This document shows positions 1 to 64,000 of a stretch of DNA of 64,000 nucleotides, one piece after another. Position 1 is the first letter of the stretch; each line of letters opens with the position of its first letter. This DNA comes from Alteromonas sp. RKMC-009 (GTDB lineage Bacteria; Pseudomonadota; Gammaproteobacteria; Enterobacterales; Alteromonadaceae): assembly GCF_003584565.2 (NCBI RefSeq), contig NZ_CP031010.1, positions 806,001 through 870,000 on the forward strand. Direction: 5' to 3'. A model generated the notes under the pieces. The model ran no database searches and was not told the DNA's origin. It saw only the letters and a list, made by a program, of their open reading frames with translations. Position numbers and translations under genes: made by a program.

Positions 1-757
1 CCATCACATCATTCAGCGTGGGCTCATTATTTTCAGCTGCGGCTTCACGGCGGGCGGCAGCGTTTTCCTGTTCCATCACACCTACTACAATACCAATTAC
101 CATATTGAGGAAGGCAAACGCCGTAAAGAAGATAAAAGTGAGATAGTACAGCCAGCTGAGCGGGTACACTGCCATGGTCTCGTACATGACATCCGTCCAG
201 TCTTCAAAGGTCATTACCCTGAACAGCGTCAGCATGGAAATAGTGATATCGCCCCATAGCTCACTGTTTATTTGCTCAAATAAAGTGCTGCCAACGGCGG
301 CATAGATGTAAAAGATGATAAACATCAGCAGCATGACATAGCCAAGTTGAGGCAAGGCTTTTACCAGCGACACCAGTAAGATCCGCAGTTCGGGTATGAT
401 GGAAATCATCCTTAAAACCCTGAACACCCTGACCAGCCGGCCTACGAGAGCAAGATCGGTGCTTTCAGCCGGGATAAGGCTGACAATCACAATCAAGGTA
501 TCAAACCAGTTCCAGAAACTTTTGAAGAACTGCTTTTTGTTTTTCTCGGCCAGAAAGCGGATGGTGATTTCCGTCAGGAAAAAGGCACTGATAAACCAGT
601 CGAGTATCAAGGTGACCGAGGCAAAACCTCTTGGCATATCATAGGTTTTGGCGCCGACCAGTAAGGCGGAGATAATGATGACTGAGATAACAAAAATCTC
701 AAATGTCTTATTAGAACGGATCCGTTCAAAGCGATTCTGGAGTTCAGTGGCTTTCAT
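1..757 (-). CDS. Voltage-gated sodium channel, NaChBac type (partial, 3' end outside window)
   Basis: The minus frame from the ATG at 757 stays open to the window edge, giving about 252 codons without a stop. The translation has four hydrophobic helices, an S4 segment with arginine at every third position (RLVRVFRVLR) and, after S5, a pore loop with the filter TFEDWTD. This is the single-domain, 6-TM bacterial Nav architecture, which works as a homotetramer in the inner membrane. The last visible residues are a Glu/Ala-rich stretch consistent with the start of the cytoplasmic tail helix. NaChBac itself has TLESWAS at the filter, so this is a variant filter. Sodium selectivity is inferred from the family. 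The C-terminus is missing. Confidence 0.88.
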   Translation of the reverse strand, partial: MKATELQNRFERIRSNKTFEIFVISVIIISALLVGAKTYDMPRGFASVTLILDWFISAFFLTEITIRFLAEKNKKQFFKSFWNWFDTLIVIVSLIPAESTDLALVGRLVRVFRVLRMISIIPELRILLVSLVKALPQLGYVMLLMFIIFYIYAAVGSTLFEQINSELWGDITISMLTLFRVMTFEDWTDVMYETMAVYPLSWLYYLTFIFFTAFAFLNMVIGIVVGVMEQENAAARREAAAENNEPTLNDVM

Positions 758-870
758 GATGTTGGCAAAATTACTACTTAAGTATAAATATTAAGAATCA
801 AGAGTGTTTCAAAAATGCAGTTGGTTTTTCTACAATGTCATTAACGTTAACATCATCGAAGGCATGTATA

Positions 871-1038
871 ATGGATGACTCATTATCAGGCTTGCAAGGA
901 AAATTGCTGGATACCAGTGAAAAACTGGAGAATTTTATTCCCACTTCAGAGCATGCTTCCTCGCTGAAAGAGGACTTGCATGATTTGCTATCCATGCTTT
1001 CTGCATTGCAATCCCGTTCAGCAAACGCCGGCCAGTAA
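871..1038 (+). CDS. Small hypothetical protein (55 aa)
   Basis: This is a short acidic ORF between the channel gene and tolC. I chose the ATG at 871 because GAAGG at 858-862 lies 8 nt upstream; the frame extends back to 835 without a comparable ribosome site. It starts MDDSLSGLQGKLLDT and is predicted largely helical and cytoplasmic, with no signal peptide or recognised domain. It ends 20 bp before a strong bidirectional terminator, which favours a real transcription unit. A TATAAT overlaps the ATG at 867-872 and could be fortuitous. An overlapping minus-strand ORF (798-995) is less convincing. Confidence 0.5.
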   Translation: MDDSLSGLQGKLLDTSEKLENFIPTSEHASSLKEDLHDLLSMLSALQSRSANAGQ

Positions 1039-1058
1039 TCTTATTTCATGCACATACG

Positions 1059-1095
1059 AAAAAGCCGTTTGCCCGCTAAGGCAAACGGCTTTTGC
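1059..1095. terminator. Bidirectional intrinsic terminator
   Basis: The arms AAAAGCCGTTTGCC and GGCAAACGGCTTTT form a perfect 14-bp stem around a 6-nt loop, with A and T tracts at its ends. It therefore works for the small plus-strand ORF and for tolC arriving from the other side. Confidence 0.92.
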
Positions 1096-1109
1096 ATTTC
1101 TCTTCACAA

Positions 1110-2489
1110 TTAACTGTTTTCGGTATCCGCCGGACGTAAACCTTTGTTAATCATTTCAATATCCTGTGCTGTCAGCGTACCGGCAGCCTGTTTCAGATTA
1201 ACAACCGCCTGAATGAAATCGTAGCGGGCACCAGCCAGGTTACGGCGGGCATCAAACAGGTTTTGCGTGCTGTCCAGTACGTCAACAATGGTACGGGTAC
1301 CCACATCGAAACCGGCTTCAGTGGCTTCAAGTGCACTGCGGGCAGAAACCACAGCCTGTTCCAGTGCGCGGATAGTCGACATCGATGCTTTCACATCGTT
1401 AAACGAGCTGCGTACTGACTGAACAGTCTGACGATAGGTCAGTTCCAGATCCTGACTGGCAGAAATGTAGTTAAACTTCGCCTGCTCAGTTTGTCCCGAT
1501 ACGCTCAGGCCCTGGAATATTGGTACGTTCAGTTGCACACCAACGCTGTAACTGTCGAGGTACGGCGTGGTGTTGTCGATAACTTCGTTACCTACAGTCG
1601 TTGTACTGTGAGTTTTGTCCTTACCTGCAGACGCAGTTAAATCCAGTGTTGGCAGGTGACCGGCACGGGCAGAAGAAATGTCTTCTTTCGCAATGTCCAT
1701 TGCCAGGCGGTTAACCAGTAACGATAAGTTCTTCTCTTCGGCGGTTTCCAGCCATTCATCCGGGGTGGCCGGTTGTGGCATGGTTGCAGAGAAGTTCTCT
1801 GTGTTGAGTTCGTACAGTCTGTCGTGGTACTTACCGGAAATTACACGAAGTGCTTCAAGTGCCAGCTCGACAGCATTTTCTGCCTGAATTTCCTGAGCAA
1901 TAGTATTGTCGTAGTTAGCTTGCGCTTCATGGACGTCAGTGATCGCCGTTAAGCCCACTTCAAAACGTTGCTTGGTTTGTTCAAGTTGACGTTCAATGGC
2001 ACTTTTCTGAGCTTTAACAAATTCCAGACTGTCTTTTGCACGTAACACATCAAAATAGGCAGTGGTTACCCGTACAATCAGTTGCTGCATGGCAGAGGCC
2101 AGAGTGGCGTCACTTTGTTCTGCTACTTTTTCCGCGCGGTCCAGACCTACCCAGTTGGCATGGTCGTATAATGACATGGAAAGGTTCAGGCCATAGCTGG
2201 TGGTATCACTGTCGGAGTCGATCATGGTGATACCTTCGCCTAAAAACTGGGCACGTTCAGCAGAAGACGTGGTATAACCTACGGTTCCTGAAATTTGTGG
2301 CAGTAAAGAGGCACGGCTGATGGTAATACCGGAGTAGGCAGCGTCCCGTTGCGCTTTGGCCTGATTTACAACCGGATCATTTGCCAGTGACTGCTGATAT
2401 ACTTGCAAAAGGTCGTCTGCAAATGCCGTTGCCGGAACACCTGCGGTAATACCTAATCCAACCATCAACGATAAGAGTGTTCGTTTCAT
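1110..2489 (-). CDS. tolC: TolC family outer-membrane channel protein
   Basis: A 459-aa protein with an N-terminal signal peptide (MKRTLLSLMV... cleaved near AFA|DD) and two repeated outer-membrane-efflux halves (about residues 28-215 and 240-435), rich in the Ala/Gln/Glu heptads of the periplasmic alpha-barrel. TolC trimers form the outer-membrane exit duct for RND and ABC efflux pumps and type I secretion. The divergent pairing with nudF over a 246-bp gap matches the E. coli tolC-nudF locus, which supports orthology. The length is close to the E. coli protein (493 aa precursor), with a shorter C-terminal tail. Confidence 0.93.
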   Translation of the reverse strand: MKRTLLSLMVGLGITAGVPATAFADDLLQVYQQSLANDPVVNQAKAQRDAAYSGITISRASLLPQISGTVGYTTSSAERAQFLGEGITMIDSDSDTTSYGLNLSMSLYDHANWVGLDRAEKVAEQSDATLASAMQQLIVRVTTAYFDVLRAKDSLEFVKAQKSAIERQLEQTKQRFEVGLTAITDVHEAQANYDNTIAQEIQAENAVELALEALRVISGKYHDRLYELNTENFSATMPQPATPDEWLETAEEKNLSLLVNRLAMDIAKEDISSARAGHLPTLDLTASAGKDKTHSTTTVGNEVIDNTTPYLDSYSVGVQLNVPIFQGLSVSGQTEQAKFNYISASQDLELTYRQTVQSVRSSFNDVKASMSTIRALEQAVVSARSALEATEAGFDVGTRTIVDVLDSTQNLFDARRNLAGARYDFIQAVVNLKQAAGTLTAQDIEMINKGLRPADTENS

Positions 2490-2735
2490 TAATGTGCCTT
2501 CCTGTAATTATTGACGGTCCACTGGACTCATAAGCTATGAAGTGTATGAAATCACTCCGTAAACCGGTAGTCTGTTCTGGTAACAGGGCGTGTTTAACTG
2601 TAACAGAATATGTTATCGCCGCTTTTCTCTGTAAGCTTGAGTACGGCTTTTTACCAGAAAACCAAAATGGTGATTAAACAGCCGGTTTCAAGTTGACCAG
2701 TATCATAAGGCTTTTACATGCGAGAGTGAATGTAA

Positions 2736-3362
2736 ATGAGCAAAAAAATCGGGATGTTTAACTCAAACGATATAAAGATTGAAGCAAAAACGCCACTGTA
2801 TCAGGGCTTTTTTAAAATGGTGCGTTACGACTTCAAACACAAGCTGTTTGCCGGTGGATGGAGCGATACAGTGCGCCGTGAAATATTTGAACGGGGTCAT
2901 GCCGTTGCCGTGTTGCCTTACGATCCTGATACGCAGGAATTCGTACTGATAGAGCAAATCCGGATAGGGGCAATGGCCACCAGTGACAACCCCTGGTTAA
3001 TTGAAGTGATCGCCGGCATTATCGATGAAGGTGAAACCGAAGCGGATGTGTGTTGCCGCGAAGCTGAAGAAGAAGCCGGTATTGTACTCAGGCAACTGAG
3101 TAAAGCGACCAGTTACCTAGCCAGTCCGGGCGGCACCACGGAACGTATTCATATTTTTATGGCCACCACGGATGCCACTACCGCCAGCGGTATTCACGGC
3201 CTTGATCATGAGTCAGAAGATATCCGTGTTCACCGTGTAGCAGAAAAAGACGCCCTTGAATGGCTGGAAAATGGCCGCATTGACAACGCTGCTACCATAA
3301 TTGCGCTACAATGGTTCTTCATGCATAAAAAAGTACTGTTGAAAAACTGGAGTCAGGTTTGA
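2736..3362 (+). CDS. nudF: ADP-ribose pyrophosphatase NudF
   Basis: A 208-aa Nudix hydrolase that cleaves ADP-ribose to AMP and ribose-5-phosphate. A complete Nudix box G-x5-E-x7-RE-x-x-EE-x-G-I spans residues 94-116, including REAEEEAGI, whose glutamates bind Mg2+. It is the first gene of a tightly packed unit: its end overlaps the yqiB start by 4 bp, and cpdA and yqiA follow in E. coli order. Size and context match E. coli NudF (209 aa). Confidence 0.94.
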   Translation: MSKKIGMFNSNDIKIEAKTPLYQGFFKMVRYDFKHKLFAGGWSDTVRREIFERGHAVAVLPYDPDTQEFVLIEQIRIGAMATSDNPWLIEVIAGIIDEGETEADVCCREAEEEAGIVLRQLSKATSYLASPGGTTERIHIFMATTDATTASGIHGLDHESEDIRVHRVAEKDALEWLENGRIDNAATIIALQWFFMHKKVLLKNWSQV

Positions 3363-3796
3363 ATCAGACAACGCGAAAATATGTACCACATCTTCCCAGC
3401 ATGCAGGCACTGTGTGAACTGAACTACAGCCGTTTCCTGCGTTTGCTGCCGGACTGTGATACCGAATCGCTTGTCTACCGGTTTTCCGTGGCTGAGCAGT
3501 TCACTTATCAAATTACCATTGATGAGGCTGCCCGTTACACCACCACGCTGACGGTTTCTCAAAACAGTACCGGCACGCCGGAATATCTGAAACCGTCTAT
3601 GTCTGTCAGGTTGTATCACGATGCCAGAATGGCTGAAGTCATCACCAGCCAGAACACCGGCGCGTTTGCCCCGTCATACGATTATCCCAACAGCAAAATG
3701 CGCCAGCGCAATGAGAAATTGATGATTAATATCTTTCTTGCAGAATGGCTGCAGTTTTGTCTGAAAAATAAACCTGTGGTATCGGCCCCGGTTTAA
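3359..3796 (+). CDS. yqiB: DUF1249 protein YqiB
   Basis: A 145-aa cytoplasmic protein of the DUF1249 family; function unknown. It begins MNQTTRKYVPHLPSMQALCELNYSRFL and contains the family-like stretch MSVRLYHDARMAEVI followed by PNSKMRQRNEK near the C-terminus. Its start overlaps nudF by 4 bp and its stop overlaps the cpdA ATG (ATG at 3796), so translation is probably coupled. Identification rests on both sequence pattern and synteny. Confidence 0.88.
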   Translation: MNQTTRKYVPHLPSMQALCELNYSRFLRLLPDCDTESLVYRFSVAEQFTYQITIDEAARYTTTLTVSQNSTGTPEYLKPSMSVRLYHDARMAEVITSQNTGAFAPSYDYPNSKMRQRNEKLMINIFLAEWLQFCLKNKPVVSAPV

Positions 3797-4530
3797 TGCG
3801 GCTGCTGCAACTTTCCGACTGTCACCTGTTCGCCGATCATGCTCAGACAGGATACGGTGTAAATCCTTATCAGTCATTGAGCCGTGTGCTTGAATGTGCC
3901 GCCGGGGAATCGCCGGACTATGTGATAATTACCGGCGATGTGAGCGGCGATAACAGCGAAGAAAGCTACCGGCATTTTTTGTCACTGATGGACCGGTATC
4001 TGCCCGGCTGTGAATGGCGGGTCATTGCCGGAAACCATGACAGTAACACTCACTTTGAAGCTATATTCGCTGATCACATTCTTCATGCCGGAAACGCCTG
4101 GTGTATCGATAACTGGAAAGTACACGGGCTCGACACCCGTTTTCAGGGCGCCCGGGGGCAAATTCTGCCGGCAGAATTGCAGGCGGTGAGTGCAGATATC
4201 AACAGTACCGCTAATTGTTTTCACTTACTGGCACTGCATCATCATGTTTTGCCTAGCGGTAGCTGGATGGATAAACACGCATTAGAAAATCCGCAGGATC
4301 TGCTAGCCTGGCTTGAGTCCGCTACCGGTATCGCTCTGGCAATACATGGTCATGTGCATGCCGGATTATGCTATGAAGCCGCAGGGATACCCGTGCTGTC
4401 AGTACCGTCGACCTGTTGGCAATGGCAGCTAAACCCTGAATTTGGCACTGCTGCGTTACCCCCGGGATTCCGGGAAATTATGTTGTCGCCTGATGGCGAA
4501 TGGACCTCTTCAGTCAGGAGAATTGAATGA
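3796..4530 (+). CDS. cpdA: 3',5'-cyclic-AMP phosphodiesterase CpdA
   Basis: A 244-aa class III calcineurin-like phosphodiesterase that hydrolyses cAMP to AMP. The metal-binding motifs are in order: D-x-H near residues 8-10 (SDCHLF), GDVSGD near 47, GNHD near 80, HHH near 146 and GHVH near 190. The PSTC motif near the C-terminus is also present in E. coli CpdA. It is cytoplasmic. It overlaps both yqiB and yqiA by a few bases, so it belongs to the nudF operon and would adjust cAMP-CRP signalling. Confidence 0.93.
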   Translation: MRLLQLSDCHLFADHAQTGYGVNPYQSLSRVLECAAGESPDYVIITGDVSGDNSEESYRHFLSLMDRYLPGCEWRVIAGNHDSNTHFEAIFADHILHAGNAWCIDNWKVHGLDTRFQGARGQILPAELQAVSADINSTANCFHLLALHHHVLPSGSWMDKHALENPQDLLAWLESATGIALAIHGHVHAGLCYEAAGIPVLSVPSTCWQWQLNPEFGTAALPPGFREIMLSPDGEWTSSVRRIE

Positions 4531-5105
4531 TTCACGTGTTGTACCTGCACGGCTTTCTAAGCTCACCTAAATCAGTAAAAGCGCAGCAAACTCTTGCCTG
4601 GTGTGAAAAGCACCGGCCGGATATCACGCTACATATCCCGCAACTGTCGAATTACCCTTCTCAGGTGGGGCAGCAACTGACAGACTATATTCAGGCTCAT
4701 CCCCAACTGACAGAAACGGGTCTGCGCGCCATAGGCAGTTCAATGGGAGGCTATTTGTCTACCTGGCTGGTGGAGCAGTACGGCGGCAAAGCGGTATTAA
4801 TCAATCCTGCGGTAAAGCCATTCGAATTGTTGCTTAAGTACGTCGGTGAGCATGTTAACCCGTATACCGGTGAGCCGTTTAAGATTGTGCAGGATGATAT
4901 GGCGGTGCTGAAGGCAATGGACAGCGAAAGTTTAGCGGCACCGGAAAGCTATAGGGTACTGCTGCAAACCGGTGATGAAACCCTTGATTACCGCCAGGCT
5001 GAGGAAAAGTACGCTGACAGCGACCTTATCATTGAGCAGGGCGGCGACCACAGTTTTACCGGTTTTGAAAAACACCTGCCGGCTATTTTCCGCTTTCTTG
5101 ATTAA
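4527..5105 (+). CDS. yqiA: YqiA-type esterase / alpha-beta hydrolase
   Basis: A 192-aa alpha/beta hydrolase of the YqiA (UPF0227) family. It opens MIHVLYLHGFLSSPKSVKAQ, has the nucleophile elbow GSSMGG around residue 72, and has a late GGDHSF supplying the catalytic His. The acid is probably Asp in QTGDETLDY. E. coli YqiA is an esterase acting on short acyl substrates. It starts 4 bp inside cpdA. Its 3' end overlaps the 3' end of the convergent S9 peptidase gene by 23 bp. Confidence 0.9.
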   Translation: MIHVLYLHGFLSSPKSVKAQQTLAWCEKHRPDITLHIPQLSNYPSQVGQQLTDYIQAHPQLTETGLRAIGSSMGGYLSTWLVEQYGGKAVLINPAVKPFELLLKYVGEHVNPYTGEPFKIVQDDMAVLKAMDSESLAAPESYRVLLQTGDETLDYRQAEEKYADSDLIIEQGGDHSFTGFEKHLPAIFRFLD

Positions 5106-7383
5106 AATCCGGCAGGGGGCTGTGTTGCAGCTTTTCTACAAAAAAGCTGAATTGTCTGCGCTGGACATAGTCTACCGGGCCGGTTGAGCGCCCGGCAGAA
5201 TGCTCTCCGCCCGGAATGATCAGCAAATCAAAATCTTTGCCGGCTTTTACCAGTTTGTCGACGACCTGCATGGTTGACGCCGGATCTACGTTGCTGTCCT
5301 GTTCGCCGTTAATTATCAATAAGTTGCCTTGTAAATCCCCGGCATGTTCCATCGCCGATGAGGCCACATAGCTCTGATCGACAGGGTATCCCATCCACAG
5401 TTCATTCCAGCTGATTTTATCCATGCGGTTATCATAGCAACCGGCGTAGGCAACACCGGTGGTATAAAATTCAGGGTGGAACACCAGCGCACCCAATGTA
5501 CTCTGGCCGCCTGCAGAGGCACCGTAAATGCCTGCGCCTTTTGAAATATCATACCAGGGATATTGAGCGGCAGCGGCTTTATGCCATTTTATCCGGTCGG
5601 GAAAACCTGAATCGCCAAGGTTTTTCCACGCCACATCATGAAAGGCTTTCGAGCGGTTTGCCGTCCCCATGCCATCCATCTGCACCACAATGAAACCCAT
5701 ATTTGCCAGCGCCTGCATACCAATGATTTTATCGCCTCCGGAATGGTAGCCAAACGGCCAGAAACTTTTAGGCACGAAACTGTCATGGGGGCCGGCGTAG
5801 ATATTCTCTATCACCGGATACTGCTTTGTCGCATCGAAGTTCTGTGGTTTCACAATCAGGCCCCAGATGTCTGTTTTATCATCCCGCCCTTTTGCCACAA
5901 ATACGTCAGGGGCAGTAAACCCGGCAGCGGTCAGGCGGGAAATATCCGGCTTCGCCAGTGTGCGCAGTAATTTGCCATCTTTTGTGCGTCTGAGTTCGGC
6001 CACATTGGGCAGGTCGGGTCTTGAATACACATCCACATACCACTGCATATCATCAGAGAAGCGCACTTCGTGATTTGCCTTCGCGCCGGTAAGTGGTGTC
6101 AGTGCCGTACCGTCAAAATTGATCCGGTAGTAATGCATGAAGTAGGGATCTTCGCCTTCATTCATGCCACTGGCAGCAAAATAGATCTGGCGGGCTTCAT
6201 CATCAACATGCACCACTTCCCGCACCGGCCAGTTCCCCTGCGTAATTTGTTGCGGCTGGCTGTCATTATCCCCGTCATATAAATACAGGTGGGCATAGCC
6301 GTCCCGCTCAGATAACCAGATTCGCTCTTTGCCCGCCTTGTTTACATCGTGATAAAAGCCTCGCCAGCGGTTGATAAAGGTCTCAGCGTTCTCTTCAATG
6401 GCAACGGTTGCACGGCCGGATTGTTTATCCACCGTGATGATGCGTTCCTGCTGGTGGCCGCGGCGGGTGTAGTGAAACGAAAACGCACGGTTATCCTTAT
6501 GCCAGTAAATACCGCTGATGATGTAAGCCTGATCTGTCAGTGAACGTGCCACATCCTGTTGTGATGATGTTGTCAGGTTAATCAGTACAGGCTGGTCGGC
6601 ATCAACACGGTCACCGGGCTTGGGGTAGAGCTGTTTAACCACCTCAGGCTGCAAGCGGTTTTCAGGCGCTGCCACCACCCGTGTCACATACCGGGCTTCT
6701 CCCGGCACAAAACGGATGACCACCAGCGCGTCATTTTCGCCGGACCATTTTACCGAAGCAATGTCGTACTGATTTTCTGCAGAGCCGTCTGAAGTTTGAT
6801 AAACAATGTCATCGTTGCTGTTTTTTATTACCAGGTTATAGCCTTCCTGCATGGCCCGGTATTTACCATCCGGTGACGCCGACTCCATATCATCCAGCGA
6901 AACGGTTAAATCCCGAACCACGCCAAACGCTTTGGGGCGATAAAGGTCGTACTCCTGCGCTCGGCAATCTGCACGGGACAAACTGCATTGCCAGTTCTCA
7001 TAGTCCATACTGAAATGCAGGGTGTCATTTTCATTATCAAGCGTGACATGAGACAAGGGTAAATCTGATGGCAATACTTCACTGCCCAGGGCAGCCGACA
7101 GTCCTCTGGCAATGATGTCATGGTCAAACGCTTTCACCGGCTTAGCACCGGATACGGACTCACTGAACCAGGTGAAGCCGCCGGCTACTGTTTTGCGGTA
7201 AATGAATGTCTCATTGTCTGGTTGCCAGTCTGCGGGGAAAACAATGTCGCGGGTGAGGGTCTTCCAGTTTTCCCTGAGTGACACGGCAGCTTCAAAGTCA
7301 GCAGCGTCCGGCGATGATGCTTGTGAGGCAGGGGTGTAAGTGACAATAAGAGTGGATAACAAAGCTAAATGCGCAAATTTCAC
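5083..7383 (-). CDS. S9 family serine peptidase (DPP IV-like), exported
   Basis: A 766-aa protein with a signal peptide (MKFAHLALLSTLIV...ASQA). An N-terminal DPP IV-type beta-propeller spans about residues 90-480 and a C-terminal prolyl-oligopeptidase fold about 520-750. The catalytic Ser is in YGASAGGQS, Asp in NGEQDSNVD and His in PGGEHSAGRS. It probably releases dipeptides or cleaves after proline in the periplasm. Its gene lies between yqiA and parE on the opposite strand, interrupting an otherwise E. coli-like order, and converges on yqiA with a 23-bp overlap. Confidence 0.88.
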   Translation of the reverse strand: MKFAHLALLSTLIVTYTPASQASSPDAADFEAAVSLRENWKTLTRDIVFPADWQPDNETFIYRKTVAGGFTWFSESVSGAKPVKAFDHDIIARGLSAALGSEVLPSDLPLSHVTLDNENDTLHFSMDYENWQCSLSRADCRAQEYDLYRPKAFGVVRDLTVSLDDMESASPDGKYRAMQEGYNLVIKNSNDDIVYQTSDGSAENQYDIASVKWSGENDALVVIRFVPGEARYVTRVVAAPENRLQPEVVKQLYPKPGDRVDADQPVLINLTTSSQQDVARSLTDQAYIISGIYWHKDNRAFSFHYTRRGHQQERIITVDKQSGRATVAIEENAETFINRWRGFYHDVNKAGKERIWLSERDGYAHLYLYDGDNDSQPQQITQGNWPVREVVHVDDEARQIYFAASGMNEGEDPYFMHYYRINFDGTALTPLTGAKANHEVRFSDDMQWYVDVYSRPDLPNVAELRRTKDGKLLRTLAKPDISRLTAAGFTAPDVFVAKGRDDKTDIWGLIVKPQNFDATKQYPVIENIYAGPHDSFVPKSFWPFGYHSGGDKIIGMQALANMGFIVVQMDGMGTANRSKAFHDVAWKNLGDSGFPDRIKWHKAAAAQYPWYDISKGAGIYGASAGGQSTLGALVFHPEFYTTGVAYAGCYDNRMDKISWNELWMGYPVDQSYVASSAMEHAGDLQGNLLIINGEQDSNVDPASTMQVVDKLVKAGKDFDLLIIPGGEHSAGRSTGPVDYVQRRQFSFFVEKLQHSPLPDFNQESGK

Positions 7384-7534
7384 GGTTTCTCCCGGTTCTT
7401 TTTATTTTTTCTTCGTCCTGAATAATGAGACATCAGATTACGAAGTTTTCCGGGCAAAGGTAAAGCGTCTCTGTCTGCGTCAGATGCCCGCCGGACGCAA
7501 ACGGGCAATTGCTCACATAACTGATGCCTGCTAA

Positions 7535-9490
<1,956 letters not shown>

Positions 9491-9514
9491 TGCCCCGCTG
9501 CCTTTATTAATACT

Positions 9515-9544
9515 AAAAATAGCCACATCTGTGGCTATTTTTGA
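9515..9544 (+). terminator. Intrinsic terminator of parE
   Basis: The arms AAAATAGCCACA and TGTGGCTATTTT enclose a 2-nt loop, followed by further T residues, 25 bp after the parE stop. The symmetric A/T tracts may also stop the convergent lysE-type transcript. Confidence 0.9.
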
Positions 9545-9575
9545 TTCTGGATACCGCGTTGAATACCCGGCCGGA

Positions 9576-10202
9576 TTATTTATCCAGTGCCAGCCTGACA
9601 CCCAGGCCTACCAGTAATGTGCCGGTAAATTTGTTTAAATAATTCAGGTATGCCGGGTTTTCCCGCAGTTTTTTACTGATAAAGGCTGATGCCGTCGCCA
9701 GGCACAGGCCATATACTGAACTGGTGACGACGAAAGTCAGCCCCAGAAGCAGAAAGCTGGTGAAGTGACTGGTACTGTCAGGTGCAATAAACTGAGGCAG
9801 AAAAGCAAGGAAAAACAAAGCAACTTTCGGGTTCAGTGCGTTGGTTATCAGGCCCTGGCGAAATACGCCGCCAAAACTCTGATCTGTGAGCGGACCGTTA
9901 CCGCCCAACCCCGACTGACGGGTGAGCACCATTTTAATTCCCATATACACCAGGTAAGCGGCGCCTGCCCATTTTACGGCTGTAAACGCAACCGGTGAGG
10001 CAGTGATTAATGCAGACAGACCCACCGCCGCCATAAGCGTATGACAAACCGCACCGGCAGAAATGCCCAGTGCAGATGCAATACCCGTACGTTTACCCTG
10101 CGCCATACTTCTGCCCAGAATATAGAAAGTGTCCGGGCCGGGGATCAGGTTCAGCATAATGCTGGCTAGCACAAAGGCTTCAAAATTTTGAATACCGGAC
10201 AT
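9576..10202 (-). CDS. LysE/RhtB family amino-acid exporter
   Basis: A 208-aa inner-membrane protein with about six hydrophobic helices and the family signature near the N-terminus (LNLIPGPDTFYILGRS), followed by GISAGAVCHTLMAAVGL. Members export amino acids or homoserine lactones; the substrate here cannot be read from sequence. It is 15 bp downstream of the ElaA-like gene on the same strand, so the two probably form one unit. Confidence 0.9.
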   Translation of the reverse strand: MSGIQNFEAFVLASIMLNLIPGPDTFYILGRSMAQGKRTGIASALGISAGAVCHTLMAAVGLSALITASPVAFTAVKWAGAAYLVYMGIKMVLTRQSGLGGNGPLTDQSFGGVFRQGLITNALNPKVALFFLAFLPQFIAPDSTSHFTSFLLLGLTFVVTSSVYGLCLATASAFISKKLRENPAYLNYLNKFTGTLLVGLGVRLALDK

Positions 10203-10217
10203 GTAAGGCTCCTTTCT

Positions 10218-10670
10218 TTAACGGGTGAGTTTCATATCAATATGGGGAATACCGTCTTCCAGATACATGGTGGATGTCGGCGTAAAGCCAAATTTTCCGT
10301 AGAAACCTGCCAGATGTTCCTGTGCGCCGATTTCAATATCCTGCTCCGGCCAATATTCAGCGCAGTACGCTAATGCTTTTTCGATCAGAGTGTATCCCTG
10401 TCCCGAACCGCGACACTGGCTGGTTGTCAGCACCCTGCCAATACTGACTGAAGGATAGCTGAGCCCGGGCGGTAACAACCTGGCGTAGGCGACTATGTCT
10501 CCGTTCTCATAACCAAGCAGGTGACGAACACCGGCCTGAGTATCTTTATCATCCAGCTCAGGATAAGGACAATTTTGCTCTACGACAAACACATTTATTC
10601 GTGCCTGAACCAGGGCGTACAGTTGGGTGGTTGTTAGCTCACCGAAAGTCAGGCATTGCCAGTTGAGCAT
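10218..10670 (-). CDS. ElaA-family GNAT acetyltransferase
   Basis: A 150-aa GNAT protein resembling E. coli ElaA. It opens MLNWQCLTFGELTTTQLYALVQAR and contains FVVEQNCPYPELDDKD. The acetyl-CoA binding loop is QCRGSGQGYTLIEKAL (R/Q-x-x-G-x-G/A), and it ends with GIPHIDMKL. The acceptor is unknown. It precedes the LysE-type exporter gene by 15 bp. Confidence 0.87.
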   Translation of the reverse strand: MLNWQCLTFGELTTTQLYALVQARINVFVVEQNCPYPELDDKDTQAGVRHLLGYENGDIVAYARLLPPGLSYPSVSIGRVLTTSQCRGSGQGYTLIEKALAYCAEYWPEQDIEIGAQEHLAGFYGKFGFTPTSTMYLEDGIPHIDMKLTR

Positions 10671-10869
10671 AGTATTATCTGCATTGTCTTTAAAATGAAT
10701 AAGGGAAATGTATCAGGCTTACCGGATTATTGCACCGGCATTCCGGAAGCATAGTCCTTCATTTCACCTGCATATCAGGTGGCACTCTGGTCAATCTTTG
10801 CTAATTTTTGTATGAGGCGGCAATCAGGCTGCCTTCTTTTTTAGCGATCCGGCTTCGGAACATTTTTCA

Positions 10870-12492
10870 ATGAAAGACATCAGCTTACACGATAACGGAT
10901 TTGAGGCCGTTTTCAGGGCCTCAAAAGATGGTCTGGGTATTTTCCGCGAAGGTATATTCTTCGATTGTAATCAGTCGATGCTGGATCTGGTCGGTATCGC
11001 TGATAAAGAACAGTTCATCGGCCTGACACCTTTCGATTTTTCCCCTGAATATCAGCCTGACGGTCAGGTGTCGGCTGAGAAAGGCGCAAAGCTCATTGAG
11101 CGTTGTATGGAGGAGGGGAGTTTACGGTTTGAATGGCTGCATTCTAAATTCAGCGGAGAGCCATTCTGGGCGGAGGTCATCATCACAAAAATGATGATGA
11201 ACGACGAAGTTGTGGTGCATGCAAACTGGCGGGATATTTCTGAAAAGAAAAACCTTGAACTGGAAATCGCTGCACAGAAAGATGCCTTTGAAACACTATT
11301 CAATGAGTCAGTAGACGGATTATGCCTGCTCACCAGCGAGCACTATCTGGATTGCAACCGCGCCTTTCTCGATCAACTGGGATTCAGTACAAAAGAGGAC
11401 ATTATTTGTCTGACGCCCATGGATATTTCGCCCGAATATCAGCCGGATGGCCGGCCGTCTGAAGAGGCTGCCGTAGAGATCATCGAAAACGCATTTAATA
11501 AAGGCAGTGTGCGGTTCGAATGGGTGCACAAAAAAGCCTGCGGGTCCGAATTCTGGTGCGAAATTATTGTCACCCGAATTACTCTTGGCGGAGATGATGT
11601 GCTGTACGCCATCACCAGGGATATATCTGAAAAGAAAGCACTGGAATTACAAATTGTAGAGCGCAATGCGGCTCTGAAAGACTCCAATGCCAGTCTTGAA
11701 ACCATGATCAATGATTTGAAGCAAACTCAGGATAAGTTAATCGAGTCGGAGAAAATGGCCAGTTTAGGGTCACTGGTGGCGGGGGTGGCTCACGAAATAA
11801 ATACGCCGGTAGGCATTGGCCTGACGGGGGTAACCCAATTAATGGAAGAGTGCACAGATATCCGTCAGCGTTACGAGAAAGGCAGCCTGACAGAAAACGA
11901 CTTCGAAGACTTCCTTAACAGTGCCAATGAAATCGCTGATATCGTGAAAAAGAATCTGGTAAGAACCGCTCATCTGGTGAGAAGCTTCAAGCAAGTTGCG
12001 GTGGACCAGACCAGCGAGGAAGACCGCGAGGTGAACCTGAAGCAATACTTCGATGAAGTGGTGTTCAGTCTTGCCTCGGTGTTACGAAAAGCCAGTGTCG
12101 TGGTTGATATTCATTGCCCTGATAATCTCAATGTTATTACTAACCCGGGTTTGTTGTCTCAGGTACTGACCAATCTTATAGTCAATTCAGTCAATCACGG
12201 TTTCAGTGAGCGTGACAGCGGACATATTGCCATGACGCTCAGTGAGCTGAACAGTCACGAATTTTTGCTGGTGTACAAAGATAACGGTAAAGGGATCAGC
12301 GAGGAAAATGCACCGAAAATCTTCGACCCGTTTTTTACTACGCGGCGGGGTACCGGCGGCACCGGACTCGGGCTAAATATCACTTACAATATTATTACGA
12401 ATGCATTGGGCGGAAGCATCAAATGCAGAAGCAAAGAAGGCGAAGGCGTAGAGTTTACCATTCAGTTCAAAGTGACTGACCGGCTGTTGTAA
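10870..12492 (+). CDS. Sensor histidine kinase with two PAS domains
   Basis: A 540-aa cytoplasmic kinase with no transmembrane segment. PAS1 (about 8-115) and PAS2 (about 135-250) are near-copies: both contain SPEYQPDG, FEW, FW-E-I and end DISEKK. A coiled-coil linker follows, then the phosphoacceptor in GVAHEINTPVG (about residue 302), the N box NLIVNSVNH, and the G boxes DNGKGI and GTGGTGLGL. This is the HisKA/HATPase_c family with an HEINTP H-box. No response regulator lies next to it, so it is an orphan. It converges with a GGDEF gene 3 bp away. Confidence 0.9.
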   Translation: MKDISLHDNGFEAVFRASKDGLGIFREGIFFDCNQSMLDLVGIADKEQFIGLTPFDFSPEYQPDGQVSAEKGAKLIERCMEEGSLRFEWLHSKFSGEPFWAEVIITKMMMNDEVVVHANWRDISEKKNLELEIAAQKDAFETLFNESVDGLCLLTSEHYLDCNRAFLDQLGFSTKEDIICLTPMDISPEYQPDGRPSEEAAVEIIENAFNKGSVRFEWVHKKACGSEFWCEIIVTRITLGGDDVLYAITRDISEKKALELQIVERNAALKDSNASLETMINDLKQTQDKLIESEKMASLGSLVAGVAHEINTPVGIGLTGVTQLMEECTDIRQRYEKGSLTENDFEDFLNSANEIADIVKKNLVRTAHLVRSFKQVAVDQTSEEDREVNLKQYFDEVVFSLASVLRKASVVVDIHCPDNLNVITNPGLLSQVLTNLIVNSVNHGFSERDSGHIAMTLSELNSHEFLLVYKDNGKGISEENAPKIFDPFFTTRRGTGGTGLGLNITYNIITNALGGSIKCRSKEGEGVEFTIQFKVTDRLL

Positions 12493-12495
12493 TGT

Positions 12496-13674
12496 TCAGC
12501 CCTTGACCAGTGACAACGCATTTGCGGTAAGAAAGCGGGTGTTATTCCGTCCGCCTTTTTTCGCCGCATAGAGTGCGTCATCAGCTCTTTCCAGCACCAC
12601 ATGCCAGCCGAGATCGCCCTGTTCCATGGTGGCCATTCCCACACTGACAGACAAGGGAAGGGATTCGGTTACCATACACAAGGGCGTTGACTGAATAGCG
12701 AACCGCACCCGTTCAGCAATGGCTTTCACATCGCTGACTTTCAGCCCTGCCAGCATGATCACAAATTCCTCGCCGCCAAGACGGAAGTGATAGTCGTACT
12801 CCCGTGTGGCTTCCCTGGCGACATTCGCAATATGACGAATGGCTCTGTCACCGGTTGTGTGTCCGTACTGGTCGTTTACATTTTTAAAAAAATCGATGTC
12901 GAAAGTCACAAACGCGAAGGATAGCTGATTACGCTGGCAGCGGATAAATTCTCTGCTGGCAGATTCATTCAGGGCATGACGGTTAAACCAGCCGGTAAGC
13001 GCGTCGGTTCTGGATACGGTTTTAAGGGTGACTTCCCGTTTCCAGGCGTGAACAAATATTAATCCCAGTGTCAGGCCGGAAATGTACAACAGCACAACCA
13101 GTGAATTAGTGGTCTGAATAATATCGTTACCAAGGAACTCAAGGTGGTCAGGGAAAAGAAGAATTGCCACAGCACTGCCGGCGGTGTGAACAATGAAAAG
13201 CAGAATAATCGTCATGACAGCCCAATAACTCTTACCATGGGCCGAGTGTCTGAAGCGCCACAAGTGGAAGACGCTCAGCAGGTTTAATGTCAGCATAACC
13301 GGGTAAATGGCCAGCATGCGGAATTCCACATTGCTGCTGATTGCATCGTTAAAATGCATCAGCAAAACAAAAGCTGAAAACACGCCAATGGAAAGGTGGC
13401 TGTTCACCGAGCGGGTTTGGGATGTAATCCCGCTGAGCACAAAACCATGGGCGGCGATGTACAGTGTGTTAGATAATACAGGGGTAAGAAGCCAGGGAAC
13501 GGTGCGAACTGACGCAACAAGGATTAACAGGCTGCAGGCAAGAAAACATACACCGGCCAGGGACCAGTCACGCATAGCTTTATCAGCGGTGTTGGTCAGA
13601 AAGAGAGCTGACAGCGTAATAGCCATCATTGCACTTAGTAAAACCGTGCAGAGGGAAAGCGTAAACAAGTCCAT
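12496..13674 (-). CDS. Membrane diguanylate cyclase (GGDEF)
   Basis: A 392-aa protein with six or seven hydrophobic helices in the first 220 residues, then a GGDEF domain. The catalytic motif is GGEEF at residues 300-304, and RxxD (REYD) five residues before it is an intact inhibitory I-site. It should make c-di-GMP from two GTP and be product-inhibited. The N-terminal membrane region is not a sensor domain I recognise. It lies tail-to-tail with the double-PAS kinase gene. Confidence 0.9.
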   Translation of the reverse strand: MDLFTLSLCTVLLSAMMAITLSALFLTNTADKAMRDWSLAGVCFLACSLLILVASVRTVPWLLTPVLSNTLYIAAHGFVLSGITSQTRSVNSHLSIGVFSAFVLLMHFNDAISSNVEFRMLAIYPVMLTLNLLSVFHLWRFRHSAHGKSYWAVMTIILLFIVHTAGSAVAILLFPDHLEFLGNDIIQTTNSLVVLLYISGLTLGLIFVHAWKREVTLKTVSRTDALTGWFNRHALNESASREFIRCQRNQLSFAFVTFDIDFFKNVNDQYGHTTGDRAIRHIANVAREATREYDYHFRLGGEEFVIMLAGLKVSDVKAIAERVRFAIQSTPLCMVTESLPLSVSVGMATMEQGDLGWHVVLERADDALYAAKKGGRNNTRFLTANALSLVKG

Positions 13675-13809
13675 GTGAGTTCCACGTCAGGGAAGAAATA
13701 TCGAAATCCGTGATATGGAAAAGTAATTTGCAGCAATACCGGATGCAATTCAATACTAATGCGATGAACGGATTAAGATTGATCCGAATCCGGGGTAAGG
13801 TTAGTTTCA

Positions 13810-14517
13810 ATGAGATACCCGCTTAAACAAGGACATTCACACCCTATGACATCTCCCCGTGCAATCAGCCAGTCAACCCGCGCCATTTTGTTCGATCATG
13901 ACGGTACCCTCATTGATTCTGAACAGGTGCATTATGAAATCTGGCGAACCGTGCTCCGCCAGCATGGTGTGAGCCTGAGTGAAGCTTTTTACAGTGATGT
14001 AATGGCCGGTATTCCTGTTGCCCAAAACGCGGTTGATGCAGTGACAATGTTTAATCTGCCCGTTGCCGCAGAAAGTCTGGCGGAAGAAAAACATGAACAA
14101 ACCCGCCGGTATCTTGCCGGGCAGCCTTTTCCTCTGATGCCTCACGCGGTACAGACCATTAAAAAGTGTTACCAGAGCGGCTATCAACTGGCCATTGTGA
14201 CCGGTGGAAGCCGTATTTCAGTAGAGCGCACGCTGGAGGCCCGGAACCTTCGTCATATGTTTTCCGCAACAGTATCCGTTGAAGATGTGACTGACAGCAA
14301 GCCGGCACCGGATTGCTATTTACTCGCCATGAAAAAGCTGGGACGCCAACCCCATGAATGTGTAGCCGTTGAAGACACTGAACATGGTATGCGGGCAGCG
14401 GTGAACGCCGGTGTGCCATGCGTCGTTATACCCACTGTCCATTCAGCCGGACACAATTTTAACGATGCCACATCCAGATATTCATCCCTTCAGGCATGGT
14501 GGATGTTAGAGTCCTGA
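13810..14517 (+). CDS. HAD family hydrolase (beta-phosphoglucomutase-like)
   Basis: A 235-aa haloacid-dehalogenase phosphatase. Motif I is DHDGTLIDSE (the usual Phe replaced by His), motif II is VTGG, motif III is a Lys in DSKPAPD, and motif IV is EDTEHGMRAA. A four-helix cap follows motif I, as in beta-PGM or phosphoglycolate phosphatase-like enzymes. The substrate is unknown, probably a small phosphosugar. The ATG at 13810 has AAGG 9 nt upstream; the ATG at 13846 (MTSPRAIS) is an alternative start. Confidence 0.85.
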   Translation: MRYPLKQGHSHPMTSPRAISQSTRAILFDHDGTLIDSEQVHYEIWRTVLRQHGVSLSEAFYSDVMAGIPVAQNAVDAVTMFNLPVAAESLAEEKHEQTRRYLAGQPFPLMPHAVQTIKKCYQSGYQLAIVTGGSRISVERTLEARNLRHMFSATVSVEDVTDSKPAPDCYLLAMKKLGRQPHECVAVEDTEHGMRAAVNAGVPCVVIPTVHSAGHNFNDATSRYSSLQAWWMLES

Positions 14518-14597
14518 TTGTCTGAAGACATACCGGGATTGAATTTATTCCGGAATTCACAAAGAATAATAACCTTCGGTTTAAGAGGCGGATCCGT

Positions 14598-15887
14598 TTG
14601 CGAATATTACGTGGTGTCATTATAGCGTTGCTGGTGAGTGTATTGCTGGTGGCGGGACTGATTGTACTGATGATAGAAAGTGAACCTGTGGTTGATGTAA
14701 AAGCAGCGGAACAGGTGGCAGATGCCGATACTGTACATGAACTGCTGGCTCAGCTGGAATCCAGTGTTTCAGATCGCCATCAGGGCCACACTATTACCAT
14801 CACAACTCAACAGTTTGACTCCATTGTGGGCTTTTTACAGCGTGCTACGCCGGACTTCCGCGGTAAGGTAACTGTGCACCCCGATGCCACCCGTTTACAA
14901 GCCAGCATTGCTATTCCGGTGGATTTATTTGACAGTTACCTGAACGTTGATGCCACGATTTTGCCGGCTAATTTTCTGTTGCTGGATGAAGTGAAAATTG
15001 GCGATTTACATATACCCGGACATCTGGCGGTAGGGTTGGCCGAGTGGCTGGTTAACCGCTGGACTAAAAGTGATATCGCCACCCAGGCAAGGGAGCAGAT
15101 TGAAAAAGTCAGTATGACTGAACAGGAAATGATGGTCAGTCTGCGTCCTATGGACGGCTTCCTGCGCAATCTGAACGAAGTCAAAAATGGTTTATCGGTG
15201 GATCAGGACGACGAGCTCCGGGACTTAACGGCCTATTACCTGCGCTACATCTCGTTTCAGGATATTACCCTGGCGGATACCCCGCAACCGGCAGTGGATT
15301 TTATCCGCCTGACCATGAAACGCGCTGCTCAGCGAAGCACACCGGAAAACGCGGCGGAACATAACCGTGCAGCCATTCTGGCGCTGGCAATTTTTATCGG
15401 CCATCACCGGGTTGCCAACTTTGTCGGAGACGTTCAGCCTGATGCCGATAAAGCTCTGAAACCGTTAACGCCACCATTATTGCGGGGCCGCAATGACCTT
15501 GCCAGGCACTTTCTGATTTCCGCTGCATTAAAAGTATTAAGCGAGCAGGGTGTCACACTGGCAATCGGCGAATTTAAAGAGTTGATGGACCGTGCTATGG
15601 GCGGAAGCGGTTACTCTTTCGTGGATCTGACTGCTGATATGGCCGGCATTGAGTTTGCGCGTGTGGCAACGTCACCGGTTCATGCTGTCCGGGTGCAGCA
15701 ACTATTATCTGACATGCATGACGACGATGTGATCATGCCGCCGGTTGACGGTCTGGCAGAGGGATTGTCGAAAGACCAGTTTATTGAACAGTTTGAGCGG
15801 GTAGACAGCGACGCCTACCTGCAGGAAGTGGCAAAGATAAAGGCCCGTCTTGCAACGGTGCCTCTTTACCAACTTGAAGACAACTGA
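14598..15887 (+). CDS. Membrane-anchored hypothetical protein (429 aa)
   Basis: I do not recognise this protein. The TTG at 14598 is taken as start because GAGGCGG lies just upstream and the residues after it form an uncleaved signal anchor (RGVIIALLVSVLLVAGLIVL). The rest (about 30-429) is soluble and probably periplasmic, with an N-terminal beta-rich part (TITITTQQFDSIVGFL, HPDATRLQASIAIPV) and a helical C-terminal half containing GGSGYSFVDLTADMAG. It converges with the small gene at 15895 with a 7-bp gap. Confidence 0.75.
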   Translation: MRILRGVIIALLVSVLLVAGLIVLMIESEPVVDVKAAEQVADADTVHELLAQLESSVSDRHQGHTITITTQQFDSIVGFLQRATPDFRGKVTVHPDATRLQASIAIPVDLFDSYLNVDATILPANFLLLDEVKIGDLHIPGHLAVGLAEWLVNRWTKSDIATQAREQIEKVSMTEQEMMVSLRPMDGFLRNLNEVKNGLSVDQDDELRDLTAYYLRYISFQDITLADTPQPAVDFIRLTMKRAAQRSTPENAAEHNRAAILALAIFIGHHRVANFVGDVQPDADKALKPLTPPLLRGRNDLARHFLISAALKVLSEQGVTLAIGEFKELMDRAMGGSGYSFVDLTADMAGIEFARVATSPVHAVRVQQLLSDMHDDDVIMPPVDGLAEGLSKDQFIEQFERVDSDAYLQEVAKIKARLATVPLYQLEDN

Positions 15888-15894
15888 GGGCGGG

Positions 15895-16206
15895 TCAGGC
15901 TTTGCCTACCGCCTGAAACTGTGACAGGGTCGTCAGCGCCAGTTCTATCTTTTTCACCAGCGGAGCCAGACCGGCTTTGAAGGTCGCTTCGTCAGCGTCT
16001 TTGATGGCCTGCCAGTCGCGGGCGATTTCTTCCACGTAGGGCGAGAAACGCTTTGCCTGTGTTTCAAATCCGCTGTCTTCTGCGAATACTGCCTGAAACT
16101 TGCCTTTCTGAACCTGTTGTAACTGGTCCAGCACCGCATCGGCATCTATCGCTTTGCGGTAGAGGGTTTGTAAGGTTTCCTGAAGTTGTTCGTTAATTGC
16201 CTGCAT
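15895..16206 (-). CDS. Small helical hypothetical protein (103 aa)
   Basis: A 103-aa protein that is almost entirely helical (MQAINEQLQETLQTLYRK..., DWQAIKDADEATFKAGLAPL), with no signal peptide and no cysteine. No family is recognised. Gln/Leu spacing suggests a coiled coil or small helical bundle. It is convergent with the gene at 14598 and divergent from the YjfB-like gene. Confidence 0.65.
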   Translation of the reverse strand: MQAINEQLQETLQTLYRKAIDADAVLDQLQQVQKGKFQAVFAEDSGFETQAKRFSPYVEEIARDWQAIKDADEATFKAGLAPLVKKIELALTTLSQFQAVGKA

Positions 16207-16351
16207 GACTTTCCGGATTTCTGCTAAAGTTTATGAGTGTATGGTCGATAACGATATACCCGTACTGCATCATTAATGATGGAGTACGCTGATGAAGGTG
16301 GGCAATTCTGCCTACTTTTTTACTTTGCTACAAGCAACAAAGGAAACTGGT

Positions 16352-16543
16352 ATGGATATACAAGGTGCTGGTGCATCTGCAACATCCGGTGCGTCGCTTG
16401 AGTTGGCCTCTCTTAAAATGGCGAAAAGCCAGCAACAACAAGAGGGACAAGCAACGCTTCAGCTGCTGGAATCAGCCGCTGACGTACCAAAACCGTCATC
16501 CGGTAATCCGTCGTTGGGTGCCAACGTCGATACCTACGCGTAA
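16352..16543 (+). CDS. YjfB-like putative motility protein (63 aa)
   Basis: A 63-aa protein starting MDIQGAGAS from the ATG at 16352, preceded by AAGGAA at a good distance; an in-frame upstream start at 16292 has no such site. Its plan is a short N-terminus, a central Gln/Lys-rich helix (SLKMAKSQQQQEG) and a C-terminal SLGANVDTYA. This resembles the YjfB 'putative motility protein' family, whose role is uncharacterised. The stop codon abuts the end of epmB on the other strand. Confidence 0.6.
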   Translation: MDIQGAGASATSGASLELASLKMAKSQQQQEGQATLQLLESAADVPKPSSGNPSLGANVDTYA

Positions 16544-17569
16544 TTACGGGTGAATATGTAAGTCGACAGGCGTTTTGCCGGGCTGGCCACCGATTTCTCT
16601 GGTGAGTTTCGGTACCAGAAAACCCGGTAAGCGCTTTATCACTTCCGCCATTAATGTTCTGGCTTTATCGTCAGGTACTTCAAAGTGGGCCGCGCCCTGT
16701 ACTTTATCCAGCAAATACAGGTAGTAGGGCATCACGCCTGATTCAAAAGAGGCTTCCTGCAAATCCACCAGTGCATCAGCCGTATCATTAACGCCGTTCA
16801 ATAATACTGCCTGATTGAGCAGCGTCACGCCGTGTCTGCGTAATGCATGTAAACGGTCGTTCAGTGCCGGACTGAATTCATTGGCGTGGTTAGCATGTAA
16901 TACCAGAATTGTTTTCACCGGCAATGACGTTATCCAGCCAATGAACTCTGCGTCCAGTCGCTGGGGTAGCACCACCGGCAGACGCGTATGAATTCGTAAT
17001 CTGCGGATATGAGGGATCCGTGTTATTTCACCGGCCAGCCAGGCCAGATGGGTATCTTTTGCCATCAGCGGATCACCGCCCGAGAATATGACTTCGTTAA
17101 TGGCCGGATCGGCAGCAATATAAGCAATGGCGTTTTCCCATTCCTGTTTGCTCACCGCATTGTTGGCGTAGGGGAAGTGGCGACGGAAGCAGTAGCGGCA
17201 GTTTACAGCGCATCCGCCTTTTACTATCAGCAGTACGCGACTCTGGTACTTATGTAATAAACCCTTACCGGCAGTGTCATGTTCATCCAGCGGGTCGGTA
17301 CTGTAGCCCGGGGCGGCTTCAAATTCCTGAGATAAAGGCATTACCTGGCGGAGTAACGGGTCATGCCAGTTACCTTTTTCCATCAATGAGGCGAAGTGGC
17401 GGGGGACGCGCATGGGAAATAACCGTCTGGCAGCGCCGTGATGACCCAGCTGATCTACATCGAGATCCAGATAGTCCAGCAGGTCTTCCGGGCGGGTAAA
17501 CGCCATTGCAAGATCTTTTTGCCAGTTTGTCTCTACAGACAGCCGATTTTTAGGTATTATTTGCGCCAC
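16544..17569 (-). CDS. epmB: EF-P lysine 2,3-aminomutase EpmB
   Basis: A 341-aa radical-SAM enzyme that makes (R)-beta-lysine for modification of EF-P. The cluster motif C-x3-C-x2-C is in [27 protein letters not shown] and a PLP-lysine region ([12 protein letters not shown]) follow. The start is set at a GTG at 17569: it gives a length matching E. coli EpmB (342 aa) and an N-terminus ([20 protein letters not shown]) that aligns with it. The open frame continues upstream across efp but that stretch is antisense to efp. It is divergent from efp with a 36-bp gap that must hold both promoters. Confidence 0.93.
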
Positions 17570-17605
17570 TTCGTATTTACACCTTATGTATTGGCAGAGA
17601 AAAAT

Positions 17606-18175
17606 ATGGCTTTTTACAGCACTAACGAATTCAAAGGCGGCCTCAAGATCATGCTTGACGGCGAACCTTGTAACATTCTGGAAAACGAATACGTAAAACC
17701 GGGTAAGGGTCAGGCTTTTAACCGCGTTAAAATCCGTAAGCTGATCTCCGGTAAAGTTCTGGAAAAAACGTTCCGCTCCGGTGAAACCGTAGAAGGCGCA
17801 GACGTGATGGATACGGAACTGGCCTACCTGTACACCGACGGCGAATTCTACCACTTTATGAATAACGATACATTCGAACAAATCGCAGCAGACGAAAAAG
17901 CGGTTGGCGAAAACGTTAAGTGGCTGAAAGAGAACGATGTGTGCACCATCACACTGTGGAACGGCTCACCTATCACAGTCACACCGCCTAACTTTGTTGA
18001 GCTGGAAATCACTGAAACAGACCCTGGCCTGAAAGGCGATACAGCGGGAACCGGCGGCAAGCCTGCTACGCTGTCTACCGGCGCTGTTGTTCGTGTACCT
18101 TTATTCGTTCAAACCGGTGAAGTTATCCGTGTGGATACCCGCTCCGGCGAGTACGTATCACGGGCGCAGAAGTAA
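17606..18175 (+). CDS. efp: Translation elongation factor P
   Basis: A 189-aa protein starting at the ATG at 17606 ([14 protein letters not shown]); the open frame extends further upstream but overlaps epmB antisense. EF-P rescues ribosomes stalled at polyproline. Lys34 in the loop KPGKGQAF is the beta-lysylation site. Three OB-like beta-barrel domains fit the length (E. coli 188 aa). It is flanked by epmB and epmA, the enzymes that modify this lysine. Confidence 0.97.
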
Positions 18176-18188
18176 TCTGAACCCGCTG

Positions 18189-18220
18189 CCGGCCGGTACG
18201 CACTTACGTGCACCGGCCGG
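18189..18220 (+). terminator. GC-rich hairpin between efp and epmA
   Basis: The arm CCGGCCGGT plus GCAC pairs with GTGC plus ACCGGCCGG, with a 2-nt AC bulge and TTAC loop. There is no T tract (ATATATTCTT follows), so it may be a weak terminator or an mRNA-end stabiliser that lowers epmA expression relative to efp. Confidence 0.6.
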
Positions 18221-18268
18221 ATATATTCTTATGCCCTCTCCGGCCCGATAATTCCCGTATCCGATCAC

Positions 18269-19246
18269 ATGTCATCAAATACTCCCTGGCAACCCACCGC
18301 ATCGCTGAATAATTTGCGTGAGCGGGCTGAACTGCTGCGCCAAATCCGTGATTTCTTCGCCTGCAGAGATGTGCTCGAAGTCGATACACCATTGCTGAGT
18401 CACGGGACTGTTACCGATGTACATCTGGCTGCCTTTTCAAGCGAGTTTGATCACAGCGTGACAGGCAGCAAGGAAACCCTGTATTTGCAAACGTCGCCGG
18501 AATACGCCATGAAACGGTTATTGTGTGCAGGCTACGGTTCGATTTATCAGATTTGCAAAGCGTTTCGCCATGAAGGGGCAGGGCGCTTTCACAACCCTGA
18601 ATTTACTATGCTGGAGTGGTACCGTACCGGCTATGACCATCATCAGTTGATGGCAGAAATGGACACCCTGCTGCAACTGACATTGTCGACCGGAACTGCG
18701 GAAAAAATCAGTTATCAGGATGTATTCCTCAGGGAATTAAACGTCGATCCTCTTACCGCCACAGTGGACCTTCTGCAGCAAACCGCTTTGCAATGCGGGC
18801 TGGATATGCATGCCGGCATGCCGGAAGACGCAGACACCCTGCTGCAACTGCTGTTCAGTCTTTACATCGAGCCCCGTATTGGCGCTGCCGTACCCTGTTT
18901 TGTTTATGGCTTTCCAGCCTCGCAGGCAGCACTGGCAAAAGTGAATGAAGATGACGCCCGTACTGCTGATCGTTTCGAAGTGTATTTTAAAGGCGTGGAA
19001 CTGGCGAACGGATTTAACGAACTGGCTAACCCTGCAGAACAGCGTCAGCGCTTTCTTAATGATAATGCACAGCGCCGTCAATCCGGTTTACCGGAACTGC
19101 CGGTGGATGAGCATTTCCTCTCTGCGCTGGAGCAGGGATTACCTGACTGCGCAGGTGTGGCGCTGGGCATCGACCGTTTGCTGATGCTGAAAACCGGTGC
19201 TGAACATATTCAGGACATTATTGCGTTTCCTGTATCGCGGGCCTGA
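18269..19246 (+). CDS. epmA: EF-P (R)-beta-lysine ligase EpmA
   Basis: A 325-aa class II lysyl-tRNA-synthetase paralogue without an anticodon-binding domain (same length as E. coli EpmA/PoxA/GenX). The motifs are the motif 2 region [33 protein letters not shown], and motif 3 [12 protein letters not shown]. It activates (R)-beta-lysine and transfers it to Lys34 of EF-P. It lies 93 bp after efp, across a GC-rich hairpin. Confidence 0.95.
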
Positions 19247-19334
19247 TACGCCACTATCCATACTTTCACCGTTAATTCTGCTTTTTTTCACCCTGAACGG
19301 CAGTTCATCCCACCGTGAATTCTCGTTTTTTAAA

Positions 19335-19351
19335 ATGATATGTTATATCAT
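19335..19351. promoter_or_regulatory. Candidate Zur box, distal
   Basis: The dyad TGATAT-GTT-ATATCA matches 11 of 15 positions of the gammaproteobacterial Zur core TGTTATAATATAACA. It lies about 110 bp upstream of the His-rich TonB receptor. It is weaker than the proximal site. Confidence 0.4.
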
Positions 19352-19408
19352 CGATAAACTGCAGGTGTTGTCGATAAATTGCCGTTGACCTCAATGTGAA
19401 TTCGTTTA

Positions 19409-19431
19409 AAAATGTTATAACATCACAAAAT
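19409..19431. promoter_or_regulatory. Candidate Zur box, proximal
   Basis: The core ATGTTATAACATCACA lies 27 bp before the receptor ATG. It contains a perfect 12-bp palindrome (ATGTTATAACAT) and, from memory of the E. coli znu operator, agrees at most positions of that 23-bp site. Zinc-loaded Zur bound here would block the receptor promoter. Confidence 0.62.
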
Positions 19432-19457
19432 AGATAAAAGCAGTAACGGATTCAACC

Positions 19458-21857
19458 ATGCATACTCCCTCTCTTATCGCTGTTGCTATGATGACAGCAT
19501 TCAGCAGCGCCGCACTGGCCACTACTATAACCGGTAAAGTCACAGATCAAGCCGGCGCTCCCGTTGCAGGAGCAGAAGTCTCAGTAGAAGGTTCAAGGCG
19601 CGTAGTCTATACCGACGAAAATGGCATTTATTCAATGGATAATGTCACCGCTCAAGACGTCCATATTCATGTGGCAACGCCGAAATATCTGCATGGTGAT
19701 AAAGATTTAGGTCCTGTTTCTGAAGACCAGCAGGTTAACTTTACGCTTCTGCCAGCTTCCATTGAAAACATCACGGTAACCGCTACCGCTATGCAAACTT
19801 CTGTACTGGAAAGCGTGACGCCGGTATCGGTTATCAGCGCTGAAGAACTGCGCAGAAAACAACAGCCGACTTTGGGTGAAACGCTGAAAACCGTTCCGGG
19901 TGTGCATTCCAGTTACTTCGGACCAGTCTCAAGCAGTCCGGTCATTCGTGGTGCCGGTGGTCCGCGGGTTAAAATTGTGCAGAACGGCCTGGATGTATCT
20001 GATGTATCACGAATTGGTCCTGATCATAACGTAGCGGCCAGCACGTCCAGTGCCACTCAGGTGGAAGTACTGCGCGGTCCTGCCACATTACAATATGGCT
20101 CCGGCGCGATCGGCGGTGTGGTCAACGTGGTTGACAAACGTATTCCTCAGGAAATGCCATACGGCACAGAAGGGGAAGCAGAAATGCGTTATTCCACTGT
20201 GGACAACGGTAAGTTCGGTAAGGTGGACGTGACCACCGGAACCGGCAATGTGGCATTTCACTTCGATGGTTTCAAACGCAAAACCGATGACGTGGATATT
20301 CCCGGCTACTCAGAGGCTGAGCCGGATGATGATGCCACCTTCGGCACACTGGCCAGTACAGATATGGATACAACCGACTTCAATGCCGGTATCAGCTATG
20401 TAAAGGATGAAGGCTTCTTCGGCTTTTCTGTAGAAAAACTGGATAACCTGTATGGCGTGCCCGGTCATCATCACCACCACGAAGAAGAAGAGGAAGCGGC
20501 AGAAGAAGAAGGCGCAGAAGAAGGTACCAAAATTGATGTGGATATGACCCGCTATCAACTGGCGGGTGAATGGCATTCGCCCACTGCCGGCATTGATAAC
20601 ATCCGGTTCTCTGCTGCTTATACAGACTACACCCACGTTGAAATTGAAGATGGCGAAATTGGTACGCAATTTAATAATGAAGGCGTGAATGCCAAGCTGA
20701 CGATTGCCCATACCGGTATTGCCGGATGGCATGGTGTATTTGGTTTCCAGCTGACGGACAGCGATTACGAAGCGATTGGTGAAGAAGCATTTTCCCCGCC
20801 AACCAGCACAGATACACAAGCTGTTTTTCTGATTGAACAGAAGAAAGTGGGCGACGTGACTTTTGAGTTGGGTGGTCGTCTGGAGCAAACCTCCTACGAT
20901 GCAGATGACGCTGAAGTAGAACTTCATGTGGAGCATCTTGATGAAGAAGAGCATGAGGAAGAGGAAGAACATGAAGAAGAGGCTATGGTCTTCAATTTCC
21001 CTGACTATGACTTCACCAGTGTTTCGGTTTCTGCCGGTGCAAACTGGGAGTATCAGCCGGGTTACTCTGCCGCACTGACATTATCCCGTAATGAACGTGC
21101 GCCAAGTCAGCAGGAATTGTTCTCCGGTGGTCAGCACATTGCGACCCGGACTTATGAAGTCGGGTTGGTGTATCAACTGGATGATGAAGGTGAGTTATCT
21201 GACACGCTCAGAAGTGTAGATGAAGAAGTCAGTACCAACCTGGATCTCACATTCCGTAAATTCAGCGGCAACTGGGGTTACACTGCGTCACTGTTCTACA
21301 ACCAGGTAGACAACTACATTTATGAAAGTGGTACAGGCCTGATTGCTGTAACCGAAGAGCATGAACACGGGGAAGAAGGGGCAGAAGAGGAAGGTCATGA
21401 GGAAGAGGGCACGCCGGTGTACTACTTCCGGCAATCCGATGCTGACTTATACGGTATGGAAGCCGAGGTGTTCTACAACATTACCGGTGAATGGCGTGTG
21501 GATTTATATGGTGACTACATTCGTGCCAAACTGGATAACGAAGACTTGCCACGCATTCCGCCTTTGCGTATCGGCTCGTCAATCCGTTATCAGGGGCAAT
21601 CACTTTCCGGTGAAGTGGGTGTGGAATGGTATGACGACCAAACCCGTACTGCACCGTATGAAACTGCAACTGATGGCTACACCTTGCTGAACGCCAGTGT
21701 TGAATATGACATCGCATCTGCCGGGGTGGACTGGGTGCTCTTCGCTACTGCAGACAACATCACAGACGAAGAGGCCCGTGTACACACGTCGTTCCTGAAA
21801 GACTTAGCGCCGCTGCCCGGCCGCAACTTCTCGGTGGGTGTAAGAGCCGTGTTTTAA
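19458..21857 (+). CDS. TonB-dependent receptor, His/Glu-rich (zinc-type)
   Basis: A 799-aa outer-membrane receptor. Signal peptide to about residue 21 (ALA|TT); a carboxypeptidase-regulatory-like domain about 24-100 (TITGKVTDQAGAPVAGAEV); the plug about 110-230 (GVHSSYFGPV, VIRGAGGPRVKI, VEVLRGPATLQYGSGAIGGVVNV); a beta-barrel to a terminal Phe (GVRAVF). Three loops are His/Glu-rich: about 335-357 (HHHHHEEEEEAAEEEG), 493-512 (HEEEEEHEEEA) and 632-652 (EEHEHGEEGAEEEG). Such loops occur in ZnuD-type zinc receptors. Two candidate Zur boxes upstream agree. A role in zinc capture is inferred; another metal complex is possible. Confidence 0.88.
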   Translation: MHTPSLIAVAMMTAFSSAALATTITGKVTDQAGAPVAGAEVSVEGSRRVVYTDENGIYSMDNVTAQDVHIHVATPKYLHGDKDLGPVSEDQQVNFTLLPASIENITVTATAMQTSVLESVTPVSVISAEELRRKQQPTLGETLKTVPGVHSSYFGPVSSSPVIRGAGGPRVKIVQNGLDVSDVSRIGPDHNVAASTSSATQVEVLRGPATLQYGSGAIGGVVNVVDKRIPQEMPYGTEGEAEMRYSTVDNGKFGKVDVTTGTGNVAFHFDGFKRKTDDVDIPGYSEAEPDDDATFGTLASTDMDTTDFNAGISYVKDEGFFGFSVEKLDNLYGVPGHHHHHEEEEEAAEEEGAEEGTKIDVDMTRYQLAGEWHSPTAGIDNIRFSAAYTDYTHVEIEDGEIGTQFNNEGVNAKLTIAHTGIAGWHGVFGFQLTDSDYEAIGEEAFSPPTSTDTQAVFLIEQKKVGDVTFELGGRLEQTSYDADDAEVELHVEHLDEEEHEEEEEHEEEAMVFNFPDYDFTSVSVSAGANWEYQPGYSAALTLSRNERAPSQQELFSGGQHIATRTYEVGLVYQLDDEGELSDTLRSVDEEVSTNLDLTFRKFSGNWGYTASLFYNQVDNYIYESGTGLIAVTEEHEHGEEGAEEEGHEEEGTPVYYFRQSDADLYGMEAEVFYNITGEWRVDLYGDYIRAKLDNEDLPRIPPLRIGSSIRYQGQSLSGEVGVEWYDDQTRTAPYETATDGYTLLNASVEYDIASAGVDWVLFATADNITDEEARVHTSFLKDLAPLPGRNFSVGVRAVF

Positions 21858-21952
21858 GTCCCTGGCATGCCGGCATGGTGATGTGTGTGTTCGTGTAGTA
21901 ACTGAATCTGTCAGTTTGCTGCGTGAAGCCGGGCCGGCGAGACGCTATACTG

Positions 21953-21988
21953 ACTCCCGTTATGGTTTTCCATTGCGGGAGTTTTTTT
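21953..21988 (+). terminator. Intrinsic terminator of the TonB receptor
   Basis: The arms ACTCCCG and CGGGAGT are separated by 16 nt and followed by seven T residues, about 100 bp after the receptor stop. The T tract runs into the start region of the next gene. Confidence 0.8.
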
Positions 21989-22004
21989 GTTAAAGGGCAC
22001 ATCT

Positions 22005-22520
22005 TTGATTCTTTCTACATCGCGGCTGCGTCTGCGCAAGCCGGTGGCAGATGATCGCAACTGGATTTTTGCGTTAAATCACGATCCTCTGTGGCTTCGC
22101 TTCATTGGAAACCGGGGCGTCCATACACTTAAAGATGCGAACCGGTATATTGATAATGCGCTGGTGCATTTTGAAAATCATGGCTATGGCCTGTTTGCCG
22201 TAGAAGATAAATTAACCGGTAAACCGTTGGGGATGTGTGGTTTGATAAACCGCGGTATTTTCAGTGCGCCTGATTTAGGATTCGCCTTGCTGCCGCAAGC
22301 CCGCGGGCAGGGGATAGGTGGCGAAGCCGGTGAAGCGGTTATCAGCTATGCCAGAGACACCCTTGGCGTGAATTACCTCACTGCGATGACTCATGCTGAT
22401 AATACGGATTCTCAGAAACTGTTAATGAATCTGGGCTTTAAGAAGCGGGGCAATCTGTTTATGTCAGGTGTCTTTGCGCAACATTTTTTCTGGCTGGATT
22501 TAAAAACGCGGCAGCGCTGA
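22005..22520 (+). CDS. RimJ/RimL-type GNAT acetyltransferase
   Basis: A GNAT protein of about 171 aa. It opens ILSTSRLRLRKPVADD and has GMCGLINRG and the acetyl-CoA loop LLPQARGQGIGGEAGEAVI, followed by MTHADNTDSQKLLMNLGF typical of RimJ/RimL relatives. No ATG precedes these motifs. A TTG at 22005 has AAAGGG 7 nt upstream and is preferred over the TTG at 21987, which lies in the preceding terminator's T tract. The acceptor is unknown. Confidence 0.82.
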   Translation: MILSTSRLRLRKPVADDRNWIFALNHDPLWLRFIGNRGVHTLKDANRYIDNALVHFENHGYGLFAVEDKLTGKPLGMCGLINRGIFSAPDLGFALLPQARGQGIGGEAGEAVISYARDTLGVNYLTAMTHADNTDSQKLLMNLGFKKRGNLFMSGVFAQHFFWLDLKTRQR

Positions 22521-22549
22521 ATTTACGCGCTGCCACAGCGTCAGCTTTT

Positions 22550-23149
22550 TTACACCGCCGGAAGTAAAGTGACAGATTTCAAAATGATGGGCTCTTTAGG
22601 GGAATTCGGTTCACCCAGTGCAGGCTGATAGTCCAGCTCTACTTCCATCATTTTTTCCACAACAGCTTCGCCTTCCACAATCATACCAAACACGCTGTAA
22701 CCCCAGTCTCTGCCGGGGTCAAGGTTGGTATTGTCATTCATGTTAAAGAAGAACTGTCGTGTCGCTGAATGCGGGTCGTTCTGACGTGCCATGGAAACCG
22801 TGTACATTTTGTTGCTCATGCCACTGCCGGATTCGTTGAAAATCGTGCCGTAATCCGGCTTTTCATCAAACTCAGCATTGTAACCGCCACCCTGGACAAT
22901 ATAGCCGGGTACAACACGGTGGAAGATGGTGCCGTTATAGCTTTTCTTATCAACGTAACGCAGGAAGTTATTCACGGTGATAGGCGCACGGCGGCGGTAC
23001 AGTTCGACGACAAAATCGCCCATTGTGGTTTCCATTTTCACCCGCGGGTAATAATTGTCCGGCTGAATTTGTGAGCCGTCATCTTTTGGTTTTGCTGCAA
23101 TAACCGGAGTGGTTACGACAACTAAAGCCAGCAGCAAAGCACGCAGCAT
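22550..23149 (-). CDS. ppiA: Periplasmic cyclophilin-type peptidylprolyl isomerase
   Basis: A 199-aa cyclophilin with a signal peptide (MLRALLLALVVVTTPVIA|AK). The catalytic features are FHRVVPGYIVQGG, the Arg/Phe of ARQNDPHSATRQFFFN, and FGMIVEGEAVVEKM. It isomerises X-Pro bonds in the periplasm. Its gene starts 12 bp after the rlmG stop on the same strand, so the two are probably co-transcribed. Confidence 0.9.
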   Translation of the reverse strand: MLRALLLALVVVTTPVIAAKPKDDGSQIQPDNYYPRVKMETTMGDFVVELYRRRAPITVNNFLRYVDKKSYNGTIFHRVVPGYIVQGGGYNAEFDEKPDYGTIFNESGSGMSNKMYTVSMARQNDPHSATRQFFFNMNDNTNLDPGRDWGYSVFGMIVEGEAVVEKMMEVELDYQPALGEPNSPKEPIILKSVTLLPAV

Positions 23150-23161
23150 AGCATTCTCCCT

Positions 23162-24355
23162 TTAGCGTTTTGCACAACTTAAAATAACAAACTTCTGATG
23201 GCTGGCAACTTGCGTTACGCCACCAAACAAGCGCTTTAATTTAACATGGTAATCGAGATGGCGGTTACCCACCACCACCAGATGTCCGCCTCTGGCCAGA
23301 CTGGCTTTGGAATCTGAAAACATTTGCCAGGCAATGTGGTCGGTTATCGCGTTCTGCTGATGAAATGGCGGGTTGCAGAACACTTTACTGAATCCGCCCT
23401 CTTCAGCCTGTTTCAAGGCGTCAAGGCAGTTCGATGGCACAAATTCACATTGCGCCAGTTGTTCAGGAAAGTTTTCTGCCACGTTTTGTCTGGCTGAGGC
23501 CAGCGCCATGAATGACTCATCAACAAAGGTGATCCGCGCCTGTGGTGCCAGTGCCAGCGCGTTCAGACCTAAAATGCCGTTACCGCAACCAAGATCAATA
23601 ACCCGTTCGTTGTTGGTCACGTTCATATGATCAATCATGAACCTTGCCCCGATGTCTAAAGAGCGTCCGGAGAATACATTGGCATGGTTGGAAAGTGTCA
23701 GCGTTACGCCGTTCTGGCTTTTCGCTGTCCAGCGCACCGGATAAGGAGACTTTACGGGCTTTTTCAGTATCGCTTCATCCGGCTTTGCAAAAATAAGGCG
23801 GGATTTTTTCTTTGCCAGTGAAGTGGTGGTGTGACCGGTGTATTTCTCAAACAGCTCCAGCACATTTTTCGTAATGGCCTTCACTTTCGCACCGGCCACA
23901 ATACGAGTTTCAGGGGTAATGACTTCCTGCAACATAATCAACTGATGTTCCAGCAACGCAAGAGTGCGGGGTATCTTTATAATCACCGTTTGCGGCTTTT
24001 CTGGCAACGGAGCAAGGCAATCAGCAGCTTTCAATGGTGAGGCTACCAGTCCGTTGTCATCCAGTGTGGCGGCAATATTATTACCTTTCAGGTTGTCAGC
24101 CAGCGAGCGGTGAGCAATCCATGAATCTGAAATCCAGCAGGGATTATGACTGGCATACCAGCAGCCCAGGGTGCCGAAGTCATCATTAAATATGATACAT
24201 TTGCCGGGGCCTTCAGGAGCTTCTGAGGCAAGATAGTCGATAATCAATTCATCGGCGCTGTCCCAGGCCTGTAAACTGATATGCTGATGTTTTGCCGGGT
24301 GGCGTATTAAGTTCAGTTCGCGGTCGCGAAAGACAAAGGCTGTGTTGTCGCTCAT
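23162..24355 (-). CDS. rlmG: 23S rRNA (guanine1835-N2)-methyltransferase RlmG
   Basis: A 397-aa RlmG/RsmC-type methyltransferase with a degenerate N-terminal MTase-like half (LQAWDSADELIIDYLASE, IIFNDDFGTLG, IKIPRTLALLEHQL, IVAGAKVK) and an active C-terminal half (DLGCGNGILGLNAL for SAM, FCNPPFHQ as the NPPF catalytic motif). RlmG and RsmC are close relatives; the N-terminal resemblance to E. coli RlmG (378 aa) decides the call. It is divergent from the alkB-like gene with a 26-bp gap. Confidence 0.9.
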   Translation of the reverse strand: MSDNTAFVFRDRELNLIRHPAKHQHISLQAWDSADELIIDYLASEAPEGPGKCIIFNDDFGTLGCWYASHNPCWISDSWIAHRSLADNLKGNNIAATLDDNGLVASPLKAADCLAPLPEKPQTVIIKIPRTLALLEHQLIMLQEVITPETRIVAGAKVKAITKNVLELFEKYTGHTTTSLAKKKSRLIFAKPDEAILKKPVKSPYPVRWTAKSQNGVTLTLSNHANVFSGRSLDIGARFMIDHMNVTNNERVIDLGCGNGILGLNALALAPQARITFVDESFMALASARQNVAENFPEQLAQCEFVPSNCLDALKQAEEGGFSKVFCNPPFHQQNAITDHIAWQMFSDSKASLARGGHLVVVGNRHLDYHVKLKRLFGGVTQVASHQKFVILSCAKR

Positions 24356-24381
24356 GGTAACGTTAATCGGGTTCCGGATTT

Positions 24382-25035
24382 ATGCAATTTTCACTATTCG
24401 ATGATGGCTGTAACGCCGGCGCTGCGCCTCAGAAACTGGCGTTACCCGGCGCGGATGTTACTTACATACCGGGCTGGCTCGGGCCGGATGATGCTGACGC
24501 GTTGTACGCATCGCTGGCCTCATCGTTAAACTGGTCACAGGATACCATTAAACTGTTTGGTAAGCCGGTTAAAATTCCGCGTCTGCAAGCCTGGTACGGG
24601 GATGCTGTCAGCGAGTATTCCTACTCCGGCCTGACGATGGTACCGCGCCCCTGGACCGCTGATCTGCTGGCGTTGAAAACCCGTTGCGAAAATACCGCTG
24701 GTTGCAAGTTTAATAGTGTGCTGGCGAACTGGTACCGGCACGGGCAGGACAGCATGGGCATGCATGCTGATGATGAAAAGGAACTGGGCGTACAGCCGGT
24801 TATTGCATCTGTGACTCTCGGTGAAGCGAGGCCCTTTTTATTTCGTCACCGCAGTGGTGCTCCGTCAGTGAAGGTCAGTCTTGAGCATGGCTCACTGCTA
24901 ATCATGCAGGGAGACACTCAGCGCAACTATCTGCACGGCATCAACAAGACGACCCGGCATGTTGATGGTAGAATTAATCTAACTTTCCGATTTATCTATC
25001 CCGCTGTGCCGGAGCAGAACCCATGCAAAATGTAA
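24382..25035 (+). CDS. alkB: AlkB-type Fe(II)/2-oxoglutarate dioxygenase
   Basis: A 217-aa oxidative demethylase of alkylated DNA bases. Iron ligands H-x-D are in MGMHADDEKELG, the second His is in YLHGINKT, and the 2-oxoglutarate Arg is in INLTFRFI. The pattern HADDEKEL and RINLTFR resembles the ALKBH2/3-like branch rather than classical E. coli AlkB. Its 3' end overlaps bolA by 13 bp, implying coupled translation. Confidence 0.88.
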   Translation: MQFSLFDDGCNAGAAPQKLALPGADVTYIPGWLGPDDADALYASLASSLNWSQDTIKLFGKPVKIPRLQAWYGDAVSEYSYSGLTMVPRPWTADLLALKTRCENTAGCKFNSVLANWYRHGQDSMGMHADDEKELGVQPVIASVTLGEARPFLFRHRSGAPSVKVSLEHGSLLIMQGDTQRNYLHGINKTTRHVDGRINLTFRFIYPAVPEQNPCKM

Positions 25036-25343
25036 AACAGTTTATCGAACAGCAACTTAATGATGCTCTCACACCTGTGTATCTTGAAGTGCTGGATGAA
25101 AGTCATATGCACAACGTACCCGATGGTGCCCAGAGTCATTTCAAAGTAACGGTGGTGTCAGAAGCGTTTGTTGACGTACGTCGGGTGCCCCGTCACCAGA
25201 AGGTGAACGGGTTGCTGGCCGAAGCTTTACAGGGGCCGGTACATGCACTGGCTTTGCACACGTATACCCCTGAAGAATGGGAAGCCAGAGGCGGCAGTGT
25301 AACCCCGTCACCAGATTGCCTGGGTGGCAGTAAGTTGGGATAG
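25023..25343 (+). CDS. bolA: BolA family protein
   Basis: A 106-aa protein with the BolA fold: DESHMHNVPDGAQSHFKVTVVS, the helix-turn region RRVPRHQKVNGLLAEAL and VHALALHTYTPEEWEAR. The His residues could take part in Fe-S/glutaredoxin interactions known for the family. BolA affects morphology and stress responses. It starts inside the alkB-like gene and ends 22 bp before a strong terminator. Confidence 0.93.
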   Translation: MQNVKQFIEQQLNDALTPVYLEVLDESHMHNVPDGAQSHFKVTVVSEAFVDVRRVPRHQKVNGLLAEALQGPVHALALHTYTPEEWEARGGSVTPSPDCLGGSKLG

Positions 25344-25365
25344 TTTTCCATCATTTTTGAAGAGA

Positions 25366-25394
25366 AAAAGAGCACGCAGGTCGTGCTCTTTTTT
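25366..25394 (+). terminator. Intrinsic terminator of alkB-bolA
   Basis: The arms AAAGAGCACG and CGTGCTCTTT, a short loop, then a run of T residues directly after bolA. Confidence 0.93.
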
Positions 25395-25557
25395 GTTTCT
25401 CTTGACCCGCCCGTGCCCCGTCCGGAAGAGGACAGATCTCAAACCGGCGTCCGGTTCTGTCACTTGTCTAAAAATGTTAAACAATAGTTGTAAAATGATA
25501 TCGATGTCATTAATGTAAAGGTTCTAAAGTGGGTGTAACAAATAATTAACTTCTTGC

Positions 25558-25586
25558 AGGCTCAACGGGACCAACGTGTTGAGCCT
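25558..25586 (+). promoter_or_regulatory. Leader hairpin before the Tat-exported isomerase gene
   Basis: The arms AGGCTCAAC and GTTGAGCCT (9 bp, 11-nt loop) are followed by GTTTCTT, 28 bp before the ATG at 25614. The stem ends close to the ribosome site (GAGAGGAAA). It could be a leaky attenuator or a 5' stabiliser. Confidence 0.5.
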
Positions 25587-25613
25587 GTTTCTTACCGGAG
25601 AGAGGAAACAATA

Positions 25614-26570
25614 ATGACTTCGTCACTTACCCGTCGACATTTTCTTAAAGCTGGTCTGGGCGTAGCCGGTGTGCTGGCAGCGCCGGGACTGATGGCCAAC
25701 GCGATGACCGGAGGCTGTAATGCAGCTTCAGGCAGACCTTACGGCGTACAAATGTACATGCTGCGCGACATGTTTGCTAAAGATCCCGCCGGTACAATTA
25801 AAAAACTGGCCGCAGCCGGTTTCAAGCAGCTTGAAATGTTCGGTGTAGGTGGTTCAGTGAATGCAGAAGGCGCGCCGCTGTTCGGTTTAAGCATCGATGA
25901 TATGGCAGATCTCATGGCAGAATATAAGCTGACAGTGCCGTCTGTACATATTAATTCCGACCTGGAAGACATTGAATATATTAAGGAACTGGGCAGCAAA
26001 CTGAATATCGATTACTTCATCGAGCCCATGGCCGGCGAGTTCCTGAATTTCAAAGATGGTAAAGTAAACCTGAACACCCCTTCTTCTGTTGACGAAGTTA
26101 AAGCTATTGCTGCAAGACTGAACAAGCGTGGTCAGACAATGAAAGAGCTTGGCTTTAAATTCGCATATCACAACCATAACTTTGAGTTCGATAAAGTGGA
26201 CGGACAGGTGATTTTCGACATCATGATGGAGAACACCGACCCGGAGCTGGTTAAAATCGAGCTGGATTTAGGTTGGGTGGCTGCAGCCGGTCATGATCCT
26301 GTTGCCATGCTGAATAAATACAAAGGCCGTGTTATCGGCTGTCATATGAAGGATTACGACGGTTCCGTTCCGCTGAGTGACGATCCGCGTATGATTATTC
26401 CTGAGATGTCACGCATCTCAACCCCGGGAGACGGCAAATCAGACTTTGCCGCCATCGTTAAACACCTGAATGAAAATAACGTGAAGTATCGTTACGTAGA
26501 AGTGGATGTAACTGATACGCCGTTTGAAGATGCTGTGCGCGGACTCTGTCATCTGAGTGCGTTAGGTTAA
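25614..26570 (+). CDS. Tat-exported sugar phosphate isomerase/epimerase-like protein
   Basis: A 318-aa protein starting at the ATG at 25614 after GAGAGGAAA. The twin-arginine signal is TRRHFLKAGLGVAGVLAAPG. The rest is an AP-endonuclease-2/IolE-like TIM barrel: FKQLEMFGVGG, FAYHNHNFEF, KIELDLGWVAAAGHDP, GCHMKDYDG and YVEVD carry the metal-binding Glu/His/Asp residues. The family includes xylose-isomerase-like epimerases of unclear substrate. It is followed 28 bp later by a lipoprotein carboxylesterase, so the two probably act on one periplasmic substrate. That is inference. Confidence 0.86.
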   Translation: MTSSLTRRHFLKAGLGVAGVLAAPGLMANAMTGGCNAASGRPYGVQMYMLRDMFAKDPAGTIKKLAAAGFKQLEMFGVGGSVNAEGAPLFGLSIDDMADLMAEYKLTVPSVHINSDLEDIEYIKELGSKLNIDYFIEPMAGEFLNFKDGKVNLNTPSSVDEVKAIAARLNKRGQTMKELGFKFAYHNHNFEFDKVDGQVIFDIMMENTDPELVKIELDLGWVAAAGHDPVAMLNKYKGRVIGCHMKDYDGSVPLSDDPRMIIPEMSRISTPGDGKSDFAAIVKHLNENNVKYRYVEVDVTDTPFEDAVRGLCHLSALG

Positions 26571-26598
26571 CCGTGGATCAGAATAAGGAGCGTTTGTT

Positions 26599-28218
26599 AT
26601 GAAAAAACGGCTGTTTGCGTTGTCTGCTGTTGCAGCAGTAATGTTAAGTGCATGTGGTGAGAAAGTGGCTGAAAGTCCTGCGCCGGTAGCTGAAGATGCA
26701 TCACCGCAGGTAACGGTTAAAAATGGTACGCTGCAGGGCGTTAAAGATGATGATATCCGCGTTTTTAAAGGGATCCCTTACGCAAAACCTCCGGTAGGTG
26801 AAAATCGCTGGCGTTCTCCTCAGCCCGTTGCAGACTGGAACGGTGTGAAAGAAGTGCTGGATTACGGCAACGACTGTATGCAAAAGCCGTTTCCAAGTGA
26901 CGCTGCGCCGCTCGGTAAAGAGCCTGCCGAAGATTGCTTGTACGTGAACGTATGGGCACCGCAGGAAGATGATATCAAGCGTCCTGTGGTTGTGTGGATC
27001 CATGGTGGTGGTTATGTAAACGGTGGCGCATCGCCTGCCACCTACGACGGTAGCGAGTTTGCCCGTGCCGGTGTGATTTTTGTCAGCTTTAACTACCGCC
27101 TTGGCCGTTTTGGTTTCTTCGCACATCCGGCGCTTTCAGCCGCTGAAGAAGGTCCGTTAGGCAACTACGGTTTTGAAGATCAGATAGCCGCCATGCAATG
27201 GGTGAAAGATAACGTGGAAGCTTTCGGTGGCGATAAGAATAATGTCACCATCATGGGCGAATCTGCCGGCGGCGGTTCTGTACACAATCTTATGCAGACA
27301 CCGGGTGCACGGGGCACCTTCCAGCGGGCGATTATTATGTCCGGTGGCGGCCGTTCATTAACCGGCGAGCGCAGCTTAACGGAAGAAGTAAATGGTCAGC
27401 CCTCTGCGGAGCAGATAGGCGTTAATTTCGCTGAAAAGAATGGCATTTCCGGTAATGGCGCAGAAGCGCTGGCTGCTCTGCGGGCATTGCCGGCAGACAA
27501 AGTGGTAGATGGCCTGAATCTGATGGCGCTGTTCCAGCCTCCCGGCGGTGTACCGACGTATGTTGGCGGCCCCATTGCTGATGGTGACATTGTACAGGGC
27601 AGCACCCAGTCATTGCTTGAGCAGGGCAAAGTCGCGAAAGTGCCGGTAATGGTGGGTACGACCAGCCAGGATATCGGATTCAGCATGTTCCCGGATAAAG
27701 AGGCATTGTTCGCCTCATTCGGTGAGTATGCGCAGGCAGCGAAAGATGCCTATGATCCTGAAGGCACCGGTAAATTACAGGATATCGGAGCTGAAGTGGC
27801 ACAGGACCGTATGATGCAGGAGCCTGCAAGGTTTGTTGCAGAGCGTATGACGGACCTGGACGAAAACGTGTACATGTACCGGTATGGTTACGTAGCAGAA
27901 AGTGTCCGTAACGGGAAGGGCGCACCCCATGCCAGTGAGATCCCGTTTTTCTTTAAAACGGCTGACGTGAAGTATCCGGATGCCACTGAGCAGGATCTGA
28001 ATGCCTCTGAACTGGTTTTCGACTACGTGGTGAGCTTTATCGAAAATGGTGACCCGAATGTTTCCCGGTTGCCGGAATGGAAGCCTTATGACAATGAAGC
28101 GCATAACATCATGACGTTCACCATGGACGCTACAGCGGTGCATGGTGAAGACCCGTGGACAGAGCGTCTGGATGTGGTTCAGCGTTCAACCGAAGCGGCT
28201 CAGGCTGCCATGCGTTAA
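26599..28218 (+). CDS. Type B carboxylesterase, lipoprotein
   Basis: A 539-aa alpha/beta hydrolase with a lipobox (LSAC at about residues 17-20), so it is anchored to a membrane by lipid. Carboxylesterase-B marks: GIPYAKPPVGENRW, EDCLYVNVWAP, the oxyanion hole HGGGYVNGG, the nucleophile GESAGGGSV and a late His in GAPHASEIPFFF. It hydrolyses carboxylic esters; the substrate is unknown. It shares a transcript with the upstream isomerase-like gene and has a terminator 28 bp downstream. Confidence 0.88.
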   Translation: MKKRLFALSAVAAVMLSACGEKVAESPAPVAEDASPQVTVKNGTLQGVKDDDIRVFKGIPYAKPPVGENRWRSPQPVADWNGVKEVLDYGNDCMQKPFPSDAAPLGKEPAEDCLYVNVWAPQEDDIKRPVVVWIHGGGYVNGGASPATYDGSEFARAGVIFVSFNYRLGRFGFFAHPALSAAEEGPLGNYGFEDQIAAMQWVKDNVEAFGGDKNNVTIMGESAGGGSVHNLMQTPGARGTFQRAIIMSGGGRSLTGERSLTEEVNGQPSAEQIGVNFAEKNGISGNGAEALAALRALPADKVVDGLNLMALFQPPGGVPTYVGGPIADGDIVQGSTQSLLEQGKVAKVPVMVGTTSQDIGFSMFPDKEALFASFGEYAQAAKDAYDPEGTGKLQDIGAEVAQDRMMQEPARFVAERMTDLDENVYMYRYGYVAESVRNGKGAPHASEIPFFFKTADVKYPDATEQDLNASELVFDYVVSFIENGDPNVSRLPEWKPYDNEAHNIMTFTMDATAVHGEDPWTERLDVVQRSTEAAQAAMR

Positions 28219-28245
28219 CCGTGTTTTCAGCGGTATTTCAACGTA

Positions 28246-28275
28246 AAAGAGCGCATAGAAATGCGCTCTTTTTGT
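28246..28275 (+). terminator. Intrinsic terminator of the carboxylesterase operon
   Basis: The arms AAAGAGCGCAT and ATGCGCTCTTT around AGAA, then further T residues. Confidence 0.93.
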
Positions 28276-28317
28276 TTTCATTATCTGTTTGTTACGCCCG
28301 GGCTTTAAATCAGACCA

Positions 28318-29250
28318 CTATACCAGATTCAGAGCAGTCAATGTTCCGAATGCCAGTGCTGTTACCGGTAATGAAACCAGTGTGGACACGGCAATAATAC
28401 TGGCAGCCAGCCGGTGGTCTCCGCCCATATTTCTTACCATCACATAGCTGGCAGCGGCTGTCGGGGCAATCGACAGTAGCAGCACAATCCCCAGGCTCAT
28501 TCCGGTAAATCCGGCAAGATACGCCAGCCCTACCATCAGCGCGGGATAAAGAATGCATTTGCTCACTGTACTAAGGGTGATATTAAACCAGTCGGCGGAG
28601 AATGATCGGAATTGCAGCGAGGCGCCGGTACAGATGAGCGCAAGCGGTAAGGTCAACTGGGAAACATATTCGCCGGTTTTAAGAATGGCGTCAGGCAGTG
28701 TCCATGAGTAATAGGAAAAGGGCAGCGCCACGACAATGGAAATGATCAGCGGATTTTTAGTGATCCCCTTGATTTGTTTGCTCACAGAGCGGTGGCCGGT
28801 CTGATAAAAGTTAAGCACAATCACCGACAAAATATTAAATAAAATCGTGATACAGCCCAGGTATACAGAGGCGGCAGCCAGCCCTTCGGGCCCGTACGTA
28901 TTGGCGCAGTAAGCCAGACCGATAATACCCATGTTGGCTCTGAAACCGCCCTGAACCACTACGCCTCTTGCCTGATAGGGCGTCACCGTCATCCTTGCCG
29001 TAAGCACCAGCAGAGCACACATGATGAGTGTGCCGGCAATACCTACCCCAATCAGCGGAAAGTTTGCGGCATGGGCAAAGTCGGCCTGACTGATAGACAA
29101 AAACAGCAGTGCAGGTAATGTGACGTTGAAAACCAATTTAGAACCGGCTTCAACAAAGCTCTCGTTCAGCCATTTTATGCGGAAAAATAACCAGCCCATC
29201 AGCAATAAAATCAGCACGGGTAATAAGGTTTCAGTGATAAAGGAAAACAT
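28318..29250 (-). CDS. AEC family transporter
   Basis: A 310-aa inner-membrane protein with about ten hydrophobic helices in two five-helix repeats, e.g. TLLPVLILLLMGWLFF and LTLPLALICTGASLQF. The latter carries the LALICTGASL signature of auxin-efflux-carrier-like permeases. Bacterial members move organic acids such as malate; the substrate is not identifiable here. Confidence 0.87.
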   Translation of the reverse strand: MFSFITETLLPVLILLLMGWLFFRIKWLNESFVEAGSKLVFNVTLPALLFLSISQADFAHAANFPLIGVGIAGTLIMCALLVLTARMTVTPYQARGVVVQGGFRANMGIIGLAYCANTYGPEGLAAASVYLGCITILFNILSVIVLNFYQTGHRSVSKQIKGITKNPLIISIVVALPFSYYSWTLPDAILKTGEYVSQLTLPLALICTGASLQFRSFSADWFNITLSTVSKCILYPALMVGLAYLAGFTGMSLGIVLLLSIAPTAAASYVMVRNMGGDHRLAASIIAVSTLVSLPVTALAFGTLTALNLV

Positions 29251-29419
29251 GGGCAGTCAATACAGGAGATGATGGCGGCTATTATATCAAGATTTTCGAT
29301 ACTTGAAGGCGTTGTAACAGCAAAATCTGTTGTATTCAGCGTATAGATTCTTCCGGTAAAGCGATCCAAAGCTGCACTCAAAAGGAATAAAGACTATCTG
29401 TCAGTGACCCTTCGTTTCT

Positions 29420-30079
29420 ATGCAATCCGATCACATCAGGCCATCCGTGTTGCGACTTATGGCTTTTGCCGGACTTTCCGGTTTGTTTCTGCTCGCGGCA
29501 TGGGTACATTTTGATCCCGTGCCCGCCATCGATAAAAGCATCATGCTGATGTTCCGCCGGGCCGGGGACCCGGGGCAGCCGGCCGGGCCGTTATGGCTTG
29601 CGGTACATTTTCGTGACATGACCACTCTGGGCAGTAACTGGTTTTTAATTGTAATTACCGGCCTGGCAGCTCTGGTGTTACATAAAAAGGGGCTGACCCG
29701 TCACGCTGTTTTTCTGATAGCAACGGTACTGTCCGGTATGGTTGTCAGTTTTGCGCTGAAGTATGGATTTCACCGGCCCCGGCCTGAACTGGTTCCTCAT
29801 ATTACGAAGGTGTACACCAGCAGCTTTCCCTCTGGTCATGCCATGATGTCATGTTTAACGTATCTTAGTCTGGCGTTCACCGGTGCATCAGTGAGCGGCA
29901 ACCCGTCATTGACCCGCTGGTTTTCCGGTATTGCCATGTTGATTATTTTGCTGGTCGGCATGAGTCGTGTGTTTCTGGGGGTTCACTGGCCTACTGACAT
30001 TCTCGCAGGCTGGTGCGCGGCTATCCTCTGGTTGTCACTGGCTTTAATGACAATGGCACCCGGACGGCAAAATGGCTGA
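29420..30079 (+). CDS. PAP2 family membrane phosphatase
   Basis: A 219-aa protein with about six hydrophobic helices and the three PAP2 motifs: KYGFHRPRP (K-x6-RP), SSFPSGHA (PSGH) and SRVFLGVHWPTD (SR-x5-H-x3-D). It probably dephosphorylates a lipid phosphate or pyrophosphate such as undecaprenyl-PP or PGP. The stop is 1 bp from the end of the convergent nasR gene. Confidence 0.92.
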   Translation: MQSDHIRPSVLRLMAFAGLSGLFLLAAWVHFDPVPAIDKSIMLMFRRAGDPGQPAGPLWLAVHFRDMTTLGSNWFLIVITGLAALVLHKKGLTRHAVFLIATVLSGMVVSFALKYGFHRPRPELVPHITKVYTSSFPSGHAMMSCLTYLSLAFTGASVSGNPSLTRWFSGIAMLIILLVGMSRVFLGVHWPTDILAGWCAAILWLSLALMTMAPGRQNG

Positions 30080-30080
30080 A

Positions 30081-31454
30081 TCATTTACTGCCTGATGTGG
30101 CTTTTACTACCCGTTCCGCCACATCAATCAGGCGACAATTCTGATCCATCGCTGTTTTTTGCAGGCGACGGTAAGCCTGATCTTCGGTTAATTGCCATTG
30201 CTGCATAATAAGCAGTTTGGCACGGTCGATACATTTTTGATCGGTAATCGCCTGGCGGGCTTCCTCCAGTGCAACTGACATGTTTTTGATGTGTTCAGTC
30301 TGATCGCATAACAAGTCGTAAAAAGACCGGTGTGCGGATAAATTTTCCGCATTGGAAATGGTATCCGGACCAGACATTTCTGATCCCCGTAAGCCAGGCA
30401 TTTGCGGATCAAACAGCATGGTCAGTGGTGTGCCCGTTGGATTAGGTTGTTGTTCCAGCGTTTTTACCCGTTGATGATGATTTTTCAGCTCGGCATCTGC
30501 ACGACTGACCAGCTCTGAAGCCAGTGAAATGAGTTTGGTGGTCAGAGCTTCGTCAATGGATTGCATGGCATCAATGCGGGTCGTGGCAATGTCATACCAT
30601 ACTTCACTGATTTGTCCGTCAATGGGACTGCCATCAGCCAGTTGTTTTATCATTGTCCGCAGGCGGGTAAGGTCGGCCTGGGCATCGCTCTGACAGATGT
30701 CTTCCCATTGCTGCAGCGTTTGCGGATCGGCAAAAGCCGTAAAGATGTCAAAACTGTGTTGCTGGTCCTGCTGGAGTTGTTCAAGGCGGTCGCATAATGA
30801 TTTATTAAAATGAGTTTCAGCAAAGCCAATAGCGCCCCATGCCCGTTCCTGTCCGGCCAGTTCTTTGCCTTGTAAAAAATTGAACAGCGCCACCAGAAGC
30901 CGGGTGATATCCGGATCACTTGCCACGTCAGCGGCCTCAAAGATAACTGAGAGTAAACCCGTTACCAGCCGGCAGTATGCCTGTGTTGACTCAAGGGATG
31001 TCAGTGCCTGTTCAGCTACCTGATCCCGCAGGGAAGAAAGGTTATCCAGCCCTTGTAGCGCCATGGTGATGCTTACCAGTAAGCGCATGTTGGCGGCACT
31101 TTCGTCGCCCGAGAGATAGAGAGATTTCAACTGGCTGCGTAAGGTTTGGTCGGCAAAATTACTGTCTGCAATCTGATCTTCCCGTTGCTGACCAAACCGT
31201 TCCCCTTTCGACGCCAGATATACGTTACTGATACCGCGCTCCCGCTGGAGTTGATGGATCATGTCTTTCACTGAGGTCACCAGTTTGCAGTTGGATGCCA
31301 GTTGATTAAGTGCGTGAATTTCGGCGTGCTTTGCCGCCAGTAGGAACCGTTTTGTCGCTTCGCTGAATACTGCCATGGTGGTGGTGGTGTCTTTCTGTGG
31401 TGGTCGCAATCGACGTTGCCTGTTTATAAGATTTAGCAAAGCCTGTTCCACCAT
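30081..31454 (-). CDS. nasR: Nitrate-responsive antiterminator NasR (NIT-ANTAR)
   Basis: A 457-aa cytoplasmic regulator. A helical NIT sensor domain covers about 30-330 (CKLVTSVKDMIHQLQRERGISNVYLASKG is the nitrate-sensor-like opening). A coiled coil and a C-terminal ANTAR RNA-binding domain follow (about 385-450: ITDQKCIDRAKLLIMQQWQLTEDQAYRRLQ, then DVAERVV). In Klebsiella, NasR binds nitrate and prevents termination in the nasF leader. Three leaders in this window carry matching targets. I kept the start at 31454 (AGG 5 nt upstream); Met27 at 31376 is closer to the family's usual length. The gene is divergent from the formate/nitrite channel unit. Confidence 0.93.
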   Translation of the reverse strand: MVEQALLNLINRQRRLRPPQKDTTTTMAVFSEATKRFLLAAKHAEIHALNQLASNCKLVTSVKDMIHQLQRERGISNVYLASKGERFGQQREDQIADSNFADQTLRSQLKSLYLSGDESAANMRLLVSITMALQGLDNLSSLRDQVAEQALTSLESTQAYCRLVTGLLSVIFEAADVASDPDITRLLVALFNFLQGKELAGQERAWGAIGFAETHFNKSLCDRLEQLQQDQQHSFDIFTAFADPQTLQQWEDICQSDAQADLTRLRTMIKQLADGSPIDGQISEVWYDIATTRIDAMQSIDEALTTKLISLASELVSRADAELKNHHQRVKTLEQQPNPTGTPLTMLFDPQMPGLRGSEMSGPDTISNAENLSAHRSFYDLLCDQTEHIKNMSVALEEARQAITDQKCIDRAKLLIMQQWQLTEDQAYRRLQKTAMDQNCRLIDVAERVVKATSGSK

Positions 31455-31575
31455 TTTAACCTGTTGATAATAAAGGGTTAGTTTCCTTGAGCTAACTTTT
31501 TAATATGCAATCCGTTTGGCTTTGACGGAATTTTCCCCGTTTCACCGGAAATTGCGGATCTTCATTGTGCGCGGA

Positions 31576-31592
31576 TGAACTTTTTTGGTGCA
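31576..31592. promoter_or_regulatory. NtrC-like enhancer site upstream of the nitrite-channel unit
   Basis: TGAACT-TTTTT-GGTGCA matches the NtrC dyad TGCACY-N5-GGTGCA with one mismatch in the left arm. Its end is 88 bp before the -12 GC of the sigma-54 promoter, the same distance as at the other two nitrogen promoters. Confidence 0.72.
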
Positions 31593-31665
31593 ATCAATAA
31601 ATGAATGGTCAGCAAGTCACACGCTAATATTCATAACTGTCAGAAAAATAATGACAATTTAAATC

Positions 31666-31681
31666 TGGCCTTTTCCTTGCT
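31666..31681 (+). promoter_or_regulatory. Sigma-54 promoter of the nitrite-channel unit
   Basis: TGGC-CTTTTCC-TTGCT fits the -24/-12 consensus TGGCACG-N4-TTGCW with exact spacing. The expected start of transcription is about 31691-31693, giving a 160-nt leader. Confidence 0.78.
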
Positions 31682-31690
31682 GTTTAAAAT

Positions 31691-31782
31691 TGCAACACGG
31701 GTTTTTGCATACAACACAATGTAAACTTGGATAACGGCGTCCAATACCACACTGGAAACAGTGCATGGTTGGGCGTTTTTTT
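31691..31782 (+). promoter_or_regulatory. NasR-type attenuator leader of the nitrite-channel unit
   Basis: The antiterminator hairpin at 31727-31744 has arms TTGGAT and GTCCAA around the hexaloop AACGGC (A1, G4 as in ANTAR targets). Its 3' arm is part of the 5' arm of an intrinsic terminator at 31738-31782 (CGTCCA/TGGGCG outer stem, ACCA/TGGT, inner CACTG-GAAA-CAGTG, then seven T). The two folds exclude each other. A first hairpin near the transcript start (TGCAA/TTGCA, 31691-31709) is the candidate P1, but its loop does not fit the hexaloop rule cleanly. Confidence 0.8.
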
Positions 31783-31850
31783 GTGCCCGCATTTTGTTGT
31801 GTGCAACACATGTCAGCGACTAAACAACATACAACAAAAAGGTATACACA

Positions 31851-32708
31851 ATGGCTTACTTACTTCCGAATGAATTTGTAACCAAGATGGTGGATGCGGG
31901 TGAATCCAAAATTTACATGTCTACCCGTGATACATTAATCCGCGGTTATATGGCCGGCGCAATCCTTGCTCTGGCAGCGGTTTTTGCAATTACGATTGCT
32001 GTACAAACCGGCGTATTTTTAATTGGTGCGGTGCTGTTTCCTGTTGGCTTCTGCATGCTTTATCTGATGGGATTCGATCTGTTAACCGGTGTTTTTGTAC
32101 TGACACCACTGGCCTGGCTGGCAAAACGGCCCGGCGTCACCTGGTCTCAAATTCTCCGCAACTGGGGGCTGGTATTCTGCGGTAACTTTGCCGGTGCACT
32201 GACAGTGGCGTTCATGATGTCATTCATCTTTACCATGGGCTACAACACTGATGGTGGTGCTATTGCAACAAAAGTAGCCGGTATCGGTGAAGCCCGTACA
32301 CTGGGTTATGCTCAGTACGGTATGGAAGGCTGGCTGACCATTTTCATCCGTGGCATGTTATGTAACTGGATGGTATCACTGGGTGTTGTAGGTGCCATGA
32401 TCTCAACCCACGTGAGCGGTAAAATCTTTGCCATGTGGATGCCAATCATGCTGTTCTTCTTCATGGGCTTTGAACACTCTGTGGTGAACATGTTCCTGTT
32501 CCCGTTCGGCCTGATCATGGGCGGTGATTTCTCTGTAATGGATTACTTCTTCTGGAATGAAATCCCGACTGCTCTGGGTAACCTGGTCGGTGGTCTGGCG
32601 TTTACAGGTTTAACACTGTACAGCACGCACTTCCGTACTGCTCCCAAGCGTAAGCTGGCTGCGCAATCTGCACCGGTAGCAACAGATTCAAAACCTGCTG
32701 CAGTTTAA
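31851..32708 (+). CDS. Formate/nitrite transporter (FocA/NirC family)
   Basis: A 285-aa inner-membrane channel with six hydrophobic helices. Family marks: FPVGFCMLYLMGFDLLTG, RNWGLVFCGNFAGAL, RGMLCNWMVSLG and GFEHSVVNMF. The His in GFEHS is the conserved pore His. FocA/NirC proteins pass formate or nitrite. The nitrogen setting, with NtrC/sigma-54/NasR control and nitrite reductase nearby, points to nitrite (or nitrate/nitrite exchange). The C-terminal tail is longer and Ala/Lys-rich. It is first in the unit with the kinase-phosphatase and cyanase genes. Confidence 0.92.
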   Translation: MAYLLPNEFVTKMVDAGESKIYMSTRDTLIRGYMAGAILALAAVFAITIAVQTGVFLIGAVLFPVGFCMLYLMGFDLLTGVFVLTPLAWLAKRPGVTWSQILRNWGLVFCGNFAGALTVAFMMSFIFTMGYNTDGGAIATKVAGIGEARTLGYAQYGMEGWLTIFIRGMLCNWMVSLGVVGAMISTHVSGKIFAMWMPIMLFFFMGFEHSVVNMFLFPFGLIMGGDFSVMDYFFWNEIPTALGNLVGGLAFTGLTLYSTHFRTAPKRKLAAQSAPVATDSKPAAV

Positions 32709-32716
32709 TGAAGATT

Positions 32717-32763
32717 TGCCGGATATTCTCCGGCACACAGGGCTTGCCGGACACTGTCCGGCA
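32717..32763 (+). repeat. Tandem hairpins with identical stems
   Basis: Two hairpins, 32717-32735 and 32745-32763, both have arms TGCCGGA and TCCGGCA with 5-nt loops. They follow the channel gene and lack a T tract. They probably protect the upstream mRNA end or partly separate it from the kinase gene. Confidence 0.75.
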
Positions 32764-32798
32764 GGCTCAATTCAAACCTCTCACTGAGCTGCTTCAAT

Positions 32799-34520
32799 AT
32801 GCTTAGTTTATCCATCGGTCAATATTCCAGTGCAGGGGAAAAGCCGCTGAACCAGGACAGTTATGGTTTCAGGCTTCCCGAAGGTGATTTGCTTACATTT
32901 AAAGGCGCTGCGGTGGCACTGGCAGACGGCATCAGTACCAGTTCAGTGAGTCACATTGCCAGTCAGGTATGTGTTAAACAGTTTCTCGAAGATTATTTTT
33001 GTACTTCAGATACCTGGACGGTCCCCCGTGCGGCTACGCAAGTTATTACAGCAATAAATCGCTGGTTACTCGGCCAGAGTCGCAACAGTCCCTATGCCGG
33101 CGAACCGGACAAAGGTTACGTTTGCACATTCAGTGCACTGATTTTCAAGCATCAACGTGTATATGTATTTCATCTGGGGGACGCCAGAGTGTACCGGTTG
33201 CGGGGCAGGGTGCTGGAGCAACTTACCCGCGACCACCGTCAGATGATAAATGGTGAAAAGCACTATTTGTCCAATGCCATGGGTATTAGTGAGTCACTAC
33301 AACTTGATAAAGACAACCGCTCACTGAAAGAGCAGGACTGCTTCCTTCTGCTCACAGACGGTGTGTATGAGTTTATCGATGAGGCCAGCCTCTGCAGTGT
33401 AGTGACTGAATATGAGCATGATCCGGATGAAGCAGCGAAGAAGCTGGTGGAAATGGCCTTTGCCAGAGGCAGTAACGATAACCTGACAGCTCAGATAGTC
33501 AGGGTAAATACCCTGCCTGCAGCCAATACCAGTGCGGCAGGGCATGAAGAGGAAGAACTGCCCATTCCCGGCGTGCTGCAAAGCGGGAATTTTCTCGATC
33601 AGTTTAAAATTGTCCGCAATATCTATCACAGTGCCCGCAGCCACGTTTACCTGGCTCAGAACACAGCAGATGGCAGCCAGGTGGTGCTGAAAGTGCCTTC
33701 TGTGGAAATGGCACACGAACTGGCCCATCTTGAAGCATTCAGGATGGAAGAGTGGATAGCAAGGCGAATTCACAGCCAGCATGTAGTGAGCGCCCCTGAT
33801 CAGCAGGCTGCAAAAACGGCATTATATACCGTGACAGATTTTGTGCCGGGACAAACACTGGCCCAGTGGCTGAATGATAACCCACAGCCGGATTTAGAAA
33901 CTGTCCGCATGATCATTGAGCAGGTCGCCAGAGGATTGATGGCATTGCATCGCAAAGACGTTCTCCACCGTGATATCCGGCCTGAAAATATCATGATTGA
34001 TATCAACCATCACATCACACTGGTGGATTTAGGTGCGGCTTCTGTTGCCGGCATCAATGAATTTGCCGGTGATAATGATGATATTCCCGGTACAGCTATT
34101 TATGCCGCACCGGAGTATTTTCTTGGTCAGGGGGGCAGTGAACAGTCTGAGCAGTTTTCGCTGGCGGTGCTGACTTACTATTTGCTCAGTGGCCGCTTCC
34201 CTTATGGCACGCAGGTTGCCAAATGCAGAAGCGTGACATCACAACATAAATTGAAATATGAAAGCGTGTTAGATCCGAACCGGAGCATTCCCTTCTGGCT
34301 TGATCACACTTTAAGAAAAGCACTGCATCCCAATCCGCTCAAGCGCTATGACGCACTTTCAGAGTTTGTGTATGCCCTGAGACATCCCGATGCAAAATTT
34401 CTCAGCAGCGAGAGACCGCCTTTACTGGAGCGTAATCCCGTTGCTTTCTGGCAGGGAGTCAGCGGTTTACTCCTTTGTCTTATCCTCGTTCTGTTACTGG
34501 AACGATTTTCACTTATCTAA
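32799..34520 (+). CDS. PP2C phosphatase - Ser/Thr kinase fusion
   Basis: A 573-aa two-enzyme protein. Residues 1-240 form a PP2C phosphatase with metal-site motifs ALADGIS, HLGDARVYRL, LTDGVYE and SNDNLTAQ. Residues about 270-530 form a Hanks-type kinase with the Lys in VVLKVPS, the catalytic loop HRDIRPEN (HRD 390-392), DLGAAS in place of DFG, and APE in YAAPEYF. One C-terminal membrane helix (about 548-568) tethers it with both domains cytoplasmic. Similar kinases sit in nitrate assimilation loci of Pseudomonas (e.g. PA1782). The target is unknown; a transporter or NirB are guesses. Confidence 0.9.
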   Translation: MLSLSIGQYSSAGEKPLNQDSYGFRLPEGDLLTFKGAAVALADGISTSSVSHIASQVCVKQFLEDYFCTSDTWTVPRAATQVITAINRWLLGQSRNSPYAGEPDKGYVCTFSALIFKHQRVYVFHLGDARVYRLRGRVLEQLTRDHRQMINGEKHYLSNAMGISESLQLDKDNRSLKEQDCFLLLTDGVYEFIDEASLCSVVTEYEHDPDEAAKKLVEMAFARGSNDNLTAQIVRVNTLPAANTSAAGHEEEELPIPGVLQSGNFLDQFKIVRNIYHSARSHVYLAQNTADGSQVVLKVPSVEMAHELAHLEAFRMEEWIARRIHSQHVVSAPDQQAAKTALYTVTDFVPGQTLAQWLNDNPQPDLETVRMIIEQVARGLMALHRKDVLHRDIRPENIMIDINHHITLVDLGAASVAGINEFAGDNDDIPGTAIYAAPEYFLGQGGSEQSEQFSLAVLTYYLLSGRFPYGTQVAKCRSVTSQHKLKYESVLDPNRSIPFWLDHTLRKALHPNPLKRYDALSEFVYALRHPDAKFLSSERPPLLERNPVAFWQGVSGLLLCLILVLLLERFSLI

Positions 34521-34535
34521 CCCGTGGAGCCCACT

Positions 34536-34985
34536 ATGATTACTGACAGACAGCAAGTCACCGCAATGATTATGAGCGCAAAAGTCACTAAAGGCATTAA
34601 ATGGTCACAGGCCGCAGAAGTGATCGGCGAGTCGAAAGAATGGAGTACTGCAGCATGCCTGGGCCAGATGGCTATGACCAAAGCGCAGGCTGAAGCCACC
34701 GGTGAACTATTCGGGTTAACTGAAGAAGCCGTCGCCTGGTTGCAGATTGCACCTTATAAAGGCTCTCTGCCAACGGCGGTTCCTACTGATCCGTTAATTT
34801 ACCGCTGGTACGAACTGGTGAATGTGTACGGCACCACACTGAAAGAGCTCATTCACGAAGAGTTTGGCGACGGCATTATGAGTGCCATCGATTTTGAAAT
34901 GGACTTAACCCGTGAACCTGATCCTAAAGGCGACCGTGTGAAAGTGGTGATGTCAGGTAAATTCCTGCCGTACAAAACCTACTGA
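34536..34985 (+). CDS. cynS: Cyanate hydratase (cyanase)
   Basis: A 149-aa cyanase that converts cyanate and bicarbonate to ammonia and CO2. A helical N-terminal part is followed by the catalytic region: Arg and Glu in YRWYELV and Ser in GIMSAIDF, within the family block HEEFGDGIMSAID. It ends at PYKTY. The ATG at 34536 is chosen because GTGGAG lies 7 nt upstream; an in-frame GTG at 34524 is inside that site. It is 15 bp after the kinase gene, so it belongs to the NtrC/NasR-controlled unit. Confidence 0.95.
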   Translation: MITDRQQVTAMIMSAKVTKGIKWSQAAEVIGESKEWSTAACLGQMAMTKAQAEATGELFGLTEEAVAWLQIAPYKGSLPTAVPTDPLIYRWYELVNVYGTTLKELIHEEFGDGIMSAIDFEMDLTREPDPKGDRVKVVMSGKFLPYKTY

Positions 34986-35006
34986 TCGCAGTCGTAACTT
35001 AAGGCG

Positions 35007-35046
35007 AGACGGCATCATGAAACTCAATGGTGCCGCGTCATGCTTT
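35007..35046 (+). terminator. Possible terminator after cynS
   Basis: GACGGCA pairs with TGCCG-C-GTC (one bulge) with ATCAT/ATGGT extending inward, followed by ATGCTTTTAAAA. It is imperfect, but it stands between convergent genes. Confidence 0.45.
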
Positions 35047-35069
35047 TAAAAGGATATTTTGAAATTAAA

Positions 35070-35339
35070 TTATTTACGTACCACGTAAAGAAACCAGCCT
35101 ACGAATACTGAAATCAGAATTGCGAAAAAACCAAGCAGGGGCAAAATCGAGAATACCCAGCGGCGAACTTCTTCAGGCTCTGCTTCCACGCCGAGTGGCA
35201 GGTACATTAACCCCACAGATGTAACGATGAAAATGGAAAGTGCTGAGGTAAGCGTGGCGCGCCAGAATGGCCTTGGCATGAACCAGTTCACGATAAAGGC
35301 GACAACAATGGCTACACCTGCCAGAAGATATGCAATCAA
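35070..35339 (-). CDS. Small inner-membrane protein (89 aa)
   Basis: An 89-aa protein with three hydrophobic segments: MIAYLLAGVAIVVAFIVNWF, ALSIFIVTSVGLMYL and ILPLLGFFAILISVFVGWFL. A short acidic loop (GVEAEPEEVRRW) lies between the second and third. No family is recognised. It is convergent with cynS and downstream of the JmjC/cupin gene on the same strand. Confidence 0.7.
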   Translation of the reverse strand: MIAYLLAGVAIVVAFIVNWFMPRPFWRATLTSALSIFIVTSVGLMYLPLGVEAEPEEVRRWVFSILPLLGFFAILISVFVGWFLYVVRK

Positions 35340-35440
35340 GGGAGCTCCGTATTAGCTTAGCAAAAACGCACAGTTTGACAGGTCGCCCGCCAAATGCAAT
35401 TGCTGAACTCCGCTTTTGCACGGCAAATCATGGATGATTA

Positions 35441-36631
35441 TCAGCGGGCAGGTGCAGGTTCAAGAAAGCCGCAGGCAAGCAAACGCTGTGTCAGGGCGAC
35501 GCGCACATCATCACCTATTTCACCCGGGATATCAGCAACCCTGAACGCAGACGTGGTTATCATGAATTGCAATTGTGCTTTTACGCCGGGGTGAATCAGT
35601 ATTTGTTCGCCGGGAACAGATAAATCAAGAATCTTGTCTGTCTCTACTAACTCAGCCATGGCAAGGGGGCTGCGCTGAACATAAGTATTTACGGAGACAG
35701 GATGCCGCGCATTCACTGACGGCGTCAATTTTGGCATATCCTGAATCAGTCGTGCCCGCTGGCGTTTAAGTGATTCCATTATAAACTGATCGTGTTGAGC
35801 AGCACTCAATAAGCTTTGCAGATGCTCCTTTACCTGTTGAGAAACCTGCTCCAGTGCATTATGTGACGCAAGGCAGTCCGCTCTCGGGCCTATATCTTTC
35901 CGTAACGGCAAACTAACTTCAGTTAAATGGTCCAAAACAGCATTAACTGTATCCCTGACGGTGACCGGGACAAAGCCAATGGATAAGTGGATTGACTCTG
36001 AAGTCGACTGCACAGTGTGAACGGTGCCCCGTGGCAGATAGATAAGATCGCCTGCCTTCACATCGACTGTTTGATAATGGGGCATTTGAGGAGGGAGTGA
36101 ACCCGCCTTTTTCCATCGGGTAGGAAAGGAAGGCGGTGCGTCGGAAATGAACCAGCGTTTTGTTCCTTCCAACTGTATAACAATAACATCCACCTCATCG
36201 TGATGCACCGGAGCCTGTGCGCCCTGATGACTCCAGAATACGACTACACTGACCGGTGATTGAATAAGCTTTTCAAGTGACCGGGTAAAATTCGTAAGGT
36301 CAGGTGACAGTCCGGTGACATCGGGTATGCGGACTGTGTAGTCACGCTTAAAGTGATCAGAAATCAGCTGATAAAAAGCTTGTTCGTTTTCAACTTCTGT
36401 TGCCGCAGGTGGGGGCAGCTTGGGGGCATGAGAGTGACAGGTTACCGCAGGAGCATACCGGCGATGTCCCTGAAGTAATTTTTCCCTTGGAGATGTACCT
36501 CCAATCGCTGCTCTGAAAGGGTTGTTGTCTTTGATTATTAGCGGCTTTTTACCTACGTAGGAATTGAAGAAATCGTCGTAACTGACCGGGTTCAGGACCC
36601 TTTGCAGCGCGTCCCTGGCGTCTGAAAGCAT
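35441..36631 (-). CDS. JmjC/cupin-type 2-oxoglutarate oxygenase-like protein
   Basis: A 396-aa protein with a cupin/JmjC core at about residues 100-230. The iron motif H-x-D is in APVHHDEVDVIVIQLEG, with KRWFI after it and the distal His in YLPRGTVHTVQ. This resembles Cupin_4/RoxA-like ribosomal oxygenases, which hydroxylate His or Arg of ribosomal proteins, but the helical C-terminal half (about 240-396) does not let me assign a substrate. The N-terminus (VSYDDFFNSYVGKKPLIIKD) is typical of cupin-like JmjC proteins. Confidence 0.75.
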   Translation of the reverse strand: MLSDARDALQRVLNPVSYDDFFNSYVGKKPLIIKDNNPFRAAIGGTSPREKLLQGHRRYAPAVTCHSHAPKLPPPAATEVENEQAFYQLISDHFKRDYTVRIPDVTGLSPDLTNFTRSLEKLIQSPVSVVVFWSHQGAQAPVHHDEVDVIVIQLEGTKRWFISDAPPSFPTRWKKAGSLPPQMPHYQTVDVKAGDLIYLPRGTVHTVQSTSESIHLSIGFVPVTVRDTVNAVLDHLTEVSLPLRKDIGPRADCLASHNALEQVSQQVKEHLQSLLSAAQHDQFIMESLKRQRARLIQDMPKLTPSVNARHPVSVNTYVQRSPLAMAELVETDKILDLSVPGEQILIHPGVKAQLQFMITTSAFRVADIPGEIGDDVRVALTQRLLACGFLEPAPAR

Positions 36632-36878
36632 TGGTTTCCCTCCAAAAATTCTTATACTACATTAAGAACGTTTGGATAAATGTAACCTTTTGTAAAGAAA
36701 TTTGAACAGTGGAACACTTAGTGAATTCAGCTCGATTTATTTTCCCGTTCCAGCCTCATTCCGATTTATTTTGTATTTGTGGGGACTACCCACACCAGAA
36801 TGAACGGTCACAGTAAAGGCACAATTTCACAGGTGCAATTACTGAAACCGTCCCCGGCTTCATTTGCTTGCCGGCCGG

Positions 36879-37310
36879 TTAGCTTTGTAAAGTGTAATCG
36901 AGAGTGATTTTCGCGTTCAGCAGTTTAGAGATCGGGCAGTTTTCTTTTGCGCCCTTCGCGATATCTGCAAACTTATATTCATCAATCCCGTCTACTTTAG
37001 CTTCAAGGGTTAATGCAGATTTCGTTACGGTAAAGCCATCACCGTCTTTTTCCAGTGTGACCTCAGCATCAACTTTTAGATCACCGTTTTGATAACCTGC
37101 ATCTGATAACGCAAACGACAACGCCATGGCATAGCAACTGCTGTGAGCAGCAGCAATCAGTTCCTCAGGATTAGTACCGCTCTTGTCTTCAAAACGTGTA
37201 TTAAAGCCATAAGGCTGATCAGACAAGGCACCACTTCCTGTGCTCACATGACCTTTGCCTTCTTTACCTAGTGGCTGATAGCGCGCAGAACCAGTTTTAA
37301 CAATAGACAT
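36879..37310 (-). CDS. osmC: OsmC family peroxiredoxin
   Basis: A 143-aa OsmC-type hydroperoxide reductase. The catalytic cysteines are in AAHSSCYAMALS (about residue 54) and GAKENCPISKLL (about 128). It opens MSIVKTGSARYQPLGKEGKG, as in E. coli OsmC (143 aa, same length). It reduces organic peroxides in the cytoplasm. Confidence 0.92.
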   Translation of the reverse strand: MSIVKTGSARYQPLGKEGKGHVSTGSGALSDQPYGFNTRFEDKSGTNPEELIAAAHSSCYAMALSFALSDAGYQNGDLKVDAEVTLEKDGDGFTVTKSALTLEAKVDGIDEYKFADIAKGAKENCPISKLLNAKITLDYTLQS

Positions 37311-37354
37311 AATTTCTCCTTAGCAGAACGATGCAGAGGAGTGTCGGACAAGTG

Positions 37355-37444
37355 GCGGATTCGCATTTAAAACCGTCAGCCGCATGGATGCGGCTGCCGA
37401 GCGCCCAGGGATGGGTTTACAGCGAGTTTTAAATGCGAATCCGC
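37355..37444. repeat. Long inverted repeat with nested hairpin (REP-like element)
   Basis: The 427-bp gap 37311-37737 between osmC and the SulP gene contains a 90-bp element. Its 19-bp arms are perfect (37355-37373 and 37426-37444; the left begins GCGGATTCGC, the right ends GCGAATCCGC). Inside, CAGCCGCAT and ATGCGGCTG form a 9-bp hairpin at 37377-37396, followed by an unpaired AGGGATGGGTTTACAGC. I found no second copy in this window. It looks like a dispersed REP- or MITE-like unit. The remainder (37445-37737) holds the presumed SulP promoter and nothing else I can identify. Confidence 0.7.
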
Positions 37445-37737
37445 TTCATGGCCGGGTACACTCCGGTGTACTACCGCCAATGCAGTCCTTATACCGCAAG
37501 CTATACTTTGTGCTGCAGCCCTTGCCGTAAAAGAGCTTTAGATTGTCGGACTATACTTTCGTTATTGCTCATCAACCTTCTTTTACTGTAACCCTTACAG
37601 AGCCGCTGTACCTTTTTCTGGCAGCGCACACTAACAACGTGACAGCCGGTTTTAACATTCTGTTAAAGGACTTTGCAGGTCGATGGTGATAGAATCGCCG
37701 ACCGTTTTTTAACCATGTACTGAATAATTGGACACCC

Positions 37738-39303
37738 ATGTTTGATTTGATTAATAGCAAAGACAGCAATGTTAAAAACGACGTGCTGTCTGGCATTACT
37801 GTCGCACTGGCTTTAGTACCTGAAGCTGTGGCATTTGCCTTTGTTGCCGGTGTAGAACCTATGATTGGTTTGTATGCGGCCTTTATGATGGGCCTCATTA
37901 CGTCTGCCATCGGTGGCCGTCCGGGCATGATTTCCGGTGCAACAGGGGCCATGGCCGTTGTAATGGTGGCACTGGTTGCTGAGCATGGCGTGCAATATCT
38001 TTTTGCTGCTGTGGTGCTGGCAGGTTTGCTGCAAATATTGTGCGGGGTATTCCGTCTGGGTAAGTTCATCCGGCTGGTACCCTATCCGGTGATGCTGGGC
38101 TTTGTAAATGGCCTGGCTATCGTTATATTCCTTGCCCAGTTAGGTCAGTTTAAAGTGCAAAATGCGTCGGGTTCACTGGAATGGATGCAAGGCACCATGC
38201 TTTATATCATGCTGGGCCTGGTGGGGCTGACAATGGCAATCATCTATCTCTTGCCCAAGCTGACAAAGGCTGTTCCTGCCTCGCTGGTGGCTATCGTCAC
38301 GATTACGCTGCTGGTACATGGTCTGGACTTAGAAGCCCGTACCGTTATCGATTTTGTCCGTGATTTATTACCGGCAGATCAAAAGGCCACGGCCACGCTG
38401 GCCGGTGAGCTGCCAACCTTCTCTATCCCTATGGTGCCGTTCACCTGGGATACGCTGATGATTATCCTGCCAACTTCAGTCATTTTATGCCTCGTTGGTT
38501 TAATTGAATCACTGTTAACACTCACGCTTATCGATGAGATGACAGATACCCGTGGTCGCGGAAACAAAGAATGTATTGGTCAGGGTGTGGCGAACACCGT
38601 GAACGGTTTCTTCGGTGGTATGGGCGGTTGTGCCATGATTGGACAGTCGATGATCAACATCAACTCAGGTGGTCGTGGCCGTTTGTCAGGGATTACTGCA
38701 GCGGTTGTACTGCTTGGCTTTATCCTGTTTGCAGCGCCGCTGATTGAAATGATTCCCCTTGCTGCACTGGTTGGCGTCATGTTTGTGGTGGTAATCGGTA
38801 CCTTCGAATGGGCATCGTTCCGCATAATCCGTGGTGTGAATAAGGAAGATGCATTCGTGCTGTTCCTGGTAACAGCGGTAACCGTTATCTCTGACCTCGC
38901 CATTGCTGTTGTTGTTGGTGTGATTGTGTCGGCACTGGTCTTTGCCTGGAAAGCGGCACGGTACATTGAAGCGAAAACCCACATCGATGACGATGGCTGG
39001 AAGGTTTATGAGCTGCGCGGACCGGTTTTCTTTGGTTCGATTCATCACTTTAAAGAGTTGTTTGATGTAGCTAATGACCCGAATGACGTGGTGATCGATT
39101 TCAATAACAGCCGAATCTGGGATTCTTCCGGTATCGATGCGCTGGACAGTCTGGCCGGTAAATACGAAGAGCAGGGTAAAAAGCTGCACATCCGGCATAT
39201 CAGTTCAGAGTGTCGTGGCTTGCTTACAAAAGCCGATAAGTTTGTTGAAATTAATGTCAATGAAGACCCGCGTTATCGGGTAGCAACGGATAAATTAGGT
39301 TAA
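37738..39303 (+). CDS. SulP family inorganic anion transporter
   Basis: A 521-aa permease with 11-12 hydrophobic helices and a C-terminal cytoplasmic STAS domain (about 410-515; the STAS loop is [15 protein letters not shown]). The membrane core has [19 protein letters not shown] and [18 protein letters not shown], typical of SLC26/SulP. Substrates in the family include sulfate and bicarbonate; which one applies is unknown. It stands just before the nirB regulatory region and probably is not co-regulated, since the sigma-54 promoter is downstream of it. Confidence 0.9.
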
Positions 39304-39344
39304 GCCGGTTGGTTGCGCCTGAGGTTACCGGTCAGGATAAGGTT

Positions 39345-39361
39345 GGCACTAAAATGGTGCA
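39345..39361. promoter_or_regulatory. NtrC-like enhancer site 1 upstream of nirB
   Basis: GGCACT-AAAAT-GGTGCA matches the NtrC dyad TGCACY-N5-GGTGCA with a single mismatch, and is the best single match in the window. Confidence 0.72.
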
Positions 39362-39363
39362 AT

Positions 39364-39380
39364 TGCAGTGTTAAGGTGCG
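39364..39380. promoter_or_regulatory. NtrC-like enhancer site 2 upstream of nirB
   Basis: TGCAGT-GTTAA-GGTGCG keeps 5 of 6 left-arm and 5 of 6 right-arm bases. Its end is 90 bp before the -12 GC. Its centre is 19 bp from site 1, about two helical turns. Confidence 0.62.
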
Positions 39381-39455
39381 TGTTTCCGGAAGCAGAATAC
39401 GCATCTGAATCGCGCAGTTTAAGCTAACTTATTGATCTGTAGACATTGCTCAAAC

Positions 39456-39471
39456 TGGCATCATATCTGCT
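39456..39471 (+). promoter_or_regulatory. Sigma-54 promoter of the nirB operon
   Basis: TGGC-ATCATAT-CTGCT keeps GG and GC at the exact -24/-12 spacing, with one mismatch (CTGC for TTGC). Start of transcription is expected near 39482, giving a leader of about 177 nt. Confidence 0.68.
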
Positions 39472-39541
39472 ATATCCAATACATAACCGTAAGTGATATC
39501 ACGTAGATATCCACATAGCGTGAAGTTAAAGGCCGGCAAGA

Positions 39542-39634
39542 GCCTGACGCTGTGTATGGAAACAATTTGTGCACGTTAAGTGCGTATCAGGCAAAGAAGC
39601 CCATGTTCAGTTTATCTGAGTGTGGGCTTTTTTT
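39542..39634 (+). promoter_or_regulatory. NasR-type attenuator leader of nirB
   Basis: The core antiterminator hairpin is GGC-AAAGAA-GCC at 39590-39601. The loop has A1 and G4, and the stem extends through a 2x1 internal loop by GTAT/ATGT. It overlaps the 5' arm of the terminator at 39598-39634 (AGCCCA...TGGGCT with inner TTCAG/CTGAG, then seven T). The upstream P1 candidate is a weak TGT-ATGGAA-ACA (39553-39564, also A1/G4). GCCTGA (39542-39547) can alternatively pair with TCAGGC (39587-39592) and sequester the antiterminator. Confidence 0.74.
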
Positions 39635-39658
39635 ATGGCTCAAAGAAAGGGTTAAACA

Positions 39659-42202
39659 ATGACAACATCAACAACACATCCAAAAGTACTCGTTATCGGT
39701 AACGGGATGGTTGGTCACCACTTTGTCGAACAACTGGTCGCCAGTGAGTACCCCTGTGACATTACAGTGTTAAGTGGCGAAAACCGTCTGGCATATGACC
39801 GTGTTTATCTTTCTTCGTGGTTTACCGGTGCAACGGCAGCCGATCTGGCCATGACAGATGAAGAAACTTATACCAAGTGGGGCGTTAACTTTAAGCTGAA
39901 TGCCCGGGTCGAAAGCATTGACCGTAAGAACAAAACCGTCAGCACCAAAACTGACACCTTTGATTATGATGTGCTGGTGATGGCAACCGGTTCATATCCG
40001 TTTGTTCCACCTATTCCGGGTAACGACCAGCCTCATTGTCTGGTCTACCGGACCATTGAAGATCTGCAGGCCATTGAAGCCTCTGCTGCCGTCAGTAAAA
40101 CTGGCGTGGTAGTAGGCGGAGGATTGCTGGGTCTTGAGGCAGCAAACGCACTGAAACAAGCCGGTGTAGAAACACACGTGGTTGAGTTTGCGCCTCAATT
40201 GATGGCCGTTCAGCTGGACGGGCAGGGCGGTGATCTGCTGCGCACTAAAATTGAAGATTTGGGCGTAACAGTACATACACAAAAAGCTACCCAGGTGATT
40301 GAGGCCGGTGAACAAAGCCGCTACCGCATGGTGTTTGCCGACGGCTCATACTTAGAAACTGACATGATTTTATTCTCTGCCGGTATACGCCCGTCGGATG
40401 CCCTGGGCCGGTCAGCGGAGCTGGCAGTAGGCGAACGTGGTGGTATTGTCATTAACAATCAGTGCCAGACATCTGACCCCGACATCTATGCTATCGGTGA
40501 ATGTGCGTTATGGGACAACCGTATTTTTGGTCTGGTTGCGCCCGGCTACACCATGGCCCGTGCGGTTGCAGCAAACATCGCCGGTAAAGAAGGTGAGTTT
40601 GCCGGTGCAGACATGAGTACCAAACTTAAACTGATGGGCGTAGAAGTTGGCTCTATTGGTGATGCACATGCCAGAACCCCGGGCGCACTGAGCTATACCT
40701 ATCACAACCAGCCAGACGGCGTATATAAAAAGCTGGTGGTTGATGCGGCACAAAAGCAGGTTATCGGTGCAGTGCTGGTAGGTGATACCAGTGATTACGA
40801 TACCTTATTGCAATACGCGTTAAACGGCATTGAACTGCCTGAGCACGCTGAATCTCTTATTCTGCCTTCTTCGTCAGACAAGCCTGCTCTGGGCGCTGAC
40901 GCGCTGCCGGATACGGCGACTATCTGTTCCTGTCACAACGTGGCGAAATGCGATATTTCGGCAGCCATCGACGGCGGTTGCTGCAGTGTTGGCGACGTGA
41001 AGTCAGCGACCAAAGCGGCAACGGGTTGCGGTGGTTGTGCAGCACTACTTAAAAATGTGGTGGACAGCGAGCTTGAGAAACGTGGTGTGGAAGTGTCGAA
41101 AGCTATTTGTGAGCACTTCAACTTTACCCGCCAGGAGCTTTACCACATGGTAAAAGTGGAAGGGATCCGAAGCTTCGATGCACTGCTTGAAAAGCACGGT
41201 ACCGGTTTGGGCTGTGACGTATGTAAGCCGGCAATGGGTTCTATTCTGGCTTCAGTATGGAATGACTACATTCTTACGCAAACTAATTTGCCGCTGCAGG
41301 ACACCAACGATACCTACCTGGGGAATATGCAAAAAGATGGCACCTATTCAATTGTGCCCCGCATACCCGGCGGTGAAATTACCCCTGAAGGTCTTATCCT
41401 GATTGGTGAAGTGGCGAAGAAATATGGTCTGTATACCAAAATTACCGGTGGTCAGCGTATCGATTTATTCGGTGCCCGTGTAGAGCAGTTACCTGATATC
41501 TGGCAGGAACTGGTCGATGGTGGTTTTGAAACAGGCCACGCCTACGCCAAAGCACTGCGTACGGTTAAATCCTGTGTGGGCAGCACCTGGTGCCGCTACG
41601 GTGTTCAGGACTCGGTAGGTCAGGCTATTGATCTGGAAAATCGTTACAAAGGCCTGCGTGCACCTCACAAAATTAAGTTTGCAGTATCAGGTTGTACCCG
41701 TGAATGTGCAGAAGCACAGGGCAAAGACATTGGTGTCATTGCAACGGAAAAAGGCTGGAACCTGTATGTGTGCGGGAATGGCGGTATGAAGCCCCGTCAC
41801 GCAGATTTATTCGCCACCGATATTGATGATGAAACGCTGGTGAAATATATCGACCGTGTACTGATGTTCTACGTGAAAACTGCTGACAGATTACAGCGCA
41901 CATCTGTGTGGATGGAAAACCTCGAAGGCGGACTCGATTATCTTAAATCTGTCGTGATTGATGATGCCCTGGGTATTTGTCAGGAGCTGGAAGATCAGAT
42001 GCAGGCTGTGGTTGATGCTTATCAGTGCGAATGGAAAACCACACTGGAGTCGCCTGAATCACGTAAGCGTTTCCGTCAGTTTGTGAACAGTAAAGAAAGC
42101 GATTCAAACATTCAGTTTGTAGACGAGCGTGGTCAGATCCGCCCTGCCACAGAGGCAGAGAAAATTGCGGGTACATCGCGTATTCCGGTAGAACTGGTTT
42201 AA
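39659..42202 (+). CDS. nirB: Assimilatory nitrite reductase, large subunit
   Basis: An 847-aa NAD(P)H nitrite reductase (nitrite to ammonium, six electrons). The FAD/NAD module covers 1-410 (VIGNGMVGHHFVEQL, VVGGGLLGLEAANALKQ). The BFD-type [2Fe-2S] site is at about 420-475 (CSCHNVAKC, TGCGGC). The sulfite/nitrite reductase fold is in the second half, with siroheme/4Fe-4S cysteines C639, C645, C679 and C683 (CVGSTWC and CTREC). The ATG at 39659 follows AGAAAGGG, 25 bp after the leader terminator. It is followed by nirD, the nitrate reductase and cobA. Confidence 0.96.
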   Translation: MTTSTTHPKVLVIGNGMVGHHFVEQLVASEYPCDITVLSGENRLAYDRVYLSSWFTGATAADLAMTDEETYTKWGVNFKLNARVESIDRKNKTVSTKTDTFDYDVLVMATGSYPFVPPIPGNDQPHCLVYRTIEDLQAIEASAAVSKTGVVVGGGLLGLEAANALKQAGVETHVVEFAPQLMAVQLDGQGGDLLRTKIEDLGVTVHTQKATQVIEAGEQSRYRMVFADGSYLETDMILFSAGIRPSDALGRSAELAVGERGGIVINNQCQTSDPDIYAIGECALWDNRIFGLVAPGYTMARAVAANIAGKEGEFAGADMSTKLKLMGVEVGSIGDAHARTPGALSYTYHNQPDGVYKKLVVDAAQKQVIGAVLVGDTSDYDTLLQYALNGIELPEHAESLILPSSSDKPALGADALPDTATICSCHNVAKCDISAAIDGGCCSVGDVKSATKAATGCGGCAALLKNVVDSELEKRGVEVSKAICEHFNFTRQELYHMVKVEGIRSFDALLEKHGTGLGCDVCKPAMGSILASVWNDYILTQTNLPLQDTNDTYLGNMQKDGTYSIVPRIPGGEITPEGLILIGEVAKKYGLYTKITGGQRIDLFGARVEQLPDIWQELVDGGFETGHAYAKALRTVKSCVGSTWCRYGVQDSVGQAIDLENRYKGLRAPHKIKFAVSGCTRECAEAQGKDIGVIATEKGWNLYVCGNGGMKPRHADLFATDIDDETLVKYIDRVLMFYVKTADRLQRTSVWMENLEGGLDYLKSVVIDDALGICQELEDQMQAVVDAYQCEWKTTLESPESRKRFRQFVNSKESDSNIQFVDERGQIRPATEAEKIAGTSRIPVELV

Positions 42203-42214
42203 GGAGATAACATC

Positions 42215-42568
42215 ATGCAAGCATCTGTAGAAATTATGCCGCGCTGGCACGACATCTGTGAACAAAGTGACCTGGTTGCCAACAGTGGCGTTTGCGCCCT
42301 GATTGACGAACAACAGGTTGCTATCTTCGCCCTGAATACAGCCGGCGGCACCAACCTTTATGCAGTCTCAAACTGGGACCCGGTAGGTAAAGCCAATGTG
42401 ATGTACCGCGGGATTGTCGGTTCTGTTAAAGGTGAAGCCGTGATTGCCTCTCCTTTGTACAAAGAGCATTACTCTCTGGTGACGGGGAAATGTGTCGAGA
42501 ATGAAGCAGTCAGCCTGTCTGTATACGATGTCCGTCTTGAAGACGGCCGCGTACAGGTTGCATTGTAA
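42215..42568 (+). CDS. nirD: Nitrite reductase small subunit
   Basis: A 117-aa Rieske-fold protein that supports NirB. The usual Rieske CxH...CxxH iron-sulfur ligands are absent, as is normal for NirD. It has SPLYKEHYSLVTGKCVENE and ends DVRLEDGRVQVAL. It starts 12 bp after nirB. Confidence 0.93.
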   Translation: MQASVEIMPRWHDICEQSDLVANSGVCALIDEQQVAIFALNTAGGTNLYAVSNWDPVGKANVMYRGIVGSVKGEAVIASPLYKEHYSLVTGKCVENEAVSLSVYDVRLEDGRVQVAL

Positions 42569-42620
42569 GATTCCGGTTTAAAAGGTCTGCTGACCAACAT
42601 TAAAAGCACAGGTAACTACC

Positions 42621-45392
42621 ATGAATCACGCCCGCGCCACAGTAATTTCAGTACAGTCTGCCCCTAAGAGTGTTGCCAGGACACCAACGCTTGCGCAGAC
42701 AACGTGCCCTTACTGTGGCGTTGGTTGTGGTGTGGACATCACGCTGGAAACAGCAGGCAATAAAACAACGCTTAAATCCCTTACCGGTACGCCTGAACAT
42801 CCGGCCAACTTCGGCAGATTGTGCGTGAAAGGCACCAACCTGCTTGAAACCAATGATCTTAATGGCCGCCTGACTCAGCCTCAGATGGGCGGCAAGCCGG
42901 TATCCTGGGACACTGCAACCAGCGCCATTGCTGAAAAAATGCAACAGGTGATTGATGAGCATGGACCGGATGCTGTGGCGCTGTATGTTTCAGGACAACT
43001 GCTCACTGAAGATTACTACGTCGCCAATAAGTTTATGAAGGGGTATGTTGGCAGCGCGAACATCGATACCAACTCACGACTTTGTATGTCTTCTGCGGTT
43101 GCCGCGTATAAACGCGCTTTCGGGGAAGATATCGTACCGTGCAACTACGAAGACCTGGAGCAGACGGATTTGCTCATCCTTACAGGCAGTAACGCCGCCT
43201 GGACACATCCGGTGCTGTTCCAGCGTATGGAGCGGGCAAAACGACAAAATCCGGATATGAAAGTGGTTGTGGTTGACCCGCGGGCAACAGATACATCCAC
43301 GCTGGCCGATTTGCACATTCCATTAAAACCGGGCACTGATGCGGTGCTGTTTAACGGTCTGCTGCATTTTCTGGCACAAAACGGTGGCCTGGATACTGAT
43401 TTTATTGCCGCTTCAACCAGTGGTTTTGAGGCGGCACTGTCCAGTGCGGCAGAATATTCGCTGAGCCGTGTGGCTGAAGAATGCGACGTACCGGAGCACG
43501 ATATACTGGCACTGTTTACGCTGTTCCTCGAACGTCAGCGGGCCATTACCTTTTTCTCTATGGGCATCAATCAGTCCACCAGTGGTGTAGATAAAGGTAA
43601 TGCCATTATCAACTGCCATCTGGCAACAGGCAAAATTGGCAAAACAGGCAGCGGTCCGTTCTCCATCACCGGACAACCTAATGCCATGGGCGGCCGCGAA
43701 GTAGGCGGGCTGGCGAACATGCTGGCTGCTCACATGGATATTGATAACGCGCAGCACCGTGATCGGGTACAACGTTTCTGGCAATCGCCCCGTATGGCTG
43801 ATAAGCCGGGGTTAAAAGCGGTTGATCTGTTTAAGCGGATTAATGAAGGCAAAGTGAAGTTTGTCTGGATCATGGCCACCAACCCCGTGGTGAGCATGCC
43901 AAACCGCTGTGAAGTCGAAGCGGCACTGAGCAAATGCGATATGGTTGTGGTATCGGATATGGTGACTAAAAACGATACTCTGAAGTTTGCTCATATTGCG
44001 CTGCCGGCATCCGGTTGGTCAGAAAAAAACGGTACAGTAACCAATTCAGAAAGACGTATTTCTCGCCAGCGCGGTTTAATGAAACCGGCAGGTGAATCCA
44101 GACATGACTGGCAGGCCTTATGTGCTGTGGCTGCTAAGATGGGGTTTGCAGAACATTTTGATTACCAGCACCCGGCTGAAATCTTCGATGAACATGCCCG
44201 CCTGACCGCTTTTGAGAATCACGGCAACCGCGCTTTGGATTTGGGCGGTCTTAGCGGTTTAACAACTGCAGAATACGATAACTTCCGTCCCGTCCAGTGG
44301 CCGGTGCCGGAAAAAACAGTAGCCGGCGCGACACGCTTGTTTGCTGACGGCGCGTTTTTTACCGCAGATAAAAAAGCCCGGTTTATCGCGATTTCCCCCT
44401 GTTTACCCGAACAGCAAACCACAACAGCATTTCCGTTTGTGCTTAACACCGGTCGCAGCCGTGACCAGTGGCATACCATGACCCGTACCGGTAAAGCAGG
44501 GAAATTACTCAAGCATGCACCGTATTCTCAACTGTCTTTGCACCCTGAAGATATAAAAGCGCTTGGACTGTCAGCACAGGAACTGGTTGCTGTGAACAGC
44601 GCCTGCAATACCGGTGAGCCGGTTATTTTACCGGTGGTTGAAGACAAACAGCTGCGTAAAGGCAATTGCTTTGCGCCTATTCACTGGTCTGCTACCTGGG
44701 GCTCTAACCTGACACTTGGTGCGTTATTCAATGGCGCCCACGATCCCTTATCCGGACAGCCTGAACTGAAACAGGGCGCGGTGAGTGTTGCTGCAGTCAG
44801 TTTTAATTTACACGGACAAATGATTATCAGCGACGCTGATGTGGCAGCGGCTCTGTCTCCGGCTTTTGATTACTGGGCGAAAACTACCACTGACGGCGGC
44901 ACGGCCTTCCGCATCGCCAGCAATAACGACACCGGGAGTCTGTTCAGCAATTTGAAAAGCGTGCTTCCCGCGCACTGGTTACTCGTTACCCGTCAGCATG
45001 AAAAAGGTCTGACGGTCATCGCAACCAGTGAGAATCGTTTTGTTTTTGGTTTATGGCTGGAAAACAGCTACCGGGCTTTACCTGATGAGTGGCTGGACAG
45101 TTGTCTGCAACAGGACGACATCTCTTCAGAGCTGCTGGCTAATCTGTTGCGCGGTACACCTGATGAAGCGTTCCTCAACGGTAAACTGGTATGCAGTTGC
45201 TTCTCCGTTCGGGAAAAAACCATTGAAACTGCCATACAGGCAGGTTGCTCATCAGTCGACCGACTGGGCAATGAACTTAAATGCGGTACTAACTGCGGTT
45301 CCTGCAAACCGGAACTGCAAAAGATGATCGACAGTTATTCTTCTACTCAAACTGCAAAAGCAGTAACACCTGAGGTAATTCTCCATGATTAA
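42621..45392 (+). CDS. nasA: Assimilatory nitrate reductase catalytic subunit with C-terminal BFD domain
   Basis: A 923-aa molybdopterin oxidoreductase that reduces nitrate to nitrite in the cytoplasm. The N-terminal [4Fe-4S] ligands are CPYCGVGC (from residue 29) and RLCVKG. The Mo-bis-MGD domains include NSRLCMSSAV and GPFSITGQPNAMGGREVGG, and a C-terminal molydopterin-binding beta domain precedes the end. Residues about 855-905 add a BFD-like [2Fe-2S] site (CSCFSV and CGTNCGSC), the NasA/NasC-type extension that accepts electrons. No signal peptide and no separate reductase subunit gene are nearby. It overlaps cobA by 8 bp. Confidence 0.94.
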   Translation: MNHARATVISVQSAPKSVARTPTLAQTTCPYCGVGCGVDITLETAGNKTTLKSLTGTPEHPANFGRLCVKGTNLLETNDLNGRLTQPQMGGKPVSWDTATSAIAEKMQQVIDEHGPDAVALYVSGQLLTEDYYVANKFMKGYVGSANIDTNSRLCMSSAVAAYKRAFGEDIVPCNYEDLEQTDLLILTGSNAAWTHPVLFQRMERAKRQNPDMKVVVVDPRATDTSTLADLHIPLKPGTDAVLFNGLLHFLAQNGGLDTDFIAASTSGFEAALSSAAEYSLSRVAEECDVPEHDILALFTLFLERQRAITFFSMGINQSTSGVDKGNAIINCHLATGKIGKTGSGPFSITGQPNAMGGREVGGLANMLAAHMDIDNAQHRDRVQRFWQSPRMADKPGLKAVDLFKRINEGKVKFVWIMATNPVVSMPNRCEVEAALSKCDMVVVSDMVTKNDTLKFAHIALPASGWSEKNGTVTNSERRISRQRGLMKPAGESRHDWQALCAVAAKMGFAEHFDYQHPAEIFDEHARLTAFENHGNRALDLGGLSGLTTAEYDNFRPVQWPVPEKTVAGATRLFADGAFFTADKKARFIAISPCLPEQQTTTAFPFVLNTGRSRDQWHTMTRTGKAGKLLKHAPYSQLSLHPEDIKALGLSAQELVAVNSACNTGEPVILPVVEDKQLRKGNCFAPIHWSATWGSNLTLGALFNGAHDPLSGQPELKQGAVSVAAVSFNLHGQMIISDADVAAALSPAFDYWAKTTTDGGTAFRIASNNDTGSLFSNLKSVLPAHWLLVTRQHEKGLTVIATSENRFVFGLWLENSYRALPDEWLDSCLQQDDISSELLANLLRGTPDEAFLNGKLVCSCFSVREKTIETAIQAGCSSVDRLGNELKCGTNCGSCKPELQKMIDSYSSTQTAKAVTPEVILHD

Positions 45393-46275
45393 TTCAGCCA
45401 TCGCAAAACTGCCGCAAGTGTTCTTCCGTAAGCTGATGACCGGCCAGCAACGTCACCGTGTCATGCAACCAGTGACGCCGGCATCCCTGACGGGTGAGAA
45501 AAAGCAGGGGCAGGTATTTATTGTCGGCGCCGGTCCGGGCGATGCAGAGTTGCTGACCATCAAAGCATGGAAGTGCCTGCAGCAGGCTGATGTGGTGTTA
45601 TTTGACTGGCTGGTAGATGAGTCTGTCATTGCAGAAATTCCCCGTCATGTAAAAACGGAATTCGTGGGTAAGCGGGCAGGCAAACATTCAATGGTGCAGG
45701 ATGACATTTGCAAGCGGGTGGTTGAGCTGGCGCAGTCAGGATTAAATGTGGTGCGGTTGAAGGGCGGGGATCCGGCAGTTTTTGCCCGTACCTGTGAGGA
45801 AACCGCTGCGCTTGAAGCCGCTGACATTCCGTTTGCCATTGTGCCCGGGATCACTGCCGCTTCAGGGGCTTCGGCTTATACAGGGATTCCTTTGACAGAG
45901 CGCAACTGCGCTCAGTCGGTGACATTGACCACCGCCAGTTTTAAAGATAAAAACCAGATGCCCGACTGGACAACGCTTGCTGATACCATGCAGCGTCAAA
46001 CTGTTGTGGTGTATATGGGGTTGTCCCGGTTGAGCAAAATCACGTCTGAGCTGGTGAATGCCGGTATTCGTGAAACCCTTCCGGTGGCGGTGATTGAGAA
46101 CGCTTGCACTCCCAACCAGCAAGTGATCACCGGCACTGTTTCTTCTATCGCTGAACAGGTAACGTCAGCAAACCTGCAAGGTCCTGCTTTGTTGATCTTC
46201 GGAGAGGTGGTAAAGTCTCGCCAACAGGTCTCCACAGCGCTGCTTCAGCAGGTAACCCATGTCGCAGGAATTTAG
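45385..46275 (+). CDS. cobA: Uroporphyrinogen-III C-methyltransferase
   Basis: A 296-aa SUMT that adds two methyl groups to uroporphyrinogen III on the way to siroheme, the NirB cofactor. SAM-binding motifs: VGAGPGDAELLTIKAWKCL, RLKGGDPAVFAR and VPGITAASGASAYTGIPLTER. Compared with minimal SUMTs (about 255 aa) it has a 45-residue N-terminal extension of unknown role, and no CysG dehydrogenase/chelatase part. It starts inside the nitrate reductase gene. Confidence 0.94.
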   Translation: MINSAIAKLPQVFFRKLMTGQQRHRVMQPVTPASLTGEKKQGQVFIVGAGPGDAELLTIKAWKCLQQADVVLFDWLVDESVIAEIPRHVKTEFVGKRAGKHSMVQDDICKRVVELAQSGLNVVRLKGGDPAVFARTCEETAALEAADIPFAIVPGITAASGASAYTGIPLTERNCAQSVTLTTASFKDKNQMPDWTTLADTMQRQTVVVYMGLSRLSKITSELVNAGIRETLPVAVIENACTPNQQVITGTVSSIAEQVTSANLQGPALLIFGEVVKSRQQVSTALLQQVTHVAGI

Positions 46276-47257
46276 TCAGTACATCAAAATAATAGGAAAG
46301 GGTCAGAAAGGCAGCCGTAGTCTGACCCGCGAAGAAGCATTCACCGCGATGAGAATGCTGCTGGCCGGCGAAGTGACCGGTGATCAAAGGGGCGCATTTT
46401 TAATGTTGCTCCGTACCCGCGAAGAAACCCCCGAAGAAGTCATTGGTTTTGTTCAGGCATGCCATCAACTTATCCCGCAAGATTTAGCCACACTCAAACC
46501 TGACGTAGATATTGGTTGTTATGCCGGTAAAAGACGCCAGTTGCCCTGGTACCTTTTATCTGCAGCTTTGCTGGCAAAAACAGGCAAACGGGTTTTTCTG
46601 CACGGTGCCCATGAACCCGGTTCCGGTCGGTTATATGCCAGCCACGTGCTGCCAACGCTGGGCTTACAGGCTGTGACATCAATCAGCGAAGCGAAGTCTC
46701 AACTGGACAGCTTCAATGCCAGCTATCTGGATTTAGGCGTGGTTCTGCCGCCGCTGAATACGTTAATAAAGCTCCGGGAAGTTTTTGCGCTGCGTTCCTG
46801 TGCGAATACGTTGGCGCGGTTACTGAATCCTACGGTAGCCCCGTATTGTGTGCAGGGTGTTTATCATATGCATCTTGATCATAAACACCGGCACGTCAAT
46901 GAAGCCTTCACGGCGTGGGATTCATTGTGTTTCCGTGGGGATGGTGGCGATCCGGAAGTGAACAGTGAAAGGCCTACGGACTTGTTTATTACCCGTAAAG
47001 GTGAAACGGAAACGGCGGTGTTACCTGCTTTTACGGAAAAGTGGGCTATGAAAGACAGGGAAATGGACATTGCTGATATGCTGGCTTTCTGGCGCGGCGA
47101 TATTCACCATCAATATGGTGAGCAGGCCGTTCATGCGACCCTGGTGAGCTATCTGATGCTGACAGATTCCTTGTCATCAGAGGAAGCCGCGAAGCAGGCT
47201 GTTACTCTCTGGCAAAACAGAGACAAACAAGCTTTACCCTTCACTCAGTCTTTGTAA
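46259..47257 (+). CDS. TrpD2/YbiB-like glycosyltransferase-family protein
   Basis: A 332-aa homologue of anthranilate phosphoribosyltransferase of the TrpD2/YbiB type. The N-terminal helical domain (LTREEAFTAMRMLLAGEVTGDQRGAFLMLLR) and the phosphoribosyl-type barrel are present, but the TrpD glycine-rich PRPP loop is altered (FLHGAHEPGSGRL). E. coli YbiB binds nucleic acid and lacks TrpD activity. It overlaps cobA by 17 bp and closes the nirB operon before a terminator. Why it sits in nitrate operons is unknown. Confidence 0.82.
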   Translation: MSQEFSQYIKIIGKGQKGSRSLTREEAFTAMRMLLAGEVTGDQRGAFLMLLRTREETPEEVIGFVQACHQLIPQDLATLKPDVDIGCYAGKRRQLPWYLLSAALLAKTGKRVFLHGAHEPGSGRLYASHVLPTLGLQAVTSISEAKSQLDSFNASYLDLGVVLPPLNTLIKLREVFALRSCANTLARLLNPTVAPYCVQGVYHMHLDHKHRHVNEAFTAWDSLCFRGDGGDPEVNSERPTDLFITRKGETETAVLPAFTEKWAMKDREMDIADMLAFWRGDIHHQYGEQAVHATLVSYLMLTDSLSSEEAAKQAVTLWQNRDKQALPFTQSL

Positions 47258-47314
47258 GGCTAAATTCTTCATCTTGCCGTTACCGGCAATATTCTGCATT
47301 TTATGGCGCAAATC

Positions 47315-47337
47315 AGGCAGTTTAACTGCCTTTTTTG
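47315..47337 (+). terminator. Intrinsic terminator of the nirB operon
   Basis: AGGCAG-TTTAA-CTGCCT followed by six T residues, 57 bp after the trpD2-like stop. The 423-bp gap 47258-47680 holds this terminator, then two NtrC-like sites, a sigma-54 promoter and the nrtA leader. Confidence 0.85.
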
Positions 47338-47355
47338 TTGATTTAATGTTTATTT

Positions 47356-47372
47356 TGCACCTTAATGATACA
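47356..47372. promoter_or_regulatory. NtrC-like enhancer site 1 upstream of nrtA
   Basis: TGCACC-TTAAT-GATACA has a perfect left arm and 4 of 6 in the right arm of the NtrC dyad. Its centre is 55 bp from site 2. Confidence 0.5.
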
Positions 47373-47410
47373 CGTCGGCGGGTTTCTATTTGCATCCCAA
47401 TTGAGCGCAA

Positions 47411-47427
47411 TGCGCGCTTTTTGTGCA
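47411..47427. promoter_or_regulatory. NtrC-like enhancer site 2 upstream of nrtA
   Basis: TGCGCG-CTTTT-TGTGCA keeps 4 of 6 left-arm and 5 of 6 right-arm bases. Its end is 89 bp before the -12 GC, matching the spacing at the two other nitrogen promoters. Confidence 0.55.
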
Positions 47428-47501
47428 CAAATTTGAAACAGCCTTTACCTTTCCTAATGCTGTATTTTTCTAAGTGACTGATATTAGTATCTTTTAATTT
47501 T

Positions 47502-47517
47502 TGGCATACCTGATGCA
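47502..47517 (+). promoter_or_regulatory. Sigma-54 promoter of the nrtA operon
   Basis: TGGC-ATACCTG-ATGCA keeps GG and GC at exact -24/-12 spacing with one mismatch (ATGC for TTGC). Start of transcription is expected near 47528, with a 150-nt leader. Confidence 0.7.
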
Positions 47518-47587
47518 ATAACCAATTTGCGAAAGTTACTGCTTATTAAAAGAACATTAATAGTAACGCGCTCACAACTTATTCATG

Positions 47588-47663
47588 CTCCAAAGTGATT
47601 TGGAGTGCGGCAACGAAGCCCACCACCTTAGCGGTCATTCGCTAAGGTGGTGGGTTTTTTTTT
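47588..47663 (+). promoter_or_regulatory. NasR-type two-hairpin attenuator of nrtA
   Basis: P1 (47588-47605): CTCCAA-AGTGAT-TTGGAG, hexaloop A1/G4. P2 follows directly (47605-47623): GTG(C)GGC-AACGAA-GCCCAC, hexaloop A1/G4, with one bulged C. P2's 3' arm is the beginning of the terminator's 5' arm at 47619-47663, a perfect 15-bp stem (CCCACCACCTTAGCG) with a 6-nt loop and nine T. P2 and the terminator are mutually exclusive, so NasR binding to P1-P2 would let polymerase pass to nrtA, whose ATG is 18 bp beyond. Confidence 0.9.
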
Positions 47664-47680
47664 GGCAACGAGGAACCCAC

Positions 47681-49084
47681 ATGAAAGCGTCAAAACCGTT
47701 ATTTGGTCTGACAAAGAAAGTAAAAACGCTGGCATCTACGCTGGCTCTGTCGTTGACAATGGCAGGCGCAAGCGTCTCAGCTGTTACAGCACAGGAAATT
47801 GACTGGCCCGAGAAAGAAGAACTTAAATTCGGCTTTATCAAACTGACTGATATGGCACCTCTGGCTATTGCTTATGAGAAAGGTTTCTTCGAAGACGAAG
47901 GTTTGTATGTCACGTTGGAAGCGCAGGCAAACTGGAAGGTTCTGCTCGACCGTGTTATTGACGGTCAGCTGGACGGTGCACATATGCTGGCCGGACAGCC
48001 TCTGGGTGCAACCATCGGTTTCGGTACTGAAGCGCACATTATTACTGCATTCAGCATGGACTTAAACGGTAACGGTATCACCGTCTCCAACGACATCTGG
48101 AAGGAGATGGAAAAGCACATCCCTCAGGAAAACGGTCAACCAGTTCACCCGATTAAAGCGGATTACCTGAAGCCGGTAGTCGACAGTTACCGTGAAGCGG
48201 GCAAGCCTTTCAATATGGGCATGGTATTCCCGGTATCTACCCACAACTACGAGCTGCGTTACTGGCTGGCGGCCGGTGGTATTCACCCGGGCTTCTATGC
48301 ACCGCACAAAGGTGACACATCCGGTCAGATTGATGCTCAGGCACTGCTGTCTGTGACACCTCCGCCGCAAATGCCGGCCACCATGGAAGCGGGTACCATT
48401 TACGGTTATTGCGTAGGTGAACCCTGGAACCAGCAAGCCGTGTTTAAAGGCATTGGTGTACCGGTTATTACCGACTATGAAATCTGGAAAAACAACCCGG
48501 AAAAAGTATTCGGTGTCAGCAACGAATGGGCCGAAAAGTACCCGAACACGCACCTTCGTGTGGTAAAAGCGATGATCCGTGCAGCGATGTGGCTGGATGA
48601 AAACAACAACGCTAACCGTCCTGAAGCGGTAAAAATTCTCTCTAAACCTTCATATGTAGGTGCAGACGAAGCGGTACTGGCAAACAGCATGACAGGTACA
48701 TTTGAATACGAAAAAGGCGACAAGCGTGAGGTGCCTGATTTCAACGTATTCTTCCGCTACAACGCTACTTACCCGTACTACAGCGATGCGATCTGGTATT
48801 TAACGCAAATGCGTCGTTGGGGTCAGATCTCTGAAGCGAAACCTGACAGCTGGTATATGGACATGGCGAAGAAAGTTTACCGCCCTGACATTTATGCCGT
48901 TGCTGCTAAAGCGCTAATCGCGGAAGGTAAAGCGAAAGCTGCAGACTTCCCTGATTTCGACTCAGAATCTGGTTTTAAACCACCTCAATCAGAATTCATT
49001 GACGGCGTAACGTACGACGGTACTAAGCCCAATGCTTATCTGGAAAGCTTTGGTATCGGCCTGAAAGGCGACACCGTACTTTAA
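47681..49084 (+). CDS. nrtA: Nitrate ABC transporter substrate-binding protein
   Basis: A 467-aa NrtA/CmpA/NasF-type periplasmic protein. The start is the ATG at 47681 ([10 protein letters not shown]) with AGGA 6 nt upstream; the open frame runs back to 47585 but through the attenuator, so that extension is not translated. The signal peptide ends near VTA|QE. Binding-fold marks: [58 protein letters not shown]. It binds nitrate (possibly nitrite) for NrtB/NrtD. Confidence 0.93.
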
Positions 49085-49105
49085 TTACGCATACGGGAGA
49101 CGAAC

Positions 49106-50095
49106 ATGAGCAAGTCAGCGTCATTAGTCACATCCATTGGATTAAAAGAAGGCAATATGGGCAAGGTCATATTATCAAACCTGCAAGCGTTGTTGTTGCC
49201 AGTCATTGGTTTACTGCTTTTCCTCGCCGTCTGGAACGGGGTAGCAAAAACCATCGATACGTCACTGGGCCAGTTCCCTGGTCCGGCACAGGTATGGACG
49301 CAGGCGCTGACCCTCATGGATGAACACAATGCGCAACGTGAAAAGGCTGACGCATTTTACGAGCGTCAGGAAGAACGTAATGCTGCGCGGGTAGCAAAGG
49401 ACCCGGACTATGTACCGAAAATTCGTCCTTTTACCGGCGCACCAACCTTCTTTGATCAAATCTGGACAAGCTTGTACACCGTTATGGTCGGCTTTTTTAT
49501 TGCGTCGGTCATCGCTGTACCGGTAGGGATCATGTGCGGACTAAGCAAGTCTGCTTACACCGCGATTAACCCTCTTATCCAGCTTTTCAAACCCGTGTCT
49601 CCGTTGGCCTGGCTGCCATTGGTAACGATGGTAGTCAGTGCCCTTTATGTGTCAGACGACCCGATGTTTTCAAAGTCATTTGTCACTTCTGCATTCACGG
49701 TATCACTGTGCTGTTTGTGGCCAACACTGATCAATACGGCTGTGGGTGTATCTAACATCGACAAAGACCTGGTGAATGTAAGCCGCGTACTGCGTCTCAA
49801 GCCGCCTACGCACCTGACTAAAATTGTTTTACCTGCCTCAATTCCGATGATCTTTACCGGTTTGCGCTTGTCGCTGGGTATTGGCTGGATGGTATTGATT
49901 GCCGCAGAAATGCTGGCACAAAACCCGGGGCTGGGTAAGTTCGTGTGGGATGAGTTCCAGAACGGCAGCTCAGAATCACTGGCCCGAATTATGGTTGCTG
50001 TACTGACTATCGGTGCCATCGGCTTCGTACTGGACCGCATCATGCTGATGTTTCAGCGCATGGTGAGCTGGGACAAAAACAGCGTATTACGCTAA
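49106..50095 (+). CDS. nrtB: Nitrate ABC transporter permease
   Basis: A 329-aa inner-membrane permease of the NrtB/TauC type. The first helix (LPVIGLLLFLAVWNGV) is followed by a charged periplasmic insert of about 60 residues (EKADAFYERQEERNAARVAK), then five more helices. The EAA loop region is VNVSRVLRLKPPTHLTKIVLPASIPMIFTGLR, which contacts the ATPase. The start is supported by GGGAG upstream. It is 21 bp after nrtA. Confidence 0.92.
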   Translation: MSKSASLVTSIGLKEGNMGKVILSNLQALLLPVIGLLLFLAVWNGVAKTIDTSLGQFPGPAQVWTQALTLMDEHNAQREKADAFYERQEERNAARVAKDPDYVPKIRPFTGAPTFFDQIWTSLYTVMVGFFIASVIAVPVGIMCGLSKSAYTAINPLIQLFKPVSPLAWLPLVTMVVSALYVSDDPMFSKSFVTSAFTVSLCCLWPTLINTAVGVSNIDKDLVNVSRVLRLKPPTHLTKIVLPASIPMIFTGLRLSLGIGWMVLIAAEMLAQNPGLGKFVWDEFQNGSSESLARIMVAVLTIGAIGFVLDRIMLMFQRMVSWDKNSVLR

Positions 50096-50110
50096 TCAGG
50101 AGAAACAGAT

Positions 50111-50968
50111 ATGACTGCAAAACATCTTGAACTGACGCAGGTAGGTATCGATTTTCCTACCCCGAAAGGCCCGTTCACTGCTTTACGGGACGTAAACCTG
50201 AAAATCAGCAAAGGCGAATTCGTATCATTAATCGGGCACTCAGGGTGTGGTAAGTCCACCGTACTGAACATCGTTGCCGGTTTACATCAGGCAACTTCCG
50301 GCGGTGTCATTCTGGACAACGCAGAGGTGAAAGAGCCCGGTCCGGAGCGGGCGGTAGTATTCCAGAACCATTCTTTGCTGCCCTGGCTGACCGTTTACAA
50401 AAATGTAGAGCTTGCTGTTAAGCAAACTCTGCGTGGTAAGTCTAAAGCCGAAATCAAAGACTGGGTGATGCACAACCTTGAGCTGGTGCATATGACCCAT
50501 GCGATCGACAAGCTGCCTTCGGAAATTTCCGGCGGGATGAAACAGCGTGTTGGTATTGCCCGCGCACTGGCTATGGAGCCCAAAGTACTGCTCATGGACG
50601 AACCCTTCGGTGCCCTTGATGCACTGACCCGTGCCCATTTGCAGGATTCACTGATGGACATCCATGCTGATCTTGGTAACACCGTCATCATGATTACCCA
50701 CGATGTGGATGAAGCCGTTTTATTGTCTGACCGCATCGTGATGATGACTAATGGTCCGGCAGCAACGGTTGGTGAAATTCTGGATATTAATCTGCCAAGA
50801 CCACGGGATCGTCTGGTGCTGGCAGATAACCCGGAATACAACCATTACCGCCATGAAGTACTCACCTTCCTGTACGAAAAACAGAAAAAAGTTGAGCCGG
50901 TAAACAGCCGTCAAAAAGATTCAAAAAACACTAAGGCTACATCAGCAAAAAAGTCTGATGCTGCCTGA
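50111..50968 (+). CDS. nrtD: Nitrate ABC transporter ATP-binding protein
   Basis: A 285-aa ABC ATPase of the NrtD/TauB family. Walker A GHSGCGKST, Q loop VFQNHSLLPW, signature SGGMKQR, Walker B LLMDEPFGALD and H loop MITHDVDEA. The C-terminus has a Lys/Ser-rich tail. There is no NrtC-like fused sensor domain, so nitrate feedback through NrtC is not present here. It is 15 bp after nrtB. Confidence 0.94.
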   Translation: MTAKHLELTQVGIDFPTPKGPFTALRDVNLKISKGEFVSLIGHSGCGKSTVLNIVAGLHQATSGGVILDNAEVKEPGPERAVVFQNHSLLPWLTVYKNVELAVKQTLRGKSKAEIKDWVMHNLELVHMTHAIDKLPSEISGGMKQRVGIARALAMEPKVLLMDEPFGALDALTRAHLQDSLMDIHADLGNTVIMITHDVDEAVLLSDRIVMMTNGPAATVGEILDINLPRPRDRLVLADNPEYNHYRHEVLTFLYEKQKKVEPVNSRQKDSKNTKATSAKKSDAA

Positions 50969-50998
50969 CTAAAGCACACAATTTAATAAAAACAATAG

Positions 50999-51031
50999 GA
51001 TAGCTCAGCCGCAAGGCACGGGCGGGCTATC
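50999..51031 (+). other. Intercistronic hairpin between nrtD and the porin gene
   Basis: GATAGC pairs with GCTATC, enclosing a GC-rich stretch with GCC/GGC pairing; no T tract follows. It may stabilise the nrtABD mRNA or set porin level. Confidence 0.45.
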
Positions 51032-51058
51032 TCTGTCTCAAAATCAGAGGAACACACG

Positions 51059-52261
51059 ATGAAACTAACTGCAATGTACCCGCGCACACTGCTTGCTGTT
51101 GCGCTCACAGGTGTCTTTTCCCCGGCTATGGCAGCCGACTGGTATGACGCAATGAAAGAAACCACTGCTACGGCAGCGTTTAATTTGCGTTACGAAGGTG
51201 TGCAACAGGATAATGCGCTGGCTGACGCCGATGCCCTGACGTTACGTACGATGGTGGGAATCACATCCGGTAGCTACAAAGGTTTTTCTTTCACTGCTGA
51301 AATGGAAGATGTGCGTATTGCCTTAGGGCAGGGCGATTACTCAGTGCCACCGGCCGGTTATCAGGCGGGAGAATATTCCGTTATCGCAGACCCTGAAACC
51401 ACCGAGCTGCACCAGGGATTTGTGCAATATAAAAATGAAGGCTTGACTATCAAAGGTGGTCGCCAGATCATTGCACTGGACGGTCACCGCTTTGTCGGCC
51501 ACGTGGGCTGGCGTCAGGACTGGCAAACCTTCGACGGGGTAACCGCAAAGTACACGTCCGGTAATATGTCTGCATTTTACGGGTATGTTACCCAACGTAA
51601 CCGTATTTTCGCTGAAGCGGCAGACCTGGACAGTAAAGATCACCTGCTGAACCTTTCTTACAGCAGCGATATCGGTAAGTTCACGGCGTATGCGTACTTA
51701 CTGGAAGTGGATAACGGTATTGATAACGGACTTGATACTTACGGCATCAGCTATGCCGGCAGCACCGCAACGGACTCCGTGAAGTGGATTTATAATGCTG
51801 AATATGCCACGCAAACCAGCGATACCCCGGCGGCCAGCTATGATGCCGATTATTACATGTTAGAAGGTGGTGCAGTGGTTTCCGGCATCACGGCTAAAGT
51901 GACTTATGAAGTGCTGGGTTCAGACAACGGCATGTACGGCTTCTCTACACCGCTGGCGACCCTGCATAAGTTTAACGGCTGGACGGATCAATTCCTTGCT
52001 ACACCGGCACAAGGTCTTGAAGACCTGGCCTTTACCGTCAGTGGCGGTCTGGCAGGTGGTAAATGGCTGGCAGCTTACCACGCGTTTGATGCAAATGAAG
52101 CCACTGAAGGCGTCAGTGATCTCGGTAGTGAAATCAATGTACAATACGTTACAAAAGTAGCTGAGCATTTCACACTGGGTCTGAAATACGGTACGTATTC
52201 TGCCGGTGATATTAAAGTGGACACTGACAAAGTATGGGTTTGGATCGGCGCGAAATTCTAA
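51059..52261 (+). CDS. Outer-membrane porin, alginate-export-like family
   Basis: A 400-aa protein with a signal peptide (MKLTAMYPRTLLAVALTG...AMA|AD) and alternating amphipathic strands ending in a terminal Phe (VWVWIGAKF), a beta-barrel signature. Marks such as LTIKGGRQIIALDGHRFVGHVGWRQDWQTFDG resemble the alginate-export (PF13372) fold. Its place directly after nrtABD suggests an outer-membrane channel for nitrate; that role is inferred. mobA begins inside its last 28 bp. Confidence 0.8.
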   Translation: MKLTAMYPRTLLAVALTGVFSPAMAADWYDAMKETTATAAFNLRYEGVQQDNALADADALTLRTMVGITSGSYKGFSFTAEMEDVRIALGQGDYSVPPAGYQAGEYSVIADPETTELHQGFVQYKNEGLTIKGGRQIIALDGHRFVGHVGWRQDWQTFDGVTAKYTSGNMSAFYGYVTQRNRIFAEAADLDSKDHLLNLSYSSDIGKFTAYAYLLEVDNGIDNGLDTYGISYAGSTATDSVKWIYNAEYATQTSDTPAASYDADYYMLEGGAVVSGITAKVTYEVLGSDNGMYGFSTPLATLHKFNGWTDQFLATPAQGLEDLAFTVSGGLAGGKWLAAYHAFDANEATEGVSDLGSEINVQYVTKVAEHFTLGLKYGTYSAGDIKVDTDKVWVWIGAKF

Positions 52262-52821
52262 GTCATGAAACCGCAGGGTTAGTACTCTGCGGCGGCAAGT
52301 CATCCAGAATGGGGCGGGATAAATCCCGCCTGACACTGAATGGTTTGACGCTGCTGGATGCTACCCGGCAAACATTGTCAGGTGTTTGTGAGATGGTTTA
52401 CACCCTTGGCAAAACAGACTGCGATTTTACCGATTTATACGAAGATAAAGGGCCGGCTATGGCCCTTTTCAGTATGCTCGGCCAGGCCCGTATTCAGGAT
52501 GGTGCCAGATTACTGGTTATGCCGGTAGACATGCCCCTTTGTACGGTATCGTGCCTGCAGGCAATTCTGCAGGAGAGCCGACAGCGTGAGACCAGCGTAT
52601 ATACCAGTGATGCTATCATGCCACTGGTGATCTGCTACTCGCAGCAGGGCATGAATATCCTCAAACAATGCGTTGAAGATCAATCCTCATTATCCCTGCG
52701 CAGATTACTCAATTGTTTCGGCTGCGAAGCGGTAGACCTGCCACAATTTACTGACGAATTGATGAATGTGAACAACCCTGATGACTGGCAGAAGGTGCTG
52801 GACAGAAAAGGCAGTGAGTAG
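52234..52821 (+). CDS. mobA: Molybdenum cofactor guanylyltransferase
   Basis: A 195-aa MobA that attaches GMP to molybdopterin, giving the MGD cofactor required by the nitrate reductase. The nucleotide-binding motif is LCGGKSSRMGRDKS (from about residue 17). DKGPAMALFSML and MPVDMPL follow (the D-M-P metal site). E. coli MobA has 194 aa. The only in-frame ATG (52234) overlaps the porin gene by 28 bp, so translation is probably coupled; a TTG at 52240 is an alternative. Confidence 0.92.
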   Translation: MGLDRREILSHETAGLVLCGGKSSRMGRDKSRLTLNGLTLLDATRQTLSGVCEMVYTLGKTDCDFTDLYEDKGPAMALFSMLGQARIQDGARLLVMPVDMPLCTVSCLQAILQESRQRETSVYTSDAIMPLVICYSQQGMNILKQCVEDQSSLSLRRLLNCFGCEAVDLPQFTDELMNVNNPDDWQKVLDRKGSE

Positions 52822-52874
52822 GTTTGTCTGAACGAAAATGAAAAATTACGTAAAGTGGTGAATGCGGCGGTACC

Positions 52875-54263
52875 TTATATGATGCGATTCCGGCCGGCTT
52901 TTTTTGCATCGTAAAGCGCTCTGTCAGCCTCATCAAATGCCTGCTCAAATGGAGCGCCTGTAGTTGCTTCAGCAACACCGAAACTACAAGTGGCAGTGAA
53001 CTCAAAACCAGCAAACGAAAGTTGTGAGATGTTTTTTCTTAACGTAGCGGCAACCTGTCTGGCCCTCTGTACATTTGTCCGGGGTAAAAGTAAAACAAAC
53101 TCGTCTCCGCCAAACCGTCCGAACACATCACTTTTGCGTAATTTTTTACGCACACAAATAGCAATCTCTCTGAGTACATTGTCACCCACAGAGTGCCCGT
53201 AGGTGTCGTTAATCACTTTGAACTTGTCAACATCAAACACAATCAGGCTGACCGGCTTGTCGTAACGTGACGCGTATTTCAGCTGCTGTTCAGCCAGAGC
53301 CGTGAAGTGTTCACGGTTTAAGGCCTGTGTCAGATAATCTATATGTACTTTTTCAAACAGTGCCCGGTTGTCTGCTGCCAGTGCAGGGACGCACATAGTA
53401 AAGTAAGCACTACAGGCGATGACATTGATGCCGAACTGGTAAATATAGGCCTGAGTGTCTACACCAATAACCGCCACTATTGCCGCAGTTAAAACACTCA
53501 CTGCAGCCAGGCTGATACTGGCTCTGAATGGCGTCTCAGTAAATACAATCCAGGTGACAGGAATTGCGAGAAAGAAAATGAAGCATGCTATCTCCTCTGA
53601 GTTAAGCCATTCCGCCGTGATTAAAATTATGCTTAATAGCAAACCTGTCAGTACCAGTTTCCAGATAAACGTAGAAAGGGCTTTCGGGCGATCATAAAAA
53701 TTAATTTCCGGCATGAATGAGTGACGTGGAAATAAACGGGTGACTATGCTGGCAAATATCGGGGCCATGACCACAACGCCCGTCATATCCCCAATCCACC
53801 AGGCAATCAGGCTGTCGACGCCATCGTAAGAATAAATCAGAGCCAAACCGCTTGCCGCCAGAATCAGACTGCTGACAGCGGCAATCAACAAAAATCTGGT
53901 CACAAGAGTGACTAAGTTAAAAGACGCTGAAAGCGCCATCTGGCGCTTAAGCAGTAACGCGCCTCCACCATACAGGAACGTGTGCAGGGTGGCGAAGATA
54001 CTGCCGGAAGCTAACAGTTCTGCGGTATCCCTGGCCGTATTAAATAAGCTGTTTTCCCAGAATGTAGAGAACATGCAGGCAAGCCATACAGCAAGCGTTG
54101 CAGATCTGCTTCCCATGAGTAAGAAGGCCGCAAAGGTAAGTCCGGCAGGAGGAAACCAGAGACTCGCGTGAGGTGCATATTCCAGAAATACAGACAGCCT
54201 CCAGAGTAATAACCACAGTGGAAGCAGCAGACAACATTTAATGACAGCAGAGAAATTTAACAA
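52875..54263 (-). CDS. MASE1-GGDEF diguanylate cyclase
   Basis: A 462-aa protein. About eight hydrophobic helices over residues 1-300 form a MASE1-type sensor (LWFPPAGLTFAAFLLMG, WWIGDMTGVVVMAPI are typical). The C-terminal GGDEF domain has GGDEF at 385-389 and an intact RxxD I-site (RKSD) five residues before. Predicted to make c-di-GMP in response to an unknown signal. It converges with mobA with a 53-bp gap. Confidence 0.92.
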   Translation of the reverse strand: MLNFSAVIKCCLLLPLWLLLWRLSVFLEYAPHASLWFPPAGLTFAAFLLMGSRSATLAVWLACMFSTFWENSLFNTARDTAELLASGSIFATLHTFLYGGGALLLKRQMALSASFNLVTLVTRFLLIAAVSSLILAASGLALIYSYDGVDSLIAWWIGDMTGVVVMAPIFASIVTRLFPRHSFMPEINFYDRPKALSTFIWKLVLTGLLLSIILITAEWLNSEEIACFIFFLAIPVTWIVFTETPFRASISLAAVSVLTAAIVAVIGVDTQAYIYQFGINVIACSAYFTMCVPALAADNRALFEKVHIDYLTQALNREHFTALAEQQLKYASRYDKPVSLIVFDVDKFKVINDTYGHSVGDNVLREIAICVRKKLRKSDVFGRFGGDEFVLLLPRTNVQRARQVAATLRKNISQLSFAGFEFTATCSFGVAEATTGAPFEQAFDEADRALYDAKKAGRNRII

Positions 54264-54430
54264 GGATCCAGCACAGCATACGAGTATCTATACTTCCATC
54301 ATAAAACGACCCTCTTGCTGTTCCAAATAAAACTGGCGTTTTTACCTGAGGACCAAAATGAAAAGAGGAAAGTACAGTGCTTGTTGAACCGTGTGAGAGC
54401 GATTTGCAGACATCCCTCAGCTCAACCAGG

Positions 54431-55033
54431 CTATGCCCCGTCACCGTTTTTCAGCCATCCCTTCTCAACGGCCAAATCAAGCTGTTCGTTCACATAGCGC
54501 CATAAGCCCGGGGCGGCTTGCTGCAAGTGGGCGTTGCGGGCAAGAATTTTCTCTTTCGCTACCCCGTGACGCACCCAGCTTCCGCCTTCTGCTGCCATGT
54601 TCTGAAACACCGGTAATACTCTGTCCATGGCTTTGGCAAATTTAGCATCGGGGGTTTCTGCAGCTTCAAACTCGTGCCATAACGCCAGCAAGATTTCCCC
54701 CTGGCCCCGGGGAAGTAATCCGAAGATGCGCTCTGCGGCGGCAAATTCTTTTTCTTCCTGCTCAGCATGATCGGCCGCTTCAGCAAAAGCGAACATATCA
54801 CCGGCGTCGATTTCAACCAGGTCGTGGATAAGAATCATTTGTATGACACGGTGAATATTCACGTTTTGTTCTGCGTAGGGTGCCAGCACCGATGCCATTA
54901 ACGCCACGTGCCAGCTGTGTTCGGCGCTGTTTTCCTGTCGGTCACCATCGCAGGGCAGACGGACCTGACGTTTTACAGCTTTGAGATTATCGAGCTCACG
55001 GATAAAAGCGGCCTGAGCCTGAATATCTGTCAT
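54431..55033 (-). CDS. HD-domain hydrolase (HDDC2/YfbR-like)
   Basis: A 200-aa HD phosphohydrolase. Metal ligands: H in ENSAEHSWHVALMA, HD in ILIHDLVEIDAGD, and a later Asp in KAMDRVLP. E. coli YfbR and human HDDC2 with this arrangement are 5'-deoxynucleotidases; that activity is inferred. It is downstream of dsbA on the same strand, across a terminator. Confidence 0.86.
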   Translation of the reverse strand: MTDIQAQAAFIRELDNLKAVKRQVRLPCDGDRQENSAEHSWHVALMASVLAPYAEQNVNIHRVIQMILIHDLVEIDAGDMFAFAEAADHAEQEEKEFAAAERIFGLLPRGQGEILLALWHEFEAAETPDAKFAKAMDRVLPVFQNMAAEGGSWVRHGVAKEKILARNAHLQQAAPGLWRYVNEQLDLAVEKGWLKNGDGA

Positions 55034-55055
55034 AAAAAGCGTTCCTGTGTAGCAA

Positions 55056-55083
55056 AGAAAAAACGCGCCGTGCGGCGCGTTTT
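55056..55083 (-). terminator. Intrinsic terminator of dsbA
   Basis: AAACGCGCC and GGCGCGTTT around a 4-nt loop. Read on the minus strand it ends in six T residues, 20 bp after the dsbA stop. Confidence 0.9.
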
Positions 55084-55102
55084 AAGTGATTTATAAAAAA
55101 AC

Positions 55103-55726
55103 TTACTGTGTAGACAACCACACGATCAGGTCTTTCACGTCATCCATGGTCATGCCCTGGGTGAACGTTGCCTGATAACGGCCATTCACGATAAATGATG
55201 GCGTACCACGAACATAGGCACGGTATTGATCCTGCAACTTGATGTTCTTTTTCACCATGTTGTTTACGCCGAAGCTGGCGGCCAGTTTATCGAACTCAGC
55301 CGGATCAACGTCGTTTACTACGAACAGGTTTTTCAAATCAGCCAGGTTTGTCACCGGTGCACGTTGCTCATGAATATACTTGAAGATTGCGCCGTTCAGC
55401 TTGTCTTCTTCTTTCATTGCACGGCCAATCATCATGGCACGGGTAGCATCGTTCTGTGCTTCTTCTGAGGCACCGGGCATAAAGTTTACGTGAATTTTTG
55501 TGAACTTGGTGCCGGCAGGCAGATCTTTCTTAATTTCAGCTACAACCGGCTCGAAGCGGTAGCAGTGACCACACCAGAATGAATGGAATTCATACACTTC
55601 CGGTTTGGCTGTCGCCGGTTCATCCAGTACTTTATAGTGCGTACCTTCTTTCCATTTAACGTCATCTGCACAGGCCTGCAAAGGGATCATCAGTGCCGCC
55701 AGCAGAAATAAACCTATTTTTTTCAT
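55103..55726 (-). CDS. dsbA: Thiol:disulfide interchange protein DsbA
   Basis: A 207-aa periplasmic oxidase with a signal peptide (MKKIGLFLLAALMIPLQACA). The active site is FWCGHCYRFEP (CGHC; E. coli has CPHC) and the cis-Pro loop is RGTPSFIVNG. The change from Pro to Gly/His in the dipeptide would tune the redox potential. It follows srkA by 94 bp, as in E. coli. Confidence 0.94.
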   Translation of the reverse strand: MKKIGLFLLAALMIPLQACADDVKWKEGTHYKVLDEPATAKPEVYEFHSFWCGHCYRFEPVVAEIKKDLPAGTKFTKIHVNFMPGASEEAQNDATRAMMIGRAMKEEDKLNGAIFKYIHEQRAPVTNLADLKNLFVVNDVDPAEFDKLAASFGVNNMVKKNIKLQDQYRAYVRGTPSFIVNGRYQATFTQGMTMDDVKDLIVWLSTQ

Positions 55727-55820
55727 TGTTTAACAATCCGTAAAACCAAAATACAAAAAAAGAGTACCACAGCAATTCCCGTCCGGGTAGCGTACGCGAC
55801 AAGTCGCTCACATCTCAGGG

Positions 55821-56828
55821 CTAGTAACCCAGTTTTAACGGCGGTTCATGCAGGGCTGCCAGCTGTTCCTTCAGTGCCAGAATTTGTCCCTCCCAGTATT
55901 TGTCTTCGGCAAACCAGGGGAATGCACGGGGGAAAGCGGGATCTTCCCAGCGCTGTGACAGCCATGCCATATAGTGCACCATACGCATCGCCCGCAGAGG
56001 TTCTATCAGGGTAAGCTGGCTGTTATCGAATGAATGGAATTCTTCATAGGCTTCAACCAGCACATCAAGTTGCAACATCTGTTGCTGCCTGTCACCGCAA
56101 AGCATCATCCACAAATCCTGAATGGCCGGACCGCTGCGGCAGTCGTCCAGGTCGACAAACATGGGGCCGTCGCGCCACAAAATATTGCCGGGGTGGCAAT
56201 CGCCATGTAAGCGGATAAGGGTTGAATTATGGTAGCGCTGGCGGGTTTCTTTGATCAGCGGATCGAGAATAGCGAAAAAAGCGGTTTCCAGATGTGACGG
56301 CAGCAAGCGGCTGCGGGTGAGTACATCTCTTGGTGCATCCAGAAAGCTCTGAGTATTCAGCTCAGGCCGGTGAACAAAGGGTTTAGCCTGAGCCACACGG
56401 TGAATTCGGCCAATGAAGCGGCCCATCCATTCAATCTGGTCAAGGTTGTCGACTTCAAACTGTCTGCCGCCTACCGATGGAAATACCGCAAAGCGGAATC
56501 CGCAAGCCTGCTGCATAGTTTTGCCATCGATGGCAAGCGGGGCTACCAGAGGAATATCGGCACTGGCCAGCTCCAGAGCAAAGGCGTGTTCTTCGAGGAT
56601 CTGTTCATCTGTCCAGCGACGGGGTCGGTAAAATTTGACCACCAGGCGCTGACCGTCTTCGGCTTTAAACTGATATACGCGGTTTTCGTAACTGTTCAGC
56701 GCCAGTAAACCGGACTCAGGATAAATGCCACAGGTTTCCAGCGCGTCTAAAACTGTATCCGGGCTGAGCCCGGAAAAGGCGAAATCACCCTGGGGTGTTT
56801 CACCGGTAGAGGAATTTTGTTGGTTCAT
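55821..56828 (-). CDS. srkA: Stress response kinase A (YihE)
   Basis: A 335-aa Hanks/choline-kinase-like Ser/Thr kinase. The nucleotide Lys is in LVVKFYRP, the catalytic loop is LHGDCHPGNILW and the Mg2+ Asp is in FVDLDDCRSG. The start ATG at 56828 gives MNQQNSSTGE; the open frame begins at 56870. It overlaps the end of ccoG by 29 bp. E. coli has the same srkA-dsbA pairing. Confidence 0.92.
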   Translation of the reverse strand: MNQQNSSTGETPQGDFAFSGLSPDTVLDALETCGIYPESGLLALNSYENRVYQFKAEDGQRLVVKFYRPRRWTDEQILEEHAFALELASADIPLVAPLAIDGKTMQQACGFRFAVFPSVGGRQFEVDNLDQIEWMGRFIGRIHRVAQAKPFVHRPELNTQSFLDAPRDVLTRSRLLPSHLETAFFAILDPLIKETRQRYHNSTLIRLHGDCHPGNILWRDGPMFVDLDDCRSGPAIQDLWMMLCGDRQQQMLQLDVLVEAYEEFHSFDNSQLTLIEPLRAMRMVHYMAWLSQRWEDPAFPRAFPWFAEDKYWEGQILALKEQLAALHEPPLKLGY

Positions 56829-58233
56829 TGACTTCCACAACATTGCCCTCAGCGTCCTGAGTACGGACACGGAATGATATTTCCGTTACCGCCTCGCTGA
56901 GGTTCTTCGGAGAGGTTTCCAGAGATATTGGCATACTGAAGACTTCTCCGCCACCCACAGTCACGGTTGTGTCACCCAAAATGTTGTAATCGGGCAGGCC
57001 TTCAACCTGAATGGTATAGGTGTGGGTGTCCTGAGATTTATTCAGAATCTTAATGGTATAGACGTTTTCCACGTTGCCTTTGCCGTTTTCCCTGTACAGA
57101 GAATTACGGTCGCGGATTAAATCCACTTCCAGCGGCGTGCGTGTGGCAATGTCGGCAATCAGTAACCCGACCATCAGCAGCAGGACAATCAGATAGCCTA
57201 TCAGTTTAGGTCGGACGATATGGGTGGTTCCGCCGGTCAGCCTTTCCTCTGAGGTAAAGCTGATAAGCCCCTTCGGATAATTCATTTTTTCCATAACGCC
57301 ATTGCAGGCATCCACGCAGGCGCCACAGTTAATGCATTCGTATTGCAAACCGTTACGGATGTCGATACCGGTGGGACACACCTGCACACATAAGTTACAG
57401 TCGATGCAGTCCCCTAACTGTTTTGTCGCCAGATCTTCATGACTGAGTTTGCGGGGGCGGGGCCCGCGTTTTTCACCACGGTTATAATTGTATGACACGG
57501 TGAAAGTGTCTTTATCAAACATGGCAGACTGGAAACGGGCATACGGACACATGTGGGTGCACATGATTTCACGCATCCATCCGGCATTACCGTAGGTGCA
57601 AAAGGTAAAAAACAGAATGGAAAATACTGACCAGAAGCCGGCATTGAAGGTGAAAAAATCGATAAACAACTGTCCGATTGGCGTGAAGTATCCCACAAAC
57701 GTCAGTGAGGTCAGCAGGGCAATGGCAATCCAGGCGCTGTGCTTAAGTGTTTTGCGCCAGAACTTGTCGAAGTCCATGGCCCTTTCATCCAGCTTGATAC
57801 GCTTATTTCGGGGACCTTCGATTTTCTCTTCGCACCAGATATACATGTAGACCCAGGTAGTTTGCGGGCACATAAAACCACACCACACGCGGCCTGCAAA
57901 TGTGGTAACAAAAAACAGGGCGAAAGCACCGACGATAAATATGTAAGCCAGCAGGGTAAGGTCCTGAGGCCATAAAGTCAGGCCGAAGATGGTAAACCGC
58001 TGCTCCATGATATCGAGAAGAATGGCCTGATGGCCGTCATAGCGGATCCAGGGGATCACGGCGAATAAACCCAGGAAGATAAAACCGAACAAGCGGCGGA
58101 ACGTTTCGATGGGGCCCTTCACCGCGCGCACATAAATCTGACTGCGTGCAGACTGGCGTTTATGACTTACGCCGCCGGCGGGCTGGTGTACTTTTACCGT
58201 GGATACTTGTTTAACCTGAATTTGTTCGCTCAT
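56800..58233 (-). CDS. ccoG: Cytochrome c oxidase accessory protein CcoG (RdxA/FixG)
   Basis: A 477-aa membrane iron-sulfur protein needed for copper delivery/assembly of cbb3 oxidase. Five or so membrane helices (about 40-340), the NosR/NapH-like CGFMCPQTTWVY and CTHMCPYARFQ, two 4Fe-4S clusters in CIDCNLCVQVCPTG and CINCGACVDACN, then a C-terminal Ig-like domain (about 380-477). No ccoNOPQ genes are in the window. An FNR-like box precedes it. Confidence 0.95.
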   Translation of the reverse strand: MSEQIQVKQVSTVKVHQPAGGVSHKRQSARSQIYVRAVKGPIETFRRLFGFIFLGLFAVIPWIRYDGHQAILLDIMEQRFTIFGLTLWPQDLTLLAYIFIVGAFALFFVTTFAGRVWCGFMCPQTTWVYMYIWCEEKIEGPRNKRIKLDERAMDFDKFWRKTLKHSAWIAIALLTSLTFVGYFTPIGQLFIDFFTFNAGFWSVFSILFFTFCTYGNAGWMREIMCTHMCPYARFQSAMFDKDTFTVSYNYNRGEKRGPRPRKLSHEDLATKQLGDCIDCNLCVQVCPTGIDIRNGLQYECINCGACVDACNGVMEKMNYPKGLISFTSEERLTGGTTHIVRPKLIGYLIVLLLMVGLLIADIATRTPLEVDLIRDRNSLYRENGKGNVENVYTIKILNKSQDTHTYTIQVEGLPDYNILGDTTVTVGGGEVFSMPISLETSPKNLSEAVTEISFRVRTQDAEGNVVEVNEPTKFLYR

Positions 58234-58302
58234 GAGGCAACCTTAACTGGCACAGGTGTGTAGTGTACTGCGGGCAGTATAACAAGTGTATGTCTGTCTC
58301 AC

Positions 58303-58316
58303 TTAATATAGATCAA
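58303..58316 (-). promoter_or_regulatory. FNR-like box upstream of ccoG
   Basis: TTAAT-ATAG-ATCAA matches the FNR consensus TTGAT-N4-ATCAA with one mismatch. Its centre is 76 bp from the ccoG start, leaving room for a -41.5 activator position. Confidence 0.6.
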
Positions 58317-58498
58317 ATAAACCCCTTCTGTGCATACTACTCAGGCTTATAAAACCTCATAAATAAGTATGAAAACAAATCTGTTGCACTTGCCCTTGAG
58401 CGGTTAAATTATCTACAGGGCTAATTGTCACCAATGATTTATTACCGGGCGGGGAACGGGCCGGGGTAGTCAGAAAACAACAGGAAAAAGTAAAGCAG

Positions 58499-58864
58499 AT
58501 GTGGCGTAGTTTTGTGGTAGTTTCAGAGATTGTAGTACTGGTCTTTGTGCTTCGGTTACCCTTCGTCCAGTACATGTTTAAAGACGCACAGGACGTGGTC
58601 GGCCAGTGGTATGCCTATGTGGCTACCTGGCAGGACAGAAATGAACTGGCTGAGCTTCATACTATCAGTGCTGCACAACGGGACCAGCTTCGTCCCTTCC
58701 AGCAGGAATATGTGGACGGTATCATGGCGAGCCGCCACAGTGTGCAAATATTCCATAAGAAATTCTGCGGTACAGACAACATTAATCCTTATATCCACGG
58801 TGCGCAACTGGCGCAGTTTTGCCACTCAATAGAGACCACCGGCCTGCTGGTGATGGACTACTGA
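58499..58864 (+). CDS. Hypothetical protein with N-terminal membrane segment (121 aa)
   Basis: A 121-aa protein with an N-terminal hydrophobic helix (FVVVSEIVVLVFVLRL, signal anchor) and a helical remainder with two Cys (KKFCGTDN and LAQFCHSIE). Not recognised. An AGGAAAAAG sequence lies upstream. The 265-bp gap on its left is shared with the divergent ccoG promoter. Confidence 0.65.
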   Translation: MWRSFVVVSEIVVLVFVLRLPFVQYMFKDAQDVVGQWYAYVATWQDRNELAELHTISAAQRDQLRPFQQEYVDGIMASRHSVQIFHKKFCGTDNINPYIHGAQLAQFCHSIETTGLLVMDY

Positions 58865-59082
58865 ACGCGGTTCAGCTTCCATTCATCTTTTCATGCTTTA
58901 ATAACGGTGATTTAGCGGAACAATCTGCTTAATCACTGCTCTAACAAAGTGTCTGCTTATTGTCCGTGCGGGAATTCGCATAAGAGGCGTGGTAAATCCA
59001 CTCAAAGCAGGCACCGGATAACCGGAGAATGTTTTCGCCGCCCGCGGGCAACGCGGCCGAAATTATCGGGGAGATGCAAAGC

Positions 59083-59613
59083 ATGAACACATTGATTAAA
59101 ACTGCACTGGTTTCTCTGACCGCCGGCAGTTTACTGCTGTCTGTACAGACATGGTCTGCCACCACAGAAATTACCTGGGAAAAGCCGGAGAAGTACACTG
59201 ATGTACGTCCTGCTAATGAAAGCCGGGTGAAATTCCGCGAACGAACATTTAAAGCGCTGGACGAATACTTCGCTAAACTGGCAGAGAAGCTGCCTGAAAA
59301 AGACAAGCTGGCGATCACGGTGACAAATCTGGATCTTGCCGGCCAGGTGTGGCCAAGCAGCTTTGTCTTTGGCAACGCCACCGGCACCGATGTTCGCATT
59401 GTGAAACGGGTGGACATTCCGCGTATTAAATTCAGCTACACCCTCACTAACGAAGCGGGCAAAGTCGTGAAGAGTGCAGATGTCGACTTAAAGGATATGG
59501 GATTTTTAGATAACCCCCGTACCTTCACTCAAAATACGCACCTGGGTTACGAAAAAGCCATGATTAAAGAATGGTTTAACGAAGAGATGGCCAGCGCGCT
59601 GGTACAAAACTAA
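59083..59613 (+). CDS. DUF3016 domain protein, exported
   Basis: A 176-aa protein with a signal peptide (MNTLIKTALVSLTAGSLLL...WSA). The family-like block EITWEKPEKYTDVRPANESRVKFRERTFKALDEYF and TVTNLDLAGQVWPS place it in DUF3016; the role is unknown. The ATG at 59083 has GGGGAG about 9 nt upstream and puts the signal peptide at the N-terminus; the frame is open back to 59029. Confidence 0.82.
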   Translation: MNTLIKTALVSLTAGSLLLSVQTWSATTEITWEKPEKYTDVRPANESRVKFRERTFKALDEYFAKLAEKLPEKDKLAITVTNLDLAGQVWPSSFVFGNATGTDVRIVKRVDIPRIKFSYTLTNEAGKVVKSADVDLKDMGFLDNPRTFTQNTHLGYEKAMIKEWFNEEMASALVQN

Positions 59614-59762
59614 CCCGTTATCTCACCACTTTTTTCAGTGCCCTGAATCCCCGGGGCACAACCCCTTTCTTGTACATCAATTTTCTCTGATATTCCTGCA
59701 TCCCTTTACTGTCAGGCAGTACAGACCATGTGGTCAAAAAATTACCGCTGCTGGCCAAAAAA

Positions 59763-59794
59763 TTGTCATTTCTTTGTAGTAATTTCTTTATACT
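59763..59794 (+). promoter_or_regulatory. Possible Pho box and -10 before the nuclease gene
   Basis: Two 11-bp-spaced repeats, TTGTCAT and TTGTAGT, resemble a PhoB box (CTGTCAT repeats; 6/7 and 4/7), followed by a TATACT -10 at 59789. It would fit phosphate-starvation control of extracellular DNA use. The match is weak. Confidence 0.3.
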
Positions 59795-59844
59795 CTGCAA
59801 CTGCACTTTGGGATAGTTTCTAATTACAAGCAGGAGCACTAATA

Positions 59845-62800
59845 ATGAAAGCACCAATCCTGCTTCCTCTCGTATTGGGGATATCAGCATCTGCCATTGG
59901 CGATGAACTGCTTATTTCTCAGTATGTTGAAGGGAGTAGCTCTAATAAAGCGATAGAAATCTATAACCCGACAGACAGCGCGGTATCACTGACTGGTTAT
60001 ACACTGTCCATCTATTTCAACGGAAAAACTGCAGCGGGCGCGAACATCGAACTTTCAGGTTCAATCGCAGCGCAAAGTACACAAGTTATTGCCAGTTCAA
60101 GTGCCGGAGACACTTTGAAGGCATTGGCTGATGTGCTGACTTCACAGTCCATGTTTAATGGTGATGACGCCATTGTTCTGACTGACAGCAGCGGTAACGT
60201 TCTGGACAGTATTGGCCAGGTTGGCGTTGATCCCGGTTCCTCCTGGGGCAGCGGCAGTGTAACCACAGCGAACGACACACTCATACGTTTAAGCAGTGTT
60301 GCCGGTGGCGATACTGACCCGTTTGATGCCTATGATACGTCGGAATGGGAAGGTCTGGCTCAGGATGATTTCACAGGCCTGGGCAGCCACGATTACACCG
60401 GCAGTGGTGATGAAGGCGGCGATGATGGCAGTGGCACCGGCGGCGGTGACGAAGACTTAAGCGGTGTTTGTACAAACTGTCCTGATCTGGACAAAGTTGC
60501 AGATGCCGGCGAATTTGATGCTGCTTCATACTACGCAGCGGTTCAGGCTGAAATCGATGCCAGTTCCGACACCTCAGTTATCCGTCAGGTACTCAGTGAA
60601 ACCATTTCCGGTCAACGGGTGCTGACTTATTCTCAAGTCTGGACGGCATTAACGGAAACCGATGAAGATCCTGCAAATCCGGATAACATCATTCTGATTT
60701 ATTCCGGCAAATCGATTCCTAAGTCAGAAAACGGCTCCGGCGAGTATTCCAGCCAGCCTGACTACTGGAACCGTGAGCACAGCTGGCCAAAGAGTCATGG
60801 TTTCAGCAGCTCGTCAAATGAAGCTTATACCGATATTCAGCACCTGCGTCCGTCTGACATTACTGTTAACAGCAGCCGCAGTAACCTGGATTTCGACAAT
60901 TCCGACAACGCCCTTTCAGAAGCGCCGGCCAACCGTATCGATAGTGACTCTTTCGAGCCACGGGATGAGGTAAAAGGCGACATCGCGCGGATGATGATGT
61001 ACATGGATATGCGCTATGAAGGCGCCGGCAGCGATGTTACGCCTGACCTGGTACTGGTTGACCGTATCACCTCAAATGGTGAAGCAGCGCTGGGCAAACT
61101 GTGTACGCTGATTGCCTGGAGCAATGCTGATCCTGTAGATGCAGACGAAACCCGTCGTCACAGTGCCATCTATGAATATCAGGGCAACCGTAATCCGTTT
61201 GTCGACCACCCTGAATGGATCGACTTATTTTACGATGCAGACAGCTGTGGTGATGTAACAGCGCCCGATCCTGAGCCGGACCCTGAACCGGAGCCGGAGC
61301 CCGATCCGGAACCACAACCTTCCGGCAGCGGTGCACTGATGCTTACCGGTGTATTTGACGGCCCGTTATCCGGCGGTACACCTAAAGGTATCGAATTACT
61401 GGTAACGCAGAACATTGATGATCTCAGTGTGTGTGGTGTCGGCGGCGCGAATAATGGTGGCGGTTCTGACGGTCAGGAATTCACTTTCCCTGCGGTATCA
61501 GCTGTGGCCGGCCAGTTCATTTATGTTGCCAGCGAAGCCACAGGGTTCGCAGATTTCTTCGGTTTTGCACCGGATTACACCAGTGGTGCTATGTCTATCA
61601 ACGGTGACGATGCCATTGAAGTCTTTTGTGACGGCGCGCTGGTAGATTACTACGGTGACCGTGATACTGACGGCACGGGCACAGACTGGGATTATCTGGA
61701 CAGCTGGGCTTACCGTACCGGCGGCAGTGCTTCTTCAACGTTTAACATTGCAGACTGGCAGGTTGCCGGTACCAATGTGTTTGACGGTGAAACCAGCAAT
61801 GCCACTGCGGCAATGCCTTTCCCGCTGGGTTCTTACGTAGCACCGGCCACAGAGCTTTTCTTCTCTGAATACATAGAAGGTGGTTCAAATAATAAAGCGG
61901 TTGAGATTGCTAACCTGACATTGTCTGACATCGACCTGAGTACATACGATGTGCAGATTTACTTTAACGGGTCAGCCTCTGCCGGTCAGACATTCACATT
62001 AACCGGCACACTGGCTGCGGGTGATGTATTTGTGCTGGCGCATACTTCTTCGGAAGATCCAATCCTGAATGTGGCAGACATGACCAGCGGCAGCGTTCAG
62101 TTCAACGGTGATGATGCTGTTGTGCTGCGTAACAATGGCGTGATCATTGACAGTATCGGTGTTATCGGAGAAGACCCGGGTTCATACTGGTCTGGTGGTG
62201 ACGTGCGTACACAAAACCGCACGCTGGTACGCAAGTCTTCTGTTACGGAAGGCGACAGTGATGCCTATGATGCGTTCGACCCCAGTGTTGAATGGGATGC
62301 GTACGCTCAGGATACCTTCGATTACCTCGGTTTCTACGGCACCGGCAATGATGATGGCGGCAACGCATCATTAGGTATTTGCGGTGACGAAGCGACATAC
62401 ATCAGTGCTGTACAGGGAAGCGGTGACAGCTCACCACTTTCAGGTCAGAGCGTGATTGTTGAAGCCATTGTAACCCACGTAACTCCGGCTCTGGACGGTT
62501 TCTGGATTCAGGAAGAGAGCAGCGACGGTGACGGCGACGAGACAACCTCTGAAGGTGTGTTCATTGCCAGCGCTTCACTGGCCGGCTCTGTCACTGAAGG
62601 TGAGATTGTCCGTTTAGCGGGTACGGTTGGTGAAGACTACGGCCGCACAATGATCACTGCCTCTTCAGAAGCCCTGTCCTGTGGTTCAGGCTCTGTGTCT
62701 GCAGTGGCGATTACTCTGCCTATGACAGATGCTTACGGATTTGAAAAATATGAAGGTATGCTGGTAACCAGTAACGAAAACTGGGTGATCAGCAATATCT

Positions 62801-64000
62801 ATCCGTATTCTGACTTTGGTGAAATCTGGGTGTCTACAGAGCGTCTGTTCAACCCGACACAACTGTATGCACCGGGTTCTCAGGAAGCGGCAGACCTGGC
62901 GACAGCCAACGGGCTTAACAAGCTTATCATTGACGACAATGCAGACGGTTATGCGTCAGAGTGGATGCTGCCTGCAGGTGGTTTCACACCTTACAACACT
63001 ATCCGTTCCGGCGACCTGATCACCGGTGTAACCGGCGTGATGGACTATGGCTATTCTGCATACCGTATCCGTCCGGTTGAGGTGCCGTCTTTACTGGCAG
63101 ATAACTACCGTGAAGATGCGCCAGTGGTATCTGAAGGTAACCTGAAAATTGCCAGCTTCAACGTACTGAACCTGTTCAACGGTGACGGTAATGAAGGTGG
63201 TTTCCCAACAGAGCGCGGTGCAGATTCCTATGCAGAATATCAGCGCCAGCTGGCGAAAATTGTCAACGCGCTGGTAGCCATTGATGCTGACGTACTTGGT
63301 CTGCTGGAACTGGAAAATGACGGTTTCGGTGCTGACAGTACAGTGGCTCATCTGGTTGATGCGCTGAATGCGGAATTTGGTGAAGGCACTTACGCCTATG
63401 TAGATGCCGGTGTTGAACAGTTAGGCACCGATGCGATTACATCAGGTATTCTGTATCGTCCTGCCGTGGTTACACCTTCAGGTGCACCGCAGATTCTGAT
63501 GGAAGCGAACAGTCCTTCTGATGAGGAAGGCGTGTTGTTTGCAGACTACGGTAACCGTCCGTCTCTGTCACAACTGTTTACTCACACTGAAAGTGGTAAA
63601 ACCTTTGTGGTTGATGTTAACCATCTGAAATCGAAAGGTTCAAGCAGCAGCTGTCAGGAAGACGGTAATACCGAACAGGGTTTCTGTAACCGTAAGCGTA
63701 CCCGTGCCGCCATGGCCATTGCACAATGGTTACAAAGCACTTATCAGGACACGCCGATGATCCTGCTGGGAGACTACAACGCTTATGCTCAGGAAGATCC
63801 TGTGCAGGTACTGGCAGAAGCCGGTTTTACCGACACCGTGTCTGAATTGAAAGGCAGTGCGTCTTACAGCTATACCTATGACGGCCTTGTGGGTACGCTG
63901 GATTACATGTTCAACAACGCCGCTGCCCGCGATATGCTGGTGGATGTCACTGAATGGCACATCAACAGTGATGAACCGGAGTTCTTCGATTATAACGAAG
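59845..64000 (+). CDS. Large secreted nuclease: endonuclease I plus ExeM/NucH-type nuclease (partial, 3' end outside window)
   Basis: An open frame of 1385 codons running off the window. ATG at 59845 with CAGGAG upstream; signal peptide to about residue 18. Order: lamin-tail domain (LLISQYVEGSSSNKAIEIYN, 21-185); endonuclease I domain (about 205-470) with REHSWPKSHG and LRPSD; an acidic DPEPDPEPEPEPDPEP linker (about 474-490); a second lamin-tail-like domain (about 495-660); a third (LFFSEYIEGGSNNKAVEI, 672-830); an OB-like region (about 850-1080); an endonuclease/exonuclease/phosphatase domain from about 1095 (LKIASFNVLNLF, LLELENDGF, VNHLKSKG, LGDYNAY). Two nuclease folds in one chain would degrade extracellular DNA. 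The C-terminus is not seen. Confidence 0.9.
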   Translation, partial: MKAPILLPLVLGISASAIGDELLISQYVEGSSSNKAIEIYNPTDSAVSLTGYTLSIYFNGKTAAGANIELSGSIAAQSTQVIASSSAGDTLKALADVLTSQSMFNGDDAIVLTDSSGNVLDSIGQVGVDPGSSWGSGSVTTANDTLIRLSSVAGGDTDPFDAYDTSEWEGLAQDDFTGLGSHDYTGSGDEGGDDGSGTGGGDEDLSGVCTNCPDLDKVADAGEFDAASYYAAVQAEIDASSDTSVIRQVLSETISGQRVLTYSQVWTALTETDEDPANPDNIILIYSGKSIPKSENGSGEYSSQPDYWNREHSWPKSHGFSSSSNEAYTDIQHLRPSDITVNSSRSNLDFDNSDNALSEAPANRIDSDSFEPRDEVKGDIARMMMYMDMRYEGAGSDVTPDLVLVDRITSNGEAALGKLCTLIAWSNADPVDADETRRHSAIYEYQGNRNPFVDHPEWIDLFYDADSCGDVTAPDPEPDPEPEPEPDPEPQPSGSGALMLTGVFDGPLSGGTPKGIELLVTQNIDDLSVCGVGGANNGGGSDGQEFTFPAVSAVAGQFIYVASEATGFADFFGFAPDYTSGAMSINGDDAIEVFCDGALVDYYGDRDTDGTGTDWDYLDSWAYRTGGSASSTFNIADWQVAGTNVFDGETSNATAAMPFPLGSYVAPATELFFSEYIEGGSNNKAVEIANLTLSDIDLSTYDVQIYFNGSASAGQTFTLTGTLAAGDVFVLAHTSSEDPILNVADMTSGSVQFNGDDAVVLRNNGVIIDSIGVIGEDPGSYWSGGDVRTQNRTLVRKSSVTEGDSDAYDAFDPSVEWDAYAQDTFDYLGFYGTGNDDGGNASLGICGDEATYISAVQGSGDSSPLSGQSVIVEAIVTHVTPALDGFWIQEESSDGDGDETTSEGVFIASASLAGSVTEGEIVRLAGTVGEDYGRTMITASSEALSCGSGSVSAVAITLPMTDAYGFEKYEGMLVTSNENWVISNIYPYSDFGEIWVSTERLFNPTQLYAPGSQEAADLATANGLNKLIIDDNADGYASEWMLPAGGFTPYNTIRSGDLITGVTGVMDYGYSAYRIRPVEVPSLLADNYREDAPVVSEGNLKIASFNVLNLFNGDGNEGGFPTERGADSYAEYQRQLAKIVNALVAIDADVLGLLELENDGFGADSTVAHLVDALNAEFGEGTYAYVDAGVEQLGTDAITSGILYRPAVVTPSGAPQILMEANSPSDEEGVLFADYGNRPSLSQLFTHTESGKTFVVDVNHLKSKGSSSSCQEDGNTEQGFCNRKRTRAAMAIAQWLQSTYQDTPMILLGDYNAYAQEDPVQVLAEAGFTDTVSELKGSASYSYTYDGLVGTLDYMFNNAAARDMLVDVTEWHINSDEPEFFDYNE

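Follow-up and report, generated by a model that had tools for sequence, protein, structure and literature searches.

The window, meaning the whole 64,000-nucleotide stretch of Alteromonas sp. RKMC-009 DNA analysed here, carries the genes of a nitrate ABC transporter (nrtABC), whose leader contains two hairpins, P1 and P2, and an intrinsic terminator, together with a gene for a NIT-ANTAR protein (nasR). These features are as follows:

30081..31454, minus strand: nasR, NIT-ANTAR protein (PF08376, PF03861)
47502..47517, plus strand: sigma54-like promoter of nrtA, TGGCATACCTGATGCA (GG-N10-GC), 9 of 11 consensus positions
47586-47593 / 47600-47607, plus strand: P1 hairpin read from the sequence, 8 bp, loop AGTGAT at 47594-47599
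47609-47611 / 47618-47620, plus strand: P2 hairpin read from the sequence, GGC and GCC arms (3 bp), loop AACGAA at 47612-47617
47619-47663, plus strand: intrinsic terminator (sequence and folding), arms 47619-47633 / 47640-47654 with 15 of 15 pairs, loop 47634-47639
47681..49084, plus strand: nrtA, NMT1-like substrate-binding protein (PF13379, E 2.2e-97)
49106..50968, plus strand: nitrate ABC transporter permease and ATPase genes, 3' of nrtA (TIGR01183, TIGR01184)

The nearest named relative of this nrtA is that of Alteromonas confluentis (94%), and of the two matches in the genes 3' of it, that to TIGR01184 is above its cut-off and that to TIGR01183 below. The likely nrtA start is the ATG at 47681, which follows GAGGA; starting from an ATG at 47585, the whole leader (47585-47681) can also be read without a stop in the frame of nrtA. 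Directly 3' of nrtABC, at 51059-52261, is a gene for a protein with an alginate-export-type domain, which might be an outer membrane porin serving the transporter. The first-pass annotation rightly placed nasR 16 kb from the nrtA leader, and both NIT and ANTAR domains are found in its product, which holds the sole ANTAR match in a genome-wide search and is similar (E 3.8e-41) to 4akk, a nitrate regulatory protein of solved structure. The genome thus encodes the type of regulator that a NasR-controlled attenuator calls for.

The terminator is followed by nine T (47655-47663) and has a predicted minimum free energy of -31.5 kcal/mol, and the 47580-47680 region folds at -49.7 kcal/mol, with none of 200 shuffles equally stable. 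Its 5' arm overlaps P2, and the earlier description of P2 as sharing bases with a perfect 15-bp terminator with nine T is correct in letters and coordinates. P2 has the stem of at least 3 bp and the six-base loop with A at position 1 and G at position 4 (A1/G4) that are asked of each hairpin in a dual-hexaloop target; its loop is closed by a C-G pair, which has a probability of 0.99 in a fragment lacking the 3' arm of the terminator. P2 is presumed to be the NasR-binding, antiterminator hairpin.

Two more elements of the same type, absent from the first-pass annotation, are present in the window. A scan of both strands finds three A1/G4 P2-terminator sites, at 31733, 39593, and 47612, whereas the other 15 loop classes give 0 to 4 matches each and 20 shuffles 0 or 1. 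The additional features are:

31666..31681, plus strand: sigma54-like box TGGCCTTTTCCTTGCT, 5' of the formate/nitrite transporter gene, 9 of 11 positions
31710..31723, plus strand: hairpin upstream of the third P2 (from the sequence), arms TACA and TGTA, loop ACACAA
31727..31782, plus strand: third element (window scan and pattern search), P2 arms TTGGAT and GTCCAA, loop AACGGC, and a terminator with seven T
39456..39471, plus strand: sigma54-like promoter TGGCATCATATCTGCT of nirB, best score in the leader, 9 of 11 positions
39571..39583, plus strand: hairpin upstream of the nirB P2 (from the sequence), arms GCAC and GTGC, loop GTTAA, not an A1/G4 hexaloop
39590..39634, plus strand: second element (pattern search), P2 GGC[AAAGAA]GCC and a terminator with seven T, 5' of nirB (39659)

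Outside the window the genome was scanned with two specific patterns, a GGC type and a transporter type, and the GGC type has exactly two matches genome-wide, in the nrtA leader and at 39590 before nirB; elements that differ in sequence may exist elsewhere in the genome. The third element precedes a formate/nitrite transporter gene (31851; PF01226) that adjoins nasR and is divergent from it; downstream of this transporter, at 32799-34985, come a gene that fuses a PP2C phosphatase with a protein kinase and then a cyanate lyase gene. Among 59 genomes of the genus, the third-element pattern is present in five, including that of the window, and a formate/nitrite transporter gene is directly downstream in all five. 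Similarly, tblastn finds NirB encoded just downstream of all 15 of the longer second-element loci, the window's included. Of the short loci, L273 alone has a NirB match, a weak one, and the others are called nirB by position. By tblastn, two members of the group of 24 second-element clusters, G311a and G318a, do not precede nirB (no NirB match for L221 and L228). Neither of the hairpins upstream of these two P2s offers a second A1/G4 loop: the one at 31710..31723 has A1 but A4, and the one at 39571..39583 has the loop GTTAA. The longer nirB leader is predicted to fold otherwise than as this second hairpin.

All three elements have a sigma54-like box upstream, scored against the sigma54 consensus, GG-N10-GC. 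The score of 9 of 11 is reached by 11 of 300 shuffles for nrtA, by 9 of 300 for nirB, and by 35 of 300 for the transporter, whose box is weak, such that the boxes taken singly are weaker evidence than they are as a group; boxes of at least 9/11 are present in 105 of 133 leader clusters, compared with about 5 expected from shuffles.

To place the nrtA element among its relatives, 202 leaders of nrtA homologues were assembled, 122 from sampled genomes (the window's included) and 80 from named loci; some genomes occur twice, 198 are distinct over the last 300 bases, and L108 has only 21 upstream bases. Of the 202, 153 have an A1/G4 hexaloop joined to a terminator, corresponding to 135 distinct P2 surroundings, whereas the other 15 loop classes give 8 to 29 under the same rule, which still misplaces P2 in G238. 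Alternative rules gave 162/202 and 159/202 but mistook the P1 of some nasF-like leaders for P2. The leader of G257 (L027) has three successive A1/G4 hexaloop hairpins before the terminator instead of two.

The element tracks ANTAR genes across genomes. In an order-level sample of 295 genomes, 83 have an nrtA homologue, and the P2-terminator is present in 57 of the 65 of these with an ANTAR match but in none of the 18 without (Fisher, 2e-12). Of the eight ANTAR-bearing genomes scored as negative, two (G126 and G198) have a clear P2-like site in the sequence and three (G045, G099, and G189) a near-miss site by eye; in the leaders of G059, G127, and G247 no P2-like site is visible. In the genus sample, all 46 of the 59 genomes with an ANTAR match have a pattern match, although some of the matches in six of these genomes look chance-like (GGCATGG...), and the reversed control pattern matches G330 (twice) and G340 (once). 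Two of the 13 ANTAR-less genomes of the genus also match, weakly in G308 and with real-looking elements in G341, whose assembly is in 590 contigs. Because the leaders share descent, the cases counted are not independent of one another, which holds after clustering at 70% identity too. The leader counts and the ANTAR association in both samples show P2 fused to a terminator to be a real, ANTAR-linked element that is beyond chance.

These comparisons also bear on whether NasR is involved at all, as the terminator could in principle be constitutive or subject to other control, for example of a leader-peptide or Rho type. The open frame running from 47585 into nrtA would suit a leader peptide, but such a reading leaves the association with ANTAR genes unaccounted for, as well as the conservation of the P2 loop letters while the remainder of the terminator varies, and we consider it very improbable. 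The earlier proposal of a NasR-type attenuator with NasR as its likely regulator is thus supported by conservation and by the ANTAR association.

By its letters, P1 also resembles an ANTAR site, with a stem of at least 3 bp and a six-base loop, AGTGAT, with A1 and G4. When P1 forms, A47594 and U47599 are predicted to pair with a probability of 0.89, giving a GUGA tetraloop, although the tetraloop form is predicted to be better than the hexaloop form by only about 1.4 kcal/mol. If the leader is taken from 47530, a competing fold is predicted and the probability of the P1 closing pair falls to 0.09. The P1 loop is closed by A-U, such that C-G closes only one of the two loops, and the full stems of P1 and P2 are 1 nt apart, or 4 nt when the P1 stem is taken as five pairs.

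The leaders were clustered at 70% identity and divided into the genus, f11, f18, f21, f25, and the rest, groups that were defined after the leaders had been inspected. In Alteromonas, a canonical P1, meaning an A1/G4 hairpin closed by C-G and no more than 60 nt from P2, is present in 1 of the 20 nrtA clusters and in 1 of the 24 for the second element, compared with 8/8 in f18, 5/5 in f21, 5/6 in f11, 29/63 in other Gammaproteobacteria, and 0/8 in f25. Alteromonas thus has 2/44 and the other lineages 47/90 (47/82 without f25; Fisher for 2/44 versus 47/90, 1e-8), the 44 including G311a and G318a, which were dropped from one set of per-group counts (22 second-element clusters left). The contrast shrinks if any closing pair is allowed, to 7/44 in Alteromonas and 51/90 elsewhere. 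Loss of P1 is not confined to Alteromonas, since 34 of the 63 other gammaproteobacterial clusters have no canonical P1 within 60 nt; in some of these P1 may be farther off, as 32/63 have one within 140 nt. Extending the search to 140 nt regains no P1 in Alteromonas nrtA leaders (1/20).

If the closing pair is left free, 2 of the 20 Alteromonas nrtA clusters (the window and its closest relative, G302) have an A1/G4 hexaloop hairpin in the 60 nt before P2; for the other 15 loop classes the number averages 0.93 and does not exceed 2. Judged from these leaders, the A1/G4 class of the P1 loop in the window is thus not above chance, although the letters are as described. The earlier claim of two adjacent A1/G4 six-base loops therefore stands for the letters of both hairpins but is doubtful for P1 as a hexaloop, as its loop is predicted to close to a tetraloop and belongs to a class at chance level in the nrtA leaders of the genus.

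Covariance searching gives a similar result. Rfam has no matches within the 64-kb window at the gathering threshold. We built a covariance model from 27 canonical gammaproteobacterial P1-P2 leaders picked for a C-G-closed P1, so that the 100% pairing in its alignment is partly by construction; three short rows are misaligned in the P1 3' arm. In this search, which the first-pass annotation had proposed as a check, the window leader scores 10.8 bits (E 1.1 in 64 kb) and ranks sixth, and is not recognized; of the five places in the window that outscore it, one overlaps the nirB element and another the transporter element. The leader of G302 scores 24.2 bits and the nasF-like leader of G238 scores 38.9 bits; some sources that were scored also supplied model rows, but G302, G238, L107, L131, and L132 supplied none. 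The suggestion of a complete, canonical two-hairpin target is thus unsupported, on account of the low covariance score, the predicted tetraloop, the A-U closure, and a loop class at chance level.

The leader could still be an ordinary dual-hexaloop target in which NasR opens the A-U pair of P1, AGUGAU serves for recruitment, and P2 acts as the antiterminator. A1 and G4 are present in the loops of both adjacent hairpins, little energy separates the tetraloop from the hexaloop, and published work finds that antitermination in the eut system requires both hexaloops (PMC3369931, PMC8934654). The leader of G302, which is the same as that of A. confluentis (L032), carries in this position a fully canonical P1, C[AACGTA]G, and second-element leaders have a slight A1/G4 excess with any closing pair (5/24, whereas the other classes average 1.53 and reach at most 4). 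Weighing against these points are the chance-level loop class in the nrtA leaders of the genus, the score of 10.8 bits with the canonical model, the 1-nt gap between the full stems, the lack of an A1/G4 P1 in both other elements of the genome, and the A-U closure of P1, as NasR SELEX favored C-G pairs closing the loops (PMC7496416). We regard this reading as unlikely, although the letters of P1 and the canonical P1 of the closest relative mean that the P1 of the window may be a weakened true site. On balance, we lean toward the view that P1 in this strain does not serve for recruitment through a hexaloop; its role in this leader is one that we infer.

Although the loop is not conserved, the upstream stem is usually kept in the Alteromonas nrtA leaders, better than by chance (mean folding z of -2.54, with 16/20 clusters below -1.5). 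Second-element leaders have a weaker upstream fold (mean z of -1.57, 13/24 below -1.5), so the upstream hairpin probably does not offer NasR a second loop to bind. The kept stem of the nrtA leaders invites the idea that recruitment in Alteromonas has passed from the P1 loop to another feature, either a simple hairpin or an ACAA-type motif in single-stranded RNA 3' of the promoter and 5' of P1. ACAA is present in 17 of 20 nrtA leader clusters, where no 4-mer exceeds 15 in 100 shuffled sets, and in 30 of 44 clusters of both leader groups, where the shuffled maximum is 28. However, the motif was spotted first and tested later in leaders that share descent, and in the nirB-type group alone ACAA (13/24) does not stand out and the upstream fold is the weaker one, making such a replacement quite improbable. 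The ACAA stretch is mostly 20 to 50 nt upstream of P2; pairing between it and the P2 loop, looked for by eye, does not recur from leader to leader.

Loss of P1 is also not linked to the architecture of NasR. In the family to which the window belongs, the ANTAR match is in a frame of more than 400 aa (NasR-sized) or of about 200 aa, depending on the genome, the latter being NasT-like by length only, and perhaps the regulator type has been swapped over similar RNA targets within the family. A link between these sizes and P1 was considered and dropped, as the two do not correspond: f25, with ANTAR frames of about 200 aa, has a canonical P1 in 0/8 clusters, whereas f18, with frames of 400 to 448 aa, has one in 8/8.

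Taken together, the nrtA leader is probably a NasR-dependent transcription attenuator in which P2 is the sole hairpin that the genus retains as an A1/G4 hexaloop, a proposal drawn from sequence comparison; that NasR antitermination acts through P2 is the firmer part and appears very likely. Transcription would start at the putative sigma54-type promoter and, without nitrate, the nascent RNA would form the 15-bp terminator and transcription would stop. Nitrate or nitrite would presumably activate NasR, which would grip the P2 hexaloop as it emerges, and P2 so held would have its 3' arm barred from the terminator, such that the polymerase would read into nrtABC. NasR would work likewise through the P2-terminators before nirB and the formate/nitrite transporter gene, and a leader without the P1 loop would forgo recruitment or use another feature. 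With the same NasR acting on three elements, uptake and reduction would be induced together; for the organism, the prediction is that nitrate would switch on nitrite transport, nirB, and nitrate uptake at the same time.

It is an evenly balanced question whether the leaders of Alteromonas, and of lineages such as f25, are natural single-hexaloop attenuators in which P2 alone suffices for co-transcriptional antitermination and the recruitment loop P1 has been lost or an ordinary hairpin has taken its place. If they are, single-hexaloop antitermination would contradict the view that an ANTAR dimer has to contact two hexaloops to overcome a terminator. The Alteromonas leaders are natural constructs for testing P1, as they are terminator coupled, precede three transcription units in one genome, and differ in P1 between near relatives.

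As to known systems, NasR control of the nasF leader is already known, and the nrtA element belongs to that kind; what looks like a variant is that most of the genus has lost the P1 hexaloop, and has done so before more than one transcription unit. nasFED encodes a nitrate ABC transporter, as nrtABC does here. Sigma54-like boxes lie upstream of the nasF-like f18 leaders in 8/8 clusters, as before nrtA, but these leaders have a C-G-closed A1/G4 P1 in 8/8 clusters, unlike the window leader. In Klebsiella oxytoca, as in the window, a NIT-ANTAR NasR goes with a two-hairpin motif and an intrinsic terminator, in the nasFEDCBA leader, and NasR there requires nitrate or nitrite for RNA binding, with an affinity of about 12 uM for P2 alone and about 1 uM for P1P2 (PMC7496416). 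Unlike nasF, the element here also precedes nirB and a formate/nitrite transporter gene. ANTAR targets before nitrate/nitrite transporters and nitrite reductase were predicted in 2012 (PMC3369931).

In the literature searched, which included few subscription papers, single-hexaloop ANTAR sites were found in PMC8934654 only. There, Walshe et al. redefine the minimal ANTAR target as a single hexaloop, with antitermination still needing both, and call for bioinformatic and experimental study of single-hexaloop sites; a EutV dimer engages the hexaloops singly, with recruitment proposed as the task of the P1 hairpin, and Mycobacterium tuberculosis ANTAR sites do not always follow the dual rule (PMC8934654). 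The output of an ANTAR protein onto nitrate assimilation genes is shared with the NasS-NasT system of nitrate/nitrite antitermination (PMC3795266), although the regulator here is a one-piece NIT-ANTAR protein. As in Enterococcus faecalis eutP/EutV, an A1/G4 hexaloop P2 lies inside the terminator, and the mutual exclusion described for that system is the mechanism proposed here (PMC3369931); in eut, however, both loops are needed and are joined by a tuned 5- to 12-nt linker, whereas in the window P1 is doubtful and lies 1 nt from P2.
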